DNA of 64,000 nt from Glycomyces albidus (GTDB taxonomy: Bacteria > Actinomycetota > Actinomycetes > Mycobacteriales > Micromonosporaceae): NCBI RefSeq assembly GCF_009451885.1, contig NZ_WIAO01000005.1, positions 1 through 64,000 of the forward strand, given 5' to 3'. A program made the translations under genes and the position numbers. Below, piece by piece: positions 1 to 64,000 of this stretch; the stretch's first letter is position 1; the number at the start of each line of letters is the position of its first letter. A model generated the notes under the pieces. The model was not told the origin of the DNA. It did no database searches and saw nothing but the letters and a program-made list of their open reading frames with translations.

Positions 1-90
1 TACATCCGCTGGTACAACACCGAACGCATCCACACACGGCTTGAGGGCCTGACCCCGGCTGCATACCGGGCCCAGACCCTCATGGCCTAG
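1..90 (+). CDS. IS3-family transposase (OrfB), C-terminal fragment
   Basis: The window opens inside an open frame of 29 codons plus a stop. The residues YIRWYNTERIHTRLEGLTPA are the typical tail of the DDE integrase-core transposase of IS3-family elements: the YN-R-H--L---TP motif follows the last catalytic glutamate. The 5' part lies outside the window, so whether the gene is intact cannot be judged. It encodes the catalytic subunit that cuts and joins element ends. The neighbouring gene points the other way and is unrelated, which fits an insertion boundary. Confidence 0.85.
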   Translation, partial: YIRWYNTERIHTRLEGLTPAAYRAQTLMA

Positions 91-128
91 CCTTCAAACA
101 CCAGTCCAACAATCGGGGACCAGTTCAA
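1..128 (+). mobile_element. Right end of an IS3-type insertion sequence
   Basis: About 38 nt after the transposase stop lies the motif ggggaccagttca (about 116-128). Its reverse complement, TGAACTGGTCCCC, resembles the TG...CCCC tips of IS3-family inverted repeats, so the element probably ends near 128. The left end and any target duplication are outside the window. Confidence 0.55.
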
Positions 129-163
129 TCAGCCCGGCGCCCCTTTCCGCTTGCGTCATGGCC

Positions 164-697
164 CTACCGGGTCCGGGCGGCGTCCATCTCGGCCGTGTCG
201 GAGAGTTCGCGGTCGAGGTCGTCGAAGAGCTCGCCCGCGGCGAACCAGGCCCTGGCGGCGCGGGTGCGCAGCAGCAGGAGCACGGCGGTCGGGAAGGACC
301 CGCAGACGACGAGCATCGCGGCGGCGCTCATGTAGAACGGGGCCTCGTCGGGGAAGGTCGCGAAGTACGCCCGGGCGAGGATCCACAGGTACATCGCGGC
401 CGGCACGATCGCCAGCGCCCACCACGCGATCGTGACGACCCGGGCACGGCGGCGGCCGATCCCCGCGGCGATGTACGGCATCGACACCGTGATCGCGACG
501 CTGAGGGTGATCGTCACCAGGTTCTCGGCGCCGATGGAGCCGATCACGTCGAGCATCGTGTCGTGGCTCGACGCCGAGCGCGTCGCGTCGAACAGGAAGC
601 GGAGCCCGATGGAGTAGATCAGCATGATGACGAGGAACTGGAGCCAGAGCACGCCTTGAGCGGCGAGGACTGCCTTCGGTTTGGCGCTTGTTCGCAC
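164..697 (-). CDS. Hypothetical four-helix membrane protein
   Basis: The 177-aa protein has about four hydrophobic segments (roughly residues 13-35, 58-82, 90-110 and 125-145) and a charged cytoplasmic-looking C-terminus rich in Asp, Glu and Arg. The DUF2975-like layout of four helices in under 180 aa is a guess only. The start is a GTG at 697 preceded by AAGGGGG, a good Shine-Dalgarno. It stands alone between the IS end and the Uma2-family gene and has no obvious partner. No function is assigned. Confidence 0.6.
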   Translation of the reverse strand: MRTSAKPKAVLAAQGVLWLQFLVIMLIYSIGLRFLFDATRSASSHDTMLDVIGSIGAENLVTITLSVAITVSMPYIAAGIGRRRARVVTIAWWALAIVPAAMYLWILARAYFATFPDEAPFYMSAAAMLVVCGSFPTAVLLLLRTRAARAWFAAGELFDDLDRELSDTAEMDAARTR

Positions 698-845
698 TGC
701 GCCCCCTTCTCGGCGGATCGCAGCACGCCGGAGGTCGGTACCAGGAGGAGGCCCCCTGGGGAGGGCCGCCTTGAACGATAGCGAACCGGGGCAACCCGCA
801 CGTACTCGGTGCGCGCGGGAACACAGGTGAATCGGGTGGTGGGGG
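698..845. other. Intergenic, nothing distinct
   Basis: This is the 148 nt between the membrane protein start and the Uma2-family stop. It should hold the promoter of the membrane protein gene, but I see no clear -10/-35 pair. Confidence 0.4.
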
Positions 846-1439
846 TCAGTCCGTGAAAGCGGTGGTGTCGAGCTCGAAGTCGAACGGCGCGGGGATCTGG
901 ACGGGTTTCCCGAACTGGACCGTGGTGTGGGTCCGGTACCCGCGCTCGGAGGGCTCCGAGTACACCGTGAGTTCGCGCTTCTTCATGTCGAAGAGCAGGT
1001 AGACGGGGACCGACCTGCCGTAGATGTCGAGCTTCACCGTCAGGTCGTTGCCGCGGGTCGAAGTCGAGGTCAGCTCGCCGACCAGTGCGAGCGATTCGCA
1101 TGGAGCGAACGGCGTGTCGTTCTCCGCGGCATCCAAGTCCACGACGTAGACGTCCGGGCCGATCGCCGCGTGCGATGCGGGGAAGATGAACTTGAAAGGG
1201 GCGTCGAGCGCGTTGTAGCCGTCAGGGGCGTTGGCCTCCAGTTGGCGTACCAACGAGTGCATGGGTTTCGCATACGACCACCGGGAAAACGGCGACATTA
1301 CAATGTTCCCCCCGAACACCTCGACGTTGTGGCCGGGAGCGTCGATGTCGTCCGCGATCGCCAGTTGTGCGCGGAACTCCCGTTCCGGCCCATCATAGTC
1401 AACTGCGTGGTTTGTCTCCCGTGCGAGGGCCATGACCAT
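846..1439 (-). CDS. Uma2-family (DUF820-type) protein
   Basis: The 197-aa protein has the Uma2 layout: an early VEVFGGNIVMSP segment, then PDVYVVD, then LVGELTSTSTRGNDLTVKL with a conserved Glu and Lys, and YLLFDMKKRELTVY. Uma2 proteins have a PD-(D/E)XK nuclease-like fold and are abundant in actinomycetes and cyanobacteria. Their biological role is unsettled. The start at 1439 (MVMALA) follows GAGGAGG with a 5-nt gap. The gene is monocistronic as far as can be seen. Confidence 0.75.
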   Translation of the reverse strand: MVMALARETNHAVDYDGPEREFRAQLAIADDIDAPGHNVEVFGGNIVMSPFSRWSYAKPMHSLVRQLEANAPDGYNALDAPFKFIFPASHAAIGPDVYVVDLDAAENDTPFAPCESLALVGELTSTSTRGNDLTVKLDIYGRSVPVYLLFDMKKRELTVYSEPSERGYRTHTTVQFGKPVQIPAPFDFELDTTAFTD

Positions 1440-1501
1440 CGTGCCTCCTCGATCACCGTGCGCTCGTATATACGCCGGGTTCGATTATGGCAGGCGCCGC
1501 G

Positions 1502-2497
1502 TCAGGCGTCGCGTTCGATCATGTAGTCGCAGATGTCGACGAGGGCGCCGCGCGCCGCGCCTTCAGGGAGGGACGCGGCGAGTGCCCTGGCGCGGGCCTG
1601 GTACTGGCGGAGGGTCTCCTTGGCGCGGTCGAGGGCCTTCGAGGCGCGCAGGAGTGCGAGGGCCTCGTCGAGGTCCTCCTCGGGGACGGGTCCGGCCACG
1701 AGTTCGCGCAGGCGCGCCCCGGCCGGGTCGTCGTCGGCGAGGGCGTACAGCACCGGGAGGGTCGGGACGCCTTCGAGGAGGTCGGTGCCCGGGGTCTTGC
1801 CGGAGGCGTCGGAGGTGATGTCGATGATGTCGTCGGCGATCTGGAACGCGACCCCGATGACCTCGCCGTACTCTTCGGCGATGGCGGTGACGGCTTCGTC
1901 GGCGCCGCCGAACCAGGCGCCGAACTTGGCGCAGGTGGCGATGAGCGATCCGGTCTTCTCCGAGAGGATCTCGAGGTGCCATTCGACGGCGTCGATGCCC
2001 TCGGGCCGGGGCATGGTCTCGTTGATCTGGCCGCGCACGAGCCGCGCGAACGTCGCGGCCTGGAGCCGCACCGCGTCGGTGCCGAGCTCGGCCATGATCT
2101 GGGCGGCCTGGCTGAACAGGTAGTCGCCGGTGAGGATCGCGACGGAGTTGTCCCAGCGGGCGTTCGCGCTGGGGGCGCCGCGGCGCACGAGGGCCTCGTC
2201 CATGACGTCGTCGTGGTAGAGCGTCGCCAGGTGGGTCAGCTCGAGTGCGACGGCCGCTTCGAGGATGTTGGGGCGGTTCGGGTCCCCGAGGTGCGCGCAC
2301 GCGAGGGTCAGCATCGGCCGGAAGCGCTTCCCTCCGGCCCGGATCAGGTGGGACCCGGACTGGCGAAGCAGGGGCTGCTCGGTGTCGACGGCTTTGAGCA
2401 GCCGCTCTTCGACGAGGTCGAGCGAGGCGCGCATCGCCTCGGCGAACGCCTCGTCGGTGAAGGTCAGCGCGGTCTGCGCACGTCGGGTGGTCACCAC
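1502..2497 (-). CDS. Polyprenyl diphosphate synthase (trans, long chain)
   Basis: This 331-aa trans-isoprenyl diphosphate synthase condenses IPP onto an allylic diphosphate. The first Asp-rich motif is DDVMDE, following HLATLYH, and the second is DDIID, preceded by FQIA. GGKRFRP near residue 55 is the usual IPP-binding segment. Length and motifs fit hepta- to nonaprenyl synthases that make the menaquinone tail, which suits its place near respiratory genes, but chain length cannot be read reliably. The first GTG (2497) lies 6 nt after TAAGGT on the minus strand with no Shine-Dalgarno, so the mRNA is probably leaderless. Confidence 0.9.
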   Translation of the reverse strand: MVTTRRAQTALTFTDEAFAEAMRASLDLVEERLLKAVDTEQPLLRQSGSHLIRAGGKRFRPMLTLACAHLGDPNRPNILEAAVALELTHLATLYHDDVMDEALVRRGAPSANARWDNSVAILTGDYLFSQAAQIMAELGTDAVRLQAATFARLVRGQINETMPRPEGIDAVEWHLEILSEKTGSLIATCAKFGAWFGGADEAVTAIAEEYGEVIGVAFQIADDIIDITSDASGKTPGTDLLEGVPTLPVLYALADDDPAGARLRELVAGPVPEEDLDEALALLRASKALDRAKETLRQYQARARALAASLPEGAARGALVDICDYMIERDA

Positions 2498-2503
2498 AGC
2501 CTC

Positions 2504-2509
2504 ACCTTA
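2504..2509 (-). promoter_or_regulatory. Leaderless -10 of the polyprenyl synthase gene
   Basis: TAAGGT on the minus strand is followed by 6 nt and the GTG start. This matches the TANNNT-N6-start pattern repeated across the window. Confidence 0.55.
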
Positions 2510-2574
2510 TCGTGCGAGCGGTGTCGGATGAGACGCGGCGGTTTCCGGAGTCGTCCGCGCCGCAACGAGGAACG

Positions 2575-3747
2575 TCAATGCCGGGGCCTCGCGAAGACCG
2601 TGCTGCCGACGACGATGAACAGGGCCGACGCGGCCATCGCGGCCGCGACGGCGATCCATCCGGCGCCCCAGCCGGAGTGCTCGGCGATGAGCCCGAACCC
2701 GATCGGGCCGACGGCCCCGCCGAGGAAGATCCCGGTCTGCGTGACCGACGTCGCCACCGCGGGCGCGTCCGGGTACTCCCTGGTCACGGCGTGGTTCATG
2801 AGTCCCGGCCAGGCCCAGCCGAGCGCGTACGCGGCGACGGTCCCGAGCGGCAGGAGCCACGGCTGCTCGAGCAGGAACGTCGCCACCCCGGCGGCCCCGC
2901 CGACGAGCATCAGCGTGATGACGAGGAATTCGCGGCCGTTCTCGCGGTCGCCGACCGCGCCGAACGCGGTGCGGCCGATGACGCCGGCGATGCCGCCGAT
3001 CGTGAGGTTCAGCCCGGCCCAGCTCTCGGATCCGCCGATGTCCACGGTGTACGTGGTGAGGAACGAGCCGATGGGCGTCGCCGCGGTCGCCCCGAGGAAC
3101 GTCGCGACGGCGAACACGAGGAGCTGGGCGCTGAACGCCTTCGCGCCGGGCACCTTCGGCCGGGTCGCGGGCCGGCCGAGCCCGGCGAGCGGGATCAGCG
3201 CCGCGAGCACGAGCACCGCGCCGAACCCGAACGCCCACCGCCAGCCGAGGGTCAGGGCCACGAGGGGCACGCTGAGGCCGCCGAGCATGATGCACAGCGG
3301 CACGGACGCCTGCTTGGCGCCGAACAGGAGCCCCCGCCGCTTCGCGGGCGCCCATTCGCTCAGGACCGTGTTGGACGCGAGCTGCCCGAGCCCGTTCGCG
3401 GGCGCGCACAGGACCATGAACGCCGTCAGCGCGACCGGGTGGTGGGCCGCGGCCGCGATGCCCAGCAGCGCGGCCGCCGAGAGCCCGACGGCCGCGCGGG
3501 CGGTCACGAGCGCCCCGAACCGGTCGACGAGCCGTCCTGAGGGGACGGTCGTGAGCGCGGAGACCGCGAAGTACAGGCCGGAGATGAGGCCGATCTCGCT
3601 GACGCCCATGCCGAGTTCGCCGGCGATCTGGACCGCGAGCCCTCCGAAGAGGAACAGCGGGAGCACGGCCGCGACCTGGACGCTCATCGCGGCCGCGATC
3701 GTCACGGAGGTCTTGGGCCTGGAGGGGTCGAGGACGGCGGTGGGCAC
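2575..3747 (-). CDS. MFS transporter
   Basis: The 390-aa protein has about 12 transmembrane helices. The loop 2-3 motif is GRLVDRFGALVTAR (the MFS G-x3-D-R-x-G-R/K pattern). It belongs to the drug/sugar-efflux-like part of the major facilitator superfamily, and the substrate is unknown. The C-terminal half repeats the fold, with GRTAFGAVGDRENGREF as the second loop motif. The start is GTG 3747, 7 nt after a minus-strand TACGGT and without a Shine-Dalgarno, so a leaderless transcript is likely. It lies downstream of nothing on its strand and is probably monocistronic. Confidence 0.85.
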   Translation of the reverse strand: MPTAVLDPSRPKTSVTIAAAMSVQVAAVLPLFLFGGLAVQIAGELGMGVSEIGLISGLYFAVSALTTVPSGRLVDRFGALVTARAAVGLSAAALLGIAAAAHHPVALTAFMVLCAPANGLGQLASNTVLSEWAPAKRRGLLFGAKQASVPLCIMLGGLSVPLVALTLGWRWAFGFGAVLVLAALIPLAGLGRPATRPKVPGAKAFSAQLLVFAVATFLGATAATPIGSFLTTYTVDIGGSESWAGLNLTIGGIAGVIGRTAFGAVGDRENGREFLVITLMLVGGAAGVATFLLEQPWLLPLGTVAAYALGWAWPGLMNHAVTREYPDAPAVATSVTQTGIFLGGAVGPIGFGLIAEHSGWGAGWIAVAAAMAASALFIVVGSTVFARPRH

Positions 3748-3754
3748 GTTGGCA

Positions 3755-3760
3755 ACCGTA
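3755..3760 (-). promoter_or_regulatory. Leaderless -10 of the MFS gene
   Basis: TACGGT on the minus strand lies 7 nt before the GTG start at 3747, with no Shine-Dalgarno. Confidence 0.5.
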
Positions 3761-3953
3761 CTCCAAGGGGTCCGGTGTGCCCAGGTTCGCGTTCACATCG
3801 AGGGATTCGGCCCGTGCGTTCACGGATACGGGTGACTGACCTTGACTGGGGCACGCAGCGTGTGCGAACGTTGAACCCGGCGTGATCAGCCGGTACAGGT
3901 CGGGATCGCCGCGGATCGCCTTGCGCCGCAGGCTTGTGCACTGTGGGGGGACG

Positions 3954-3995
3954 CGAAACGCGGCGGCCCTGGTGGGAGGGAGCCGCCGCGTTTCG
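3954..3995 (+). terminator. Orphan 14-bp hairpin
   Basis: CGAAACGCGGCGGC pairs perfectly with GCCGCCGCGTTTCG across a 14-nt loop, followed by a T-containing stretch. No annotated gene ends here on either strand, so it may terminate a small RNA starting near 3840 (a ttgact lies at about 3842), or be a leftover structure. Confidence 0.5.
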
Positions 3996-4170
3996 GTTAT
4001 TCGAATGTCCGCGGCTTCGACGAGGAAGTTTGGTGGGGACTCGACGCCGCCGCCGCGGTTTGTCCGCGGCCGGCCGGAGCCGGTTCGCGAACGGTGCTGA
4101 CACATAGATACTGCCCTGTATGCGACGACTACGCAACCGACTGTTGTTTATATAGTTAGAACACGGCCGA

Positions 4171-4206
4171 CCTGGCCGGGCGCCGCACGGCGCCGCAGCC
4201 GCCAGG
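4171..4206 (+). promoter_or_regulatory. Nested stem-loop in the IclR gene 5' leader
   Basis: An outer stem CCTGGC/GCCAGG encloses an inner perfect stem GGCGCCG/CGGCGCC with a 2-nt apex. It ends 16 nt before the Shine-Dalgarno GGAG at 4223. It could affect translation or mRNA stability (inference). Confidence 0.45.
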
Positions 4207-4233
4207 TCACGGGTGTGCAATTGGAGCGGCGGC

Positions 4234-5094
4234 ATGGTGGACCGGCAGCGACCAGGGATTCCTTCGGAGCGGCGACCCTTGGAGGGGGCCCGCGAGGGCG
4301 ACTCCGCCGGATCGTCGGGCCCGAAGGCCGGCGGGCGGGCGGAGCCCACGAAACTGATCCAGAGCGTCCAGCGGGCGCTGCGCATCATGGAGCTCGTCGG
4401 ACGCCACGCCGGCGGCGTCACTGCTCCGCGCATCGCGTTCGAGTGCGGCCTCAACCGCGCCACCGCCTACAACCTGCTGCGCACGCTCGTCTACGAGGGC
4501 TACCTCCGCCGCGACGCCGAGGGCCGCTACTCGCTGGGCCTGGAGGTCTCCGACCGCTACTCCGAACTCACGCGCGCCATCTCGGGCCCGAAGACCTGCG
4601 GCGACTACATGCGCCGCCTCTCGGTCGAGACCGGCTACTCGACGTTCGTGGCCCGCTTCGTCGAGGACCGGCCCGCGGTCACCGAGGTCATCGAAGGCAC
4701 CCGCAGCCCGCACGTGGAGGACCTCATCGTCGGGTTCGACGACGGCGCCCACGCCACCGCGCTCGGGAAGGCCCTCCTCGCCACGCTCCAGCCGGGCGAC
4801 CGGGCCCGCTTCCTCAGGTCCGCGGGGATGCGCCGCTTCACCGGCCGCACCCTCACCGAGCCCGACGCGTTCGAGTACGACCTCGCCGTCTACGGCGAGT
4901 CCGGCGTCTACGCCGAGCTCGGCCAGTTCAAAGAGGACGTCGCCTGCGCCGGCGTCGTGGTCCGCCGCGACGGCAGCCCGGCCGAACGCGTGGTCTTCGC
5001 GGTCGCCATGCCCCTCTCCGACATCCGCGACCGCTGGGAGCCCATGAGCCTGCGCCTGCGCGAGGCCGCGGCCGAGCTCCAGCCCCTCGTCTGA
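4234..5094 (+). CDS. IclR-family transcriptional regulator
   Basis: The 286-aa protein has an N-terminal winged helix (after a 35-aa polar extension) starting at LIQSVQRALRIMELVGRHAG and including the recognition segment LNRATAYNLLRTLVYEGYL. The C-terminal effector-binding IclR domain contains GAHATALGKALLA, the family hallmark. The ligand is unknown. I chose ATG 4234 because GGAG lies 7 nt upstream; an in-frame GTG at 4213 lacks one. It converges on korB, and regulation of korAB is possible but not shown by the sequence. Confidence 0.85.
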   Translation: MVDRQRPGIPSERRPLEGAREGDSAGSSGPKAGGRAEPTKLIQSVQRALRIMELVGRHAGGVTAPRIAFECGLNRATAYNLLRTLVYEGYLRRDAEGRYSLGLEVSDRYSELTRAISGPKTCGDYMRRLSVETGYSTFVARFVEDRPAVTEVIEGTRSPHVEDLIVGFDDGAHATALGKALLATLQPGDRARFLRSAGMRRFTGRTLTEPDAFEYDLAVYGESGVYAELGQFKEDVACAGVVVRRDGSPAERVVFAVAMPLSDIRDRWEPMSLRLREAAAELQPLV

Positions 5095-5106
5095 GGCACG
5101 GAACGC

Positions 5107-5138
5107 GGAACGGCCGGGCCCTCGGGCCCGGCCGTTCC
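5107..5138. terminator. Bidirectional terminator between iclR and korB
   Basis: A perfect 15-bp inverted repeat (GGAACGGCCGGGCCC and its complement) has a 2-nt centre and sits between two convergent stop codons. Confidence 0.75.
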
Positions 5139-5149
5139 ATTCGTCGTCC

Positions 5150-6169
5150 CTAGAGCACGGTCCAGGTGTCGCCGGCGTGCAGGAGCCGGTCGAGGGCCTC
5201 CTTGCGGTCGACGCCGGCGGCGGCCTCGTCGACCTGGCTGCGGACGCCCTGGTCGTACGTGGGCCGCTTGACGTTGCGGAACACGCCGATCGGCGTGTGG
5301 TCGAGCGCGACGCCCGACAGCCGCGAGAGCGCGAACGCGTACGCCGGGTCGTCCACGTCGGCCTTGTGGACCACGACCTCGGACTCGTCCACCTCGGCGG
5401 CGTCCTTGACCTGGAGCCCGTAACCGGACTGCACGACCACCTTGTCGCCGAAGCGGATCGGCTGGCCGTCCTGGAGGCGGATGATCGACTCGTCGCGGGT
5501 CTCGGGGTTCTTCAGGACCTCGAACGCGCCGTCGTTGAAGATCGGGCAGTTCTGGTAGATCTCGACGAACGCGGAGCCCTCGTGCTCGGCCGCGGCGCGC
5601 AGCACCTCGTGCAGGTGCGCGCGGTCGGAGTCGAGCGTGCGGGCCACGAACGTGGCCTCCGAGCCCAGCGCCAGCGACAGCGGGTTGAACGGCGCGTCGA
5701 TCGAGCCAAGCGGGCTCGACTTCGTCAGCGTGCCCGGCGCGGAAGTGGGGGAGTACTGGCCCTTGGTGAGCCCGTAGATCCGGTTGTTGAACAGCAGGAT
5801 CTTCAGGTTCACGTTGCGGCGCAGCGCGTGGATGAGGTGGTTGCCGCCGATCGACAGGGCGTCGCCGTCACCGGTGACGACCCACACCGACAGGTCGGGG
5901 CGCGAGACCGCGAGGCCCGTGGCGATCGCCGGGGCGCGCCCGTGGATCGAGTGGATCCCGTACGTGTTCAGGTAGTACGGGAACCGGGAGGAGCAGCCGA
6001 TGCCGGAGACGAACGCGATGTTCTCGCGTTCGAGGCCGAGCTCGGGCAGGAACGACTGGACCGCGGCCAGGATGGCGTAGTCGCCGCAGCCGGGGCACCA
6101 GCGCACCTCCTGGCTCGACTTGAAGTCCTTGGCCTTCAGCTTCGGCGCGTCGAGCTTCACGTCAGCCAT
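5150..6169 (-). CDS. korB: 2-oxoglutarate:ferredoxin oxidoreductase, beta subunit
   Basis: The 339-aa subunit carries thiamine diphosphate and one [4Fe-4S] cluster. Visible are the cluster cysteines in RWCPGCGDYAIL (C25, C28) and GIGCSSRFPYY, and the TPP/Mg motif GDGDALSIGGNH followed by NNRIYGLTKGQ. With KorA it oxidatively decarboxylates 2-oxoglutarate to succinyl-CoA and passes electrons to ferredoxin, bypassing the NAD-dependent dehydrogenase. Its ATG overlaps the korA stop by 8 nt, indicating translational coupling in a korA-korB operon. Confidence 0.93.
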   Translation of the reverse strand: MADVKLDAPKLKAKDFKSSQEVRWCPGCGDYAILAAVQSFLPELGLERENIAFVSGIGCSSRFPYYLNTYGIHSIHGRAPAIATGLAVSRPDLSVWVVTGDGDALSIGGNHLIHALRRNVNLKILLFNNRIYGLTKGQYSPTSAPGTLTKSSPLGSIDAPFNPLSLALGSEATFVARTLDSDRAHLHEVLRAAAEHEGSAFVEIYQNCPIFNDGAFEVLKNPETRDESIIRLQDGQPIRFGDKVVVQSGYGLQVKDAAEVDESEVVVHKADVDDPAYAFALSRLSGVALDHTPIGVFRNVKRPTYDQGVRSQVDEAAAGVDRKEALDRLLHAGDTWTVL

Positions 6170-8018
6170 TCTTGATGACCTCTTCCAGGGCGTCCGTCAG
6201 TTCGTTGGAGGTGAACGGCAGGCCGCGCACCTTGTTGTACCCGACCACGTCGGTGCCGGGGAAGTTCCCGCGCAGCAGCAGCGCGAGCTGCCCCAGGTTC
6301 ATCTCGGGCACGACGACCTTGTCGTACTGCTCGAGCACGTGGCCGGTGTTGCGCGGCATCGGGTTCAGGTAGCGCAGGTGCGCGCGGGCGATGGAGACGC
6401 CCTTCTCGCGCAGGGCGCGCACGGCCGCGCCGATCGGGCCCCACGTGGAGCCCCACCCGAGGACGAGCACCTTCGCGTCGCCCGTGGGGTCGTCGACCTC
6501 GAGGTCGGGGACCTTGACGCCGGCGATCTTCGCGGCGCGGGTGCGGACCATGTGGTCGTGGTTGACGGGGTCGTACGAGATGTCGCCGGTGCCGTCGGCC
6601 TTCTCGATGCCGCCGATGCGGTGCTGGAGGCCGGGCGTGCCCGGGACCGCCCACGGCCGCGCGAGCGTCTCGGGGTCGCGCTGGAACGGCAGGAAGATCT
6701 CCTCGCCCTTCGCGTCAACGGCGTTCGGCTCGGTCGCGAACTCGACCGACAGGTCCGGGAGGTCGGCCAGCTCCGGCAGCTTCCACGGCTCGGCGCCGTT
6801 GGCGATGTAGCCGTCCGAGAGGACCATGACCGGGGTCCGGTAGGTCAGCGCGATCCGCGCCGCCTCGAGCATGATGTCGAAGCAGTCCGAAGGGGACTGC
6901 GGCGCGAGGACCGCGATCGGGGCCTCGCCGTGGCGGCCGAACATGGCCATCACGAGGTCGGCCTGCTCGGTCTTGGTCGGCATGCCCGTCGAGGGCCCGG
7001 CGCGCTGCACGTCGACGACGACGAGCGGCAGCTCCAGGGACACCGCGAGCGAGATCGTCTCCGACTTGAGCGCGATGCCGGGGCCCGAGGAGGTGGTGAC
7101 GCCGAGCGCCCCGCCCCACGAGGCGCCCAGGGCCGCGCCGGCCGCGGCGATCTCGTCCTCGGCCTGCACGGTGGTGACGCCGAAGCGCTTGTGCTTCGAC
7201 AGCTCGTGCAGGATGTCGCTGGCGGGGGTGATCGGATACGCGCCGAGGAACACCGGCAGGCCCGAGGCGACGCCGGAGGCGGTGATGCCCCACGCGAGCG
7301 CGGTGTTGCCGGTGATGTTCCGGTAGGTTCCGGCGGCGAGCTTCGCCGGCGGGATCTCGAACCGGACCGCGAACGCCTCGGCGGTCTCGCCGTAGTTCCA
7401 GCCGGCCTTCAGCGCGGCGATGTTCGCCTCGGCGATGGCGGGCTTGGACTTGAACTTGCCGCGCAGGAACTCCTCGGTGGCCTCGGTGGGCCGCGAGTAC
7501 ATCCACGAGACGAGGCCGAGCGCGAACATGTTCTTGGACCGCTCGGCGTCCTTCTTCGAGATGTCGAAGTCGGCGAGCGCGGCGATCGTGAGGCTCGCGA
7601 GGGCCACCGGGTGGAGCTGGTAGTCGTCGAGCGAGCCGTCCTCGAGCGGGTTGTCGTCGTAGCCGACCTTGGTGAGGTTCCGCTTGGTGAACTCGTCGGT
7701 GTTGACGACGATGGTGCCGCCGGGCTTGAGGTCGCGCAGGTTGGCCTTGAGCGCGGCCGGGTTCATGGCGATGAGCACCTCGGGCTGGTCGCCCGGGGTG
7801 AGGATGTCGGTGTCCGCGAAGTGGATCTGGAAGCTCGACACGCCCGGGAGCGTCCCGGCGGGGGCCCGGATCTCGGCGGGGTAGTTCGGGAGGGTCGACA
7901 GGTCGTTGCCGAGCTTGGCGGTCTCCGCGGTGAAGCGGTCACCGGTGAGCTGCATCCCGTCGCCGGAGTCCCCTGCGAAGCGGATGACGACCCGGTCGAG
8001 CTGCCGGACGGTGTTCAC
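6162..8018 (-). CDS. korA: 2-oxoglutarate:ferredoxin oxidoreductase, fused gamma-alpha subunit
   Basis: The 618-aa protein begins with the gamma domain (VIRFAGDSGDGMQLTGDRF, about residues 8-190) fused to the alpha domain (about 205-618, with GAYPITPASDILHELSKH and VTTSSGPGIALKSE). This fused arrangement is usual in actinobacterial KOR enzymes, and the length is normal. The GTG start at 8018 is preceded by AGAGGAGAAC, a strong Shine-Dalgarno, so unlike many neighbours it has a leader. It is first in the korAB operon. Electron output to the nearby Nuo proteins via ferredoxin is an inference. Confidence 0.93.
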   Translation of the reverse strand: MNTVRQLDRVVIRFAGDSGDGMQLTGDRFTAETAKLGNDLSTLPNYPAEIRAPAGTLPGVSSFQIHFADTDILTPGDQPEVLIAMNPAALKANLRDLKPGGTIVVNTDEFTKRNLTKVGYDDNPLEDGSLDDYQLHPVALASLTIAALADFDISKKDAERSKNMFALGLVSWMYSRPTEATEEFLRGKFKSKPAIAEANIAALKAGWNYGETAEAFAVRFEIPPAKLAAGTYRNITGNTALAWGITASGVASGLPVFLGAYPITPASDILHELSKHKRFGVTTVQAEDEIAAAGAALGASWGGALGVTTSSGPGIALKSETISLAVSLELPLVVVDVQRAGPSTGMPTKTEQADLVMAMFGRHGEAPIAVLAPQSPSDCFDIMLEAARIALTYRTPVMVLSDGYIANGAEPWKLPELADLPDLSVEFATEPNAVDAKGEEIFLPFQRDPETLARPWAVPGTPGLQHRIGGIEKADGTGDISYDPVNHDHMVRTRAAKIAGVKVPDLEVDDPTGDAKVLVLGWGSTWGPIGAAVRALREKGVSIARAHLRYLNPMPRNTGHVLEQYDKVVVPEMNLGQLALLLRGNFPGTDVVGYNKVRGLPFTSNELTDALEEVIKNG

Positions 8019-8355
8019 CTAGTTCTCCTCTTGCGGGTGCTTGGGCGCGCAGGGACTGCGGCTTTCTTCGGGCGGCGGAGCAGGGCTCCGCCATGTCTTA
8101 CTTGCGATGCTACGCGGGCGCGCCTCCGCGGTGCCAACGCAGCGCGGCGCGCGCGATGTAGGCGACACCACTAGGTGCGTCGTCTCTCACTGTATGGGAC
8201 CTGGAGCCGTCATGAGTGACCCAGACCTCTCGTTTCGGCTGTCTCGGCGGGGTTTCCCGCCCGTGAGGCCGTCTCGGATACTGGACGGCGCGGCGTGCCG
8301 CGGTGTCGCCGGACCGGTCCCCGCCGCGGCCCGGTCGGGCCGCCGCGGGTTCCCT
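8019..8355. other. 337-nt gap upstream of korA
   Basis: This gap lies between two minus-strand genes and must hold the korA promoter and the terminator of the sigma-factor operon. A GC-rich hairpin (CGGCCCG, 2-nt loop, CGGGCCG, around 8332-8348) sits just downstream of the stop at 8356 and is a plausible terminator. No other gene is supported. Confidence 0.5.
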
Positions 8356-9264
8356 TCAGGACCCGTCCGCGCCCGAGGTCCCCGCCGTCGTCCCGTCCGA
8401 CGACGGCGTCTCGGCGGGCGTCGAGGTGCTCTCGCTCGGGTCGGCGGTCGGCTCGGAGGTCGCGCCGTCGTCGACGAGCGTGAAGACCGCCTGCTCGGGG
8501 TCCCACGCGTACGTGACGGTCCAGACCTCCCCGGTGGCGCTGTCGACGCCTTCGAGGGTGACCGCGCCGGCGTCGACGGCGGTCACCGCGGTCGGCGCGT
8601 GGGCGCCGTCGGGCTGCCAGACCCACCCGAAGGACGCCAGGACCGGCTCGCCGGCCTCGTCCTCGGCGGCGCTGAACGCGGCCACGCCGGTCTGCTCGCC
8701 GCAGGTGAGGGCCAGGACGGTGTCGTTCTCGCCGTCGCCGTCCGCGTCGCCTTCGGCGGCGAACGCGATGCTCCAGCCGGTGTCGCCGGTGATCTGCCAG
8801 GACTCGAAGTCGGCGTCCTGGAGGCCCGGCGCGCAGTCCTGCGCCCAGTCGCCTTCGAACGGGCCCGCGATGAGGAGCGCGTCGATGTCGTCGGCGGGCG
8901 GGGACGGCGTGAACGTGGTGGCGCCGCCGTCGTCGCCCTCGTCGCTGGACGGGTTGCCGGGGGATCCGGTCGGGTGCTCGTCCGATTCGGCGGAGGACAC
9001 GGATCCGGTCGAGGTCTCGGCCGCTTCCGGCTCGTCCTTGAGCGGCCCGAGGGTCTGGGCGACGGCGAACCCGCCCGCGGTGACCGCGGTGCAGGCGCCG
9101 ACGACGGCGGCGAGCGAGACGAGGCGGCGGCGTCGCAGGGCGGCCGGGCCGCGCATGATCAGCTCGTCGACGGGCGGGGGCGGGAACTGCGCGGAGGACT
9201 CCGCCTTCAGGCGCTGGAAGGCCGCCGCGACCGTCTCGTGCTCGCGGTCGAATTCGGAACTCAT
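8356..9264 (-). CDS. Single-pass membrane protein coupled to the ECF sigma factor
   Basis: The 302-aa protein has a short charged cytoplasmic N-terminus, one transmembrane segment at about residues 48-70 (after RRRRL) and a Thr/Ser/Glu-rich external region leading into a secreted domain with two cysteine-containing segments (QDCAPGLQ and LTCGEQ). Its ATG overlaps the sigma factor stop by 4 nt (ATGA), so the two are co-translated. Position and topology suggest an anti-sigma factor or sigma-linked sensor. However, the cytoplasmic part has no HxxxCxxC zinc anti-sigma motif, so the role is inferred from context only. Confidence 0.7.
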   Translation of the reverse strand: MSSEFDREHETVAAAFQRLKAESSAQFPPPPVDELIMRGPAALRRRRLVSLAAVVGACTAVTAGGFAVAQTLGPLKDEPEAAETSTGSVSSAESDEHPTGSPGNPSSDEGDDGGATTFTPSPPADDIDALLIAGPFEGDWAQDCAPGLQDADFESWQITGDTGWSIAFAAEGDADGDGENDTVLALTCGEQTGVAAFSAAEDEAGEPVLASFGWVWQPDGAHAPTAVTAVDAGAVTLEGVDSATGEVWTVTYAWDPEQAVFTLVDDGATSEPTADPSESTSTPAETPSSDGTTAGTSGADGS

Positions 9265-9893
9265 GAACGGTCCTCCTTCACGGAAGCTCGGCGGCCCGCG
9301 GCGCGCGGCAGGCGCGGGGCGGCCGCGCCGCCGCGGATGCGGATCGGCATGGTGTCGGGGTCGGCGGCCGGGGCCGCGTCGGTCTTGCGGGCACCGGTCC
9401 TGATGACCGCGGTGTCGTCCGGGTCAGCGAGGAGCGCGGCCAGTTCCTTGCGGCCGCGGTGCAGCCAGGACTTGACGGTGCCCTCGCGGGCGCCGGTCTC
9501 CTTCGCGATCGCGCTGATCGTCATGTCGGCCATGTAGTGCATGACGAGCGCCTGCCGGCGCTTGGCGGGGACCTGCTTCAGTGCGGCGACGAGCGCGACG
9601 TGGTCGGGGCTCGCGGCGGGGGCCGCCTCGGGGGCGGACGACTTCTGGAGGAACTTCCGCGCGACCTGGTTGCGGCGGTGCCGGCTGGTGGCGAGGTTCC
9701 ATGCGACGCGGCGGACCCACGCGACCGGCTCCTCGTAGCCGCCGACCTTGTCCCAGCGCTGCCACGCCCGCAGGAACGCCTCCTGGACGAGGTCCTGCGC
9801 CTCGGCGGCGTCACCGAGATAAGCGCACACCTGAGCGGCGAGCTCCGAGAAGTGATTCTCGTAGAGGTCGGTGAACTCCGCCTCCGTTCGCAC
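9261..9893 (-). CDS. ECF RNA polymerase sigma factor (SigE-like group)
   Basis: Region 2 includes DLVQEAFLRAWQRWDKVGGY and VAWVRRVAWNLATSRHRR. Region 4 is VPAKRRQALVMHYMADMTI with the helix-turn-helix ETGAREGTVKSWLHRGRKEL. The C-terminus has an Ala/Arg-rich extension of about 40 residues. I place the start at GTG 9893 (MRTEAEFTDLYENHF), with AGGAG 5-6 nt upstream, giving 210 aa. An ATG at 9965 would add 24 residues that do not look sigma-like. It is the first gene of a two-gene operon with its membrane partner and diverges from nuoA. Confidence 0.85.
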   Translation of the reverse strand: MRTEAEFTDLYENHFSELAAQVCAYLGDAAEAQDLVQEAFLRAWQRWDKVGGYEEPVAWVRRVAWNLATSRHRRNQVARKFLQKSSAPEAAPAASPDHVALVAALKQVPAKRRQALVMHYMADMTISAIAKETGAREGTVKSWLHRGRKELAALLADPDDTAVIRTGARKTDAAPAADPDTMPIRIRGGAAAPRLPRAAGRRASVKEDRS

Positions 9894-10179
9894 ATCCGCT
9901 CCTGCGCAGGTAGGGGAAACTAGGGCATTCAACGGGCCCTGATGTTCGTGCCCGGCGGCAACCATTGTCGCTTTGGCGCGCCCGGAGACACGAGGGGGGG
10001 TCGCTATGTCGACAATAGTGTCGGCGGCCCGATCGCGGGGTCCCCGAACCCCATTGTCCGCCCAATTGCCGACGACCAGGGCGAATTCGGCCTGGACCGC
10101 GGCGTTGTCGCGGAGCGGCGGTGCGCTGGCAGCGGTCACGGGCGGTGACCCCTTTCTGAGTGTCGGCTCGTCTTCCCGC

Positions 10180-10197
10180 CTATGGAGACCTCCATAG
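10180..10197. promoter_or_regulatory. Palindrome, probable operator upstream of nuoA
   Basis: CTATGGAG-AC-CTCCATAG is a perfect inverted repeat, and CATAGGT recurs 10 nt later. Its compact symmetric form suits a dimeric repressor site controlling either divergent gene. The regulator is unknown. Confidence 0.5.
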
Positions 10198-10361
10198 GTC
10201 TGCATAGGTGTGTACAGCTCCAACACGTGTGTGAGTGCCGCTCGGTTGCGGCTCCGCTGCGAAGATCCGCGACGGCCCCCGGCCGTCCGCGGCTCGGCCC
10301 GGCCGCGGCTTTCCGCCCCCGAACCGGCGCGCACGGGTATCGCAGAACCCCTGTGCGGCAT

Positions 10362-10367
10362 TAGGGT
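10362..10367 (+). promoter_or_regulatory. Leaderless -10 of nuoA
   Basis: TAGGGT is followed by 6 nt and ATG 10374, with no Shine-Dalgarno. Confidence 0.55.
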
Positions 10368-10373
10368 GTCGAT

Positions 10374-10742
10374 ATGGACACCTCCCGCCTCGGCGAGTAC
10401 GTCACGTTCGGGGTCCTGCTGCTGGTCGGATTCGCGTTCGTGGCCGTCGCCATGACCGCCAACCGGATCCTGCGCCCCTCGGCGCCGTCCGCGGCCAAGG
10501 GCGCGGCGTACGAGTGCGGCGTCGACCCGGTCGGGAAGGACTGGGCCCAGGTCCAGATCCGCTACTACGTCTACGCGTTCCTGTTCGTGCTCTTCGCCGT
10601 CGAGGCCGTGTTCCTGTTCCCGTGGGCCGCGGTCTTCCGCGCCTTCGGGGCCGCGGCGGCCGTCGAGATGGGCCTCTTCGTCGGTGTGCTCGCGCTCGGC
10701 CTCGCGTACGCCTGGAGGAAGGGGGTGCTGCGGTGGCGGTGA
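10374..10742 (+). CDS. nuoA: NADH-quinone oxidoreductase subunit A
   Basis: The 122-aa membrane subunit of complex I has three transmembrane helices. [20 protein letters not shown] contains the conserved ECG loop motif, and [12 protein letters not shown] marks the third helix region. It is first of a tightly packed nuoA-B-C-H operon in which each gene overlaps the next. The start follows a TAGGGT hexamer by 6 nt, so the operon mRNA is probably leaderless. The E, F, G (NADH-dehydrogenase), D, I and J-N subunits are absent from this cluster. Confidence 0.92.
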
Positions 10743-11359
10743 GGCTCCCGTTCCCGGCCCGCCCCGGCGACGAGTCGAGCATGCTCGGCGACCCGATCCG
10801 GTTCGTCCTCAACTGGGGCCGCAAGTACTCGCTGTGGGTCTTCAACTTCGGGCTGGCGTGCTGCGCCATCGAGTTCATCGCGGCCTCGATGAGCCGCCAC
10901 GACTTCATGCGCCTCGGCGTCATCCCGTTCGCGCACTCCCCGCGCCAGGCCGACCTCATGGTCGTCTCGGGCACGGTCACGGACAAGATGGCGCCCGCGA
11001 TCAAGCGCCTGTACGACCAGATGCCCGAACCGAAGTACGTCATCTCCTTCGGCGCCTGCTCGAACTCCGGAGGCCCCTACTGGGACTCGTACTGCGTCAC
11101 CAAGGGCGTCGACCAGATCATCCCGGTCGACGTGTACGTTCCCGGCTGCCCGCCCCGCCCCGAGGCGCTCCTGTACGGCATCGGCGAGCTCCAGAAGCGG
11201 ATCGCCGCCGAGCCGCTCCGGAAGGGCCCGCGAGCCGGCCAGGGCGCACAGCGGCGAAGCTCGCGAGCCGATGCGACCGCGCAGGGCGACACCCCGCGGG
11301 CCGAACCCGGCTCGCAGCGGAAGCCGAGTCTTCGTCCGCCGCTGAGGAGGCCCGAATGA
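10733..11359 (+). CDS. nuoB: NADH-quinone oxidoreductase subunit B
   Basis: The 208-aa peripheral-arm subunit normally holds cluster N2. All four ligands are present: the CC pair in [11 protein letters not shown] in [13 protein letters not shown] and C in [11 protein letters not shown]. The last 45 or so residues (Arg/Ala/Pro-rich) extend beyond the family core. The start is GTG 10733 or GTG 10739; the latter would overlap the nuoA stop as GTGA. The upstream open frame is only a shadow of nuoA. It is followed by nuoC with a 4-nt overlap. Confidence 0.9.
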
Positions 11360-12048
11360 CCGACTGGAACGAGCGGGTGCGCGGCGCCCTCGGCGTCGAG
11401 CAGACCGGGACGGACGGCCCGCGCGCGGTCGCCGACGTCGACCCCAAGGACTGGCACGAGGCCGTCCGGGCCTGCCGCGACGTCCTCGGCTGCGACTTCT
11501 TCGACTGGCTCTCGGCCGTCGACGAGGGCCCCGAGGGCTTCCGCGTGGTCGCCCACGTCTGGTCGGTCGCCGAGAAGCGCGGCGTCCTCCTGCGCGCCCT
11601 CCTCACCGAGGGCGCCCTTGCCTCCGTCACCGACCTCTATCCGGGCGCGGACTGGCACGAGCGCGAGACCCACGAGATGTTCGGTGTCGACTTCCCCGGC
11701 CACCCCGACCTCAAGCCGCTCCTCCTCGCCCCCGAGTTCGAGGGACACCCGCTCCGCAAGGACTTCGTGCTCGCGTCCCGCGTCGTCAAGCCATGGCCCG
11801 GCGCGAAGGAGCCCGGCGAGGGCCACGGCACGGCCCGCAAGCGCGCCCCGAAGCGGCCGCCGGGCGTCCCCGAGGACTGGATCGAGCCGGAGCCGCAGGC
11901 GGCCGGCGGCGACCCGCGGGAACCGTCCGCCGGTCCCGGGGAACCGAAAGCCGGACCGCCGGCGGCCGCTTCCGGCGGCGCCCAGGCCCCCGCCGATCCG
12001 CAGGAACCCGCATCCGATCGGCGGACCGGGCGGCCCGATGCTCCTTGA
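11356..12048 (+). CDS. nuoC: NADH-quinone oxidoreductase subunit C
   Basis: The 230-aa protein carries the 30-kDa subunit signature [20 protein letters not shown], followed by [16 protein letters not shown]. It sits beside NuoD in complex I, but no nuoD is present here. After residue 155 the protein becomes a Pro/Gly/Ala-rich low-complexity tail of about 70 aa that is not part of the fold. The ATG overlaps the nuoB stop (ATGA), with GAGGAGG upstream. Confidence 0.9.
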
Positions 12049-12991
12049 GATCGCCGTCAAGGTCGCCGCCGTCATGGCCGCGTTCCTGGTCCTGCCCCTC
12101 CTCGTCGGCCAGACCGAGCACAAGCTCATGGCGCACATGCAGGGCCGGCTCGGGCCCATGCACGCCGGCGGCTTCCACGGCTGGGCCCAGCTGATCGCCG
12201 ACGGCGTCAAGTTCGCGCAGAAGGAGGACCTCGTCCCGGACGCGGCCGACAAGCCCGTCTTCAAGCTCGCGCCCGCCGTCGCGCTCCTGCCGTACCTCCT
12301 GGTGGTCCTGTTCATCCCGCTGGGCCCCGGCGACCTCGTCGGCTCCTCGCTCGACATGGGCCTGTTCGTGGTGGTCGCGCTCGTCGGCGTCGGCGTGCTC
12401 GCCGTCCTCATGGCCGGCTGGTCCTCCGCGAACAAGTACACGCTCATCGGCGCCCTGCGCGGCGCCGCGCAGCTCATGGCCTACGAGCTGCCGCTCGTGC
12501 TCGCGGCCGCGTCGGTCGCGGTCGCGGCCGGCACCCTGAGCCTGCCCGCGATCGTCGAAGCGTGGAACCCGTGGTGGCTCCTGTGGCAGGCGCCGGCGGC
12601 GCTCGTGTTCTTCACCGCCGGGCTCGCCGAGATCCGCCGGCCCCCGTTCGACGCGCCCGTCGCCGACTCCGAACTCGTCTTCGGCTACCTCACCGAGTAC
12701 GCCGGGCTCCGGTTCGCGCTGCTGCTCCTCGCCGAGTACGTCGGCATCGTCGTCATCTCCGCACTGACTGCCGTCCTCTTCCTCGGCGGCTGGCGGGGCC
12801 CTGGCCCCGAGTCGCTCGGCTGGCTGTGGACGCTCGTGAAGACCGGCGCGCTCGCGGCGGTCGTCATCTGGCTCCGCGTCGCCTGGCCGCGCCTGCGCGT
12901 CGACCAGATCCAGGCGCTGTGCTGGAAGGGCCTGGTCCCGATCGCCCTCGCCCAGCTCGTCGTCACCACCGCGGTCGTCCTCGCCATCTGA
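12038..12991 (+). CDS. nuoH: NADH-quinone oxidoreductase subunit H
   Basis: The 317-aa membrane subunit links the peripheral arm to the proton pump and lines the quinone chamber. Visible are MQGRLGPMHAGGFHGWAQ with ADGVKF, GWSSANKYTLIGALRGAAQ, and the acidic loop AEIRRPPFDAPVADSELVFG followed by TEYAGLRFALLLLAEY. About eight hydrophobic helices are seen. The start at ATG 12038 lies inside the nuoC tail, an 11-nt overlap. No ion-pumping subunits (L, M, N) follow; the next gene is a PBP-like protein 75 nt downstream. Confidence 0.92.
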   Translation: MLLEIAVKVAAVMAAFLVLPLLVGQTEHKLMAHMQGRLGPMHAGGFHGWAQLIADGVKFAQKEDLVPDAADKPVFKLAPAVALLPYLLVVLFIPLGPGDLVGSSLDMGLFVVVALVGVGVLAVLMAGWSSANKYTLIGALRGAAQLMAYELPLVLAAASVAVAAGTLSLPAIVEAWNPWWLLWQAPAALVFFTAGLAEIRRPPFDAPVADSELVFGYLTEYAGLRFALLLLAEYVGIVVISALTAVLFLGGWRGPGPESLGWLWTLVKTGALAAVVIWLRVAWPRLRVDQIQALCWKGLVPIALAQLVVTTAVVLAI

Positions 12992-13066
12992 GACCGGTCC
13001 GTCACGCTTCGGGTTGCCATGTGCGGCTTGGCAACCACTGCCTGAAAGCAGCGCGTCTAACGGGGT

Positions 13067-15220
13067 ATGGCAGGCCGACACAGCGCGCGCCGCACTGCCG
13101 CGGACGCAGCGAAGCAGCCGGATCCGAAGCGGCCGGGGCGGCGGCGCCGGGGACGCCGGCGCCTCATCGCACTCGGGCTGGTCCTGGCGATCCTCTCCGG
13201 GGCCGCGGTGGTCGTCGGCTCGGTCTTCTACGCGAGCGTGGACCTCCCCGACGAACTCGACTCGGCCCTCAGCCAGGGATCCACCGTCTACTTCAGCGAC
13301 GGCGAGACCGTCCTCGGCGAACTCGCCGCCGAGCGCCGCACCTCCGTCGGCCTCGACGAGATCGCCGACGACGTCCAGTGGGCGCTCGTGGCCGCCGAGG
13401 ACGCGGGCTTCTACGACCACCCCGGCGTCGACGCCAAAGGCGTCCTGCGGGCCCTCGTCAACAACGTCTCCGGCGGCGACCGGCAGGGCGCCTCGACCCT
13501 CACCCAGCAGTACGTGGGCCTGGTCGCCGACATCCGGGGCGACGGCTCCTACCTCCGCAAGGCCCGCGAAGCCGCGATGGCCATGAAGATGGAGGAGGAG
13601 TACACGAAGGACGAGATCCTCAACCACTACCTGAACATCGCCTACTTCGGGCGCGGCGCGTACGGCGTCGAGGCCGCCTCGCAGGCGTTCTTCGGCAAGC
13701 CCGCCGCCGACCTCTCGACCTCCCAGTCCGCGCTGCTGGTCGCCCAGCTCAAGTCCCCGGACGGCCCCTACGACCCGCGCGACCCCTACGGCCAGGGCGG
13801 CAGCGTCGAGGACGCCGCGGACCGCTGGGACTACGTCCTCGACCAGATGGTCGCCATCGGCAGGCTCGACCAGGTCAAGCGTGACGCGATCACCGAGCTC
13901 CCCGAGACCCTCGACCCCACCGACGACCCCGAGGGCCTCGGCCCCGAAGGGTTCGTCACCAACGGATTCGTCCTGCGCGAACTCGCCGACGCCGGGATCA
14001 CCACCGACGAGGTCATGCGGGGCGGCCTCGACATCACGACCACCCTCGACGCCGACCTCCAGGCCCTCGTCCTCGACCACAGCGGCATCCGCGGCGTCGC
14101 CGCCGCGGACGAGGACCTCGCGGCCGCACTGGCCGCCGTCGAGTCCGGCACCGGCCGCGTCCTCGCCTACTACGGCGGCGAGAACGGCGCCGGGCTCGAC
14201 CTCGCCGACGACGTCGGGCACCTCCCGGGGACCGCGTTCAACGTCGTCCCCGCCGTCGCCGCGATCGAGGCCGGGTACGACCCGTGGACGCAGACCCTCG
14301 ACGGCTCCTCCCCGCAGCGGTTCGCGACCTACCTCGACGAGGACGGCGAACCGAGGGATCTGGTCAACACCGGCGGCGCGTCCGACCCCGAGACGACCCT
14401 GCTCGCCGCGGTCATCGAGAAGCTCGACACGCCCGTGTACGCGGTCTCCGAGGACCTCGGCGGCGACCTGGTCGCCGCGACCGCCGAATCCCTCGGCGTC
14501 CGCACCTTCTGGGACCCGCACCGCCCCGACGACCAGGGCGTCCTCCCCGAGGTCGCGCCCGGCGGCGGCGCGTTCCAACCCGACGTCGGCATCGGCGCCT
14601 ACCCGGTCACGACCCTCGACACGGCCTCGGTGTACGCGACGCTCGCCTCCGGCGGGACCGCCGCCGAGCCGTTCTTCGTCGAGCGCGCCGACGGCCCCGA
14701 CGGCGTCGTCTACGAAGCCGAACCGCAGGTCACGGAGCACGCCGTCGATCCCGCGGCGGCCAACCTGACGGCGGGCGCCCTCCTCGAAGGCACGCTCGCG
14801 GACCAGGCGGAGCTGGGACTGCGCCCCGATCTCGGCGTCGGCTCGAACGCCTCCCCGACCTGGCACGCCGGATTCGCCGGGAGCCTCGCGCTCGCGGTGT
14901 GGGCCGGCGACGAGACCAAGGAGGGCGACGGCAGTTCGCCCGAGGGCACGCTCGCCGAATCGATCTGGTGGTCGATCGTGCGCGAGCGCCCCGACCGCTA
15001 TCTCGGGGAGCTGCCGCTCTGGGGCGGCGAAGGCGAGTCCGGAGTCGCCAACGAGTCGCCGGTCGACCCCGAAGGACTCGCCGGCTCCGAGGAGTCGAAG
15101 GCCGAGGAGAGCCGAGCCGAAGTGGAGCAGAGCCTGGAGGAATCCCAGCAGGGCTCCGACGAATCCGCGGAGTCCCCCGACGAGGCCGAGCCGGGCGCCG
15201 GCGGGCACGGCACCCGCTGA
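13067..15220 (+). CDS. Class A PBP-like peptidoglycan glycosyltransferase with degenerate transpeptidase domain
   Basis: The 717-aa type II membrane protein has an Arg-rich cytoplasmic tail, a helix at about 33-55 and a GT51 domain at about 75-240 with the catalytic Glu111 in AAEDAGFYDHPGVD, then GASTLTQQYV and YLNIAYFGRGAYGVEAAS. This half looks active and would polymerise lipid II. The transpeptidase half (about 320-615) keeps the fold landmarks but not the catalytic ones. The SxxK position reads TAFN (389-392), there is no SxN motif, and the KTG box reads SNAS (593-596). The C-terminus is a Glu/Ser-rich tail. It is probably monocistronic. Confidence 0.85.
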   Translation: MAGRHSARRTAADAAKQPDPKRPGRRRRGRRRLIALGLVLAILSGAAVVVGSVFYASVDLPDELDSALSQGSTVYFSDGETVLGELAAERRTSVGLDEIADDVQWALVAAEDAGFYDHPGVDAKGVLRALVNNVSGGDRQGASTLTQQYVGLVADIRGDGSYLRKAREAAMAMKMEEEYTKDEILNHYLNIAYFGRGAYGVEAASQAFFGKPAADLSTSQSALLVAQLKSPDGPYDPRDPYGQGGSVEDAADRWDYVLDQMVAIGRLDQVKRDAITELPETLDPTDDPEGLGPEGFVTNGFVLRELADAGITTDEVMRGGLDITTTLDADLQALVLDHSGIRGVAAADEDLAAALAAVESGTGRVLAYYGGENGAGLDLADDVGHLPGTAFNVVPAVAAIEAGYDPWTQTLDGSSPQRFATYLDEDGEPRDLVNTGGASDPETTLLAAVIEKLDTPVYAVSEDLGGDLVAATAESLGVRTFWDPHRPDDQGVLPEVAPGGGAFQPDVGIGAYPVTTLDTASVYATLASGGTAAEPFFVERADGPDGVVYEAEPQVTEHAVDPAAANLTAGALLEGTLADQAELGLRPDLGVGSNASPTWHAGFAGSLALAVWAGDETKEGDGSSPEGTLAESIWWSIVRERPDRYLGELPLWGGEGESGVANESPVDPEGLAGSEESKAEESRAEVEQSLEESQQGSDESAESPDEAEPGAGGHGTR

Positions 15221-15225
15221 ACACG

Positions 15226-15259
15226 CCGGTGCCCGGCCGCGTTCGCGACCGGGCACCGG
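15226..15259 (+). terminator. Terminator after the PBP-like gene
   Basis: CCGGTGCCCGG pairs with CCGGGCACCGG over a 12-nt loop that itself contains GCG/CGC. It starts 6 nt after the stop. Confidence 0.7.
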
Positions 15260-15316
15260 GGGAGATTCCTGGACCGCGCGGAGCGGCCCCAGTTGTGCGG
15301 CCTGCCGGCGAGCCGC

Positions 15317-15400
15317 TCGGCAGTGCATTTCGGCAGTGCTTCTCGGCCGTGCTTTCTCAGCAGCTTCTCGGCCGTCCTGCTCAGCCGTGCGTTCGGCCGG
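15317..15400. repeat. Degenerate 13-nt tandem repeat
   Basis: Units related to TCGGCMGTGC begin at 15317, 15330, 15343, 15357, 15368, 15381 and 15393. They are spaced 11-14 nt apart, mostly 13. The array is non-coding, between two convergent genes. Confidence 0.6.
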
Positions 15401-15415
15401 ACGCGCCGTCCGGCC
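15395..15415 (-). terminator. Terminator of the FmdB-family gene
   Basis: GGCCGGAC and GTCCGGCC flank a 5-nt loop, 19 nt downstream of the minus-strand stop at 15434. Confidence 0.55.
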
Positions 15416-15433
15416 TCCGGCCGTGCAGGCCGC

Positions 15434-15769
15434 CTATGCGGCCTTGGCGGTGGAGCTGGTGCTGGAGGACGCCGCCGCGGGCTTCGATTCGCTCTTCGAA
15501 CCGCTCGCGGCCGAGGACTCCGACTTCGACTCGCTCTTCTTCGCGCCGTTCTGCGACCCGTTCGAGCTGAGCGAGGACGAGTCCGTGGAGCGGGAGTCGG
15601 TGCGGTAGAACCCGCTGCCCTTGAAGGTCACGCCGACGTTCCCGAAGACCTTGCGCAGCGCGCCCTTGGCCTCGCAGTTCGGGCAGTCCGTCAACCGCGC
15701 TTCGGCGAACGACTGGTGTTTGTCGAACTCGTAACCGCACTCCTTGCAGCGGTATTCGTAGACAGGCAC
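15434..15769 (-). CDS. FmdB-family zinc ribbon protein (Ruc-like chaperone)
   Basis: The 111-aa protein begins VPVYEYRCKECGYEF and has a second CPNC knuckle, giving a four-cysteine zinc ribbon in the first 40 residues. It then runs into a long Ser/Lys/Ala-rich disordered tail. The mycobacterial homologue Rv0991c (Ruc) has been described as a redox-regulated chaperone whose gene is HrcA-controlled (from memory). Here a perfect CIRCE lies 39 nt upstream, supporting the same regulation. GTG 15769 is chosen because GGAGG lies 6 nt before it; the open frame continues upstream through the CIRCE but is not translated. Confidence 0.85.
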   Translation of the reverse strand: MPVYEYRCKECGYEFDKHQSFAEARLTDCPNCEAKGALRKVFGNVGVTFKGSGFYRTDSRSTDSSSLSSNGSQNGAKKSESKSESSAASGSKSESKPAAASSSTSSTAKAA

Positions 15770-15807
15770 GTCCAACCTCCAGGACTTCACACGGGACCGG
15801 ATCGACA

Positions 15808-15834
15808 TTAGCACTCAACACCGCCGAGTGCTAA
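15808..15834 (-). promoter_or_regulatory. Perfect CIRCE element (HrcA operator)
   Basis: TTAGCACTC-N9-GAGTGCTAA matches the CIRCE consensus at all 18 positions. It is placed to control the FmdB/Ruc-like gene. Confidence 0.92.
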
Positions 15835-15878
15835 TCCCATCCGGTGCGCAAGTGAGGCATCGGCCACGGGCCCGCGCC

Positions 15879-16460
15879 TCAGCGCAGCGACACGAACCCC
15901 TTCGCCGGCGTGATCACGCCCGTCACCGGCCGGTCGTGCGGCTCCGCCGGGACCTCGATCCCCAGTTCGGGGTCGCGCAGCAGGGCCACGACCGGGACCT
16001 GCGGACCGACCCGGGCCAGCGCCCGGTCGTACGAGCCGCCGCCGCGACCCAACCTGATCCCATCATATGAGACGGCGAGGCCGGGGACGATCACCGCCGC
16101 CGCGTCCTCGATCCGGGCCGGCTCCGGCGCCTCCCCGGGGTCCCCGGCCGCGGCCGCGTCCTCTTGCGCCCCATCGGCTTCGACCCGCTCCCAGGCGAGG
16201 TCGTTGTCGGGCAACAGCACCGGCAGCAGCACCCGGTAGACCACGGCGAGCCGTTCGGGCAGTTCGGGTTCGAGCGTCGAGCCCGGTTCGGCCCCGAACG
16301 GCCGGTACGCCGCGACCGTCGCGCCCTCGTCGACGACCTCGATCAGGAAGTCCCGCAACGCCTTCCACGTCGCCACGTCGGCGGCCGCGCGGGCCTCTCC
16401 GGGCATCGCCGTGCGCGCGTCGAGCAGCGCGCGACGCGCCGCCTGCTTGCTCTCATGCAT
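15879..16460 (-). CDS. 5-formyltetrahydrofolate cyclo-ligase
   Basis: The 193-aa enzyme converts 5-formyl-THF to 5,10-methenyl-THF with ATP. The N-terminus HESKQAARRALLDAR carries the basic ATP-binding pattern, and GIRLGRGGGSYDRALARV is the family signature (usually GRGGGYYDR). An Ala/Glu-rich insert lies before it. I prefer ATG 16460, with GGAGGG 7 nt upstream, over an ATG at 16475 that contains that ribosome site. The FmdB-family gene follows on the same strand, an order also seen in mycobacteria. Confidence 0.88.
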   Translation of the reverse strand: MHESKQAARRALLDARTAMPGEARAAADVATWKALRDFLIEVVDEGATVAAYRPFGAEPGSTLEPELPERLAVVYRVLLPVLLPDNDLAWERVEADGAQEDAAAAGDPGEAPEPARIEDAAAVIVPGLAVSYDGIRLGRGGGSYDRALARVGPQVPVVALLRDPELGIEVPAEPHDRPVTGVITPAKGFVSLR

Positions 16461-16618
16461 GCCAATTCCCTCCATCGACCTGTGTCACCTGGAAGGATTC
16501 CCCCGAAAAGGCGATCACACTCGTCCTTTCGGCCAGACTGCTGGAAAACCAGATGCCGTGTCGTGTCCGGTCGGTAGCTCTAGGTAGTCTTCTAGGGAGT
16601 GAACTTGAGGGGGCTTCG

Positions 16619-18568
16619 GTGTCGCTGCGCTCACGGCTCACCACGGCGTTCCTCGTCGTCGTGCTCGGGCCGGTCCTGGTGGGGGCCGTCTTCGTCGCTG
16701 CCGTCATGTCCCAACTGGCGGACTCCCGCGGCGAGGCGCTGGCGAACTCGGCGGTGACGACGGTCGACTCGACCCTCGGGACCATCTGCGAGCGCATCCA
16801 GGCGTCGGCCGCGGTGGTGGCACTCAGCCACAGTAGCGGCGGGAGCGCCGACGCGCTCGAAATGGCGCAGCTCGTCGTCGACCGCAAGGTCGTCGACGGC
16901 GTCGTCTTCACCAGCCTCCAGGACGCCGGGCAGGTCGCGAGCCCCGACGTGGGCGCCGAGGCCCCCGAAGGCGCCTGGGTCGACTGCGGCGAGGCCGCCG
17001 CCTCCGCCGGCACCGGCCCGATCGTCGCCCTCGGCGCGCAGGCCGAGGTCCAGAACACCGACGGCACCACCTCCGTGTTCAGCGCGTTCCGCGTCGTCGA
17101 CCGGGGCTTCCTCGACCGGATCGCGAACGTCGCCGACGCCGACCTGGTCCTCCTCGACGGCCGCTCCAGCCCGCTGCGGGTCGGCGACGTGGACGCGGGC
17201 CGCTGGGACTCGACGAACGCGTTCCTGCCCCTGAGCATCGGCACCGTCGCCACGAACGTCACCCCCATGTACTGGACGCTCGCCGCGATGGTCGCCGTCT
17301 CCGCCCTCTGCGCGATGGCCCTCGCCGCCTGGCTCGCCCGCTCCACGACCCGGCCCCTCCACGAGGTCGCCGCGGCCGCCGAGCGCGTCTCCGAAGGCGA
17401 CCTGGACGTGCGCGTGCCCGTCCACGGCCGCGACGAGGTCGCCAACCTCGCGCTGGCCTTCAACCGCATGACCGCGCAGACCCAGGCGTACGTGAACGCT
17501 CTCACCGCCTCCCGGGACCAGATGCGCGGCCAGCTCGGCCGCCTCGGCCAGACCCTCACCGCCACGCTCGACCTCGACCGGATCCTCGAGGTCATCCTCG
17601 ACACCGCGATGGTCACCGCCGGCGCCGAGGCCGGCGTGATCATGCTCGTCGACGTGGACGACGCCGACCAGCTCCGCCAGCGGGCCGGCGAAGGCGACCT
17701 CGGCATCGACCAGCCCGCGACGATCCGCCTCGGCGAGGGCATCATCGGCTCGATCGCCGCCAGCGGCGCCCCCGCGCACGGCCGCATCGTCGGCGGCCGG
17801 CTCGGCGACCGCCGCCGCGCCGACACCGAACCGGACGCGCGCACGATCGTCGCCGTCCCCTTCGAAGGCCGCGCCCCCGCCGACCCCGAGGACGCGGACG
17901 CCCCGCGCACCGACTCCGGCGTCCTCGGCGTCCTCGCCCTCTACAACCGGATCGCCGACGACGACTTCGAGCCCGGCGACGTCGACACGCTCCGCACCTT
18001 CGCCGGGCAGGCGTCCGTCGCCGTCGAGAACGTCCTCCTGCACCGCCAGGCCCAGCGCCTGAGCCTCACCGACCCGCTCACGGGCCTGTGGAACTACCGG
18101 TTCATGCAGACCTCGCTGCGCCGCGAGGCCGAACGCGCCCGCCGCTACCAGCGGCCCTCCGCGCTCCTCGCGATCGACCTCGACCGGTTCAAGGCCGTCA
18201 ACGACACCTACGGGCACCCGGTCGGCGACCAGGTCCTCATCGAGCTCGCCCGCCGCATCACCGGCCAGATCCGCGAGGTCGACCTCGCGTTCCGCCACGG
18301 CGGCGAGGAGTTCATGGTGCTGCTGCCCGAGACCGACGCCCTCGGCGCCTCGGCGGTCGCCGAACGCCTCGGCCGCTCCGTCGCCGCCCGGCCGTTCAAG
18401 GTCAACGACGCGTCCGGCGGCCGCGAACTGCGCGTCACCGTCTCCATCGGCGTCGCCGTCCTCGGTGAGCACGCCGACACCGCGAACGACGTCCTCGCCG
18501 CCGCCGACGAGGCCCTCTACGCCGCCAAGGCCGCCGGACGCGACACCTGGCGCGTGGCGGCGGTCTAA
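16619..18568 (+). CDS. Membrane diguanylate cyclase (HAMP-GAF-GGDEF)
   Basis: The 649-aa protein has TM1 at about 7-31, an external sensor domain of about 185 aa, TM2 at about 218-240, HAMP at 240-293, GAF at about 318-472 and GGDEF at 482-645. The active site reads GGEEF (561-565), the DxxFKxxND substrate motif is intact, and an RxxD inhibitory site (552-555) sits exactly 5 residues upstream. So it should synthesise cyclic di-GMP with product feedback. GTG 16619 is preceded by GAGGGGG; the long upstream open frame is a shadow of the oppositely oriented cyclo-ligase gene. Confidence 0.88.
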   Translation: MSLRSRLTTAFLVVVLGPVLVGAVFVAAVMSQLADSRGEALANSAVTTVDSTLGTICERIQASAAVVALSHSSGGSADALEMAQLVVDRKVVDGVVFTSLQDAGQVASPDVGAEAPEGAWVDCGEAAASAGTGPIVALGAQAEVQNTDGTTSVFSAFRVVDRGFLDRIANVADADLVLLDGRSSPLRVGDVDAGRWDSTNAFLPLSIGTVATNVTPMYWTLAAMVAVSALCAMALAAWLARSTTRPLHEVAAAAERVSEGDLDVRVPVHGRDEVANLALAFNRMTAQTQAYVNALTASRDQMRGQLGRLGQTLTATLDLDRILEVILDTAMVTAGAEAGVIMLVDVDDADQLRQRAGEGDLGIDQPATIRLGEGIIGSIAASGAPAHGRIVGGRLGDRRRADTEPDARTIVAVPFEGRAPADPEDADAPRTDSGVLGVLALYNRIADDDFEPGDVDTLRTFAGQASVAVENVLLHRQAQRLSLTDPLTGLWNYRFMQTSLRREAERARRYQRPSALLAIDLDRFKAVNDTYGHPVGDQVLIELARRITGQIREVDLAFRHGGEEFMVLLPETDALGASAVAERLGRSVAARPFKVNDASGGRELRVTVSIGVAVLGEHADTANDVLAAADEALYAAKAAGRDTWRVAAV

Positions 18569-18586
18569 GGCCGGGACGAGGCGATC

Positions 18587-18621
18587 GGAGCGGCCCGGGC
18601 CGGTGGGCGCCCGGCCGCTCC
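18587..18621 (+). terminator. Terminator after the diguanylate cyclase
   Basis: GGAGCGGCCCGGGC can pair with the complementary arm ending CCGGCCGCTCC across a short loop, with one bulge. It is 19 nt after the stop. Confidence 0.55.
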
Positions 18622-18739
18622 CGGGAAGCGAGCGGAAGGCGGGGCGGCAGGCGCCTCGAGTGGCGCCTGACATCGCGGAATCCGGCCGTTCACGCGCTGT
18701 TCTCCAGGGTGGCCGAGACCTGACGCTGCGTGCCCACGA

Positions 18740-18745
18740 TACCCT
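18740..18745 (+). promoter_or_regulatory. Leaderless -10 of galU
   Basis: TACCCT lies 6 nt before ATG 18752, with no Shine-Dalgarno. Confidence 0.5.
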
Positions 18746-18751
18746 CGCCGT

Positions 18752-19642
18752 ATGTCAGATACTGCGCCTCGCGCCACGAAAGCCGTCATTCCCGTTGCCG
18801 GTAACGCCACGCGCTTCCTGCCGGTGACCAAGGCCGTCCCGAAGGAGCTTCTGCCGATCGTCGACAAGCCCGTCCTCCAGTACATCGTGGAGGAGGCCGC
18901 CGCCGCCGGGCTCGACGACGTCACCCTCATCACCGCCCGCGGCAAGGGCCCGATCGTCGACTACTTCGACACCCGCCCCGACCTCGAGGACGCCCTCGCC
19001 GAGAAGGGCAAGGACGACCTGATCGACGTCATCAAGGCCCCCGAGCGGATCGCCGAGATCCACACCATCCGCCAGGGCCGCCCCAAGGGCCTGGGCCACG
19101 CCGTCGGCCGCGCCGCCGCCCACGTCGGCGACGAGCCCTTCGCGGTCCTCCTCGGCGACGAGTTCTACGAGATCGACGACAAGCTCCTGCCGCGCATGAT
19201 CGACCTCCAGGCCGAGACCGGCGGCATCGTCCTCGCGCTCCTCGAGGTCCCCGAAGACGAGGTCTCCCGGTACGGCGTCGCCTCGGTCGAACCCACCGAC
19301 ACGCCCGACATCGTCGCGATCACCGGCCTCGTCGAGAAGCCCGCCCGCGAGGACGCGCCGTCCAATCTCATCCTCATCGGACGCTACGTCCTCCCCGGCG
19401 CGATCTTCCCCGTCCTCGACAGGACCAAGCCCGGCAGCGGCGGCGAGATCCAACTCACCGACGCCATGGACGCCATGCGCGCCAACGGAACCCCAGTCCA
19501 CGCGGTCATCCTCCGCGGCCGCCGGTACGACACCGGCCAGCCCGTCGAGTACCTCCAGACCCTCGTCGAGCTCGCCACCCAGCGCGACGACTTGCCCGGC
19601 TTCAACGCCTGGCTGCGCGAATTCAGTGCGACACTGGACTGA
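18752..19642 (+). CDS. galU: UTP-glucose-1-phosphate uridylyltransferase
   Basis: The 296-aa enzyme makes UDP-glucose for wall glycans and exopolysaccharide. Its N-terminal nucleotide-binding segment is PVAGNATRFLPVTKAVPKEL, a variant of the usual GxGTRFLP form. ILLGDEF-like VLLGDEFYEI and KPGSGGEIQLTDAM mark the sugar-nucleotide site. The length is typical. It is followed by moeA after 59 nt, the same order as in mycobacteria. The start follows a -10-like hexamer by 6 nt, suggesting leaderless initiation. Confidence 0.93.
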   Translation: MSDTAPRATKAVIPVAGNATRFLPVTKAVPKELLPIVDKPVLQYIVEEAAAAGLDDVTLITARGKGPIVDYFDTRPDLEDALAEKGKDDLIDVIKAPERIAEIHTIRQGRPKGLGHAVGRAAAHVGDEPFAVLLGDEFYEIDDKLLPRMIDLQAETGGIVLALLEVPEDEVSRYGVASVEPTDTPDIVAITGLVEKPAREDAPSNLILIGRYVLPGAIFPVLDRTKPGSGGEIQLTDAMDAMRANGTPVHAVILRGRRYDTGQPVEYLQTLVELATQRDDLPGFNAWLREFSATLD

Positions 19643-19701
19643 CCGCACCGCCGCCAGGCGGCGCACGTGAGCGATTGACCAGCACGGGGGGATGAGGAGA
19701 G

Positions 19702-20937
19702 ATGGGGACCGGCGACGCGACGCCTTTGGCCGACTTCCTGTCGAAGGCGCTGGCGCTCGTCCGCCCCCTGCCCCCGGTCGACATCGACATGACGCAGTCG
19801 ACGGGCGCGGTCCTCGCCGAGAACGCGGTCAGCCCCGGGCCGCTGCCCGCCTTCGACTACGCCGCGATCGACGGGTACGCGTGCGCCGCCGACGACATCG
19901 CCGGCGCCAGTCCCGAGCGCGGCGTGGGCCTGAAGGTCCTCGGCGACCTCGCCGCGTCCTCGTGGCGGCCCGTGCGGCTCGTCGCCGGCACCTGCTTCTC
20001 CGTCGCCGCCGGGGCCCCGCTCCCGGTCGGCGCGGACATCGTCGTCCCGCTCGCGTGGACCGACGAGGGCATGGCCACCGTCGACGTCCGCCAGGTGCCC
20101 CGCCGCGGGCACGGCGTGCGCCGCATGGGATCCGAGCGCTCCGCCGGCGAGATCCTCGCCCACGAGGGCCGCCGCGTCACGCCCCAGCTCGTCGGCCTCC
20201 TCGCCGCCGCCGGCATCGCCGACGTCGTCGTCCGGCCCACGCCGCGCGTCGTCGTCATCGCCACCGGCGACGAACTCGTCGACACCGGCCGCCCCTCCCA
20301 GCCCGGCCAGCTCATCGACGTCAACTCCCACCTCGTCACCGCCGCCGCCTCCGAAGCCGGCGCCCACGCCTACCGGGTCGGCATCTGCGACGACGAGCCC
20401 GACGCGCTCCGGAACGTCCTCGACGACCAGATCCTCCGCGCCGACCTCGTCATCACCACCGGCGGCACCGGCACCGGCCCCGGCGACATGGTCCGCCGCA
20501 CCTTCTCCCGCGACGGCGCGGTCGACTTCACGCCGATCGCCGTGTACCTGTGCGAGACCATGGGCTTCGGGACCATCGGCCCCGAAGAGGTCCCCGTCGT
20601 GTGCCTCCCCGGCGACCCCGTCGCCGCCACCATCGCGTTCGAGGTCGTCGCCCGCCCGCTCATCCAGCGGCTCGCCGGCGCCGAGCCGGTTTTCCGGCCC
20701 AGCGTGCGCGCCAACCTGACCGAGCCCGTATCCTCACCGAGCGGACTCAGGGAATTCCGCCCCGTCCGCGTCGCCGAGCGCCGCGGCGGCGGCTACACCG
20801 TCGCCCCGCTCGGCTCGAGCTCGTACACGCTCTCCGGCCTCGCCGAGGCCACCGGTCTGATGACGATCGGCGAGAACGCGACCCGGGTGCCCGCCGGGTC
20901 CACGGTGGACGTGCTCCTGCTGGACAGGAACCGATGA
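19702..20937 (+). CDS. moeA: Molybdopterin molybdenumtransferase
   Basis: The 411-aa MoeA/gephyrin-type enzyme inserts molybdate into adenylylated molybdopterin. Visible are the N-terminal FDYAAIDGYACAADD segment, the molybdopterin-binding motif TTGGTGTGPGDMVRRTF, and LPGDPVAATIAFE. The C-terminal domain IV ends in LLLDRNR. The start ATG follows a GAGGAGAG Shine-Dalgarno. No other molybdenum cofactor genes are in view; its partners galU and the acetyltransferase are conserved neighbours rather than pathway partners. Confidence 0.92.
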   Translation: MGTGDATPLADFLSKALALVRPLPPVDIDMTQSTGAVLAENAVSPGPLPAFDYAAIDGYACAADDIAGASPERGVGLKVLGDLAASSWRPVRLVAGTCFSVAAGAPLPVGADIVVPLAWTDEGMATVDVRQVPRRGHGVRRMGSERSAGEILAHEGRRVTPQLVGLLAAAGIADVVVRPTPRVVVIATGDELVDTGRPSQPGQLIDVNSHLVTAAASEAGAHAYRVGICDDEPDALRNVLDDQILRADLVITTGGTGTGPGDMVRRTFSRDGAVDFTPIAVYLCETMGFGTIGPEEVPVVCLPGDPVAATIAFEVVARPLIQRLAGAEPVFRPSVRANLTEPVSSPSGLREFRPVRVAERRGGGYTVAPLGSSSYTLSGLAEATGLMTIGENATRVPAGSTVDVLLLDRNR

Positions 20938-21086
20938 CCCGTACGAGCCGCCCCGCCCGCCGATCGCTACGCTCGCTTCCCCGAGCCCGTCCGGACGCCC
21001 CGCATCCGGGCCGCCGCCGACGTTCCGCACACCGACGGCCTCCGACGACCGTCCCACTACCGCAGCTGGACCGAGACCGATGACCC
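20919..21086 (+). repeat. Imperfect 22-bp direct repeat flanking the moeA-rimJ spacer
   Basis: GCTGGAC-N4-ACCGATGACCC occurs at 20919-20940 and again at 21065-21086. The first copy is the moeA stop and the second overlaps the next gene's start. A 48-codon Arg/Pro-rich frame (20934-21082) bridges them with ATGA overlaps at both ends. I read this as a segment gained between two formerly overlapping genes. Confidence 0.5.
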
Positions 21087-21709
21087 TTTCCAACCCCGGA
21101 TGGCCGGTGCACCTCAGCCACGAGCAGGTGAGCGTCCGGCCCTTCCGCCGCTCCGACGCGAACCGCTGGTCCGAACTGCGACGCGCCAACGAAGCCTGGC
21201 TCGCCCCATGGGAACCCGGCACCGGCACCACCTGGCACGAAGCCCACTCCCCGGCCGCGTTCCGCGCGATGCTGCGCGGCCTCAAGCGCTCCGTGAAGGA
21301 CGGCACGAGCTGGCCGCTCGCGGTCTGCTGGGAGGGGCGGCTCGTCGGCGGCCTCACCGTCGGCAACATCGTCCGCCGCGCCTTCGGGTCCGCATACGCC
21401 GGCTACTGGATCGACCGCGGCCACGCCGGGAAGGGCATCACCGCCACCGCGCTGGCGCTCGTCGTCGACCACGCGCTCACGGTCGGGCGCCTGCACCGCA
21501 TCGAGGTCAACATCCGGCCCGAGAACGGGCCCTCGAACCGCGTGGCCGAGAAACTCGGCCTGCGCCGCGAGGGCCTCCACAAGCGGTACCTGTACATCGA
21601 CGGCGACTGGCGCGACCACTACGGGTACGCCGTCACCGCCGAGGAGATCGTCTCCGAGCGCATGATCGACCGCCTGGAGCGCCTCAAGCGCGCCGAGGCC
21701 GACCGCTAG
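21080..21709 (+). CDS. GNAT N-acetyltransferase, RimJ/RimL type
   Basis: The 209-aa acetyltransferase starts with SVRPFRRSDANRWSELRR and contains SAYAGYWIDRGHAGKGITATALALVVDHAL, the acetyl-CoA-binding region, then VNIRPENGPSNRVAEKLGLRREG, typical of ribosomal-protein-alanine acetyltransferases. It is probably an N-terminal protein acetylase; the substrate is not determinable. ATG 21080 overlaps the stop of the small bridging frame. It is third in the galU-moeA-rimJ-like string and converges on map. Confidence 0.87.
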   Translation: MTLSNPGWPVHLSHEQVSVRPFRRSDANRWSELRRANEAWLAPWEPGTGTTWHEAHSPAAFRAMLRGLKRSVKDGTSWPLAVCWEGRLVGGLTVGNIVRRAFGSAYAGYWIDRGHAGKGITATALALVVDHALTVGRLHRIEVNIRPENGPSNRVAEKLGLRREGLHKRYLYIDGDWRDHYGYAVTAEEIVSERMIDRLERLKRAEADR

Positions 21710-21720
21710 GCGGCCCGTGC

Positions 21721-21741
21721 CCGGGCCGGATCCCGGCCCGG
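21721..21741. terminator. Bidirectional terminator between the acetyltransferase gene and map
   Basis: CCGGGCCGG and CCGGCCCGG flank a 3-nt loop between convergent stops. Confidence 0.6.
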
Positions 21742-21769
21742 ACGCCCCCGCCGCCTGCTTCGAACCGCG

Positions 21770-22540
21770 CTAGTCCCTGGCGGTCAGGATGATCGGCGGC
21801 CCGTCCTCGGTGATCGCGACGGTGTGCTCCATGTGCGCGCCGCGGGAGCCGTCGGCGCTGCGCAGCGTCCACCCGTCCGGGTCGTAGACGATCTCGTCGG
21901 TCGTCTGCAGGAACCACGGCTCGATCGCGATGACCAGGCCCGGCCGCAGCTTCATGCCCCGGCCCGGGCGGCCGTCGTTGGGGATGTGCGGGTCGCCGTG
22001 CATCGTCCGGCCCACGCCGTGCCCGCCGAACTGGGTGTTCACGCTCAGGCCGTCGCCGCGCGCGACCGTCGCGATCGCGTGCCCGATGTCGCCGACCTTG
22101 TTCCCGGCCCGCGCGGCCGCGATCCCGGCCTCCAGCGCTCGCGTGGTCGTGTCGATCAGGTGCAGGTCCTCTTCCCGCGGGGTGCCGACGACGACCGACA
22201 GCGCCGAGTCCGCGACCCACCCGTCGACTTCGGCCGCGAAGTCGAAGCTCACCAGGTCGCCGTCCTTGAGCTTGTAGTCGTGCGGGAGGCCGTGCAGGAC
22301 CGCGTCGTTCACCGAGGTGCACAGGACCTTCCCGAAGGGGCTGCCGCCGAACGACGGGTGGTAGTCCACGTAGCAGGAGACCGCCCCGGCCTCCTTGATG
22401 CGCCGGGCCACCAGGTCGTCGAGTTCGAGCAGGTTCATGCCGACGTCGGCGACCCGCGCCAGCTCGGCGAGCGTCGCGGCGACGAAGCGGCCCGCGGGGC
22501 GCATCGCCTCGACCTCGGCGGGGGAGTACAGCTCGATCAT
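21770..22540 (-). CDS. map: Type I methionine aminopeptidase
   Basis: The 256-aa metalloprotease removes the initiator methionine. The metal ligands fall in VSFDFAAEVDGWVADSA (two Asp), GGHGVGRTMHGDP (His), VIAIEPWF (Glu) and AHMEHTVAITED (Glu). ATG 22540 has GAGAGG 7 nt upstream; longer frames would run through the operator. It diverges from a small XRE repressor, and the shared spacer contains three operator copies, so map is probably co-regulated with it. It may be an accessory map paralogue rather than the housekeeping copy. Confidence 0.92.
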   Translation of the reverse strand: MIELYSPAEVEAMRPAGRFVAATLAELARVADVGMNLLELDDLVARRIKEAGAVSCYVDYHPSFGGSPFGKVLCTSVNDAVLHGLPHDYKLKDGDLVSFDFAAEVDGWVADSALSVVVGTPREEDLHLIDTTTRALEAGIAAARAGNKVGDIGHAIATVARGDGLSVNTQFGGHGVGRTMHGDPHIPNDGRPGRGMKLRPGLVIAIEPWFLQTTDEIVYDPDGWTLRSADGSRGAHMEHTVAITEDGPPIILTARD

Positions 22541-22558
22541 GGACGGCCTCTCAGACGG

Positions 22559-22594
22559 TTCCGGTATTTGTATACCGGTACTATAATACCGGTA
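22559..22594. promoter_or_regulatory. Triple operator between map and the XRE gene
   Basis: Three 8-bp palindromic units (TTCCGGTA at 22559, TACCGGTA at 22573, TACCGGTA at 22587) lie exactly 14 bp apart. The third overlaps the XRE start codon and abuts its TATAAT. Autorepression by the XRE protein is the simplest reading. Confidence 0.75.
22582..22587 (+). promoter_or_regulatory. Consensus -10 of the leaderless XRE gene
   Basis: A perfect TATAAT is followed by 6 nt and ATG 22594, so transcription should start at the A of the start codon. Confidence 0.7.
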
Positions 22595-22854
22595 TGATCC
22601 GACCGCCGCTGAGGCCCGACGAGCACGACCGCGGCCGCGCGCTGGGCCGGGCGCTGCGCACGGCCCGCGGCCCGCGCAGCCTCCCGGACGTCGCCGCCGA
22701 AGCCGGCATCTCCCCGGAGACGCTGCGCAAGATCGAGACCGGCCGCATCGCCACACCGGCGTTCTTCACCATCATGGCCCTCTGCGGCGTCCTCGGCATC
22801 GACCCCGACGAACTCGCCGCGGTCTCCCGCCCCGAACATCCGATCACCGGGTGA
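22594..22854 (+). CDS. XRE-family helix-turn-helix regulator
   Basis: The 86-aa protein consists almost entirely of a Cro/C1-type [38 protein letters not shown], with [20 protein letters not shown] as the last helices. It should bind DNA as a dimer. The gene starts inside the third copy of its presumed operator and is preceded by a perfect TATAAT, giving leaderless translation. Its divergent neighbour map is the likely co-target. No ligand domain is present. Confidence 0.85.
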
Positions 22855-22940
22855 CACAACGAATCCCCGGCCCGCAGACCCCCGCAAGGACGCAGGTCAC
22901 GCCGCGTTCACAATGCGGTCCCGCGCCCATATGCACGCGT

Positions 22941-22946
22941 TAGGCT
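22941..22946 (+). promoter_or_regulatory. Leaderless -10 of purK
   Basis: TAGGCT lies 6 nt before GTG 22953. Confidence 0.55.
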
Positions 22947-22952
22947 CAGCCC

Positions 22953-24086
22953 GTGGATGCCGCGACCCAACTCCCGACCGTGGGCATGATCGGAGCCGGC
23001 CAGCTCGCCCGCATGACCCACCAGGCCGCCATCGCCCTCGGCCAGAGCCTCAAGGTGCTCGCGGGCGACCCGGCCGAGAGCGCCGCCGTCGTCGCCCCCG
23101 CGACCGTGCTCGGCGACTACCGCGAACTCGAGGACCTCCGCGCCTTCGCCAAGGGCTGCACCGTGGTCACCTTCGACCACGAGCACGTCCCCCAGAGCGT
23201 CCTGCGCACGCTCGTCGACGAAGGCGTCGACGTCCAGCCCCGCCCCGAGGCCCTCCTGTACGCCCAGGACAAGCAGGCCATGCGCACCCGCCTCGCCGAG
23301 TTCGGCCTCCCGCAGCCGCGCTGGGCCCCCGTCGACTCGATCTCCGACGTCGAGGCGTTCGGCCTCCCCTGCGTCCTCAAGGCCGCCACCGGCGGCTACG
23401 ACGGCAAAGGCGTCTGGATGATCGACACCCTCGCCGACGCCCAGGCCGTCCTCGCCTCCGGCATCCGCCTCATCGCCGAGGAGCGCATGGCCCTCCAGCG
23501 CGAACTCGCCGTCCAGATCGCCCGCTCCCCGCGCGGCGAGACCGCGGTCTACCCCGTCGTCGAGACCGTCCAGTCCGGCGGCATCTGCACCGAGGTCATC
23601 GCCCCCGCGCCGCATTTGGCCCCCGAGACCGCGGACGAGGCGAAGCGCATCGCCGAGACCATCGCGACCGGACTCGGCGTCTGCGGCATGCTCGCCGTCG
23701 AACTCTTCCAGACCTCCAAGGGCCTGTTCATCAACGAACTCGCGATGCGCGCCCACAACTCCGGCCACTGGACCATCGAGGGCGCCGAGACCAGCCAGTT
23801 CGAGCAGCACCTGCGCGCCGTCCTCGACTACCCGCTCGGCTCGACCGCGACCGTCGCCCCCTACACGGTCATGGCCAACGTCCTCGGCGGCCGCGCCGGC
23901 GGGCCCCGCCTCGACGAGCGACTCCAGCACCTGCTCGCCGACGACCCCGGCGCGCACGTCCACCTCTACGGCAAAGCGGTCCGACCCGGCCGCAAGATCG
24001 GGCACGTCACCGTCCGCGGCGACGACCCCGAACTCCTCCGGCGCCGCGCCCTGCGCGCCGCCGAACGGCTCCAGGAAGGCGAGTAA
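22953..24086 (+). CDS. purK: N5-carboxyaminoimidazole ribonucleotide synthase
   Basis: The 377-aa ATP-grasp enzyme of purine synthesis uses ATP and bicarbonate on AIR. Visible are the N-terminal [18 protein letters not shown], the ATP loop [14 protein letters not shown], and the Mg-binding stretch [23 protein letters not shown] 22953 comes 6 nt after TAGGCT and lacks a Shine-Dalgarno. Its stop overlaps the purE start (TAATG), so the two enzymes that act in sequence are co-translated. Confidence 0.94.
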
Positions 24087-24598
24087 TGGCAGACCGCAAG
24101 CCCCGCGTCGGCGTCATCATGGGTTCGGACTCGGACTGGCCCACCATGGAGCCCGCCACGGCCGCCCTCGACGAGTTCGGCGTCCCCTACGAAGTCCGCG
24201 TCGTCTCCGCCCACCGCACCCCGCACGGCATGCTCGGCTACGCCGACTCCGCGGCCGCCCGCGGCCTCCAGGTCGTCATCGCCGGAGCCGGCGGCGCCGC
24301 CCACCTCCCCGGCATGGTCGCCTCCGCGACCCCGCTCCCGGTCATCGGCGTCCCCGTGCCGCTCAAGCACCTCGACGGCATGGACTCCCTCATGTCCATC
24401 GTCCAGATGCCCGCCGGCATCCCCGTCGCCACCGTCTCGATCGCCGGAGCCCGCAACGCCGGCCTCCTCGCCGTCCGCATCCTCGGCGCCACCGACGAGG
24501 CCCTCCGCGAGAAGATGGCGAACTTCCAGGTCGACCTCGAACGCATGGTCACCGAGAAGGACGCCGGCCTCCGCTACAGGCTCGCCCACCCCGAATAG
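24086..24598 (+). CDS. purE: N5-carboxyaminoimidazole ribonucleotide mutase
   Basis: The 170-aa class I PurE isomerises N5-CAIR to 4-carboxy-AIR. The active-site segments [25 protein letters not shown] and [16 protein letters not shown] are all intact. ATG 24086 overlaps the purK stop by one base. It ends the purKE operon; a long hairpin follows 8 nt after the stop. Confidence 0.95.
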
Positions 24599-24605
24599 CG
24601 CCCGA

Positions 24606-24653
24606 CACCGCCGCACGGCCCGGCGAATTCGATTGCCGGGCCCGGCGGCGGTG
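24606..24653 (+). terminator. Terminator of the purKE operon
   Basis: Two 19-nt arms (24606-24624 and 24635-24653) are complementary at 17 positions around a 10-nt AT-rich loop. Confidence 0.7.
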
Positions 24654-24655
24654 CA

Positions 24656-24661
24656 TAGCCT
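24656..24661 (+). promoter_or_regulatory. Leaderless -10 of the RidA gene
   Basis: TAGCCT lies 6 nt before GTG 24668. Confidence 0.5.
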
Positions 24662-24667
24662 CGGGGC

Positions 24668-25093
24668 GTGTCGAAACCTGAACTCCACCCCACCGGCGGC
24701 TACGAGCACGTGACGATCGTCGAGGCCGGGCGCCTCGCCTTCCTCGCCGGGCAGTGCCCGGTCGACGCCGACGAGCACGTCGTCGGGGTCGGCGACCTGG
24801 AGCGGCAGATCGAGCAGGTCGCCGCGAACTGCCTCGCCGCGCTGGCCGCGGCCGGAGCGCGGCCCGAGGATGTCGTGCGGTCGGTCGTCTACGTGGTGAG
24901 CAGTGAGAGCAACACCGTCGGCGGCGCCTGGCACCGCCTCGCCGAACACCCCGAACTCGGCCCCGCGTTCAAGGCCGCCAGCACCGTGACCGGCGTGACC
25001 GCCCTCGGCTACGCGGACCAGCTCGTCGAGGTCGACCTCACCGCCAGACTCCCAGACCAGCCTGAGTCCGAGAACCGGGCTGCTGATGCATGA
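24668..25093 (+). CDS. RidA/YjgF-family protein
   Basis: The 141-aa member of the RidA superfamily includes reactive enamine/imine deaminases that protect PLP enzymes. The YjgF core is visible as RLAFLAGQCPVDADEHVVG, LEAALAAAGARPEDVVRSVVYV and ASTVTGVTALGYADQLVEVDLTA. The conserved catalytic Arg of the true RidA clade (normally R-x-x-V/A near the end) is not obvious, so it may be a YjgF-like subgroup without that activity. The GTG start follows a TAGCCT hexamer. Confidence 0.8.
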   Translation: MSKPELHPTGGYEHVTIVEAGRLAFLAGQCPVDADEHVVGVGDLERQIEQVAANCLAALAAAGARPEDVVRSVVYVVSSESNTVGGAWHRLAEHPELGPAFKAASTVTGVTALGYADQLVEVDLTARLPDQPESENRAADA

Positions 25094-25153
25094 GACCGGG
25101 AGACACGCCGAGAACACCGCCCGACCACTCGAGCGTCGGAAGCGTCTCAACAC

Positions 25154-25173
25154 GTATGCATGAGGTAGCATAC
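25154..25173 (+). promoter_or_regulatory. vapBC operator overlapping the -10
   Basis: GTATGC-N8-GCATAC is a perfect inverted repeat. A TAGCAT hexamer (25166-25171) overlapping its right arm sits 6 nt before ATG 25178. Antitoxin binding would therefore block the promoter. Confidence 0.65.
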
Positions 25174-25177
25174 GCAC

Positions 25178-25441
25178 ATGGCAAAGAAGAGGACCATGGT
25201 CTACGCGGACGAGGAAGACCTGGCGATCATCAAGGAGGCGGCCAAGCGGTACGGCGTGTCGGAAGCGGAGATCATCCGCAATGCGATCCACCGAGCCGCG
25301 ATGTCCAGCCGGATCTGGGATGAGCCGTTCTTCCGAAAGACCTATAAGCGAATCCGCGATGAGAGCTACCAGGAGGCGAAGGAAGCCATCTGGGAGGAGC
25401 GACTCGACCGGTACCACGCTTCGCGGGACGAGCGCGCGTGA
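25178..25441 (+). CDS. vapB: Ribbon-helix-helix antitoxin of a VapBC pair
   Basis: The 87-aa protein has an N-terminal RHH fold (KKRTMVYADEEDLAIIKEAAKRYGVSEAEIIRNAI) and a basic/acidic C-terminal tail suited to binding a PIN toxin. It should neutralise VapC and autorepress through the inverted repeat overlapping its promoter. Its stop overlaps the toxin's GTG start (GTGA), a standard toxin-antitoxin coupling. It is probably leaderless. Confidence 0.85.
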   Translation: MAKKRTMVYADEEDLAIIKEAAKRYGVSEAEIIRNAIHRAAMSSRIWDEPFFRKTYKRIRDESYQEAKEAIWEERLDRYHASRDERA

Positions 25442-25875
25442 TCGTCGTCGTGGCCGACACTTCCGGTCTTCTCGCGGCGCTGGACGAGGAGCACCCCGAC
25501 GGCGAGGGGGCCCGCGAGGTCATGCGCACGGCCGGTGTGCTGGTGATCTGCCCGGCTCTCTTCTCCGAACTGGACCACATGGTCACCCGGGATTTCGGGC
25601 GCGAAGCATCCTTGGAGGTGCTCGACGACCTGAGGGTCCGGGTCGACGAGGGGCGCGCGGTGATACCACATGTCTCGGCGCGAACGTTGGATCTGGCACA
25701 AGATGTTCGCCGCCAATATCGCGGTCTCGACCTCGACATCGCGGACGCGTTCAACGTTGTCATCGCCGCTGAATACGAGACCGACGCGATCCTGACACTC
25801 GACCGTCGAGACTTCAGGGCGATCAAACCGCTCGCGCAGTTCGCGGCGTTCCGACTTCTCCCCGACGACCTCTAG
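25438..25875 (+). CDS. vapC: PIN-domain RNase toxin
   Basis: The 145-aa PIN protein has its acidic metal-binding residues in place: D7 (VVVADTSGLL), E44 (ALFSELDHM), and the Asp pair of LDLDIADAF (about 100-103), followed by ILTLDRRDF. It should be an Mg-dependent endoribonuclease held inactive by VapB. Its stop overlaps the convergent methyltransferase stop by 3 nt. Confidence 0.87.
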   Translation: MIVVVADTSGLLAALDEEHPDGEGAREVMRTAGVLVICPALFSELDHMVTRDFGREASLEVLDDLRVRVDEGRAVIPHVSARTLDLAQDVRRQYRGLDLDIADAFNVVIAAEYETDAILTLDRRDFRAIKPLAQFAAFRLLPDDL

Positions 25876-27035
25876 GCTTCGCCGCAGAGCAGGGCCGCGT
25901 GGGACTCGCCGATTCTTGTCGCCACCAGCGTGGCTTCTTCGGGTCCCTTCAGTTTCAGTTGCTTTCGGAGGGCCGCCGGGTCGATTCCGGTTCCTCTTTG
26001 CTTGATCGTGAGGCGACCGATGCCTCGGTCTGCCAGGAGCGCCTTGAGTCTCCTGGGGTGCAAAGGCCAGACCTCTTCGACCTTCCAGGCTCTGGCGAAC
26101 GGGGTTTCGATCAGCTCGTCGCCGTAGAGGTACGCGATGTGCTCGTTCGCGGTGTGCGCGTTCAGATCTTGAGCGAGTTCCGCCACCAGGCCCGCTCTGA
26201 TGACCGCGCCGTCCGGTTCGTAGAGGTAGGTCGCCACCTCGCCCACCTCGGCCCGCTCCTCGCCGGTGCCGGTCAGTTCGTGCCACTCGCCGGCCTTGAG
26301 CAGACTCGCCCTCCGCTCGACCTGAGCGGCCTCGCCGAGCCACAGGCACGCCTCGACCACGTCCCTCTCGACCGAGACCCATTCCGCCTCGGCTCCTTCC
26401 GGGATCCACTCGTGGCCGATGCCCGGCCCCAGTTTCACCGCCGCGAAGCGCGCTCCGCGGAGGTGTTCCAGGAGCTCGTCCAGGGGCGGCGAGTAGTCGG
26501 CCGGGTTGAAGTTGCGGCCGGCGCCCGACCGCCTCGCCGGGTCGGCGAACGCCGCATCGGCGAGGGGCGTCCGCAGCGCGTCGCCCACCTGCACGTCCAC
26601 GGCCAGTCCCATCGCCTCCGCGTTCGCCCGCGCGTACGCCGCGGTCTCGGCGCTCATGTCGACTGCCTCGACCGCCAGGCCCGCCTCCGCGAACGCGAGC
26701 GCCTCCGTACCCAGCCCGCAGCACAGGTCGGTCACCCGGCCCGCCGCGGCCGCGAAGCGGGCCGCGCGGCGCTCCGCGACCGGCCACCGCGTGGCCTGCT
26801 CGAGCCCCGGCCGCGTGAAGTAGAGCCGGTCCGCCCGGTCCCCGAACTTGGCCCGCGCGTGGCGCCTCAGGTCCGCCAAGGTCAGGGCCGCCGCGGCCAG
26901 GTCCGGTTCGACCCCGGCCTTGCGGAGCGCCAGCGGGGCCCGGTCGCCGTCGCGTTCGAGGACCTCGGCGGCGCGGTCCTGGAGCCCCGGATCGGCCTTG
27001 AGCGCTTCGAGCAGGCTGGTGTGCACGAGGTCCAT
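25872..27035 (-). CDS. Class I SAM-dependent methyltransferase with THUMP-like C-terminal domain
   Basis: The 387-aa protein has the SAM motif I VTDLCCGLGTEALAFA (about 97-112) and VEAVDMS as motif II. A following ADPARRSGAGRNFNPADYSP segment replaces the usual catalytic NPPY-type loop. The C-terminal 90 residues resemble the THUMP-like domain found in this actinobacterial family, ending KLKGPEEATLVATRIG. The substrate is unknown; RNA is likely (inference). I chose ATG 27035 over a GTG at 27071 that lacks supporting features. Confidence 0.78.
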   Translation of the reverse strand: MDLVHTSLLEALKADPGLQDRAAEVLERDGDRAPLALRKAGVEPDLAAAALTLADLRRHARAKFGDRADRLYFTRPGLEQATRWPVAERRAARFAAAAGRVTDLCCGLGTEALAFAEAGLAVEAVDMSAETAAYARANAEAMGLAVDVQVGDALRTPLADAAFADPARRSGAGRNFNPADYSPPLDELLEHLRGARFAAVKLGPGIGHEWIPEGAEAEWVSVERDVVEACLWLGEAAQVERRASLLKAGEWHELTGTGEERAEVGEVATYLYEPDGAVIRAGLVAELAQDLNAHTANEHIAYLYGDELIETPFARAWKVEEVWPLHPRRLKALLADRGIGRLTIKQRGTGIDPAALRKQLKLKGPEEATLVATRIGESHAALLCGEA

Positions 27036-27092
27036 GCTATGACGATGGAGACCCGGGCTTGACGCCCCCACCTGGGCGAACTAACCTCTGCC

Positions 27093-27119
27093 TTAGCACT
27101 CGCAGGGCGAGATTGCTAA
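27093..27119 (+). promoter_or_regulatory. CIRCE element 1 upstream of groES
   Basis: TTAGCACTC-N9-GATTGCTAA has one mismatch to the CIRCE consensus. It lies 15 nt before CIRCE 2. Confidence 0.85.
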
Positions 27120-27123
27120 GCGC

Positions 27124-27129
27124 TATGAT
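27124..27129 (+). promoter_or_regulatory. groES -10 candidate
   Basis: TATGAT sits between the two CIRCE elements, so HrcA at either site would overlap the promoter. Confidence 0.5.
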
Positions 27130-27133
27130 CGCA

Positions 27134-27160
27134 TTGGCACTCTCTCCGTGAGAGTGCCAG
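27134..27160 (+). promoter_or_regulatory. CIRCE element 2 upstream of groES
   Basis: TTGGCACTC-N9-GAGTGCCAG is the GGCACTC variant common in actinomycete groESL promoters. Confidence 0.88.
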
Positions 27161-27251
27161 CCACGGGCCGGTGCCTCGGCACCCGCGACGACGAGACCCG
27201 CGCTCTCGTGGCGGACATCCGTATCGAACACGTCAGGTTTGGAGAAACCAA

Positions 27252-27551
27252 GTGAGCAAGGCTGCCATCAAGCCGCTGGGCGACCGCATCGTTGTCCAGG
27301 CGAACGAGGCCGAGACCACCACTGCCTCGGGTCTCGTCATCCCGGACACCGCCAAGGAGAAGCCGCAGGAAGGCACCGTTCTGGCCGTCGGCCCGGGCGC
27401 CTTCGACGACAAGGGCAACCGCCTCCCGATCGATGTCAAGGTCGGCGACGTGGTCATCTACTCCAAGTACGGCGGCACCGAGGTCAAGTACAACGGCGAG
27501 GAGTACCTCGTCCTGTCCTCGCGCGACGTCCTCGCGGTCGTCGAAAACTAA
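27252..27551 (+). CDS. groES: Co-chaperonin GroES
   Basis: The 99-aa lid of the chaperonin has the mobile-loop segment [23 protein letters not shown] and the dome motif [22 protein letters not shown] 27252 ([12 protein letters not shown]) follows GGAG by 7 nt. It is first in the groES-groEL1 operon. Two CIRCEs upstream indicate HrcA repression. A hairpin separates it from groEL. Confidence 0.96.
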
Positions 27552-29249
<1,698 letters not shown>

Positions 29250-29284
29250 GCCCGGGATCGCCTGAGCCGCAGTACGACCCGACC

Positions 29285-29313
29285 GAGGGCCGCCGACACC
29301 GTCGGCGGCCCTC
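29285..29313 (+). terminator. Terminator after groEL
   Basis: GAGGGCCGCCGAC and its exact complement flank a 3-nt loop, 36 nt past the stop. Confidence 0.75.
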
Positions 29314-29364
29314 CGGCGTTCGCACAGGCGGACTGGACGCCGGGAGAACCGAAAGTGTCAACAT

Positions 29365-29392
29365 CCCGACAGTTTGTCGCGGAGCTGTCGGG
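29365..29392. repeat. 8-bp inverted repeat between groEL and the ATPase gene
   Basis: CCCGACAG-N12-CTGTCGGG is a perfect inverted repeat in the 327-nt convergent spacer. Its function is not known. Confidence 0.4.
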
Positions 29393-29407
29393 AAACCGAT
29401 AGAGTTC

Positions 29408-29451
29408 AAGTGCCTTCGCGGCCTTTGGGGATCGGAGCCGCGAAGGCACTT
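29408..29451. terminator. Second, bidirectional hairpin in the groEL-ATPase spacer
   Basis: A perfect 15-bp stem (AAGTGCCTTCGCGGC and complement) surrounds a 14-nt loop and is flanked by a T-rich end. It can serve transcription from either side. Confidence 0.65.
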
Positions 29452-29576
29452 TCATGTCTACGTTTCGGACGAGTGTTCAGTTCCGCCCCTGCCGCAAACC
29501 AGCCCGTCGCCGCCGGCCCTGTCGCAGCGGCCCCGCCGCATCGCCTGCCCCGCTTCGCCCGGCGCCGTCGGTCCGC

Positions 29577-31304
29577 TCACTGCCGCACCCGCAGCTCCCG
29601 CATCCGGTTGAGCGCCGCGGCCACCTCGAACCGCCTCGGGATCGCGAAGTCCACGTCCCGGATCCGCAGCAGCTCCGCCTCGCCCCCGGCATCGAGGGCG
29701 GCGTCCAACCGGTCCAGCGCCTCCGCGACCGTGGCCTTCCCGTCGATCCAGCCCCGCCGCACCGCGGCCTCGAGCGCGAGCCCGATCCCGGCGGTCATCG
29801 ACGGGTCGGTGATCTGCTCGACCGCCCGCACGTCGATCTCGGACTCGCCGAACCGCAGCCCGTCGGTGCCGCCCGCGCGGATCTTCTGCCTCCCCCGCGA
29901 CTCCGACGACACCGAGCCCGCGTCGATCACGCGCGCCCGCGGCATCCGGAACCCCTCGGCCTCGACCCGCCGCCCGGTCGGCTTCGCCGCCAGGGACTTC
30001 GCGCGCTCGGTCACGTCCTCGGGCACGTACGCGTCCATCAGGATCACCCGGTCGGCGACGTCCATGTAGTCGCCGGAGCCGCCCATGACGAGCACGACCG
30101 CCACGCCGTGGTCGTCGGCCATCGACCGCACGACGTCGACGAGCGGTGTCAGCGGCTCGCGGTCCTTCGCGACGAGCTCCTGCATCCGCGCGTCGCGGAT
30201 CATCAGGTTCGTCGCGGCCGTGTCCTCGTCGATGAGCAGCACCCGCGCGCCGGCTTCGAGCGACTCGACGACGGCGGCGGCCTGCGAGGTGGAGCCGGAG
30301 GCGTTCTCGGTCGAGAAGTGCCGCGTGTCGTCCCCTGACGGCAGGTGGTCGACGAACGCGTGGACGTCGACGCCGGTGACGGACCGCCCGTCCTCGGCGC
30401 GGATCTTCACGGTGCTCCGGTCGGCGACGACGAAGTCGCGGCCGTCGCTGGGGACGTGGTCCCACACGCCGGCTTCGAGGGCCCGCAGGAGGGTCGACTT
30501 GCCGTGGAAGCCGCCGCCGACGATGAGCGTGACCCCCGGGCCGATGCCCATGCCGCGCACGGTTCCCGCGTGCGGCAGTTCGACCTCGACGGCGAGCGAG
30601 TCGGGGGAGCGGAACGGCACCCCGGACGCCATCGGCCGGTCGTCCACTCCGGACCGCCGGGCGAGCATGGACCCGTCGGCGACGAACGCCACGAGCCCCT
30701 GCGCGGCGACCGCCTCCCTCAGGGCCGCGACGTCGTCGGCGTGCCGCATCCAGGTCCCGGCCTCCTCTTCGCCCACGGCGAGCGCGTCGTCGGCGGCGCC
30801 GGGGAGGTCCTCGCACAGCAGCCGCGCGGCCTGCCGTCCGGCGATGCGCCGCCCGTGCCCGGGGAGCTGCGCGCCGAGGCGGAACACGACGGAGCCGTCA
30901 TCGCCGACCTCGCATGAGGACCGGCGCAGGATCTCCTGGCCGCCGGCGTCGATCCTGAGGTCCCTTGTCGGGCAGGCCCGTTTGAACCGCTTCGCGAGGA
31001 GCACCGCGATCGCGCGGCGCCGCTCGGGGGTCGCGTGCCACTCGGGGAGCAGGTCGGCCGCATCGGCGTCGAAGTGGAGCTCCACGCGGCTCGGCGGGGC
31101 GTAGGGATCCGACTGGACCTTCGATATGTCCAGAATCGCCAGACCTGTCCGCCATTTGCCACGCAAGGATTTATATCGGCCGTAACTCGTACCTTCCAGG
31201 GCCGTTAGTTCGTTAGACAGGTCATGGCGAGGTGGATGTGAACGATGATCACCAAAATCGCTGGACTCGGCCCAGTGCTGTCGTCCGCCTCTTCGCTGTG
31301 TCAT
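29577..31304 (-). CDS. ABC-class P-loop ATPase (isolated, PF09818-like)
   Basis: The protein of up to 575 aa resembles the stand-alone predicted ATPases of the ABC class. Its Walker A is GGGFHGKSTLLRAL and its Walker B is ARVLLIDEDTAATNLMIRD. A signature-like STENASGSTSQAAAVVESLE precedes Walker B, and MGGSGDYMDVADRVILMDAY follows. No membrane domain is present, and the cellular role of the family is unknown. The frame is open from ATG 31304, but homologues begin near SNELTALEGTSYGRYKSLRG, so the true start may be a CTG near 31220. Confidence 0.75.
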   Translation of the reverse strand: MTQRRGGRQHWAESSDFGDHRSHPPRHDLSNELTALEGTSYGRYKSLRGKWRTGLAILDISKVQSDPYAPPSRVELHFDADAADLLPEWHATPERRRAIAVLLAKRFKRACPTRDLRIDAGGQEILRRSSCEVGDDGSVVFRLGAQLPGHGRRIAGRQAARLLCEDLPGAADDALAVGEEEAGTWMRHADDVAALREAVAAQGLVAFVADGSMLARRSGVDDRPMASGVPFRSPDSLAVEVELPHAGTVRGMGIGPGVTLIVGGGFHGKSTLLRALEAGVWDHVPSDGRDFVVADRSTVKIRAEDGRSVTGVDVHAFVDHLPSGDDTRHFSTENASGSTSQAAAVVESLEAGARVLLIDEDTAATNLMIRDARMQELVAKDREPLTPLVDVVRSMADDHGVAVVLVMGGSGDYMDVADRVILMDAYVPEDVTERAKSLAAKPTGRRVEAEGFRMPRARVIDAGSVSSESRGRQKIRAGGTDGLRFGESEIDVRAVEQITDPSMTAGIGLALEAAVRRGWIDGKATVAEALDRLDAALDAGGEAELLRIRDVDFAIPRRFEVAAALNRMRELRVRQ

Positions 31305-31384
31305 GCCCCCAGTTTCCCATCAGGGTCGAGGTCTTCGCGTCAGCGAACCCGAACACCAAGCGTCCACGCCTCTTCCCGGAAACC

Positions 31385-31406
31385 TCGAAAAGTCACTCGA
31401 AAATTC
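31385..31406 (+). promoter_or_regulatory. Direct repeats upstream of the BldM-like gene
   Basis: TCGAAAAGTC and TCGAAAATTC are 12 nt apart, about 90 nt before the start codon. This is a possible activator site. Confidence 0.35.
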
Positions 31407-31493
31407 GCGCGAACACGCGTCATGGCGGCGGATCGCCTGCGTGCTGGAACTAGAGAGACACGCACGGCCTACCGCACCGAAAGGTAGAACAAA

Positions 31494-32114
31494 GTGAGAA
31501 CCGTACTGGTCTGTGTTAAGACTCCTCAAGCCGGACAGAAGATCTCGGCCTGCGCGACCCGCATGGGCCTGGCGCAGGCGGTCAAGTCGGTCGAGGGATC
31601 GCCCGAGCTCTTCATCGAGCTCGGCCGCCGCCAGGTGGACGTGGTGCTGGTCGACGTCGGCCTCGCCGCCCCGGACCCGGTCAAGTTCGTCAAGACCGTC
31701 CGCGCCCGTTCGCCCCGCACCGGGGTCCTGCTGTCCGGCGCGGCGGACCCCCGTACCGCCGCGATGGTGGTGGCCGCGGGCGCCCGGGGCGTCATCCGCA
31801 CGCCGTCCAACAACTCCGACGACCTGCTGGTCGCCCTCGCGCAGGCGATCATGTTCGCCTCCCCGAGCCTCCAGCGCGTCACCGAGACCGTCCCCCGGCA
31901 GCGCTCGACCCTCCAGGGGATGAAGCTGACCGAGCGCGAGCTCCAGGTCCTCCGCGGCATGAGCGAAGGCAAGTCGAACGCCGAGATCGGGCGCGACCTG
32001 TTCGTCTCGGAGGACACCGTCAAGACCCACGCGCGGCGCATGTTCCGCAAGCTCGGCGCGCGCGACCGGGCCCACGCCGTGGCCGAGGCGTTCCGCTCGG
32101 GCCTCGTCTGCTGA
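31494..32114 (+). CDS. BldM-like orphan response regulator with LuxR-type HTH
   Basis: The 206-aa protein has a C-terminal LuxR HTH (LTERELQVLRGMSEGKSNAE, then SEDTVKTHARRMFRKLGARD) nearly the same as that of the Streptomyces developmental regulator BldM. BldM also lies between groESL and guaB in Streptomyces (from memory). The receiver keeps an Asp at VVLVDVGLA but lacks the N-terminal acidic pair that binds Mg (VLVCVKTPQ instead of a DD), so phosphorylation is doubtful. It may act as a ligand- or partner-controlled regulator. A duplicated hairpin follows it. Confidence 0.82.
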   Translation: MRTVLVCVKTPQAGQKISACATRMGLAQAVKSVEGSPELFIELGRRQVDVVLVDVGLAAPDPVKFVKTVRARSPRTGVLLSGAADPRTAAMVVAAGARGVIRTPSNNSDDLLVALAQAIMFASPSLQRVTETVPRQRSTLQGMKLTERELQVLRGMSEGKSNAEIGRDLFVSEDTVKTHARRMFRKLGARDRAHAVAEAFRSGLVC

Positions 32115-32127
32115 CGCGTCGACCGCG

Positions 32128-32255
32128 GATCCACTGAGGACCGCAGCCGGTCCCGCCTGGCAGGACGGGATACCGCGCGGTCCGACCCGGCGCCGACGTC
32201 GATCCACCGAGGACCGCAGCCGGCCCCTGGCAGGACGGGACGGTACGCGGTCCGA
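32128..32255 (+). repeat. Duplicated about 55-nt stem-loop, probable tandem terminators
   Basis: Copies at 32128-32185 and 32201-32255 share GATCCAC-GAGGACCGCAGCC, GGCAGGACGGGA and GCGGTCCGA. Within each, GGACCGC pairs with GCGGTCC, so each folds as one hairpin. They lie between the convergent BldM-like and amidase stops. Confidence 0.7.
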
Positions 32256-32281
32256 GACGACGCCGCGGCAGCGAAGCTGAA

Positions 32282-33457
32282 TCAGTGCGGATCGGCAAGG
32301 GCCAGCAGGGCCTCGTCGCCTCCCGGAGTGGCGACGAGCTGCAGGCCCACCGGCAGGTCCTCGACCGTGCCCGCGGGGAGCGCGAGCCCGGGGGCGCCGG
32401 CGAGCCCGGCGATGCACGTCAAGCGCACGATGGCCTCGCGGTCGGGCTCCTGCCCGATCAGCGGCGCGGGTCCGGGCGCGGCGGGGATCGCGAGCGCGGT
32501 GCCCTCGGGGAGCCGGTCCCTGACTAGCGCCACCACGCCGCTGCGGACCCGCTGCGCCCCGGTCACGTCGGCGCTGCCGAGCTTCGACGCGGCCGCGAAG
32601 CGCGCCTTGACGCCCGGCCCGAACTCGGGCCTCGACGCCTCGATCCACGCGCCGTGCGCCTGCCACGCCTCCCACGCCTGGAGCGCCGCATAGGCCCGGC
32701 GGGCGGATTCGAGGGGCGTGACCGCGCCCGCGGCCGCGCCGGTGTCGTGCCGGACGCCGAAGTGCGGGTCGTCGAAGAACGGGGAGGTGTCCACTTCGAG
32801 CCCGAGCGATTCGACGGCGGGCATGACCGCCGCGCGGGTCGCCTCTGACTGCTCGTCCCAGATGTCGCGGGGTGCGAGCAGCCGGGTGATCGGCGCGTGC
32901 GCCTCCTCCGGTGCGCCGAGGAGCACCTCCATGGCGAGGCGCAGCGTGCGCGCGTCGCGGGTGAGGACCCCCGCCGTGTCGAATGTGGGCGCGAGCGGCA
33001 CGACGCCTTCGAGGCTCACCCGCCCGTGCGTGGGCCGCAGCCCGAACAGGCCGCAGTAGGAGGCGGGCACGCGGATCGACCCGCCGGTGTCGGTGCCGAG
33101 CCCGATGTCCGCGAGGCCCTGCGCGACCGCGGACGCCGACCCGGACGACGAGCCGCCGGGGACGCGCCCGGGCGCGGCCGGGTTGTCCGGGACGCCGTAG
33201 TGGGCGTTGCTGCCGTTGAGGCTCCACGCGAGCTCGTCGGTGACGGTCTTGCCGACGACGCGCGCGCCGGCCGCCCGCAGCAGTGCGACGGCCTCGGCGT
33301 CCTTCTCGGCGGGGCCGTGCGTCTCCAGCCAGCGCGGATTCCCTGCGCCCGTCGGGGTTCCGGCCAGGTCGAACAGGTCTTTGACGGCGAGGCGCAGGCC
33401 TTCGAGCGGCCCGGAGCCGCCGGCGTCGTCGACGAGGGCGATGAACGGATCGGACAC
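32282..33457 (-). CDS. Amidase-signature family hydrolase
   Basis: The 391-aa protein has the Ser-Ser-Lys triad segments of amidase-signature enzymes: RLAVKDLFDLAGTPTGAGN (catalytic Lys), PGGSSSGSASAVAQGLADIG (cis-Ser) and GTDTGGSIRVPASYCGLFG (nucleophile Ser). It hydrolyses an amide of unknown identity. It is not GatA: there are no gatB/gatC genes and it is shorter. GTG 33457 (MSDPFIALVDD) has GGAG upstream. The frame extends further but without a start signal. Confidence 0.85.
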   Translation of the reverse strand: MSDPFIALVDDAGGSGPLEGLRLAVKDLFDLAGTPTGAGNPRWLETHGPAEKDAEAVALLRAAGARVVGKTVTDELAWSLNGSNAHYGVPDNPAAPGRVPGGSSSGSASAVAQGLADIGLGTDTGGSIRVPASYCGLFGLRPTHGRVSLEGVVPLAPTFDTAGVLTRDARTLRLAMEVLLGAPEEAHAPITRLLAPRDIWDEQSEATRAAVMPAVESLGLEVDTSPFFDDPHFGVRHDTGAAAGAVTPLESARRAYAALQAWEAWQAHGAWIEASRPEFGPGVKARFAAASKLGSADVTGAQRVRSGVVALVRDRLPEGTALAIPAAPGPAPLIGQEPDREAIVRLTCIAGLAGAPGLALPAGTVEDLPVGLQLVATPGGDEALLALADPH

Positions 33458-33656
33458 GGTCGGTCTCCTTCGGCAGCATGGGGCGGGCGCCTTCGACGCG
33501 GCCGTCCTCGTTCCGTCGCACTCGGCTCGGACGCGGCCGGCGGTGCCGCGGCGTCGTGGTCCAGTGTTCCCCGGTTTCGCGGCACGGCCCGCGAACGCCG
33601 CGGCGAGTTTCCCCACAGCCCGGTCCGGCGGACCGGAGTGGACGGTCGCGCTCCCC

Positions 33657-34586
33657 TCAGTCCTCGGACTCGGCGAGGAACGCGGCCAGTTCCGCCCGGA
33701 GGTCGCGGGACCTGGTGGCGCTCCTGCTCGTCATCAGGTCGACCGCCTCCCAGGCGAGCCGCCAGTCCGCTTCGGCGGCCGCGTTCGTCAGGGCCCTGAG
33801 GTCGGCGTGCTCGCGGATGCCGCTGTAGGCCTGCTCGGCGGAGAACGCGTCCATGGTCTCGAAGTGCCCGGGCAGCGGCTGGCGGCCGGGTTCGCCGAAG
33901 GACAGGAGCGTCAGTGCGATGAGGTGCCCGGTCCGCGCCACGGCGAACACCTGCCCAGGGAGGATCTCGAGCGGTTCGGCCGCGGCGGTGATCTCGGCTT
34001 CGATGCCGGAGGCGGCGAAGATCAGGTCGACGTCGAGGTCGCGCTCGCCGGTGTCGTCGACGAGCCGCGCGCCGGCGACGAGGCCGTTCGGGTGCTGCTC
34101 GATCTCGATGTTGAACGGGTCGGCGGGTCGGCCGTGCTCGTGGTCCCAGTCCTTGACCGACATCTGGTCGGTGACGCTGATCGTGCGGAGCCCGGCTTCT
34201 TCGAGCGCGTCCAGGATCGCGTGCGCGACGTCCTCCTCCTTGACGGCGAGGATCACGCTGGCGTGGGTCATGTACGCGGGTTCGATCCGGGCCGAGACCG
34301 CGAGGCTCCCGCCGAGCGCCCAGGGCGCTTCGAGCGCGTCGAACGCGACGGCGAGCCGCTCGTACGCGCGCTCGAGGCCGTTCGACTCGGGTCCGGCGGG
34401 GCGCTCGCCGGGGGCGCCGAAGTCCTGGATCCCGTCGGTGCTCATCCATTCCAGGAGGGCGCGCTGCTGCTCCCGCACGCCGAGGCCCGGCCGTTCCCGC
34501 AGCACCTTCATGCGGTACATGCGCAGACGGGTCTCGTCCATTTCCCGGGCCAGCCGCAGGCGGTCCTCCGGCGTGAGTGATGCCAT
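33657..34586 (-). CDS. Nucleotidyltransferase-fold protein with degenerate active site
   Basis: In the 309-aa protein the central part, APWALGGSLAVSARIEPAYM, then VDLIFAASGIEAEITAAAEP and GQVFAVARTGHLIALTLLS, matches actinobacterial nucleotidyltransferase/AbiEii-like proteins. The expected metal-binding DxD after the GGxA helix reads THASVILAV, so the catalytic aspartates are missing. It is probably inactive as a transferase. ATG 34586 is 6 nt after a minus-strand TACCCT, indicating a leaderless start. Confidence 0.65.
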   Translation of the reverse strand: MASLTPEDRLRLAREMDETRLRMYRMKVLRERPGLGVREQQRALLEWMSTDGIQDFGAPGERPAGPESNGLERAYERLAVAFDALEAPWALGGSLAVSARIEPAYMTHASVILAVKEEDVAHAILDALEEAGLRTISVTDQMSVKDWDHEHGRPADPFNIEIEQHPNGLVAGARLVDDTGERDLDVDLIFAASGIEAEITAAAEPLEILPGQVFAVARTGHLIALTLLSFGEPGRQPLPGHFETMDAFSAEQAYSGIREHADLRALTNAAAEADWRLAWEAVDLMTSRSATRSRDLRAELAAFLAESED

Positions 34587-34592
34587 ACCGCC

Positions 34593-34598
34593 AGGGTA
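34593..34598 (-). promoter_or_regulatory. Leaderless -10 of the nucleotidyltransferase-fold gene
   Basis: TACCCT on the minus strand lies 6 nt before the ATG at 34586. Confidence 0.5.
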
Positions 34599-34659
34599 AA
34601 TCGGTTCCCCCGCCGACCTCAAACGGCCGCACCCGCGGGTTCGGCTCCCGGCGCGCCCC

Positions 34660-35025
34660 TCAGTCGATCTCGCCGTGGGTCCGCAGCCAGCAGTCGGAGA
34701 AGCCGCGGGCGTAGTCCCAGGTCACGTAGTGCGCGGGGTCGGGGTCGAAGGCCGGTTCGTGCACCTGGGCGCAGTTGGCCTCCAGGAGGCCGCGGAGGTT
34801 CGCCATGAGCAGGCCCCAGGTGAAGTAGTGCGATTCGTCGCAGTCGGCGCAGTCGACCACGACGCCCCGGTAGCCCTGCGGTTGCAACACCTTCTCGAAC
34901 GTCTCCAGTTCGTGGAGGTCCTCGAGGAGGTCGGCGCGGTCGTCGTCGTCCAGCTCGGGTTCGAACGCGAGCGCCTCCGCGTGGTCGGGATCGTCGGCGA
35001 ACGGGTCGCGAGGCTCCTCATACAC
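34660..35025 (-). CDS. DUF5319-like acidic protein
   Basis: The 121-aa protein has an acidic N-terminus (DPFADDPDHAEALAFEPELD) and a conserved core with the VVDCADCDESHYFTWGLLMA motif, a CxxC pair, and PAHYVTWDYARGFSDC. It is recognisable as a small actinobacteria-specific family of unknown function (DUF5319 by memory). GTG 35025 follows TAGGCT by 6 nt without a Shine-Dalgarno. It diverges from a small acidic protein upstream of guaB. Confidence 0.75.
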   Translation of the reverse strand: MYEEPRDPFADDPDHAEALAFEPELDDDDRADLLEDLHELETFEKVLQPQGYRGVVVDCADCDESHYFTWGLLMANLRGLLEANCAQVHEPAFDPDPAHYVTWDYARGFSDCWLRTHGEID

Positions 35026-35031
35026 GGTTCA

Positions 35032-35037
35032 AGCCTA
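35032..35037 (-). promoter_or_regulatory. Leaderless -10 of the DUF5319-like gene
   Basis: TAGGCT on the minus strand lies 6 nt before GTG 35025. Confidence 0.55.
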
Positions 35038-35208
35038 ACGCCACGGCGCCGCCGCGGCCTGCTCCCGGCGCGGCGGCGCCTGGTGGGCGCGGGTGCGGGG
35101 CGCGGGACTCCCGGATGCGTGCCACCATCGCAATCGGGTGCTGACACGGCGTACCCCGCTCGTTAGCATGGGCTGCAAGTCAACCCGATGGATGCGAGGA
35201 GACGGCAT

Positions 35209-35376
35209 ATGGACAGCTTCGGCGAGAACGTGGAAGAGATCTTCGACGACGTGGTGGACGGGGTCGCGGACACGGTCACCGACATCGACGCCACCGAGGT
35301 GTTCGAGGACGTCAGCGAAGGCGTCGGCGACGCGTGGGACACCGTGTCGGACGAGGCCGGGGAGCTCTTCGAGTAG
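35209..35376 (+). CDS. Small acidic repeat protein, unknown
   Basis: The 55-aa protein contains about 20 Asp/Glu residues and no Lys or Arg. A repeating V-E-x-I/V-F-(D/E)-D-V pattern recurs (NVEEIFDDVVDGVADTV, EVFEDVSEGVGDAWDTV), suggesting a short amphipathic or coiled helix. ATG 35209 has GAGGAGA 8 nt upstream. It is terminated by a 15-bp hairpin before guaB, so it forms its own small unit. No function is assigned; a nucleic-acid mimic or partner-binding peptide is possible. Confidence 0.6.
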   Translation: MDSFGENVEEIFDDVVDGVADTVTDIDATEVFEDVSEGVGDAWDTVSDEAGELFE

Positions 35377-35451
35377 CCCCGCCCCGCGAGCAGCACACCC
35401 TCGGCACACCCTTGGCACTCTCTTCACCCGCGACCTGATTCACCCGACCGG

Positions 35452-35477
35452 TTCACTCATACACCCGGTTCACTCAT
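35452..35477 (+). repeat. Direct repeat CCGGTTCACTCAT, two copies
   Basis: CCGGTTCACTCAT occurs twice, about 16 nt apart, immediately before the terminator hairpin. Role unknown. Confidence 0.45.
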
Positions 35478-35509
35478 GCGGCCCCGGGGACGCCCGTCCC
35501 CGGGGCCGC
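35478..35509 (+). terminator. Terminator of the small acidic protein gene
   Basis: A perfect 15-bp GC-rich stem (GCGGCCCCGGGGACG and complement) has a 2-nt centre. Confidence 0.7.
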
Positions 35510-35575
35510 TCCACGTCCCGCGGAATTCAGTCCCTCGAATTCAGCGGATGACCGGATGCCCAGCTCCCGCCGTGA

Positions 35576-37207
<1,632 letters not shown>

Positions 37208-37231
37208 TCGGGACCTGTAGGAGGAGAGACT

Positions 37232-38353
37232 GTGCGGGAATTGGTCGAGATCGGCCCCGGCAAGATCGTGGCGCGGGGCTGGCGTCTGTCCGAAGTGGCG
37301 CTCGTGCCGACCCGGCGGACCCGGGACATCGACGACGTCTCCACCGAATGGCAGCTCGACGCCTACCGGTTCGAGATCCCTGCCGTCGGGCACCCGTCCG
37401 ACGCGACGATGAGCCCGGCGTCCGTGATCGAGATGGGCCGCCTCGGCGGCCTCGGCGTCCTCAACGGCGAGGGCCTCTGGTGCCGCTACGTCGACCCGAC
37501 GTCGCTGCTCAAGGAGCTCGCCGACACGCCGGCGGAGAACGCGATCGAGCGGCTCCAGGAGATCTACGCCGAGCCGGTGAAGCCCGAGCTCATCGCCGAG
37601 CGGATCGCCGAGATCCGCGCCGGCGGGATCACCACCGCGATCCGCTTCAGCCCGCAGCACACGGCCGAGCTCGCGCCGCTCGCCGTCGAGGCGGGCGTCG
37701 ACCTGCTGGTCATCCAGGGCACCATCGTCTCGGCGGAGCACGTCTCCTCCGGCGGCGACGTCCTGAACCTGAAGCAGTTCATCGCCGACCTGGACATCCC
37801 GGTCGTCGTCGGCGGGGCCACGAACTACAAGACCGCCATGCACCTGATGCGCACCGGCGCGGCCGGCGTCATCGTCGGCGTCGGCTCCGACGACTGGTCG
37901 ACCACCGACACGGTGCTCGGCATCGACGTCCCGATGGCCTCCGCCATCGTCGAGGCCGCCGCGGCCCGCCGCGACTACCTCGACGAGACCGGCGGGCGCT
38001 ACGTGCACCTCATCGCCGACGGCGAGATCACCAACTCGGGCGCGATCGCGAAGGCCGTCGCCTGCGGCGCCGACGCGGTCATGCTCGGCTCGATCCTCGC
38101 CGACGCCGCCGAGTCCCCGGCCGCCGGCGCCTGGTGGCACTCCGCCGCCTCCCACCCGAAGCTGCCCCGCGGCCGCTTCCGCCCGGGCGACTCCGGCGAC
38201 ATCGAGGTCCCCGACCTCGAGGCCATCCTCTACGGACCCAGCAACTCCTCGGACGGCTCGCAGAACCTCTTCGGCGGCCTGCGCCGCGCCATGGCCAAGA
38301 CCGGCTACACCTCGGTCAAGGAATTCCAGAAGGCCAGCCTGGTCACCGCCTAG
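37232..38353 (+). CDS. GuaB3-family IMP dehydrogenase-related protein
   Basis: The 373-aa IMPDH-like barrel has no CBS insert. The loop that normally carries the catalytic cysteine reads LVIQGTIVSAEHVSSGG, and KTAMHLMRTGAAGVIVGVGS holds the phosphate-binding turn. GuaB3 proteins are actinobacterial paralogues, some reported to have GMP reductase activity (from memory). GTG 37232 follows AGGAGGAGA. It is co-transcribed with guaB and a hairpin follows. Confidence 0.9.
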   Translation: MRELVEIGPGKIVARGWRLSEVALVPTRRTRDIDDVSTEWQLDAYRFEIPAVGHPSDATMSPASVIEMGRLGGLGVLNGEGLWCRYVDPTSLLKELADTPAENAIERLQEIYAEPVKPELIAERIAEIRAGGITTAIRFSPQHTAELAPLAVEAGVDLLVIQGTIVSAEHVSSGGDVLNLKQFIADLDIPVVVGGATNYKTAMHLMRTGAAGVIVGVGSDDWSTTDTVLGIDVPMASAIVEAAAARRDYLDETGGRYVHLIADGEITNSGAIAKAVACGADAVMLGSILADAAESPAAGAWWHSAASHPKLPRGRFRPGDSGDIEVPDLEAILYGPSNSSDGSQNLFGGLRRAMAKTGYTSVKEFQKASLVTA

Positions 38354-38367
38354 ACGACCAGCGCCGA

Positions 38368-38398
38368 GGCCCGGGACGCGCGGTGCGAGTCCCGGGCC
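38368..38398 (+). terminator. Terminator of the guaB-guaB3 operon
   Basis: GGCCCGGGAC pairs with GTCCCGGGCC over an 11-nt loop, 15 nt after the stop. Confidence 0.7.
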
Positions 38399-38451
38399 CC
38401 AGCGTTTCGTTCGCGCACCCTGGAATCGGACACGACACCGGAGGTGATGAC

Positions 38452-38667
38452 ATGACGACCAAGGAACTGCTGCACCGGCTCGTCGACGACCTCGGAGAGC
38501 CTCAGGCGGCTGAGGCGCTCACCTGGATCCGCGCGCGCTACGGTATGCCAGACCCGTGCCGGGACGACACCACCTTGCCCGAATGGGTCGGCTCGTTCTC
38601 CTCTGGCCGCGGTGACCTCGCCGAACGCCATGAGGAGACCCTGCGTGACGAGGGCGACGGTCGTTGA
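38452..38667 (+). CDS. Putative antitoxin-like small protein
   Basis: The 71-aa protein begins MTTKELLHRLVDDLGEPQAA, a short helix segment typical of small antitoxins paired with PIN toxins. ATG 38452 has a perfect GGAGG 7 nt upstream. Its stop overlaps the ATG of a PIN-like N-terminal fragment, reproducing a toxin-antitoxin coupling. The toxin is truncated, so the antitoxin is an orphan here. Confidence 0.6.
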   Translation: MTTKELLHRLVDDLGEPQAAEALTWIRARYGMPDPCRDDTTLPEWVGSFSSGRGDLAERHEETLRDEGDGR

Positions 38668-38750
38668 TGGTCGTTGACACCGGGCCGCTTCTGGCGCACT
38701 TCACCATCGTCCGGCCCGTCCGCGTGGACGCCTTCAGCCTTCTTCCCTGA
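38667..38750 (+). pseudogene. vapC-type PIN toxin remnant
   Basis: The 27-codon frame begins MVVDTGPLLAHF, the diagnostic first strand of a PIN toxin with its first catalytic Asp. It then departs from the family and stops after FSLLP. It starts by ATGA overlap with the upstream antitoxin-like gene. The rest of the domain (about 110 aa) is missing, and the 3' end overlaps the stop of the opposite-strand membrane gene, marking a deletion junction. Confidence 0.7.
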
Positions 38751-39231
38751 AACCCTGCTTCGGTTCGTCTTGGAGAAGGAGATCCACCAGGGTCCTCCAG
38801 TCTTCGCGGTTTGCCCAGAACCGCTTGAACGGCAGCTTCTTGCGTGCGCCGTCGCGGGCGACTTGATAGATCCGGCCGTCATAGACCGAGTACTCGAGCC
38901 GCTCGAATCCCCGAGACGGGTACCGGTCTCTCCGTGAGCGCGGATCAATCACTCTGCGGCGCTGAGCATCGAAGAAGAACATCCGCCGCTGGGACAGCAA
39001 GATGATCGAGCCGCCGATCCAACCATAGGAGCAGCCTCGTGCGAAACCCTGCATGAATCGTTCGAGGGTCGACTCTGCGGTGGGCCAGAACCAGCAAGCT
39101 GCGGCGAGGAGTAGCGCAGCCGCGAGGCTCCACCAGGCAAGGGGTTGATGCCATCGAACCGCTTGGAGTGTTCGCGCCGCTTCGGCGGCGTCGACCGGCC
39201 GCATGGGGGCAGGGTCGGTGGGAGGACTCAT
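38734..39231 (-). CDS. Membrane protein with one copy of an unrecognised RLEYSVY module
   Basis: The 165-aa protein has two transmembrane helices (about 33-52 and 65-82) and a cytoplasmic-type domain: FFFDAQRRRVIDPRSRRDRY, FERLEYSVYDGRIYQVARDG, then an ANREDWRTLVDLLLQDE end. The same domain occurs twice in the 356-aa protein encoded upstream on the same strand. The fold may be a small bacterial PH-like barrel (speculative). It is the last gene of a three-gene operon. No function is assigned. Confidence 0.6.
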   Translation of the reverse strand: MSPPTDPAPMRPVDAAEAARTLQAVRWHQPLAWWSLAAALLLAAACWFWPTAESTLERFMQGFARGCSYGWIGGSIILLSQRRMFFFDAQRRRVIDPRSRRDRYPSRGFERLEYSVYDGRIYQVARDGARKKLPFKRFWANREDWRTLVDLLLQDEPKQGFREEG

Positions 39232-39246
39232 ATGGGGGTCTCCGTC

Positions 39247-39390
39247 CTAAGCTCGAGTTAGGGGCGGCAGGCGCTCGGTGAAGGCGTCGCAGTCGTGGAA
39301 CGGCGTCGAATACACGAGGACGACGCCCGCCCCGATCCCGACTGCGCCTATCGCGAACAGGAGCAGGCGCCTCGGCCTGACACGGATCAT
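39247..39390 (-). CDS. 47-aa single-helix membrane peptide
   Basis: This short gene encodes RVRPRRLLLLFAIG-like basic residues, one helix (LLFAIGAVGIGAGVVLVY) and the tail FHDCDAFTERLPPLTRA. Its ATG overlaps the stop of the upstream 356-aa gene (ATGA), so it is translated by coupling. The helix plus a conserved-looking Cys/Asp tail suggests a small subunit of the same membrane complex. There is no independent evidence beyond position and composition. Confidence 0.55.
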   Translation of the reverse strand: MIRVRPRRLLLFAIGAVGIGAGVVLVYSTPFHDCDAFTERLPPLTRA

Positions 39391-40457
39391 CGCCGTTCAC
39401 CGCTCGCAGCGGCGGGAACCGTGTGGTCGCTCCGGAACCGGTCGACGAACGCCTTCCATGCGACCTGCTCCCGCGCCCAGCCCGTGGCGACGCGGCGCCG
39501 TCTGCCGTCGGCGCGGACTTCGTAGAGGACGCCGAGGTACACCGAGTACTCGAGCCGCTCGTAGCCCGGGCGTGGGAACTCCCGGGCCGGAAGACCGAGT
39601 GGTTTCTTGCTCACCCGGCCGGTGCCCGGCTCGAACGAGAGTATCGGCCTGACGATGAGCGGGATCGCGCCGAACAGGCCGTATCCCGTCGCGACCAGTG
39701 CCATCGACCCGAAGGGGCCGTAGCCCTCGGGGGAGGAGCCCAGCCAGATCGCGACCTCGATGGCAGCGGTGCCGAGCCCTACGAGCAGCAGTCCGCCGAA
39801 GAACCGCCAACGGACGCCGACGCTGATCTCTCGTTCCGGTTCCGATGCGGACGGGGTGGGCACGCCGGCCGTAGGCGGCTCGCCGCCCTCATGACCTGCC
39901 GGCCGATCGCTCTGGTGCTCGAGGAAGACGTCGGCGAACGCGGTCCAGGCGCGCTGGTCGACCGTGAACGAATTGCGGGCGACGCTCCGCCGCCTGCCGC
40001 TCGGTCGGACGATCTCGAGCCGCCCGAGGTAGATCGAGTACTCGAGGCGGTCGCCGTCACGCCACCGCTTGAGTGCCCGCCGGATCTGACCGGTGCCGCC
40101 TGTGAGCCGTCGCCGGCGCACGTCGTACGTGAACAAGGATGGCTGCGCCAGCAGCATCGTGCCGAAGACCGCGGCGAACATCGGCGGGAATTGCACGAGG
40201 TACAACAGCGCCGAGCCGCTCTCGACGCCGAAGGACGCCGTGAGGTAGACGCTCAGTACGAACGTCGAGGGCGTCAGCGGCCAGGCGATCGCGACGATCC
40301 ACCAGAGCAGGCGCCGGTTCGAGCGGACGACGATGGTGTTCCGGTCGGGCTCCTCGAGTTCCGCGGGAGGAACCGATGTCGCCTGCGGCCGCCGGCGCGG
40401 ATGCAGCTCGTCGTCCGGGATGGGCGGCATGGGCGGGAGGTCGGCGAGAGGGGCCAT
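39387..40457 (-). CDS. Membrane protein with two copies of the RLEYSVY module
   Basis: The 356-aa protein is internally duplicated. Each half has two transmembrane helices followed by a domain with R/KxLTGG or GRVSKKP lead-in, then DRLEYSIYLGRLEIVRPSGR (repeat 1) or ERLEYSVYLGVLYEVRADGR (repeat 2), and an AW-x2-F-x-D-x-F end. A Pro-rich N-terminus of about 45 aa precedes repeat 1, and a Pro/Glu-rich linker joins the halves. ATG 40457 is the most likely start. It heads the operon with the 47-aa and 165-aa genes. The family was not recognised. Confidence 0.65.
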   Translation of the reverse strand: MAPLADLPPMPPIPDDELHPRRRPQATSVPPAELEEPDRNTIVVRSNRRLLWWIVAIAWPLTPSTFVLSVYLTASFGVESGSALLYLVQFPPMFAAVFGTMLLAQPSLFTYDVRRRRLTGGTGQIRRALKRWRDGDRLEYSIYLGRLEIVRPSGRRRSVARNSFTVDQRAWTAFADVFLEHQSDRPAGHEGGEPPTAGVPTPSASEPEREISVGVRWRFFGGLLLVGLGTAAIEVAIWLGSSPEGYGPFGSMALVATGYGLFGAIPLIVRPILSFEPGTGRVSKKPLGLPAREFPRPGYERLEYSVYLGVLYEVRADGRRRRVATGWAREQVAWKAFVDRFRSDHTVPAAASGERR

Positions 40458-40642
40458 ATGGGGTGTCTTTCGTGTGCGGAGCCGCCGGGGCCGGCTCGTT
40501 GCCGCTGATGTTATCGGGGTCGGCGTCGCCGGTGGGTCCGCGCAGCCGGCGGGACCCCCGCCCGGTCCTCTGTTCGGGTGAGGGCCCTCCCGCTGTCGGG
40601 GAATTGTGCCGCTGCACACAGGTATCTGTCAGGTAGGCCACG

Positions 40643-40648
40643 TATCCT
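40643..40648 (+). promoter_or_regulatory. Leaderless -10 of the cyclase leader ORF
   Basis: TATCCT lies 7 nt before GTG 40656. Confidence 0.5.
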
Positions 40649-40655
40649 TGCCACC

Positions 40656-40733
40656 GTGAAGCGCAAGAAAGCCCCCCTTCCCACAAGGAGTGGGGAACAA
40701 CACACCCCCGTCTCGGTGTTGGTGCTGCTGTGA
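40656..40733 (+). CDS. 25-aa leader ORF coupled to the cyclase gene
   Basis: GTG 40656 opens a 25-codon frame (VKRKKAPLPTRSGEQ..., ending VLVLL) placed 7 nt after a -10 hexamer. Its TGA overlaps the cyclase GTG start as GTGA. It has a basic N-terminus and a hydrophobic end. The arrangement predicts that cyclase translation depends on ribosomes finishing the leader, because no Shine-Dalgarno sits in front of GTG 40730. Confidence 0.5.
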   Translation: MKRKKAPLPTRSGEQHTPVSVLVLL

Positions 40734-43700
40734 CCTGCCCGTTCTGTTCCGTGCCCACCGTGCCGGGCGCGCGCTACTGCCACAACTGCGGCGCGCCCCT
40801 GTCACCCGAAGCGACCGCTCCCCAGACGGAGCGGCGCTATGTCACGGTGCTCTTCGGCGACCTCTCCGACTTCACCACCTGGTCCGAAAGCCTCGACCCC
40901 GAGCGGGTCTCCTCGGTCACCGACCGGCTCCTCGCCGAGTGCGTGTCCGCGGTCAACGAGTTCGGCGGGCACGTCGACAAGCTCACCGGCGACGGCATCA
41001 TGGCCGTCTTCGGCGCCCCCCTCTCGCACGAGGACGACGCCGAACGCGCCGTCCGCGCCGCCCAAGCCATGCAGAAGCGCGTCCGCCGCCTGCTCAAGGC
41101 CGAATCCGGCGGGGGCCTCCCCATCGGCCTGCGCATCGGCCTGCGGTCCGGGCTCGTCGTCGCCGGTATGCAGGCCAACCTCGAGTACACGGTCATCGGC
41201 GACACCGTGAACACCGCCGCCCGCATCTGCGCGATCGCCTCCGTCGGCACCGTCTGGGCCGGCGAGGAGACCGTGCGCGCCACGAAGCACACCGCCGCCT
41301 GGCGCCGACTCACCCCCGTGCGCCTCAAAGGCAAGCGCGAGCCCGTCGAAGTGTTCCAGCTCCTGGGCCTCGAAGACGAGCCCGGGACGCGCGCGAGCCT
41401 CGGCGACACCGCGCCGTTCATCGGACGCGACGCCGAGATCGGGCGCGTCACCGGCCGCCTCGAGGCCGTCATCGACCGCAGCGAGCCGCTCGTCCTCATC
41501 CACACCGCCGAAGCCGGCATGGGCAAGACCCGGTTCGCCCGCGAAGTCCGCACCCTCGCCACCGAGCGCGGCGCCCGCGTCCTCACCGTGCGCGTCGCCC
41601 CCTACGGCGAAGGCCGCCGGTTCGGGCCCCTCGCCGACCTCGTCCGCAAGGCCGCCGGCCTGCGGTTCGACGACGACCGGGCCACCGCCGAAGCGAAACT
41701 CCGGCGCATCGCCGACGGCCACCCCGACCACGGCGAATGCCGCCTGAACATCACGCTGCTCCTCGGCCTCCTCGGCCACGGCCGCCCCGGCGCGGCCGAC
41801 CGGGTCGGCGGGTTCACCGGGCAGCAGTCCGACGCGTACACGATCCCCGAGGCCGTCGCCGAGCTCATCACCCACATGTCGACGCACGGACCGCTCGTCC
41901 TCATCATCGACGACCTGCACACCGCCTCCAAGGACGGCATCGACGCCCTCGGCGTCGCCCTCGCCAAGATCCACGGCCCCGTCCTCGTGCTCCTCTACGG
42001 CCGGCCCGAGCTCACCAGGTCCTCCGGCGTCCTCAACCGCATCTCCGAAGCCGAGGTCCACCCGCTCCCGCCGCTCGCCGGCGCCGACGCCGCGCGCCTC
42101 CTCCGCGAGTTCCTCGGCGGCGGCCGCCTGCCCAAACCCGACGAGGACCGCCTCCTCGGCTTCGCCCAGGGCAACCCCTACTACCTCGCCGAACTCGTCA
42201 CCCTCCTCACCGAGCAGGGCCTCCTCACCGGCACCGGCGACCAGTGGCGCCTCGCCGCCGGGTCCCTCACCGGCAAGGTCCTCTCCCGCGACCTCGCCCA
42301 GGTCCTCGGCGCCCGCATCGACGCCCTGAGCCCCGCCGCGCGCTCGCTCCTGCGCGCCGCCTCGATCTTCGGCGACGCCGTGCCCCCCGAAGCCACCCAG
42401 CTCCTCGAGAAGGAGGTCCCCGGCGAGTTCGACCTCGCCCTCCAGGAGCTCCTCGACCGCCGCATGCTGCGCCGCCGCTCCTACGGCGGCTACCGCTTCG
42501 TCACCCCGCTGCTGCGCCAGGCCGCCTACGCGCCCATCGGCAAGGCCGACGCCGCCCACGCGCACGCCGAGATCGCCCGCTGGGCCGCCGACACCGAACT
42601 CGAGGGCCAGAGCGCCGACGACCTCGTCGTCTTCCACGCCGAGCAGGCCGTCACCCTCGCCCGCGAAGTCGAGATCGAAGCGATCGACGAGGTCTGGAAC
42701 GTCCTCCCGCTCGCCGTCGACGCCGTCCGCAAGCAGGCCGACCGCGCCATGGACGCCTCCGAACCCGAACGCGCCGTCGCCCTCCTCAACGGCGTCGAGC
42801 GCATCGCGTCCCTCTCCCACGACGACCGGCTCCTGCGCGCCCGCGCGCTCACCCGCCTCGGCCGCACCGTCGAAGCCGAAGCCGAGATCGAGGGCCTCGC
42901 CATCGACATCGGCCTCATCCCCGCCGAGGACCACGCCGGCGACGAGCACGACGACCACGACCACCCGTCCGGACGGCTCTTCGGCGACGACTTCCCCGAG
43001 GACGCCTCCGAACTCGTCGCCCAGCTCCTCCTGCTCCGCGGCCGCCTCCACCGCTACAAGGGCGAACTCGCCGAGGCCCGCGGCACCTGGACCGCCGCGC
43101 TCGCGCTGTCGCGCCGCGAGGGCCTGGCCGGGCCCCGCTGCGACGCCCAGTGCCGCATCGGCCTGCTCGACTTCCTCGCCGGGCACCTCTCCGAAGCCGA
43201 GGCCCGCTTCCTCGACGCCTACGACACCGCGCTCGGCGTCGGCGACGACAAGCGCCTCGCGTGGGCCCTCCAGCACCGCGCCTGGGTCCTGGTGGCCCGC
43301 GGCGACTTCGACGGCGCCGACGACGTCCTCCGCGAAGCCGCCAAGGCCTTCGCCCGCCAGATGGACCTGGTCGGCCGGGCCTGGGTCCGCGGCGTCTCCG
43401 CGTTCGCGCTGCTCATGGCCGGCCGCTTCACCGAGGCGAAGCGGCTGTCGGACGTGTTCATGCCGATCGGCGAGCGCTCGGGCGACGTGTTCGCCGTCGG
43501 GCTCCTGCGCGCCATCGGCGCCGCCGCCCAGATCGGCCTCGGCCATCCTGAAGGCGCCGACGCGCTGGCGCGCAAGTCCTTCCGCGACTTCGAGCGGATC
43601 GACGACGACTGGGGCCGCGGCTTCGCCAAGTACGTCCGGGCCCTCGCGGCGCGCTCGATCGGCGCGCTCGACCACGCCCTCGACCTCGCCGCCGGCGCCG

Positions 43701-44140
43701 AGGAGTACGGCGCGAAGACCGGTCACCCGCTGCTGATCTCCTTGGCGCACAACCTGAGAGGTCGCTGCGCGCTCGAGGCCGGGGACCCGGCGACCGCGGA
43801 GGACGCCGCCCAGGAGGCCCTCGCGCTCGTCACCGACGACGTCCTCGAACCGGGCCGCGCCGCCAACACCGCGCTCCTGGCCGACGTGCACGCCGCCAAG
43901 GGCGACCGCGCCGAGGCCCTGCGCCTGCTCGAAGCCCTCGCGGCCCACCACGACGAGCCGTCGCTCGGCCTCCCGCGCCGGGCCATCGTGGCCCGCTACG
44001 CGCGGCTGCTCGACGAGGACGGCCGGTTCGACGAGGCCGCGAAGTGGGCCGGGATCGCGCTCAAGTCCTTCGGCGAGGACCCCGAGGCCACCGCCTGGGC
44101 CGCGCGCTACCTCGACACCGCGCGCGTCGCAGGGGCCTGA
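40730..44140 (+). CDS. Zinc-ribbon adenylate cyclase fused to an AAA ATPase and TPR region
   Basis: The 1136-aa multidomain protein has a zinc ribbon (C3, C6, C17, C20). A class III cyclase follows at about 36-215 with metal Asp44 and Asp88, Lys84 in DKLTGDG, and Asp158, Asn161 and Arg165 in IGDTVNTAAR, so it looks catalytically complete. The AAA/STAND ATPase has Walker A AEAGMGKT (261-268) and Walker B LVLIIDDLH (389-397). Helical TPR-like repeats fill about 600-1136. It is a soluble signal-integration protein that probably makes cAMP. It is coupled to a leader ORF. Confidence 0.88.
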   Translation: MTCPFCSVPTVPGARYCHNCGAPLSPEATAPQTERRYVTVLFGDLSDFTTWSESLDPERVSSVTDRLLAECVSAVNEFGGHVDKLTGDGIMAVFGAPLSHEDDAERAVRAAQAMQKRVRRLLKAESGGGLPIGLRIGLRSGLVVAGMQANLEYTVIGDTVNTAARICAIASVGTVWAGEETVRATKHTAAWRRLTPVRLKGKREPVEVFQLLGLEDEPGTRASLGDTAPFIGRDAEIGRVTGRLEAVIDRSEPLVLIHTAEAGMGKTRFAREVRTLATERGARVLTVRVAPYGEGRRFGPLADLVRKAAGLRFDDDRATAEAKLRRIADGHPDHGECRLNITLLLGLLGHGRPGAADRVGGFTGQQSDAYTIPEAVAELITHMSTHGPLVLIIDDLHTASKDGIDALGVALAKIHGPVLVLLYGRPELTRSSGVLNRISEAEVHPLPPLAGADAARLLREFLGGGRLPKPDEDRLLGFAQGNPYYLAELVTLLTEQGLLTGTGDQWRLAAGSLTGKVLSRDLAQVLGARIDALSPAARSLLRAASIFGDAVPPEATQLLEKEVPGEFDLALQELLDRRMLRRRSYGGYRFVTPLLRQAAYAPIGKADAAHAHAEIARWAADTELEGQSADDLVVFHAEQAVTLAREVEIEAIDEVWNVLPLAVDAVRKQADRAMDASEPERAVALLNGVERIASLSHDDRLLRARALTRLGRTVEAEAEIEGLAIDIGLIPAEDHAGDEHDDHDHPSGRLFGDDFPEDASELVAQLLLLRGRLHRYKGELAEARGTWTAALALSRREGLAGPRCDAQCRIGLLDFLAGHLSEAEARFLDAYDTALGVGDDKRLAWALQHRAWVLVARGDFDGADDVLREAAKAFARQMDLVGRAWVRGVSAFALLMAGRFTEAKRLSDVFMPIGERSGDVFAVGLLRAIGAAAQIGLGHPEGADALARKSFRDFERIDDDWGRGFAKYVRALAARSIGALDHALDLAAGAEEYGAKTGHPLLISLAHNLRGRCALEAGDPATAEDAAQEALALVTDDVLEPGRAANTALLADVHAAKGDRAEALRLLEALAAHHDEPSLGLPRRAIVARYARLLDEDGRFDEAAKWAGIALKSFGEDPEATAWAARYLDTARVAGA

Positions 44141-44545
44141 AGCCGATGACGGCCGGACGCGGCGGGCGGACGGGCGCCCCGGCGAACGCCGGCGCACCCG
44201 TCCTCCCGCGCGCTACACGGGGGATGCGTTCACTATGCGCCACCGACACTTCGCCCTCGGGAAGCGACATATCATCCGTTCGGCCAGTTATCGTTGGCTT
44301 TTCGTCTAGGGGTATACAGAATCGAGGGCGCGTTGCCGTAACGTTATTCGTCAAAGGTCCCACGACTCGGTTCCCCCAGGCCCGAGTCGCCCTCAAGACG
44401 CAGCGGCGCGCACCTGAGCGCTGACACGCGCATGCGACCTGACACATCACGACCTGAACATGCTCGACCCAGCGAGCTCGACACCGGCTCGACACCCAGA
44501 CAGATTTTCGGCTTGCACGCTTGCCGAGAACGGAGGCTGCTTCCA
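44141..44545. other. 405-nt spacer between cyclase and kinase genes
   Basis: It contains the cyclase terminator and a second hairpin (CGACTCGG/CCGAGTCG, 44363-44389). The kinase promoter must lie here, and a gtatac at about 44311 is AT-rich enough to contribute. No ORF is supported. Confidence 0.5.
44162..44209 (+). terminator. Terminator after the cyclase gene
   Basis: GCGGGCGGACGGG pairs with CCCGTCCTCCCGC, with an inner GCGCCCCGGC/GCCGGCGC stem. It is 21 nt after the stop. Confidence 0.7.
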
Positions 44546-46477
44546 GTGGACACCATCTCGTCCTACGGTGCTCCAACCGGTCCACTCGCCCCGAACGCCA
44601 CCTTCTCGCCCCCGCGGACCCGCCCCGAGCCCGACCCCGAAGCCCTGCTCCACGGCATCGAGCGCCTGACCGGCTTCACCGAGATCGACCGCGGCGCGTA
44701 CTCGACCGTCTACAGCGCCACCCGCTTCGACGACGGCGCCGAAGTCGCCGTGAAGATCGAGTCCCGCCCGCTCACCGACGACGCCTCCCGCGAGCGCTTC
44801 CGCCACGAGGTCCAGACCGCCGGGCGGCTCTCCGACCACCCGTGCGTCGTCAAGATGCTCTCGGCCGGCCTCACCCACCAGGCGAACCCGTACGTCGTCA
44901 TGGAGCGGTGCCGCGGATCGGTCGCCGACCTGCTCGACCGCCACACGACCATCCCGCCGCACCGCACGATCGAGATCGGCATCCGCATCGCCGACGCTCT
45001 CGCCGCGGCCCACGACGCCGGGATCGTCCACCGCGACATCAAGCCCGCGAACCTGCTGATCGACCACCACGGCCACGCCGTGCTCGCCGACTTCGGGCTC
45101 TCCAGCCTCATCCCCGTCCCCCGCCCGGGCGAGCGGTTCACGATGATGGCGACCCCCGCGTACGCGCCGCTGGAGGTCTTCCAGATGCGCGAGATCGGCC
45201 CCAGCGCCGACGTCTACTCGCTCGCGGCCACCCTCTACGCGATGCTCAGCGGCAACCCGCCGCGCTTCCCCGCCGACGGCGACCTCGACATCAACGAGGT
45301 CGCGGCCCTGTTCGACCTGCCGATCCCGGCGATCCCCGGCATATCGCCCCTGCTGCTCGAGATGCTCCGCACAGCGCTCATCAACAACCCCGACGGGCGC
45401 CCCACCGCGGTCGAGTTCCGCGAGTTCCTCGCGAGCATCCCCGAGGCGTCGACCGGGATCATCCCGCGCGTCGCCGACGACCCCCCGCGCGCGTCCGTCT
45501 CGCCTGCGCCCCAAGGGGTCTACGGCGCGTACAGCTCGCCGCCCACGGACTTCCGCGAGCCCGGCTCCAGGGCCGGCCTCGGCTCCGACCGCGGGTTCGG
45601 CGCCGCCCCCGCGCCCGGCTACGCCGAACTCGACGGGATGCCCGACTCGCCTTCGACCCTCCGCCTGGCGCCCTCGAAGCGCCGCGACGGGAGCCCCGAC
45701 ACGGCGAACCCGTCCTCGACCCGCCGCGCCGCACGGGCCGCGCGCTCGACCGCCGCCGCGCCCGCCTCCGCGGGCACCGCGCGCATCCCCAGCCCGCCCG
45801 TGAGCCCCCCGGTGAGCCCGGTCGCCTCTCCGGCGCCGTCCGGCGACTTCGGGAGCGAGACGTCCCGCTGGGAGTCCTTCGGCGCCCGCGACGACGACCG
45901 CGACTCGCGCCTGCCCGTCCCGGTCCCGCGCAACGAGACCGGCCTGACCCGCCGCGAGCGCCGCCTCAAGGAGGGCGACACCGGCTCCGGCATCGGGCGC
46001 CTCATCGGCATGGGCGCGGTCGGCCTGGTCGTCCTCGGGCTCCTCATCACCGGCGCCGTATGGCTCTTCGGCGGCGGCGACGAGCGGACCGACCTGGCCT
46101 CGCAGTCCATGGCCGACGACTACGTCTCCGAGTGCACGCTCGCCGTCGAAGGCGCCGGCTGCGTCACCGAGCCGACCTGCTTCGACGCCGCGTTCGCCTC
46201 GGTCGACTGCGAAGCCGCCCACCTGTGGGAGGCGTACGCGACCGGGCAGCTCCCCGAGGGCGTCGCCGACGCGGAGGCCGCGAGGGCCGACGCGACCGTG
46301 GCCGCGGCCTGCATCGACGGCCAGGCCGACGGCGGCCCGCTCTCGCAGCTCGTCTCCAGCGAGGCGGTCGACTGGGTCACCGACGTCCACGTCCCCGGCG
46401 ACGGCACGTTCCTGTGCGTCGCCCAGCTCAGCGACGGCACCGAGGCTTCGGGCGCGACCTTCCCCCGGGCCGGGTAG
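44546..46477 (+). CDS. Transmembrane Ser/Thr protein kinase
   Basis: The 643-aa PknB-type kinase has Gly-loop IDRGAYSTVYSA, Lys70 in VAVK, HRDIKPAN (162-169, catalytic Asp164), and DFG at 182-184. The activation segment is unusual (ATPAYAPLE). The kinase ends near 300. A disordered Pro/Ser linker runs to about 480, a helix follows at about 490-515, and the external domain has paired cysteines (CTLAVEGAGC, CFDAAFASVDC) and AAHLWEAYATGQLP, like the septum-formation domain. GTG 44546 has GGAGG 9 nt upstream. Confidence 0.88.
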   Translation: MDTISSYGAPTGPLAPNATFSPPRTRPEPDPEALLHGIERLTGFTEIDRGAYSTVYSATRFDDGAEVAVKIESRPLTDDASRERFRHEVQTAGRLSDHPCVVKMLSAGLTHQANPYVVMERCRGSVADLLDRHTTIPPHRTIEIGIRIADALAAAHDAGIVHRDIKPANLLIDHHGHAVLADFGLSSLIPVPRPGERFTMMATPAYAPLEVFQMREIGPSADVYSLAATLYAMLSGNPPRFPADGDLDINEVAALFDLPIPAIPGISPLLLEMLRTALINNPDGRPTAVEFREFLASIPEASTGIIPRVADDPPRASVSPAPQGVYGAYSSPPTDFREPGSRAGLGSDRGFGAAPAPGYAELDGMPDSPSTLRLAPSKRRDGSPDTANPSSTRRAARAARSTAAAPASAGTARIPSPPVSPPVSPVASPAPSGDFGSETSRWESFGARDDDRDSRLPVPVPRNETGLTRRERRLKEGDTGSGIGRLIGMGAVGLVVLGLLITGAVWLFGGGDERTDLASQSMADDYVSECTLAVEGAGCVTEPTCFDAAFASVDCEAAHLWEAYATGQLPEGVADAEAARADATVAAACIDGQADGGPLSQLVSSEAVDWVTDVHVPGDGTFLCVAQLSDGTEASGATFPRAG

Positions 46478-46591
46478 CCACCGCAGCCCGAGGATGAAGC
46501 CACGCCCCGGCGCACCGCCGCCGGACCGCGTGCGAATCGACGCGCACCGACCCGGAATTCGCGCGGCGGCGACCGTCCCGAGTACGCAGCA

Positions 46592-46619
46592 GGCCCCGGC
46601 ACCGCGAGGTGCCGGGGCC
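46592..46619 (+). terminator. Terminator of the kinase gene
   Basis: GGCCCCGGCACC and its complement enclose a GCGA tetraloop (perfect 12-bp stem). Confidence 0.8.
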
Positions 46620-46678
46620 CGGCTCAGCCGCGCGCGGGGGACTGGGTTTCCTTCACGGCTCGCAAGCTTCACCGCTGT

Positions 46679-46719
46679 GCTCATGCACGGCCGGCGGGCT
46701 TCACCGGCCGTGCATGAGC
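46679..46719. terminator. Perfect 16-bp inverted repeat upstream of the nrdB stop
   Basis: GCTCATGCACGGCCGG-N9-CCGGCCGTGCATGAGC is a perfect inverted repeat. A 25-nt imperfect direct repeat (CACGGYTCGCAAGC...) flanks it on both sides (about 46655 and 46720). It probably terminates nrdB on the minus strand. Confidence 0.6.
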
Positions 46720-46753
46720 ACGGTTCGCAAGCGCACCGCTGCGCAGCCTGGGA

Positions 46754-47749
46754 TCAGAACTCCTCGTCGAGGTCGACCTTGCCCTCCACGGCCACTTGGT
46801 AGGCGGTCGGCCGGCGTTCGAAGAAGTTCGTCAGCTCTTGGACGTCCTGGAGCGCCATGAACGGGAACGGGTTCTCCGAGCCCCACTTCTTGGGCATGCC
46901 GAGGCGCACGAGGCGCTGGTCGGCGGCGTACTCCAGGTACGACTTCATGTCCTTGACGGTCATGCCCGGCATGCCGTCGCCGATGAGGTCCTCGGCGAAC
47001 TGGAGTTCGGCCTCGACGGCCTCTTCGAGCATGTCGGTGACCTGCTGCCGCATCCGCTCGTCGAACAGCTCGGGTTCCTCCTGGCGCACCACGTCGACGA
47101 CGCTGAACGCGAAGTTCATGTGGCAGGACTCGTCGCGGAACACCCAGTTGGTGCCGGTCGCGAGCCCGTCGAGGAGGCCGCGGCTGCGCAGCCAGTACAC
47201 GTACGCGAAGGCGCCGTAGAAGAACAGGCCCTCGATGCACGCGGCGAAGCAGATGAGGTTGAGCAGGAACGTCCGGCGGTCCTCGGCGGTCTTGAGCTCC
47301 TGCAGGTCGAAGACGGAGTCGATCCACTTGAAGCAGAAGTCGGCCTTGCGCTTGATCGACGGGATGTTGTTGACCGCGTCGAACGCCTTGGTGCGCTCCT
47401 CCGGGTCGGGCAGGTACGTGTCGAGCAGCGTCAGGTAGAACTGCACGTGCACGGCCTCCTCGAAGAGCTGGCGCGAGAGGTAGAGCCGCCCTTCGGGGGA
47501 GTTGACGTGCTGGTACAGGTTGAGCACCAGGTTGTTCGCGACGATCGTGTCGCCGGTGGCGAAGAAGGCCACGAGCCGGTGGACGAGGTGCTGCTCCTGC
47601 GGCGTGAACTTGGCCAGGTCGGTGAGGTCCGAGGCCAGGTCGACCTCTTCGACGGTCCACGTGTTCTTGATGGCGGCCCGGTACTGGTCGTAGAAGTCCG
47701 GGTACTTCATCGGTCGCAGGGTCAGGTCCATACCTGGGTCGAGCAGCAT
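46754..47749 (-). CDS. nrdB: Ribonucleoside-diphosphate reductase, beta subunit (class Ia)
   Basis: The 331-aa di-iron protein provides the radical. The tyrosyl radical site fits the class Ia pattern: EEAVHVQFYLTLL (E-x2-H-x3-Y). The other iron ligands are in GDTIVANN, IEGLFFYGAFAYVYW and DESCHMNFAF. It reduces ribonucleotides together with NrdA. The start is ATG 47749 with GAGAGGACC upstream. A strong hairpin separates it from nrdA, so its expression may be attenuated relative to nrdA. Confidence 0.92.
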   Translation of the reverse strand: MLLDPGMDLTLRPMKYPDFYDQYRAAIKNTWTVEEVDLASDLTDLAKFTPQEQHLVHRLVAFFATGDTIVANNLVLNLYQHVNSPEGRLYLSRQLFEEAVHVQFYLTLLDTYLPDPEERTKAFDAVNNIPSIKRKADFCFKWIDSVFDLQELKTAEDRRTFLLNLICFAACIEGLFFYGAFAYVYWLRSRGLLDGLATGTNWVFRDESCHMNFAFSVVDVVRQEEPELFDERMRQQVTDMLEEAVEAELQFAEDLIGDGMPGMTVKDMKSYLEYAADQRLVRLGMPKKWGSENPFPFMALQDVQELTNFFERRPTAYQVAVEGKVDLDEEF

Positions 47750-47866
47750 GGGCGGTCCTCTCGGTTGTCGGTTCGCGTCGGGGGTGGCGGGCAGTTCGAA
47801 GGCGGTGGCGGTGCAGGAGCCGCGGCGGCTCGGCGGCCGGCGGTCCTGCGGCCGGGCGGCAGCGGA

Positions 47867-47896
47867 GAGGGCCGGACCCCGCGGGGTCCGGCCCTC
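47867..47896 (-). terminator. Hairpin between nrdA and nrdB
   Basis: GAGGGCCGGACCCC and its perfect complement meet with a 2-nt centre, 7 nt after the nrdA stop. Either nrdB has its own promoter or the hairpin allows read-through. Confidence 0.7.
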
Positions 47897-47902
47897 GCGG
47901 TC

Positions 47903-50293
47903 CTACTGGCAGGCCTCGCAGCTCTCCGGGTTCTCCAGGGAGCAGGCGATGTCGGCCGGGATCACTTCGAGCGCCGTCGCCGCGGCGGCGGTCTCGGCGG
48001 GCCGCTCGGCCGCTCCGGCGGCGCTCACGGTCGTCTGGTTGATCCGCGTGGCGGGACGGCTGCGCAGGTAGTACGTGGTCTTCAGGCCCTGCTGCCACGC
48101 GTACCGGTACATCGACGAGAGCTTGCCGATGGTCGGGCTGGCCTGGAACAGGTTGAGCGACTGGGCCTGGTCGATGAACGGCGTGCGGGCCGCCGCGAGG
48201 TCGATCAGGGCGCGCTGCGGCAGCTCCCACGCGGTGCGGTACCGCTCCTGGAGGTCGGCCGGGATTCCGGCGATGCCCTGGACGGAGCCCTCGGCGACGA
48301 CGATCGCCTGGCGGATCTGCTCGTTCCAGATCCCGCGCTCCTTGAGCTCGGCGATCAGGTGCCGGTTGACCTGGAGGAACTCGCCCGAGAGGGTCTCGCG
48401 CTTGAACACGTTGGAGACGACCGGCTCGATGCACTCGGCGCAGCCCGCGATCGACGCGATCGTCGCGGTCGGCGCGATCGCGATCATGAGCGAGTTGCGC
48501 AGGCCGTGCTCGGCGATCCGGCCGCGGACGGCGTCCCACCGGTCGGTGAGCGTGATCCGCGCGTTCGGGTAGTGGTCGATGTGGAGCACGCCGTCGGCGG
48601 CGCGGGTCTCCCCGAAGTTCGGGTGGGCCCCGAGCTGCTCGGCGAGCCCGGTGGAGGTCTCGAACGCGACCAGGGCGATCCGCTCGGCGATCGCGGTCGA
48701 GAGCCGCAGCGCCTCCTCGGAGTCGAACGCGAGCTTCAGCTTGAAGAACACGTCGGCGAGGCCCATGCAGCCCAGGCCGATCGGGCGCCACTTGCGGTTG
48801 GCCTTCTCGGCCTCCGCGGTCGGGTAGAAGCCGAGGTCGATGGTGCGGTCGAGGAACTTGACGGCCGAGCGGACCGTCGCCTCGAGCCGCTCGAAGTCGA
48901 AGCCGTCGGGCGTGCAGTGCTCGGCGAGGTTCACCGACCCGAGGTTGCACACGGCGGTCTCGGAGTCGTTGGTGACCTCGAGGATCTCGGTGCACAGGTT
49001 CGACAGGTGGATGACGTTCTCGCGGCGCGCGGTCTGGTTCGAGGTCCGGTTCGCGGTGTCGGAGAAGGTCATCCAGCCGTTGCCGGTCTGCGCGAGGGTC
49101 CGCATCATGCGGCCGTACAGCTCGCGGGCGGGGACGGTCTTGCGGGCCTTCCCGGCCGCCTCGGCGGCCCGGTACGCCTCGTCGAACTCGTCGCCCCACA
49201 GGTCGACCAGCTCGGGGGTCTCCTTGGGGTCGAACAGGGACCACTGGGCGTCGGCCTCGACCCGGCGCATGAACTCGTCGGGGATCCAGTTCGCGAGGTT
49301 CAGGTTGTGGGTGCGGCGCTCGACGTCGCCGGTGTTGTCGCGCAGCTCCAGGAACTCCTCGACGTCGGCGTGCCAGGTCGCCAGGTACACGCACGCGGCG
49401 CCTTTGCGGCGCCCGCCCTGGTTCACGGCCGCCACGGACGAGTCGAGGGTCCGCAGCCACGGCACGATCCCGTTCGAGTGGCCGTTGGTGCCGCGGATGA
49501 GCGAGCCGCGCGAGCGCACCCGCGACCAGGCGATGCCGATGCCGCCGGCGTACTTCGACAGGCGCGCGACCTGGCTGTACCGCTCGTAGATCGAGTCGAG
49601 CTCGTCCTTGGGGGAGTCGAGCAGGAAGCACGAGGAGAGCTGGGCGCGGCGGGTGCCGGAGTTGAACAGGGTCGGCGAGGACGGCAGGTACGCGAGGGCC
49701 GACATGAGCCGGTAGAGCTCGGCGGCCTCCTCCACGGACTGGCTCAGCCCGCACGCGACGCGGAGCATGAAGTACTGGGGGCGTTCGAGGACGGTGCGGT
49801 GCTCGGGGTGGCGCAGCAGGTACCGGTCGTAGACGGTGCGGAGTCCGAAGTACTCGAAGCGGTCGTCCGCGGCGTCGTCGATGACCGCGTCGAGAGCCTC
49901 GGCGTTGGCCTCCACGAACGCGACGAGGTCGTCGGCGAGGAGACCGTTGTCGCGGCTCGCCGCGATCGAGGTGGTGAACGAGGTGACGCCCTCGCCCGCG
50001 GTCTCCTCGGCGATGTGCTCGGCCAGGAGCCGCGCCGCGAGCTTGGAGTAGGTCGGCTCGGAGGCGACGCTCGCAGAGGTGATCTCGACGGCGCGCTCGC
50101 GCAGCGCCGCCTCGGTCGCGCCGGGCCACAGGCCGGCCTCGATCTGCGCGACGACCCTCTCGGCGTCCACATCGGGCAGTCCCGCCGCGTGGGCGCGGAT
50201 GCGCTCGGCGATCCGGGCCGCGGGACCCGGCTCGGGTCCCCGCTGCTGCGGCGCGGTGGTGGTGGCGGATGGCGTGGTGGCGAGCCCGGTCAT
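47903..50293 (-). CDS. nrdA: Ribonucleoside-diphosphate reductase, alpha subunit (class Ia)
   Basis: The 796-aa catalytic subunit carries the active-site loop NLCTEILE (N-x-C-x-E), the surrounding GIGIAWSRVRSRGSLIRGTN and NQGGRRKGAACVYLATWH segments, and the re-dox tail CEACQ at the extreme C-terminus. The N-terminal 90 residues look like a shortened ATP cone (no VxKRxGR lead-in), so allosteric overall-activity control may be weak or lost. A possible pair of NrdR boxes lies about 145-190 nt upstream. It leads nrdB, separated by a hairpin. Confidence 0.93.
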   Translation of the reverse strand: MTGLATTPSATTTAPQQRGPEPGPAARIAERIRAHAAGLPDVDAERVVAQIEAGLWPGATEAALRERAVEITSASVASEPTYSKLAARLLAEHIAEETAGEGVTSFTTSIAASRDNGLLADDLVAFVEANAEALDAVIDDAADDRFEYFGLRTVYDRYLLRHPEHRTVLERPQYFMLRVACGLSQSVEEAAELYRLMSALAYLPSSPTLFNSGTRRAQLSSCFLLDSPKDELDSIYERYSQVARLSKYAGGIGIAWSRVRSRGSLIRGTNGHSNGIVPWLRTLDSSVAAVNQGGRRKGAACVYLATWHADVEEFLELRDNTGDVERRTHNLNLANWIPDEFMRRVEADAQWSLFDPKETPELVDLWGDEFDEAYRAAEAAGKARKTVPARELYGRMMRTLAQTGNGWMTFSDTANRTSNQTARRENVIHLSNLCTEILEVTNDSETAVCNLGSVNLAEHCTPDGFDFERLEATVRSAVKFLDRTIDLGFYPTAEAEKANRKWRPIGLGCMGLADVFFKLKLAFDSEEALRLSTAIAERIALVAFETSTGLAEQLGAHPNFGETRAADGVLHIDHYPNARITLTDRWDAVRGRIAEHGLRNSLMIAIAPTATIASIAGCAECIEPVVSNVFKRETLSGEFLQVNRHLIAELKERGIWNEQIRQAIVVAEGSVQGIAGIPADLQERYRTAWELPQRALIDLAAARTPFIDQAQSLNLFQASPTIGKLSSMYRYAWQQGLKTTYYLRSRPATRINQTTVSAAGAAERPAETAAAATALEVIPADIACSLENPESCEACQ

Positions 50294-50686
50294 CTCTGCA
50301 TCCCCTCATGGTGTGCGGTCCCTGCAGACCGCACGGTTCTGGACGGCGCGTGGCGGCACGGCGGCACTGCGGCCCCACGCGGTGGGAACGCGGTGAGAGC
50401 GGAGTGCGACGGCACCGACCTTGACAGAGGGGAATCATACATGTTGTGGTCGAGCCGTGGGGCCTCCCCAAGATGTTGCGTTTCTCAGTCGATTCGCTGA
50501 GTGAAACCGCAGCGTGTCCGCTAGGCTCGGACGTTTCGGCGGAGTCAGACTATGCCCGTCCACCGACACTGCGGCCGCCGAATCGCGGGACCGGCGGAAG
50601 GTGTGATCCTCACCGGGCAAACCGCCTTCGGCCCCCGCGCCGGAGGCTGGTAGCATCGTTCCGTCCGACGCGTCGGGCGATTGCAC
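50294..50686. other. 393-nt nrdA upstream region
   Basis: It contains the candidate NrdR boxes (50436-50482) and, on the plus strand, nothing coding. The nrdA promoter should lie on the minus strand near 50440. Confidence 0.5.
50436..50482 (-). promoter_or_regulatory. Candidate NrdR box pair
   Basis: Two sites share ATGTTG, with flanks resembling ACACWATATATWGTGT in part (plus-strand CATACATGTTGTGG and CCAAGATGTTGCGT). They are 32 nt apart, close to three helical turns, as NrdR box pairs usually are. Confidence 0.5.
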
Positions 50687-50759
50687 GCCTCCGTAGCTCA
50701 GTGGATAGAGCACTGGTTTCCGGGACCAGGTGTCGCAGGTTCGAATCCTGCCGGGGGCA
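50687..50759 (+). tRNA. tRNA-Arg(CCG)
   Basis: The 73-nt cloverleaf is clear: acceptor GCCTCCG/CGGGGGC, D arm GCTC/GAGC, anticodon stem CTGGT/ACCAG with the loop TTCCGGG (anticodon CCG), and T arm GCAGG/CCTGC with TTCGAAT. The discriminator is A and the CCA is not encoded. It reads CGG arginine codons, common in this GC-rich genome. Confidence 0.95.
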
Positions 50760-50770
50760 CGAGCATCACA

Positions 50771-50800
50771 GGCCATCCGCAAACTGCGGGTGGCCTTTTT
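50771..50800 (+). terminator. Intrinsic terminator after tRNA-Arg
   Basis: GGCCATCCGCA/TGCGGGTGGCC (one G-T wobble) has a 3-nt loop followed by TTTTT. Confidence 0.88.
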
Positions 50801-50823
50801 GCTGCGTGTTGGACGGTCGATAG

Positions 50824-51036
50824 TTCCGGAAGTTTCAGCGCCAGGTTGAATGCGTTTACCGGGTTCTGGATGACGGATTTCGACGGTTCTCGTTTGACCG
50901 GACTCGTGAGCTGGTGGAACATCGGGAGTTCGCAACCGCTCCGACCCGAAAAGTTCCGAAAGTTTTCCGGAAGTCATTGACATGTTCCGGGCTGAGGTCC
51001 ACGATGGTCCCTATCGAAAGATAGATGGCTTTCGAT
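50824..51036 (+). promoter_or_regulatory. Xylanase upstream region with inverted repeats
   Basis: TTCCGGAA palindromes occur at 50824-50831 and 50965-50972, and CGAAAG-rich blocks are present. A perfect ATCGAAAG-N8-CTTTCGAT repeat lies at 51013-51036. CGAAA/TTTCG operators are known in front of actinomycete xylanase genes (from memory), so this may be the sugar-responsive control site. Confidence 0.5.
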
Positions 51037-51084
51037 TCGGCTTTGCGAGTCGCATGCCGGTCGGCACCCTTCCAAGGAGTTTGG

Positions 51085-52080
51085 ATGTCCACCTACAATC
51101 CGCCCCCCAGCATCTTCAGCCGGCGGAACCTGCTGCTCGGCGGCACGAGCGCGCTCGCGCTCGGGGCCACCGGGATGTTCCTCCCCAACGCGGCGCAAGC
51201 GCAGCAGGTGATCACCACCAACCAGGAGGGCACCCACAACGGGTACTACTACTCGTTCTGGACCGACACCCAGGGCCGGGCCTCGATGACCCTCGGCGCG
51301 GGCGGGAACTACAGCTCCCAGTGGAACGGCGCCAACAACTGGGTCGGCGGCAAGGGCTGGGCCAACGGCGGGCGCCGGACCGTGAACTACAGCGGCTCGG
51401 TCAACCACGGCAGCAACGGCTACCTCGCCCTCTACGGTTGGACCTCCAACCCGCTCGTCGAGTACTACATCGTCGAATCGCACGGCCCCTACAACCCCAG
51501 CAGCGGCGCCTCCGGCCGCGGGACGCTCACCACCAGCGGCGGCACCTACTGGCTCGGCGTGTCCACCCGCACCAACGCCCCGTCGGTCGAGGGCACCAGG
51601 ACCTTCCAGCAGTACTGGAGCGTCCGCCAGGGCAACCGCAGCTCCGGCACGATCAACACCGGAGAGCACTTCGACGCCTGGGCCCGCGCGGGCCTGAACC
51701 TCGGCGATTTCCGGTACTACATGATCATGGCGACCGAGGGCTACCAGTCCACCGGCAGCTCCAACATCACCGTCGACAGCACCGGCGGCAACCCCGACCC
51801 CGATCCCGACCCCGGCACCGGTCCCTGCACGGCCGTCCTCTCGGCCGGACAGCGCTGGGGCGACCGCTACAACCTCAACGTGAACGTCTCCGGCTCCAGC
51901 AACTGGAGGGTCGTCCTGAACATGCAGGGCGCCTCGCGTGTCAGCTCCTACTGGAACTGCAGCGCCACCTGGCCCACCGCGACGCAGATGGTCTGCACGC
52001 CGAACGGCAGCGGCAACAACTTCGGCATCACCGTCATGGCCAACGGCAACTGGAACTGGCCGACGGTCTCGTGCGGTTAG
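51085..52080 (+). CDS. Secreted GH11 endo-1,4-beta-xylanase with cellulose-binding domain
   Basis: The 331-aa Tat-exported enzyme has signal [16 protein letters not shown] (residues 12-27) with cleavage after AQA. The GH11 jelly roll spans about 41-230; the nucleophile is Glu126 (PLVEYYIVE) and the acid/base is Glu218 (MATEGYQ). [13 protein letters not shown] linker leads to a compact C-terminal CBM2-like domain (248-331) with a cysteine pair and surface Trp residues. ATG 51085 has AAGGAG 7 nt upstream. It degrades xylan outside the cell. Confidence 0.92.
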
Positions 52081-52122
52081 CCGAGCGACGGGACCCGGCA
52101 CCCTGCCGCCGGGGCCTCCGCT

Positions 52123-52150
52123 GAGACCGCCCGCGGCCGCGGGCGGTCTC
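52123..52150 (+). terminator. Terminator after the xylanase gene
   Basis: A perfect 14-bp palindrome (GAGACCGCCCGCGG and complement) lies 43 nt after the stop. Confidence 0.7.
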
Positions 52151-52256
52151 TCCCGTTCCGCCGCCCGGCCGCGGCCGTCCGGCACGGCCGCGGCGGCGGA
52201 CCTGTTCTTCATGTGCGCCTGGTCTTTCTCGGTTTCCCGCCCGAATCCGCGGGGCA

Positions 52257-52262
52257 TAGGAT
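52257..52262 (+). promoter_or_regulatory. Leaderless -10 of lprG
   Basis: TAGGAT lies 6 nt before ATG 52269. Confidence 0.55.
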
Positions 52263-52268
52263 CCCCCT

Positions 52269-52925
52269 ATGCGATCGAAACTCCCCGTGATCGGCGCCGC
52301 CGCCCTCGCATTCCTGGCCGCCTGCTCGGACCCCGCGGACGAGATGCCCTCCGGCGACGAGGTGGTGCCCAGCGCGTCGGCCGTCATGGCCGAGGTCGAG
52401 TCGGTCCACTTCGAACTCGACGTCGAGGGCGAGGTCGAGGGGTTGACGGTCAAGGGCGCCGACGGGGTCGTCACCGCGGACGGGGAGGCCGAGGGGACCG
52501 GGACGATCACCGCGCTCGGCATGGACCTCGAGGTCGACTACACGATCATCGGCGAGCGCGCCTACGTCAAGGGCGTCACCGGCGGCTACCAGGAGATCCC
52601 GGTCGGGGACGAGATGCTCCCGTACGACCCGACCGTGCTCCTCGACCCCGGCCGCGGCATCTCGGCGCTCCTGGACGCGGTCGAGACCGCCACCCCGGAG
52701 GACACCGAGGCCGTCGGCGGCTACGACACCTACCGGTACGACGTCGTGTTCGACCCGGCCGCGTTCGCGGAGTTCCTGCCCGCCGCGGGCGACTGGAACA
52801 ACGCGACGGTCTGGTTCGACGAGGAGACCCTCCGGGTCGTGAAGGCCGAGTTCGCGCAAGGCGACGCGACCGTGACGCTCCTGTTCGACGACTACAACGA
52901 GCCGGTCGAGATCGTTGCGCCCTGA
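52269..52925 (+). CDS. lprG: LprG-like lipoprotein (LppX/LprAFG fold)
   Basis: The 218-aa lipoprotein has a type II signal ending in LAAC (Cys19). The LppX/LprG fold is recognisable as SVHFELDVEGEVEGLTVKGADGVV, YTIIGERAYVKGVTGGY and YRYDVVFDPAAFAEFLPAAG. In mycobacteria LprG binds lipids and works with the MFS protein P55 to move triacylglycerides or lipoarabinomannan (from memory). The pair is conserved here: the MFS gene overlaps it by 11 nt. Leaderless start. Confidence 0.85.
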   Translation: MRSKLPVIGAAALAFLAACSDPADEMPSGDEVVPSASAVMAEVESVHFELDVEGEVEGLTVKGADGVVTADGEAEGTGTITALGMDLEVDYTIIGERAYVKGVTGGYQEIPVGDEMLPYDPTVLLDPGRGISALLDAVETATPEDTEAVGGYDTYRYDVVFDPAAFAEFLPAAGDWNNATVWFDEETLRVVKAEFAQGDATVTLLFDDYNEPVEIVAP

Positions 52926-54396
52926 CCCGTACTCCGCCTCGCGCCCCGGGCGCTCGCGGCTCGCCGTGGGCGCCGCGGGAGCCGCCGTCCTGCTCGGCTC
53001 GATCGACGCGTACGTCCTGGTGAGCGTCCTGGTCGACATGATCGGCGAGCTCGAGATCCCCGCGAACCACCTCGAGCGGGCCACGCCGCTGGTCACCGGC
53101 TACCTGCTCGGCTACATCGCCGGGATGCCGCTGCTCGGGCGGGTCTCGGACCGGTTCGGGCGCCGCATCGTCATCCACGTCTGCCTGGCCGCGTTCGCGA
53201 TCGGCTCGATCGTCAGCGCCGTCGCCCTCGACCTGGCCCCGCTCGTCGCCGGCCGCGCCCTCCAGGGGCTCGCGGGCGGCGCGCTCCTGCCGGTGACGAT
53301 GGCGCTCGCCGCCGACCTGTTCGCCGCGGAGCGGCGCGCGGTCGTCCTCGGCTGGGTCGGCGCGGCCCAGGAGCTCGGCGCGGTCCTCGGGCCGCTGGCG
53401 GGCGCCGGGATCGCCGCGCTCGTCGGCTGGCGCGGCATCTTCTGGATCAACGTCCCGCTCGCGGTCCTCGCCGCCCTGGCCGTCCACTTCGCACTCCCGT
53501 CGGAGGCGCCCCGCCGGGCCGTGCGGGTCGACTTCCTCGGCGGGGGCCTCCTCGCGGTCGCCTTGGCGCTGTTCACCGTGGGCCTGTACAACCCCGAACC
53601 CGAGGACTCGGTGCTCCCCACGTGGGGGCCGCTCGCGATCGCCGCCGGCCTCGCGGTGCTGGCCCTGTTCGCGCTCCAGCAGCGCCGCTCCCCGGTGCGC
53701 CTGCTCGACCCGGACGGCGTCCGCTGGCGCCCCTATGCGGCGTGCCTGACCGCGAGCGCCGCGGCCGGCGCGGTCCTGATGGTGACGCTCGTCGACACCC
53801 AGCTCCTCGCCCAGACCCTCCTGGGGCTCGACTCGGCCGGCGGCGCGCTCCTGCTCATGTGGTTCCTCGTGGGCCTCCCGATCGGCGCGGTCGCGGGCGG
53901 GGTCCTGGCCTCCCGGTACGGCGAGCGGGCGCCGGCGCTCGCCGGGTTCGCCGCTGCCGCCGCCGCTTACGCGTGGATCGCGGACGCGGTCCCCGACGTC
54001 GGCCTCGGGCTCGCCTTCGCGGGCGCGGCCCTGGGCCTGACGATCGCCCCGCTGTCGTCGGCGTCGCTCCGCGCCGTCCCGGAGGACCGCCACGGGACGG
54101 CCGCGGCCCTCGCGGTGGTCGCCCGCATGATGGGCATGCTCATCGGCGTGGCCGCCCTCACCTCCTGGAGCCTCCACCGCTTCCAGGAGTCCACTGCCGA
54201 CCTCGACACCCCGCTCCCGTTCGGGATCTCCGAGACCGAGTTCCTCGAACGCCAGGAGGTCTACCTCGAAGCGATCGACCGGGCCCTGGCGGCCCAGTAC
54301 GCCGACGTGTTCACCGCGGCCGCGTTCATCTGCCTCGCCGGGGCCGCCGCCTCGGTCGCGCTCCCGGGGCGGGCGAGAGTGACGAGCGCCGTCTAG
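52915..54396 (+). CDS. P55-like MFS transporter, partner of LprG
   Basis: The 493-aa DHA2-type transporter has about 14 helices. The loop motif LLGRVSDRFGRRIVIH and the proline-rich helix-5 segment LGWVGAAQELGAVLGPLAGAG are visible. The start is TTG 52915 inside lprG, an 11-nt overlap, as in the mycobacterial lprG-Rv1410c pair. It probably exports lipids or hydrophobic compounds together with LprG. The C-terminal external loop before the last helix (FQESTADLDTPLPFG) is longer than in most MFS proteins. Confidence 0.85.
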   Translation: MRPDPYSASRPGRSRLAVGAAGAAVLLGSIDAYVLVSVLVDMIGELEIPANHLERATPLVTGYLLGYIAGMPLLGRVSDRFGRRIVIHVCLAAFAIGSIVSAVALDLAPLVAGRALQGLAGGALLPVTMALAADLFAAERRAVVLGWVGAAQELGAVLGPLAGAGIAALVGWRGIFWINVPLAVLAALAVHFALPSEAPRRAVRVDFLGGGLLAVALALFTVGLYNPEPEDSVLPTWGPLAIAAGLAVLALFALQQRRSPVRLLDPDGVRWRPYAACLTASAAAGAVLMVTLVDTQLLAQTLLGLDSAGGALLLMWFLVGLPIGAVAGGVLASRYGERAPALAGFAAAAAAYAWIADAVPDVGLGLAFAGAALGLTIAPLSSASLRAVPEDRHGTAAALAVVARMMGMLIGVAALTSWSLHRFQESTADLDTPLPFGISETEFLERQEVYLEAIDRALAAQYADVFTAAAFICLAGAAASVALPGRARVTSAV

Positions 54397-54422
54397 GCGC
54401 GACTGCGCGGCGCCCGGCCGGA

Positions 54423-54428
54423 TATGGT
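54423..54428 (+). promoter_or_regulatory. Leaderless -10 of the small GNAT gene
   Basis: TATGGT lies 6 nt before ATG 54435. Confidence 0.5.
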
Positions 54429-54434
54429 TGCGCC

Positions 54435-54725
54435 ATGGCGGATCTTTCTGTCGCCGAGAACGGCGACGAGCACCGGTACGAGCTGCTGGACGACGCGGGG
54501 ACCGTGCTCGGGTACCTCGAGTACCTCGTGCGCGAGGACTTCGTCGTCCTGCCCCACACCGAGGTCGACCGCTCGCTGCGCGGCCAGGGCTGGGGCGACC
54601 GGCTCGTGCGCCACGCGCTGGACGACCTGCGGACCAAGGGCGCGAAGGTGTACCCGACCTGCCCGTTCGTGGACCGCTGGATGCAGCGCCACGAGGAGTA
54701 CGAGGACCTGCGCTACCAGCCCTGA
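54435..54725 (+). CDS. Small GNAT-fold acetyltransferase (YjdJ-like)
   Basis: The 96-aa minimal GNAT contains EVDRSLRGQGWGDRLVRHAL, the acetyl-CoA P-loop, followed by VYPTCPFVDRWMQRHEEYEDL, the pattern of COG2388 proteins. The substrate is unknown. ATG 54435 follows TATGGT by 6 nt. The larger upstream frame is a shadow of the MFS gene. Confidence 0.85.
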   Translation: MADLSVAENGDEHRYELLDDAGTVLGYLEYLVREDFVVLPHTEVDRSLRGQGWGDRLVRHALDDLRTKGAKVYPTCPFVDRWMQRHEEYEDLRYQP

Positions 54726-55075
54726 CCGGCCGCGTCCCTCCCGGCGGCGCCGGACCGGCGGCGATGAACCTCCGCGTTCAACCCGGCTGCGCCCCTGCCG
54801 CCCGATGCCTTGAGCGCTCCGCACCGCCTTGAGGGCTCCGCATCCTCGAGTTCGCGCCCCGTCGCCTCGAGCTCCCGCTCCGCGCGGTCCAGAGCCCCGT
54901 GTTCAACCGCCCTCGGCCGCTCCGCCGCGGACTGTTCACCTCCGCGCCAACTCCGGGTTCAACTGTCGTTCATCTCCGAATGAAGCATTCTCAATATGCG
55001 TCTCCCGGTTCCCTCCGTCCGGCCGACTCGATGCCGTGTCGCGCCAGCCCGCACCTCCGCGAACGGGGGCCGCCG
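54726..55075. other. 350-nt non-coding stretch with repeats
   Basis: No gene is supported. A 19-bp tandem repeat is at 54807-54844, and GTTCAAC recurs near 54777, 54900 and 54957. Confidence 0.5.
54807..54844. repeat. Tandem 19-bp repeat, two copies
   Basis: GCCTTGAGCGCTCCGCACC is followed directly by GCCTTGAGGGCTCCGCATC, differing at two positions. A third, weaker CTCGAG unit follows. Confidence 0.65.
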
Positions 55076-55564
55076 ATGCTGTCCGCGCTGATCCTGCTGC
55101 GCCACGTCTCCGACGGCGCCGCCGACGCGCCGCTCACCGACGCCCAGATGCGCCGGGCCTGGGCGCTCGCCGACTTCCTCCAGCTCTACAACCCGACGAC
55201 GCTCCTGAGCGGACCCGGCCGCGCCTGCGCCGACACGCTCGCGCCGCTCGCCAGCCGCCTCGACCTCAAGGCCGCCCCGACACCGGACCTCGCGGCCGAC
55301 GCGCCGAAGCTCGGCCCCGCGCACACCGCCGTCTGGCTCGCCGCCCGCGCCCTGCGGTGCCTGCCGGACCCGCGGCGCACCAGCGTCGTCTGCGCCGAAG
55401 CGCCCGTGCTCGCCGCGCTCCTCGTCGCGGTCGCCGCCGTCGACGGCCACGACCTCGCCGCCCGCGCCCAGGAACCCGCCGAGGACCTCCCGCCCGGCGC
55501 CGGCTGGGTCCTCCACCGCGACGACGGCCGCCTGGTCGACGTCAAGCCGCTGAGCGTCCGCTAG
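55076..55564 (+). CDS. Degenerate histidine-phosphatase-like protein
   Basis: The 162-aa protein has a LILLRHVSDGAADAPLTDAQ start that matches the RHG motif of SixA-type phosphatases, and LLSGPGRACADTLAPLA for the second Arg. The second catalytic histidine (usually CSHG or SHGEV) is replaced: VVCAEAPVLAALLV. So the phospho-histidine pocket is incomplete and activity is doubtful. It could be a binding protein derived from a phosphatase. ATG 55076 is a reasonable start; longer forms lack a ribosome site. Confidence 0.65.
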   Translation: MLSALILLRHVSDGAADAPLTDAQMRRAWALADFLQLYNPTTLLSGPGRACADTLAPLASRLDLKAAPTPDLAADAPKLGPAHTAVWLAARALRCLPDPRRTSVVCAEAPVLAALLVAVAAVDGHDLAARAQEPAEDLPPGAGWVLHRDDGRLVDVKPLSVR

Positions 55565-55716
55565 GACGCGCGCTAAATCGATTGCGACCCCGCTCCCGGC
55601 CCCGGTAGGGTCGACGGTTCGCCTTTCCGCCGAAGCCGTGCGCAGCCCGTGCCGCGCTTGAGCGCGTCCGCGGACGGGCAGATCAGCGACCTGACAAATC
55701 CACCGGGGAGACTCCT

Positions 55717-57738
55717 GTGTCAGAAGCCGAACTCCAAGAGGAAATCGCACACCACGAGCGCGCGCGCGAGTACATGGCCGCCATGCGCGCGACCACCGAG
55801 GCCATCCACCGCACCTACGCCGGCGAGGTCGACGAGTCGGGCAAGAACCTGGGCATCGGCGACGTCGGCATCGACCAGCACTTCGGCTGGGTCATGGCCA
55901 ACTACACCGTCCCGCGCCTCGCCGACCTGACCGACCGCGGCATCGCCCTGTTCTTCGGCCGCATCTGGATGGACGACGGCGAGGACTTCCACATCGGCCG
56001 CCGCCACATCCGCGACGAGCACGGCGACCCGCTCGTCCTCGACTGGCGCGCGCCGCTCTCCGAGCAGTACTACCGCGCCTCCGCCCACGACCGCCGCGAC
56101 GTCGCCCGCCGCCGCCGCTTCGGCTTCCAAGGCGCCCGCCTCACCGGCTTCGAGGACGAGAACCTCCTCTTCGGGGAGGAGGTCGCCTCCGACATCCTCA
56201 CCGCCGAGATCGAGCGCCCCCGCACCGGGCCGATGCGCGACATCGTCGCCACCATCCAGCCCGAGCAGGACGAGCTCATTCGCCGCGAGGCCGGCACCAA
56301 CCTGTGCGTCCAAGGCGCGCCCGGCACCGGGAAGACCGCCGTCGGCCTCCACCGCGCCGCCTGGCTCCTCTACAACTACACCGACAAGCTCACCAAGTCC
56401 GGCGTCCTCGTCGTCGGCCCCAACGAGGGCTTCCTCTCCTACATCTCCGGGGTTCTCCCGACCCTCGGCGAGACCTCCGTCTGGCAGACCACCGTCCACC
56501 AGCTCACCGGCGCCCACACCGCCGCCGCGACCGACAGCCACGAAGCGGCCCTGGTCAAGCACGACGAGCGCATGGCCCTCGTGTGCGAGCGGGCCGTCTG
56601 GGGACACGTCGGCACCGCCGCCGACGGCGGCGTCACCGCCGAGGAAGGGCTCCTGATCGCCGACGGCGGCTGGCGCTGGCGGCTCGGCCTCAACTTCCTC
56701 GAAGACGCGATCGCGAACGCCCGCAAGCACACCCGCACCTACACCGCCGGACGCAAGGCCGTCGAGGAGGCGATCGTGCAGGGGGTGCGCCGCCAGGCCG
56801 AGATCCGCTCCGGCCACTCCCCGGACGGCAAGTGGGCCACGAAGCTCAAGCGGACCCCGTCGGTGCAGGCGTTCCTGGACGGCGTGTGGCCCAAGCTCAA
56901 CGGCAAGACCGTCATGAAGAAGCTCTACGGGAACCCGGACTTCCTCGCCGACGCCACCCGCGGGATCCTCACCGAGGAGGAGACCGCGCTCCTGACCGGC
57001 AAGCCCGGCAGGCCCACCGCGGCGGACCTGCTCATCATGGACGAGATCGAATCCCACCTGAAGCTGCGCGACCCTTCGGACTCGTACGGCCACATCGTGA
57101 TCGACGAGGCCCAGGACCTGTCGCCGATGCAGTGCCGGGTCATCGCCCGCCGCTCGGGGAAGGGCTCGGTCACCGTCCTCGGCGACCTCGCCCAGGGGAC
57201 CACGCCGTGGGCCGCCGCCTCATGGGAGGACCAGATGCGGCACCTGGGCAAGGAGCAGGTCGAGCACACCGAGCTCACCACCGGATTCCGCGTGCCCGCG
57301 GTCATCATCGAACTCGCCAACCGGGTCCTGCCGCACCTCGGCGTCGGCGTCGCCCCCGCCCGGTCGATCCGCTCCGACGGGTCCCTCGACATGGTCGCGA
57401 CCGCCGACCTCGAAGCGGGCGTGCGCGACGCGGTCGCCAAGGCCCTCAGGGAGGAGGGCCTGGTGGGCGTGATCGCCGCGGACGAGCGCGCCGCCGCGCT
57501 CCGGCCCGTGCTCGAGGGGACCGACCGGGTCGAGCTCGTCGCCGCCAGCCTCGCGAAGGGCCTCGAGTATGACCACGTGGTGGTCGTCGAACCGGTCGAG
57601 ATCGTCGAAGCGCCCGCCACCGGCGGCGCCACGGTCGAGGGCGTCGGCCTGCGGCACCTGTACGTCGCGCTCACCCGCGCCGTCTCCCGGCTCACCGTCG
57701 TCCACGCGCGGGACCTCCCGGCCGAGATGCGCCCCTGA
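55717..57738 (+). CDS. helR: RNA polymerase recycling ATPase HelR (HelD family)
   Basis: The 673-aa UvrD-like ATPase has an N-terminal coiled coil (residues 2-35) that enters the RNA polymerase secondary channel. The HelD hallmark LDWRAPLSEQYYRA is at 108-121. Walker A QGAPGTGKTAVG is at about 199-210, Walker B is VIDEAQDLSPMQ, and the C-terminal motif is LYVALTRAVSRLTV. HelR releases stalled polymerase and contributes to rifamycin tolerance in actinobacteria (from memory). GTG 55717 has GGGGAG 6 nt upstream. No rifamycin-associated element was seen. Confidence 0.88.
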   Translation: MSEAELQEEIAHHERAREYMAAMRATTEAIHRTYAGEVDESGKNLGIGDVGIDQHFGWVMANYTVPRLADLTDRGIALFFGRIWMDDGEDFHIGRRHIRDEHGDPLVLDWRAPLSEQYYRASAHDRRDVARRRRFGFQGARLTGFEDENLLFGEEVASDILTAEIERPRTGPMRDIVATIQPEQDELIRREAGTNLCVQGAPGTGKTAVGLHRAAWLLYNYTDKLTKSGVLVVGPNEGFLSYISGVLPTLGETSVWQTTVHQLTGAHTAAATDSHEAALVKHDERMALVCERAVWGHVGTAADGGVTAEEGLLIADGGWRWRLGLNFLEDAIANARKHTRTYTAGRKAVEEAIVQGVRRQAEIRSGHSPDGKWATKLKRTPSVQAFLDGVWPKLNGKTVMKKLYGNPDFLADATRGILTEEETALLTGKPGRPTAADLLIMDEIESHLKLRDPSDSYGHIVIDEAQDLSPMQCRVIARRSGKGSVTVLGDLAQGTTPWAAASWEDQMRHLGKEQVEHTELTTGFRVPAVIIELANRVLPHLGVGVAPARSIRSDGSLDMVATADLEAGVRDAVAKALREEGLVGVIAADERAAALRPVLEGTDRVELVAASLAKGLEYDHVVVVEPVEIVEAPATGGATVEGVGLRHLYVALTRAVSRLTVVHARDLPAEMRP

Positions 57739-58034
57739 GATACCCCCGGTTTGATACCGATTCGATCACAATCCTCGGGCGCCACGGTGAACGCCGGGAT
57801 TGTCGCGCAAAGGAATGAAATCTACGGGTCCTTTCCAGAGATGTCCTTTTAGGCCCACTGCCAGCGCTTTCGCCCGCCCCAGGCGCCTCATCCGTATCCA
57901 ATGGACGGTCAATGAGGACACTTGGGGCGGGCTGGCATCGCATGCTCATATTCGCCTAGAACCGTGCGAAGGGCACTCCGCACGGTCTCCGGCGGACCGC
58001 CGGAGGCCGCGCGGCGACGAGCATGAGGAGTGGG
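57739..58034. other. 296-nt spacer before the substrate-binding lipoprotein array
   Basis: It contains a 10-bp inverted repeat (GCCCGCCCCA at 57872-57881, TGGGGCGGGC at 57923-57932) and a hairpin (CTCCGGCGG/CCGCCGGAG, 57987-58005) close to the start. Confidence 0.5.
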
Positions 58035-59792
58035 ATGTTGCGAGCAGGACGACCTGGACTCGGCGCCATCGGCGCGGGCGCCGCCCTGGTCATGGTCGCG
58101 GGCGGCACCACCGCCTGCGGAGTCGGAGCGGGAGCCGGCGACCCCGGCTTCCAGGACTGCGCGACCGACCCGGTCGCGTGCAACTCCGGCGAGCGCGCCG
58201 ACGGCGGCGAGATCACCTGGGGCATCGACGGCTCCTGGACCGGCTGGAACCCCAACCTGAGCGCCGAGTACACCGTGTACACGCTCCAGGTCACCGCCCC
58301 CTACTGGCCCGCGGTCGGCCAGTTCGACCAGAACGCCGAGTTCGTCGTCAACGACGCGATCTTCGCCGGCGAGCCCGAACTCGTCAACGAGAGCCCCATG
58401 CAGGTCGAGTACACGCTCAACCCCGACGCGAACTGGGGCGACGGCACCGGCATCGGCCTCGACGACTTCATCTACACCTGGTACGCCCGCTCCGGCGACG
58501 GCGACCTCTGCAAGGACTGCACCCCCGCGGCCGCCACCGCCGCCGAAGTCGTGTCCATCGAGGAGGGCGCCACCGCCGACAAGATCGTCATCACCTACAG
58601 CGACCGGTACGCGTCCTCGGAGTGGAAGTACGAGCCCGTCCTCTCCAACCCCGCGCACATCGCCGACGAGCAGGGCCTCGACTGGAAGCACGACCCCGCC
58701 GACATGGCCGCCGCCGAGACCTACTTCTCGCAGACCGTCCCCACCTGGTCCGCCGGCCCCTTCGAGATCCAGGACGCCGTGACCGGCGAGTACGCGATCT
58801 TCACCCCCAACGACGACTGGGCCGGCTCCACCGAGGTCACCCTCGACAAGCTCACCCTGAAGTCCTTCGACTCGGTCGAGTCGATCATCACCGAGATGCG
58901 CCAGGGCACCGTCGACGGCGCCAGCCCCGGCAGCATCAGCGCCGAGAACGTCGCGCAGCTCGCCGGCGAGGGCGAGATCGACTTCAACGTCGACCGCGGG
59001 CCCCTGTGGCACCACATCGACATCAACGTCGGCAACGAGTTCCTCTCCGACCCGGCCCTGCGCACCGCGGTCTTCCAGGCCATCGACGTCGAGGAGATCA
59101 TCGCCCGCACCTACGCGAACGTCCAGTCCGACGCCGCCCGCAAACTCAACCACCTATACCGCAACGACTCGCCGAACTTCGAGGACCACCTCACCGCCAC
59201 CGGCCAGGGCGCCGGCGACATGGAGCTGGCCCGCGACACCCTCGACGCCGCCGGGTACACCTGGGACGGCGAGGGCCGCCTCCTCGACCCCGAAGGCGAG
59301 GCCGTCGCCTTCGACTACCGGTACGCCGACGGCTCGGCCGACCGCCAGACCATGGCCGACCTGGTCGCGTTCAACCTCGCCGACATCGGCATCGAGGTCG
59401 AGCTCAGGCCCTTCCCGGCCGCGGAGCTCGGCCCGACGCTCGACGAGTCGAACTTCGACATGATCGCCTTCGGATGGACCTCCCAGCCGGTCATCGTCAA
59501 CTCCGCCCGCCAGTTCTGGGCCTCCGACGCCCCCACCAACTACGGCCGGCTCGACGACCCCGCACTCGACGCGCTCATCGACAGCCTCGCCCTCGAACCG
59601 GACCCCGAGAAGGCCGCCGAGATCGGCAACGAGATCGCCCGCCAGGTCGTCCAGGACGCCTACCAGCTCCCGCTGGTGAACACGCCCGTCGCGATCATGG
59701 CCTCGCCCGAGCTCGTCAACGTCCGCGACAACTGGGCATCCCAGCAGCGGGCGCTGTACAACGTGGCCGAATGGGGCCTCCGCGCCGCATAG
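58035..59792 (+). CDS. ABC transporter family 5 solute-binding lipoprotein, copy 1
   Basis: The 585-aa peptide/nickel-type (SBP_bac_5) lipoprotein has a lipobox at GGTTAC (Cys28), a lead ITWGIDGSWTGWNPN, and middle motifs ESPMQVEYTLNPDANWGDGT and SIITEMRQGTVDGASPG. It binds an unknown substrate in the cell envelope. GGAG lies about 6 nt before ATG 58035; an earlier ATG at 58023 is possible. No permease or ATPase genes follow. Confidence 0.87.
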   Translation: MLRAGRPGLGAIGAGAALVMVAGGTTACGVGAGAGDPGFQDCATDPVACNSGERADGGEITWGIDGSWTGWNPNLSAEYTVYTLQVTAPYWPAVGQFDQNAEFVVNDAIFAGEPELVNESPMQVEYTLNPDANWGDGTGIGLDDFIYTWYARSGDGDLCKDCTPAAATAAEVVSIEEGATADKIVITYSDRYASSEWKYEPVLSNPAHIADEQGLDWKHDPADMAAAETYFSQTVPTWSAGPFEIQDAVTGEYAIFTPNDDWAGSTEVTLDKLTLKSFDSVESIITEMRQGTVDGASPGSISAENVAQLAGEGEIDFNVDRGPLWHHIDINVGNEFLSDPALRTAVFQAIDVEEIIARTYANVQSDAARKLNHLYRNDSPNFEDHLTATGQGAGDMELARDTLDAAGYTWDGEGRLLDPEGEAVAFDYRYADGSADRQTMADLVAFNLADIGIEVELRPFPAAELGPTLDESNFDMIAFGWTSQPVIVNSARQFWASDAPTNYGRLDDPALDALIDSLALEPDPEKAAEIGNEIARQVVQDAYQLPLVNTPVAIMASPELVNVRDNWASQQRALYNVAEWGLRAA

Positions 59793-59800
59793 CCGAACGA

Positions 59801-59840
59801 GACCGCCGATCGGGACCGCCGATCGGGACCGCCGGCGGGG
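59801..59840 (+). repeat. 13-nt tandem repeats after SBP copy 1
   Basis: GACCGCCGATCGG occurs 2.3 times in a row (about 59801-59838), possibly a terminator-like or slipped duplication. Confidence 0.5.
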
Positions 59841-59999
59841 GCCGCCCGCGCCCGGGCCCCCGCCCCCCGAACCGAACCCCGGCGGCCACGCTGCCCCTTT
59901 CGCCTGAAGTCCCCGAAATCGCCCCTCCCAGGTGTCACGATGAACCGGTCGCGCCCGCCGAGGTGCGGCCCACAAGGGATACACAGGGGGAGTGGTCAT

Positions 60000-61688
60000 A
60001 TGCGACCTGCAAGGGCAACCGCGCTGGCCGTGGCCGGTGCGGCGGCGCTCGCGGCCGGGGCGCTCGGCGCCTGCGGCGGAGGCGATTCGTCGAGCGGCGG
60101 GGACAGCGAAGTCACCTGGGCGATCAGCTCGGGTTGGGACTCGTGGAACCCGAACACGAGCACCGGCAACAACAGCTACCTGACCCAGGTGCTCACCCCG
60201 GGGGCTGCGTCACTCGGCGACTTCGACCCGGACGGCGAGTTCGTCTTCAACGACGCGATCCTCTCCCAGGCCCCCGAGCTCACCTCCGAGGCCCCGCTGA
60301 CGGTCGAGTACACCCTCAACGAGAACGCGCAGTGGAACGACGGCGAGCCCATCCGCGCCGAGGACTTCATCTACATCTGGTACCAGATGTCGGGCAACGC
60401 CGAGTACTGCAACCAGGACCAGTGCGCGCCCGCGACCACCGACTGGGGCGCCAACGTCGCCTCCATCGCCGAGGCCGACGGCGTCGTCACCGTCACCTAT
60501 GTGGAGGGCTACCTCAACCCCGAGTGGGAGTTCGCCTTCCCGAACCTCATGCCCAGCCACATCCTCGAGGCCAACGGCTTCGAGAACTGGCAGAGCGACC
60601 CCGCGGTCATGGGCGCCAGCGCCGACTGGCTCGGCACCACCGCCCCGACCTGGTCCGCCGGGCCGTACACGCCGACCGACGCGGCCGTCGGCGACTACGT
60701 CATCTACGAGCCCAACGAGAACTACCAGGGCAGCGTCGAACCCGGCCTCGACAGGCTGACGCTGCGGGTCGTGGAAGGCACCGACGCGATCGTCACCGCC
60801 CTCCGCAACGGCGAGATCGACGGCTCCTGGCCGAGCGAGTTCAGCCAGGAGGCGCTCGACGAGGTCGCCGGCGACGACGCGATCGCCACCGAGGTCTACG
60901 AAGGCAGCATCTGGCTCCACATCGACACGAACACGAACAACCGGTTCCTGTCCGACCAGGTCCTGCGCCAGGCCGTGTTCACCGCGATCGACAACGAGGA
61001 GCTCATCACCCGCGCCTTCCCCGACACGGAGGTCTCGCCCCGCACGAACCACTTCTTCAGCGAGACCAGCGAGTTCCACGAGGACTTCCTGAGCCAGACC
61101 GACCCGCCGCAGGGCTCGGGCGACGTCGAGGCGGCGAACGCGGCGCTGGCCGCCGCCGGGTACACGACCGGTGAGACGCTCACGACGCCCGACGGCGAGG
61201 CGGTGACGCTGACGTTCCGCTACGGCGAGGGCGACGCGACCCGCACGCTCATCGGCGAAGTGGTCCAGTCGCAGCTCGCGGAGATCGGCATCGAGGTGTC
61301 GCTGTCGGCGATCCCGGACGGCCAGCTCGGCCCGGTCCTCGCGGAGGCCGACTTCGACCTGGTCATCTACGGCTGGTCGGGCACGCCCGCGTTCACGACC
61401 GCGCCGTTCCAGTACTTCGGCTCCGACTCGGGCTCGAACTTCGGGAACTACCAGCTCGAAGGGCTCGACGAGGCGATCGCTCGCGTCACGTCGACCACGT
61501 CGCTGGAGGAGGCGGCCGGGTTCGCCAACGACGTCGAGGCGATGGTCATGCCGGCGGCGTTCACGCTGCCGCTGTTCGACGAGCCGCAGTCGACGGTCTA
61601 CAACCGGAACCTGCTGACCGGGGTGACCGTGAACGGCAACAGCCAGTCCGGTCCGCTGTGGGACGTGCAGAACTGGCAGCCCGCATAG
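60000..61688 (+). CDS. ABC transporter family 5 solute-binding lipoprotein, copy 2
   Basis: The 562-aa paralogue of copy 1 has lipobox ALGACGG (cysteine about residue 24) followed by a Ser/Gly linker. Conserved blocks include ITWAISSGWDSWNPNTSTG, EDFIYIWYQMSGN and RNGEIDGSWPSEFSQEALDE. ATG 60000 follows a GGGGGAG Shine-Dalgarno. It is separated from copy 1 by 207 nt and from copy 3 by 269 nt with a hairpin. Confidence 0.87.
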   Translation: MRPARATALAVAGAAALAAGALGACGGGDSSSGGDSEVTWAISSGWDSWNPNTSTGNNSYLTQVLTPGAASLGDFDPDGEFVFNDAILSQAPELTSEAPLTVEYTLNENAQWNDGEPIRAEDFIYIWYQMSGNAEYCNQDQCAPATTDWGANVASIAEADGVVTVTYVEGYLNPEWEFAFPNLMPSHILEANGFENWQSDPAVMGASADWLGTTAPTWSAGPYTPTDAAVGDYVIYEPNENYQGSVEPGLDRLTLRVVEGTDAIVTALRNGEIDGSWPSEFSQEALDEVAGDDAIATEVYEGSIWLHIDTNTNNRFLSDQVLRQAVFTAIDNEELITRAFPDTEVSPRTNHFFSETSEFHEDFLSQTDPPQGSGDVEAANAALAAAGYTTGETLTTPDGEAVTLTFRYGEGDATRTLIGEVVQSQLAEIGIEVSLSAIPDGQLGPVLAEADFDLVIYGWSGTPAFTTAPFQYFGSDSGSNFGNYQLEGLDEAIARVTSTTSLEEAAGFANDVEAMVMPAAFTLPLFDEPQSTVYNRNLLTGVTVNGNSQSGPLWDVQNWQPA

Positions 61689-61718
61689 GAGAGACGCGCA
61701 CCGAGAACACCGGTCGAG

Positions 61719-61742
61719 GGGCCGTCCCGGAAGGGGCGGCCC
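61719..61742 (+). terminator. Terminator after SBP copy 2
   Basis: GGGCCGTCCC-GGAA-GGGGCGGCCC forms a 10-bp stem (one G-T pair) with a GNRA-like loop. Confidence 0.7.
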
Positions 61743-61957
61743 TTCGCCGTGCCCGCCGCGGTGCGTATCGGTCGGGTAACAATGATCCGCCAAATCCGTA
61801 CCGAGGCGTTCCCTTCGCCCGGTCGACATGGCACCGTTTGTCGCAGTACTGCCGAGGCGGCCGTCCGCCCCCTCTGCGGCCGCGCTGCCGGCGACGGCGC
61901 CACCCCGCGGCCGCTCATGGGCGTTCACCTCGGCCGACCCAATGGAGGAGAACAGCA

Positions 61958-63664
61958 ATGGCTCTTACCCGTAGAGCATTCGGCGGTCTGGCCATCGGCG
62001 GGTCGTCCGCTCTCATGCTGGCGGCCTGCGGCGGCGACGAGGAGGACGGCGGCGAGCCCAGCGGCGAGCTCGAGTGGGCGATCGCGTACCCGTGGGAGGC
62101 CTGGAACGAGAACACGAGCACCGGCAACAACTCGGCCGGCCACCTCGCGATGACCCCGATGATCCCGCTCGGCCAGGTCGGCTACGACTTCGACCCCGAG
62201 GGCAACGTCGTGTACGACGACGCCCTCTTCGAAGGCGAGCCGCAGCTCATCAGCGAAGCGCCGATGCAGATCCAGGTGACCCTCAAGGAGGGCGCCCAGT
62301 GGTCGGACGGCAAGCCGGTCCGCTTGGAGGACTTCATCTTCCAGTGGTACTCGCAGTCGGGCGACCCCGCGCACGCGAACCAGGAGAAGGCCCTGCCGGC
62401 GAGCACCGCCTGGGGCTCCACGGTCGCCTCGATCGAGGAGACCGAGCCCGGCGTCATCGTCTTCACCTTCACCGAGGGCAACGTCGACCCGGAGTGGCCC
62501 TTCACCGGCGGCGTCTACCTGCCCAGCCACTACGCCGAGGAGAACGGCTTCGCGGACTGGCAGACCGACCCCGAGGTCATGGGCGACGCCATCACCTGGT
62601 TCAACGAGAACCTGTGGACGGTCGTCACCGGCCCGTACAAGCCGGTCGACAGCAAGCTCGGCGAGTACATCGTCTACGAGCCCAACGAGACCTACCAGGG
62701 CTCGAAGAAGGCCAAGTTCACCAAGCTCACGATGCGGCCGGTGACGGGCATCGAGGCCGAGGTGACCGAGCTGCGGCAGGGCACCATCGCCGGCTGCTGG
62801 CCGAACGACTTCAGCCTGGAGGTCCTCGAGCAGCTCGACGAGAACCCCGAGGAGTGGAAGTACGAGACGTACGCGGGCGCGACCTGGTCGCACTTCGACA
62901 TCAACGTGCGCAACGGCTTCCTCAAGGACGTGAACCTCCGCAAGGCCGTGTTCACGACCATCGACATCAACGAGATCAAGGAGCGGGCCTTCCCCGGCAC
63001 CGAGGTGCCGTGGCTGGGCAACCACTTCTTCACCGAGGAGAGCCCGTACTACCAGGACTACCTCACCCCGGCGAACTACGGTCTCGGCGACATCGAGGCC
63101 GCCCGGACGATCCTCACCGGCGCGGGCTACACCTGGAACGGCGACGAGAAGCTGGTCAGCCCCGACGGCGAGGTCGTGGCGTTCAACTTCCGGTTCGCGA
63201 CCTCGAACGAGATCCGCAAGCTCACCGGCGAGGTCATCCAGGCCCAGCTCGAGCCGCTCGGGATCGACCTGGAGCTCAAGGGCTTCGGCGACGAGGACTT
63301 CTCGGCGACGCTCGCGAGCGCCGACTTCGACATGATCGTGTTCTCGTGGGTCGGCAGCCCGGCGTTCACGACCAGCCCGAACCAGTTCTTCGCGACGGAC
63401 TCGGCCTCGAACTACGGCGGCTACGACGACCCGGTGATCAACGAGCTGCTGCCGAAGGTCCGGGCCACGTTCGACCTGGACGAGTCGGCCGACTTCGCGA
63501 ACCAGATCAGCGCCCAGGCGGTCGCGCAGGCGTACACCCTGCCGCTGTACTCGAGCCCGCTGTCGGTCATCTGGAACGCGAAGCTCCTCGACCTCCCGAC
63601 CCCGGTGAACCCGGCCAGCCAGGCCGGCCCGGTGTGGAACGTCCGCGAATGGCAGGCCCCCTGA
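61958..63664 (+). CDS. ABC transporter family 5 solute-binding lipoprotein, copy 3
   Basis: The 568-aa protein begins MALTRRAFGGLAIGGSSALM, a Tat-type twin-arginine signal ending in a LAAC lipobox (about Cys24). The family blocks ELEWAIAYPWEAWNENTSTG, LEDFIFQWYSQSGD and TELRQGTIAGCWPNDF are present. It is closest to copy 2. GGAGGAG precedes ATG 61958 by 7 nt. It is probably exported folded and anchored, like copy 4. Confidence 0.87.
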   Translation: MALTRRAFGGLAIGGSSALMLAACGGDEEDGGEPSGELEWAIAYPWEAWNENTSTGNNSAGHLAMTPMIPLGQVGYDFDPEGNVVYDDALFEGEPQLISEAPMQIQVTLKEGAQWSDGKPVRLEDFIFQWYSQSGDPAHANQEKALPASTAWGSTVASIEETEPGVIVFTFTEGNVDPEWPFTGGVYLPSHYAEENGFADWQTDPEVMGDAITWFNENLWTVVTGPYKPVDSKLGEYIVYEPNETYQGSKKAKFTKLTMRPVTGIEAEVTELRQGTIAGCWPNDFSLEVLEQLDENPEEWKYETYAGATWSHFDINVRNGFLKDVNLRKAVFTTIDINEIKERAFPGTEVPWLGNHFFTEESPYYQDYLTPANYGLGDIEAARTILTGAGYTWNGDEKLVSPDGEVVAFNFRFATSNEIRKLTGEVIQAQLEPLGIDLELKGFGDEDFSATLASADFDMIVFSWVGSPAFTTSPNQFFATDSASNYGGYDDPVINELLPKVRATFDLDESADFANQISAQAVAQAYTLPLYSSPLSVIWNAKLLDLPTPVNPASQAGPVWNVREWQAP

Positions 63665-63690
63665 TAGGGCGTTTCATTCACTGAATTCCC

Positions 63691-63721
63691 CCGTGGGGCC
63701 GATGCCACATCGGCCCCACGG
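63691..63721 (+). terminator. Terminator after SBP copy 3
   Basis: CCGTGGGGCCGAT and its complement flank a 5-nt loop (13-bp perfect stem), 27 nt after the stop. Confidence 0.75.
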
Positions 63722-63754
63722 TCCATTCAGACCACACGGCCGCAGGCGCAAAGT

Positions 63755-63773
63755 CACGAATACATCACGAATA
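63755..63773 (+). repeat. CACGAATA direct repeat
   Basis: CACGAATA occurs at 63755 and 63766, 11 nt apart (one helical turn), upstream of copy 4. It may be part of its promoter. Confidence 0.4.
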
Positions 63774-63949
63774 AACTCCAGTTGGACCCTGCGCCGTGTC
63801 AATCCGCTCACGTCTGTGCCAGTGTTTGTCACAACACCGCCGAGGGCAGCACGCCTTCCCCCAATCCCGTTCATCCGGACGCGAGGCATCGGCGCCTTTC
63901 GCTGCCGGCCGGAGGCCCCTCGGCATCGATATCTGGAGGAGAATCACTC

Positions 63950-64000
63950 ATGGCTCTGACCCGTAGAGCTCTCGGCGGCCTGTCCCTCGGCGGCGGCGCC
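63950..64000 (+). CDS. ABC transporter family 5 solute-binding lipoprotein, copy 4 (5' end only)
   Basis: 17 codons (MALTRRALGGLSLGGGA) are in the window. The Tat-lipoprotein signal and its ribosome site (TGGAGGAGAA) are nearly the same as in copy 3, so a recent duplication is likely. The gene continues past the window edge. Confidence 0.8.
   Translation, partial: MALTRRALGGLSLGGGA

Follow-up and report, generated by a model that had tools for sequence, protein, structure and literature searches.

A gene in Glycomyces albidus encodes a class A penicillin-binding protein (PBP) whose glycosyltransferase half is likely active and whose transpeptidase half is almost certainly dead, judging from its sequence and from eight orthologues that share the loss. 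We propose that the protein is an envelope-stress-induced, penicillin-proof glycan polymerase, and that its strands are crosslinked by other enzymes, plausibly by an L,D-transpeptidase. We give this reading a probability of roughly 0.6.

The gene and its features

By "the window" we mean the whole 64,000-nt stretch of DNA that was analyzed. As a preliminary description of this DNA had stated, the gene lies directly after nuoH: 75 bp separate it from the end of nuoH (position 12991). Downstream, on the opposite strand, come a zinc-ribbon gene and one for a 5-FTHF cyclo-ligase. The features are as follows.

12038..12991, + strand: nuoH, the upstream neighbor in all nine genomes that carry the PBP gene
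13032..13056, + strand: ECF-sigma-type promoter element CAAC-N18-CGT; 10 nt between CGT and the ATG (same spacing in 9/9)
13067..15220, + strand: class A PBP-derived protein of 717 amino acids, with an intact GT51 domain and an almost certainly dead transpeptidase (open reading frame, domain profiles, alignment)
13169..13237, + strand: probable transmembrane anchor behind an Arg-rich N-terminus, residues about 35-57 (sequence judged by eye)
13307..13849, + strand: GT51 domain, residues 81-261 (PF00912 and alignment)
13397-13399 and 13568-13570, + strand: glycosyltransferase residues Glu111 and Glu168 (alignment)
14123..14986, + strand: pseudo-transpeptidase domain, residues 353-640 (profile, AlphaFold model, structure matches)
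14231..14242, + strand: TAFN (residues 389-392) replacing SxxK (alignment with active class A PBPs)
14420..14431, + strand: KLDT (residues 452-455) replacing SxNT (alignment with active class A PBPs)
14843..14854, + strand: SNAS, at the likely structural position of KTG (AlphaFold model; sequence aligners place it after KTG)
14987..15217, + strand: acidic, fast-evolving C-terminal tail, residues 641-717 (similar tail in 9/9 orthologues)
15434..15814, - strand: zinc-ribbon protein, the downstream neighbor in carriers and non-carriers alike

The protein matches the GT51 profile (PF00912) with 184.2 bits, while its match to the transpeptidase profile (PF00905) is 20.2 bits, below the cut-off of 22.1. 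It also falls below the cut-offs of two family models: TIGR02074 (the PBP1A family; 278.7 bits against 508.75, a cut-off that may simply be strict) and TIGR02070 (monofunctional glycosyltransferases; 115.5 bits against 182.65). Including this gene, the genome encodes six GT51 proteins.

Loss of the transpeptidase motifs

We aligned the protein with active class A PBPs and with its orthologues. At the place of SxxK, all nine orthologues (counting the window's) have T[AS]F[NS]; the window protein has TAFN where active relatives have SSFK or STFK. Similarly, at the place of SxN, all nine have [KR]LDT, with KLDT in the window and SxNT in active relatives. KTG is replaced by [VST]NAS in all nine (SNAS in the window). 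In all nine, the transpeptidase half is thereby left with neither its nucleophilic Ser nor the Lys that acts as general base. Sequence aligners pair KTG with GLR or a gap and pair SNAS with residues after KTG, so the KTG position is not settled by sequence alignment alone. The other five GT51 proteins of the genome keep all three motifs (one has KSG for KTG).

A nearby Ser/Lys pair could in principle stand in for the missing nucleophile. In the window protein, residues 353-640 contain two lysines in all and no S..K. L010 and L014, two of the eight other orthologues, do have an S..K; it aligns with window residues 623-626, beyond the final predicted sheet strand (607-615) and off the SxxK helix. 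The motif losses named in the preliminary description stand for SxxK and SxN, and the alignment with class A PBPs also bears out the missing serine in the homologues. A sequencing artefact is ruled out by the loss being common to eight orthologues with 62-68% identity over the alignment. As every member of the clade shows it, the loss must be older than their last common ancestor.

We surveyed 114 aligned class A PBPs, and all three motifs were kept in 100. The exceptions number 14: the nine orthologues, three database copies that duplicate three of the nine, L101 (whose sequence is cut by a contig end), and L027. Of 12 further class A PBPs, 10 are intact (two by eye) and two are dead. L027, from another genus of the same family, has ATFK for SxxK and ISG for KTG and keeps SxN; in the gene tree, it is placed apart from the Glycomyces clade. 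L206 and L208, two class A PBPs from one genome in a different family of the order, have a shortened transpeptidase half with an altered SxxK and without the SxN region or KTG. It seems that class A PBPs with dead transpeptidases have evolved on two or more occasions.

Predicted structure of the pseudo-transpeptidase

An AlphaFold model of residues 59-645, built from a 110-sequence input, has a pLDDT of 90.4 and a pTM of 0.83. (A model from the nine orthologues alone was unusable, with a pLDDT of 36.8.) The best VIA-align (VIA-align 2) match was the transpeptidase domain of PonA1 from M. tuberculosis (Z 37.5, rmsd 2.7 over 332 residues, 25% identity); E. coli PBP1b and A. baumannii PBP1a matched about equally well. 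By E-value, the best Foldseek match was 3dwk (PBP2), and the matches from both tools are class A PBPs. This confident model retains the transpeptidase fold.

The model also bears on the KTG position. It has a strand at residues 591-595 (VGSNA), a three-residue turn, and another strand at 599-604. Judging from this list of strands, the two would pair as the beta-3/beta-4 hairpin that carries KTG. Placing SNAS at the KTG site, as the preliminary description did, is thus structurally reasonable in the model, even though the sequence aligners place it elsewhere.

Conservation of the glycosyltransferase half

Glu111 and Glu168, which we take to be the catalytic residues of GT51, are kept in all nine orthologues, so the glycosyltransferase site is intact by sequence. 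Most residues of the GT51 motifs are also among the invariant positions of the orthologue alignment, in line with the description's claim that this half retains Glu111 and the donor-site motifs.

We compared selection on the two halves with that on an active paralogue that the nine carriers also encode, which has intact transpeptidase motifs in 9/9. We used the Nei-Gojobori method, and since dN/dS is inflated in these very GC-rich codons, the values should be read only relative to the control: median values over 36 pairs were dN 0.082 and dN/dS 0.29 for the GT51 domain and dN 0.328 and dN/dS 0.70 for the pseudo-transpeptidase, versus dN 0.107 and dN/dS 0.42 (glycosyltransferase) and dN 0.223 and dN/dS 0.51 (transpeptidase) for the control. 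The GT51 domain of the dead-transpeptidase protein has the lowest dN/dS of the five regions that we measured. Its codons are conserved, and those of the pseudo-transpeptidase are relaxed but not neutral. Glycosyltransferase activity is likely. Together, the orthologues, the model, and the selection patterns support the original combination of a retained glycosyltransferase with a dead transpeptidase.

The preliminary description had left a choice between a polymerase that does not crosslink and a scaffold. As a scaffold or regulator, the pseudo-transpeptidase would dock partners or sense muropeptides, and glycosyltransferase activity would be minor. The retention of the fold in the model fits this idea, as do the unusual residues of the old active site that are invariant in 9/9 (H385, T389, L453-D454-T455, and N594-A595-S596) and the lysine at the place of the SxN serine (arginine in one orthologue). 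On the other hand, both glutamates are kept in all nine, and the pseudo-transpeptidase evolves faster than the active transpeptidase (median dN of 0.33 vs. 0.22). Of the two putative roles, polymerization with no crosslinking is a better fit than scaffolding alone, since constraint is strongest on GT51 among the five regions. We consider a mainly scaffolding or regulatory role unlikely.

Distribution and history of the gene

We searched for orthologues in the window genome and 60 relatives, and then in 22 Glycomyces genomes. Nine of the 22 (including the window's) carry the gene and 13 lack it. All nine carriers have the same gene order: nuoH, the PBP gene, the zinc-ribbon gene, the FTHF ligase gene, and a gene for what we presume from its motif to be a GGDEF-type protein. 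In 12 of the 13 non-carriers, nuoH and the same neighbors are present and the PBP gene is missing from the spot; in the other (G020), we found no match to nuoH.

On a tree of neighboring proteins from 21 genomes, four changes in presence or absence are needed. Given the root as drawn, which was not inferred from the data, a simple history would be a single gain followed by three losses. The absence of the gene from 13 of 22 genomes and the four changes imply that it is dispensable. In the gene tree, the nine form one clade (SH-aLRT 99, by a quick method), which is nested in a 16-row clade (SH-aLRT 98) of otherwise active PBPs. The other members of the larger clade are two paralogues from the window genome, two rows from Stackebrandtia, and three other active rows; the tree leaves the nearest sister of the nine unsettled.

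We also looked at what non-carriers have after nuoH. In one of them (G018), the 532-bp spacer contains CAGC-N18-CGT, a carrier-like start, and an acidic reading frame that resembles the tail. BLAST gave a match of 73% over 60 bp. It may be a scar from deletion of the gene and is the sole such candidate among the non-carriers, but the evidence is suggestive only. In three others (G010, G013, and G004), by eye, an ORF resembling a PIN-type toxin and a small antitoxin-like ORF occupy the spot. It is as if the position after nuoH takes inserts.

This history raises the possibility that a class A PBP is being lost, transpeptidase half first. The repeated changes in presence, the possible remnant in G018, and the relaxed pseudo-transpeptidase are what decay would predict. 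However, the reading frame is open, with no internal stop, in 9/9 carriers, third-position GC in the window gene is 0.98 in the glycosyltransferase and 0.95 in the pseudo-transpeptidase, and the promoter is conserved (see below). Also, the median dN/dS of the pseudo-transpeptidase is 0.70, and the same motif loss, clade-wide, is older than the common ancestor of the nine. We think that decay is quite improbable.

It is even harder to believe that T389 and K452 form a new nucleophile pair with some other acyl-transfer or hydrolase activity: all nine orthologues have T389, and the SxN position is conserved as K or R, but R (in L010) is a poor base, the SxxK lysine has become N or S, and the KTG anchor is gone.

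A promoter element shared with an L,D-transpeptidase

The element CAAC-N18-CGT precedes the PBP gene in all nine carriers, with CGT 9-10 nt ahead of the start codon. At the distance of 10 nt in the window, the mRNA may be leaderless. The window genome has two YkuD genes. One of these, an L,D-transpeptidase with Big_10 and YkuD domains, is preceded by the same element. This L,D-transpeptidase is present in 22/22 Glycomyces genomes (23 loci), and the element lies 45-47 nt before its TTG start at 23/23 loci, although the rows are related and neither 9/9 nor 23/23 counts independent events. The pattern picked up this gene through a chance GTG in its leader; the TTG, which opens a frame of 383-386 amino acids at all 23 loci, is the likely start. 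(Seven of the rows showed one internal stop because our query began upstream of the TTG.) G002 has a second copy of this L,D-transpeptidase (L196) with the CGTA version of the element.

In the PBP promoters, the -10 element is CGTA in six of nine and CGTC in three; before the L,D-transpeptidase, it is CGTC at 22 of 23 loci. The sigma-E promoters of S. coelicolor in Table 1 of PMC6767563 resemble these in having AAC and CGTC, separated by a spacer of 16-17 bp. Compared to that form (AAC, TC, 16-17 bp), the PBP promoters have AAC and the spacing in 9/9, TC in 3/9, and TA in 6/9. The window promoter has CAACC and CGTC and is counted in the 17-bp spacer class. According to the same source, the sigma-E regulon of S. 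coelicolor includes L,D-transpeptidases and PBPs.

How specific is the element? It was found in 0 of 80 control upstream regions (four neighboring genes at 20 loci, with approximate starts), but these include nuoH, which is inside an operon, and some may hold no promoter. It was also absent from 11 of 11 non-carrier spacers (a twelfth, of 12 bp, was dropped). We found 13 occurrences in 620,038 positions: eight are the carriers' PBP promoters and five are elsewhere. The window itself has two, versus 6.25 expected, so frequency alone is uninformative, and it is the place and the conservation that are informative.

Across the window genome, the promoter-plus-start pattern has six matches. Based on the reading frames, we take three of these to be real gene fronts: the PBP gene, the L,D-transpeptidase, and a gene for a MacB-like ABC ATPase (L167, identified by eye), where the pattern is at the apparent start. 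The remaining three do not resemble gene starts and were rejected. The strict element is absent before the second L,D-transpeptidase and from the stretches we fetched upstream of the genome's other five class A PBP genes (for two of the genes, the stretch starts at a contig end). With a relaxed pattern, two of the five have hits, which lie 963, 855, and 88 nt upstream of the GT51 match.

Proposed role

We propose that the protein derives from a bifunctional class A PBP and is now a membrane-anchored peptidoglycan glycosyltransferase that would polymerize lipid II into glycan strands. It should be unable to crosslink the strands or to be acylated by beta-lactams. The pseudo-transpeptidase may have been kept for folding, docking, or regulation. 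From the shared promoter element, we infer that an envelope-stress-type ECF sigma factor could switch on the PBP and the L,D-transpeptidase together. The L,D-transpeptidase and/or other PBPs would then crosslink the strands that are made under stress. Both the stress control and the partner are less direct conclusions than the state of the two domains, and the presence of the L,D-transpeptidase in all 22 genomes, which makes it independent of the PBP gene, is a point against the pairing. The dispensability of the PBP gene, the CGTA in six of its nine promoters, and the missing strict element before the second L,D-transpeptidase also count against our reading.

Precedents from other bacteria point both ways. 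The S510A mutant of E. coli PBP1b is reported to still support growth by the L,D-transpeptidase YcbB under beta-lactam (PMC5089857), and PMC4632607 describes a pneumococcal class A PBP2A with a mutated transpeptidase that feeds class B PBPs. Against easy coupling, the latter source also reports that E. coli PBP2 left the strands of a transpeptidase-dead PBP1A uncrosslinked and that crosslinking was not significant when transpeptidase-dead PBP1B was mixed with a glycosyltransferase mutant.

A more specific version is possible but doubtful: in Glycomyces, the polymerase with its disarmed transpeptidase and the L,D-transpeptidase would be a co-regulated, penicillin-insensitive stress pair, with the pseudo-transpeptidase as a docking or control surface.

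These proteins bear on the question of why the two activities of class A PBPs stay combined in a single polypeptide. They offer a natural, clade-wide uncoupling, with active paralogues present and with promoter evidence that points to an L,D-transpeptidase. This makes it possible to test what the transpeptidase fold does once it is non-enzymatic, and whether evolution in bacteria yields penicillin-proof polymerases that serve as a backup under stress.

Comparison with known systems

Like the bifunctional class A PBPs (such as PonA1 from M. tuberculosis or PBP1b from E. coli), the window protein has an anchor (by eye), GT51, a linker, and a predicted transpeptidase fold; unlike them, it has lost all three catalytic motifs of the transpeptidase. 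Its predicted activity, glycosyltransfer without transpeptidation, is that of the monofunctional glycosyltransferases (MgtA/SgtB type), but it retains what appears to be a folded transpeptidase domain, and a tail.

Natural class A PBPs that lack SxxK are also reported from Streptomyces (13 of 100; PMC6273383). In contrast to the Glycomyces proteins, these mostly conserve SxN and KTG, and their authors think that PBP function is possible. The section of that paper on SxxK-less class A PBPs mentions no link to a promoter or a partner. Beyond this paper, no title or opening of an abstract among the papers listed in our literature search, whose library misses many subscription journals, indicated a natural class A PBP with a dead transpeptidase. 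Within the same scope, we met no report of a clade that lost all three motifs or of the promoter pairing, and nothing on topic for Glycomyces and penicillin-binding proteins.

As a working model, the closest likeness is to E. coli PBP1b S510A with YcbB, as described in PMC5089857, where a class A PBP with only its glycosyltransferase feeds an L,D-transpeptidase. PBP1b S510A is a laboratory point mutant, whereas the Glycomyces protein is natural. If the doubtful idea of a co-regulated stress pair is correct, then Glycomyces would have a natural counterpart of that laboratory system.
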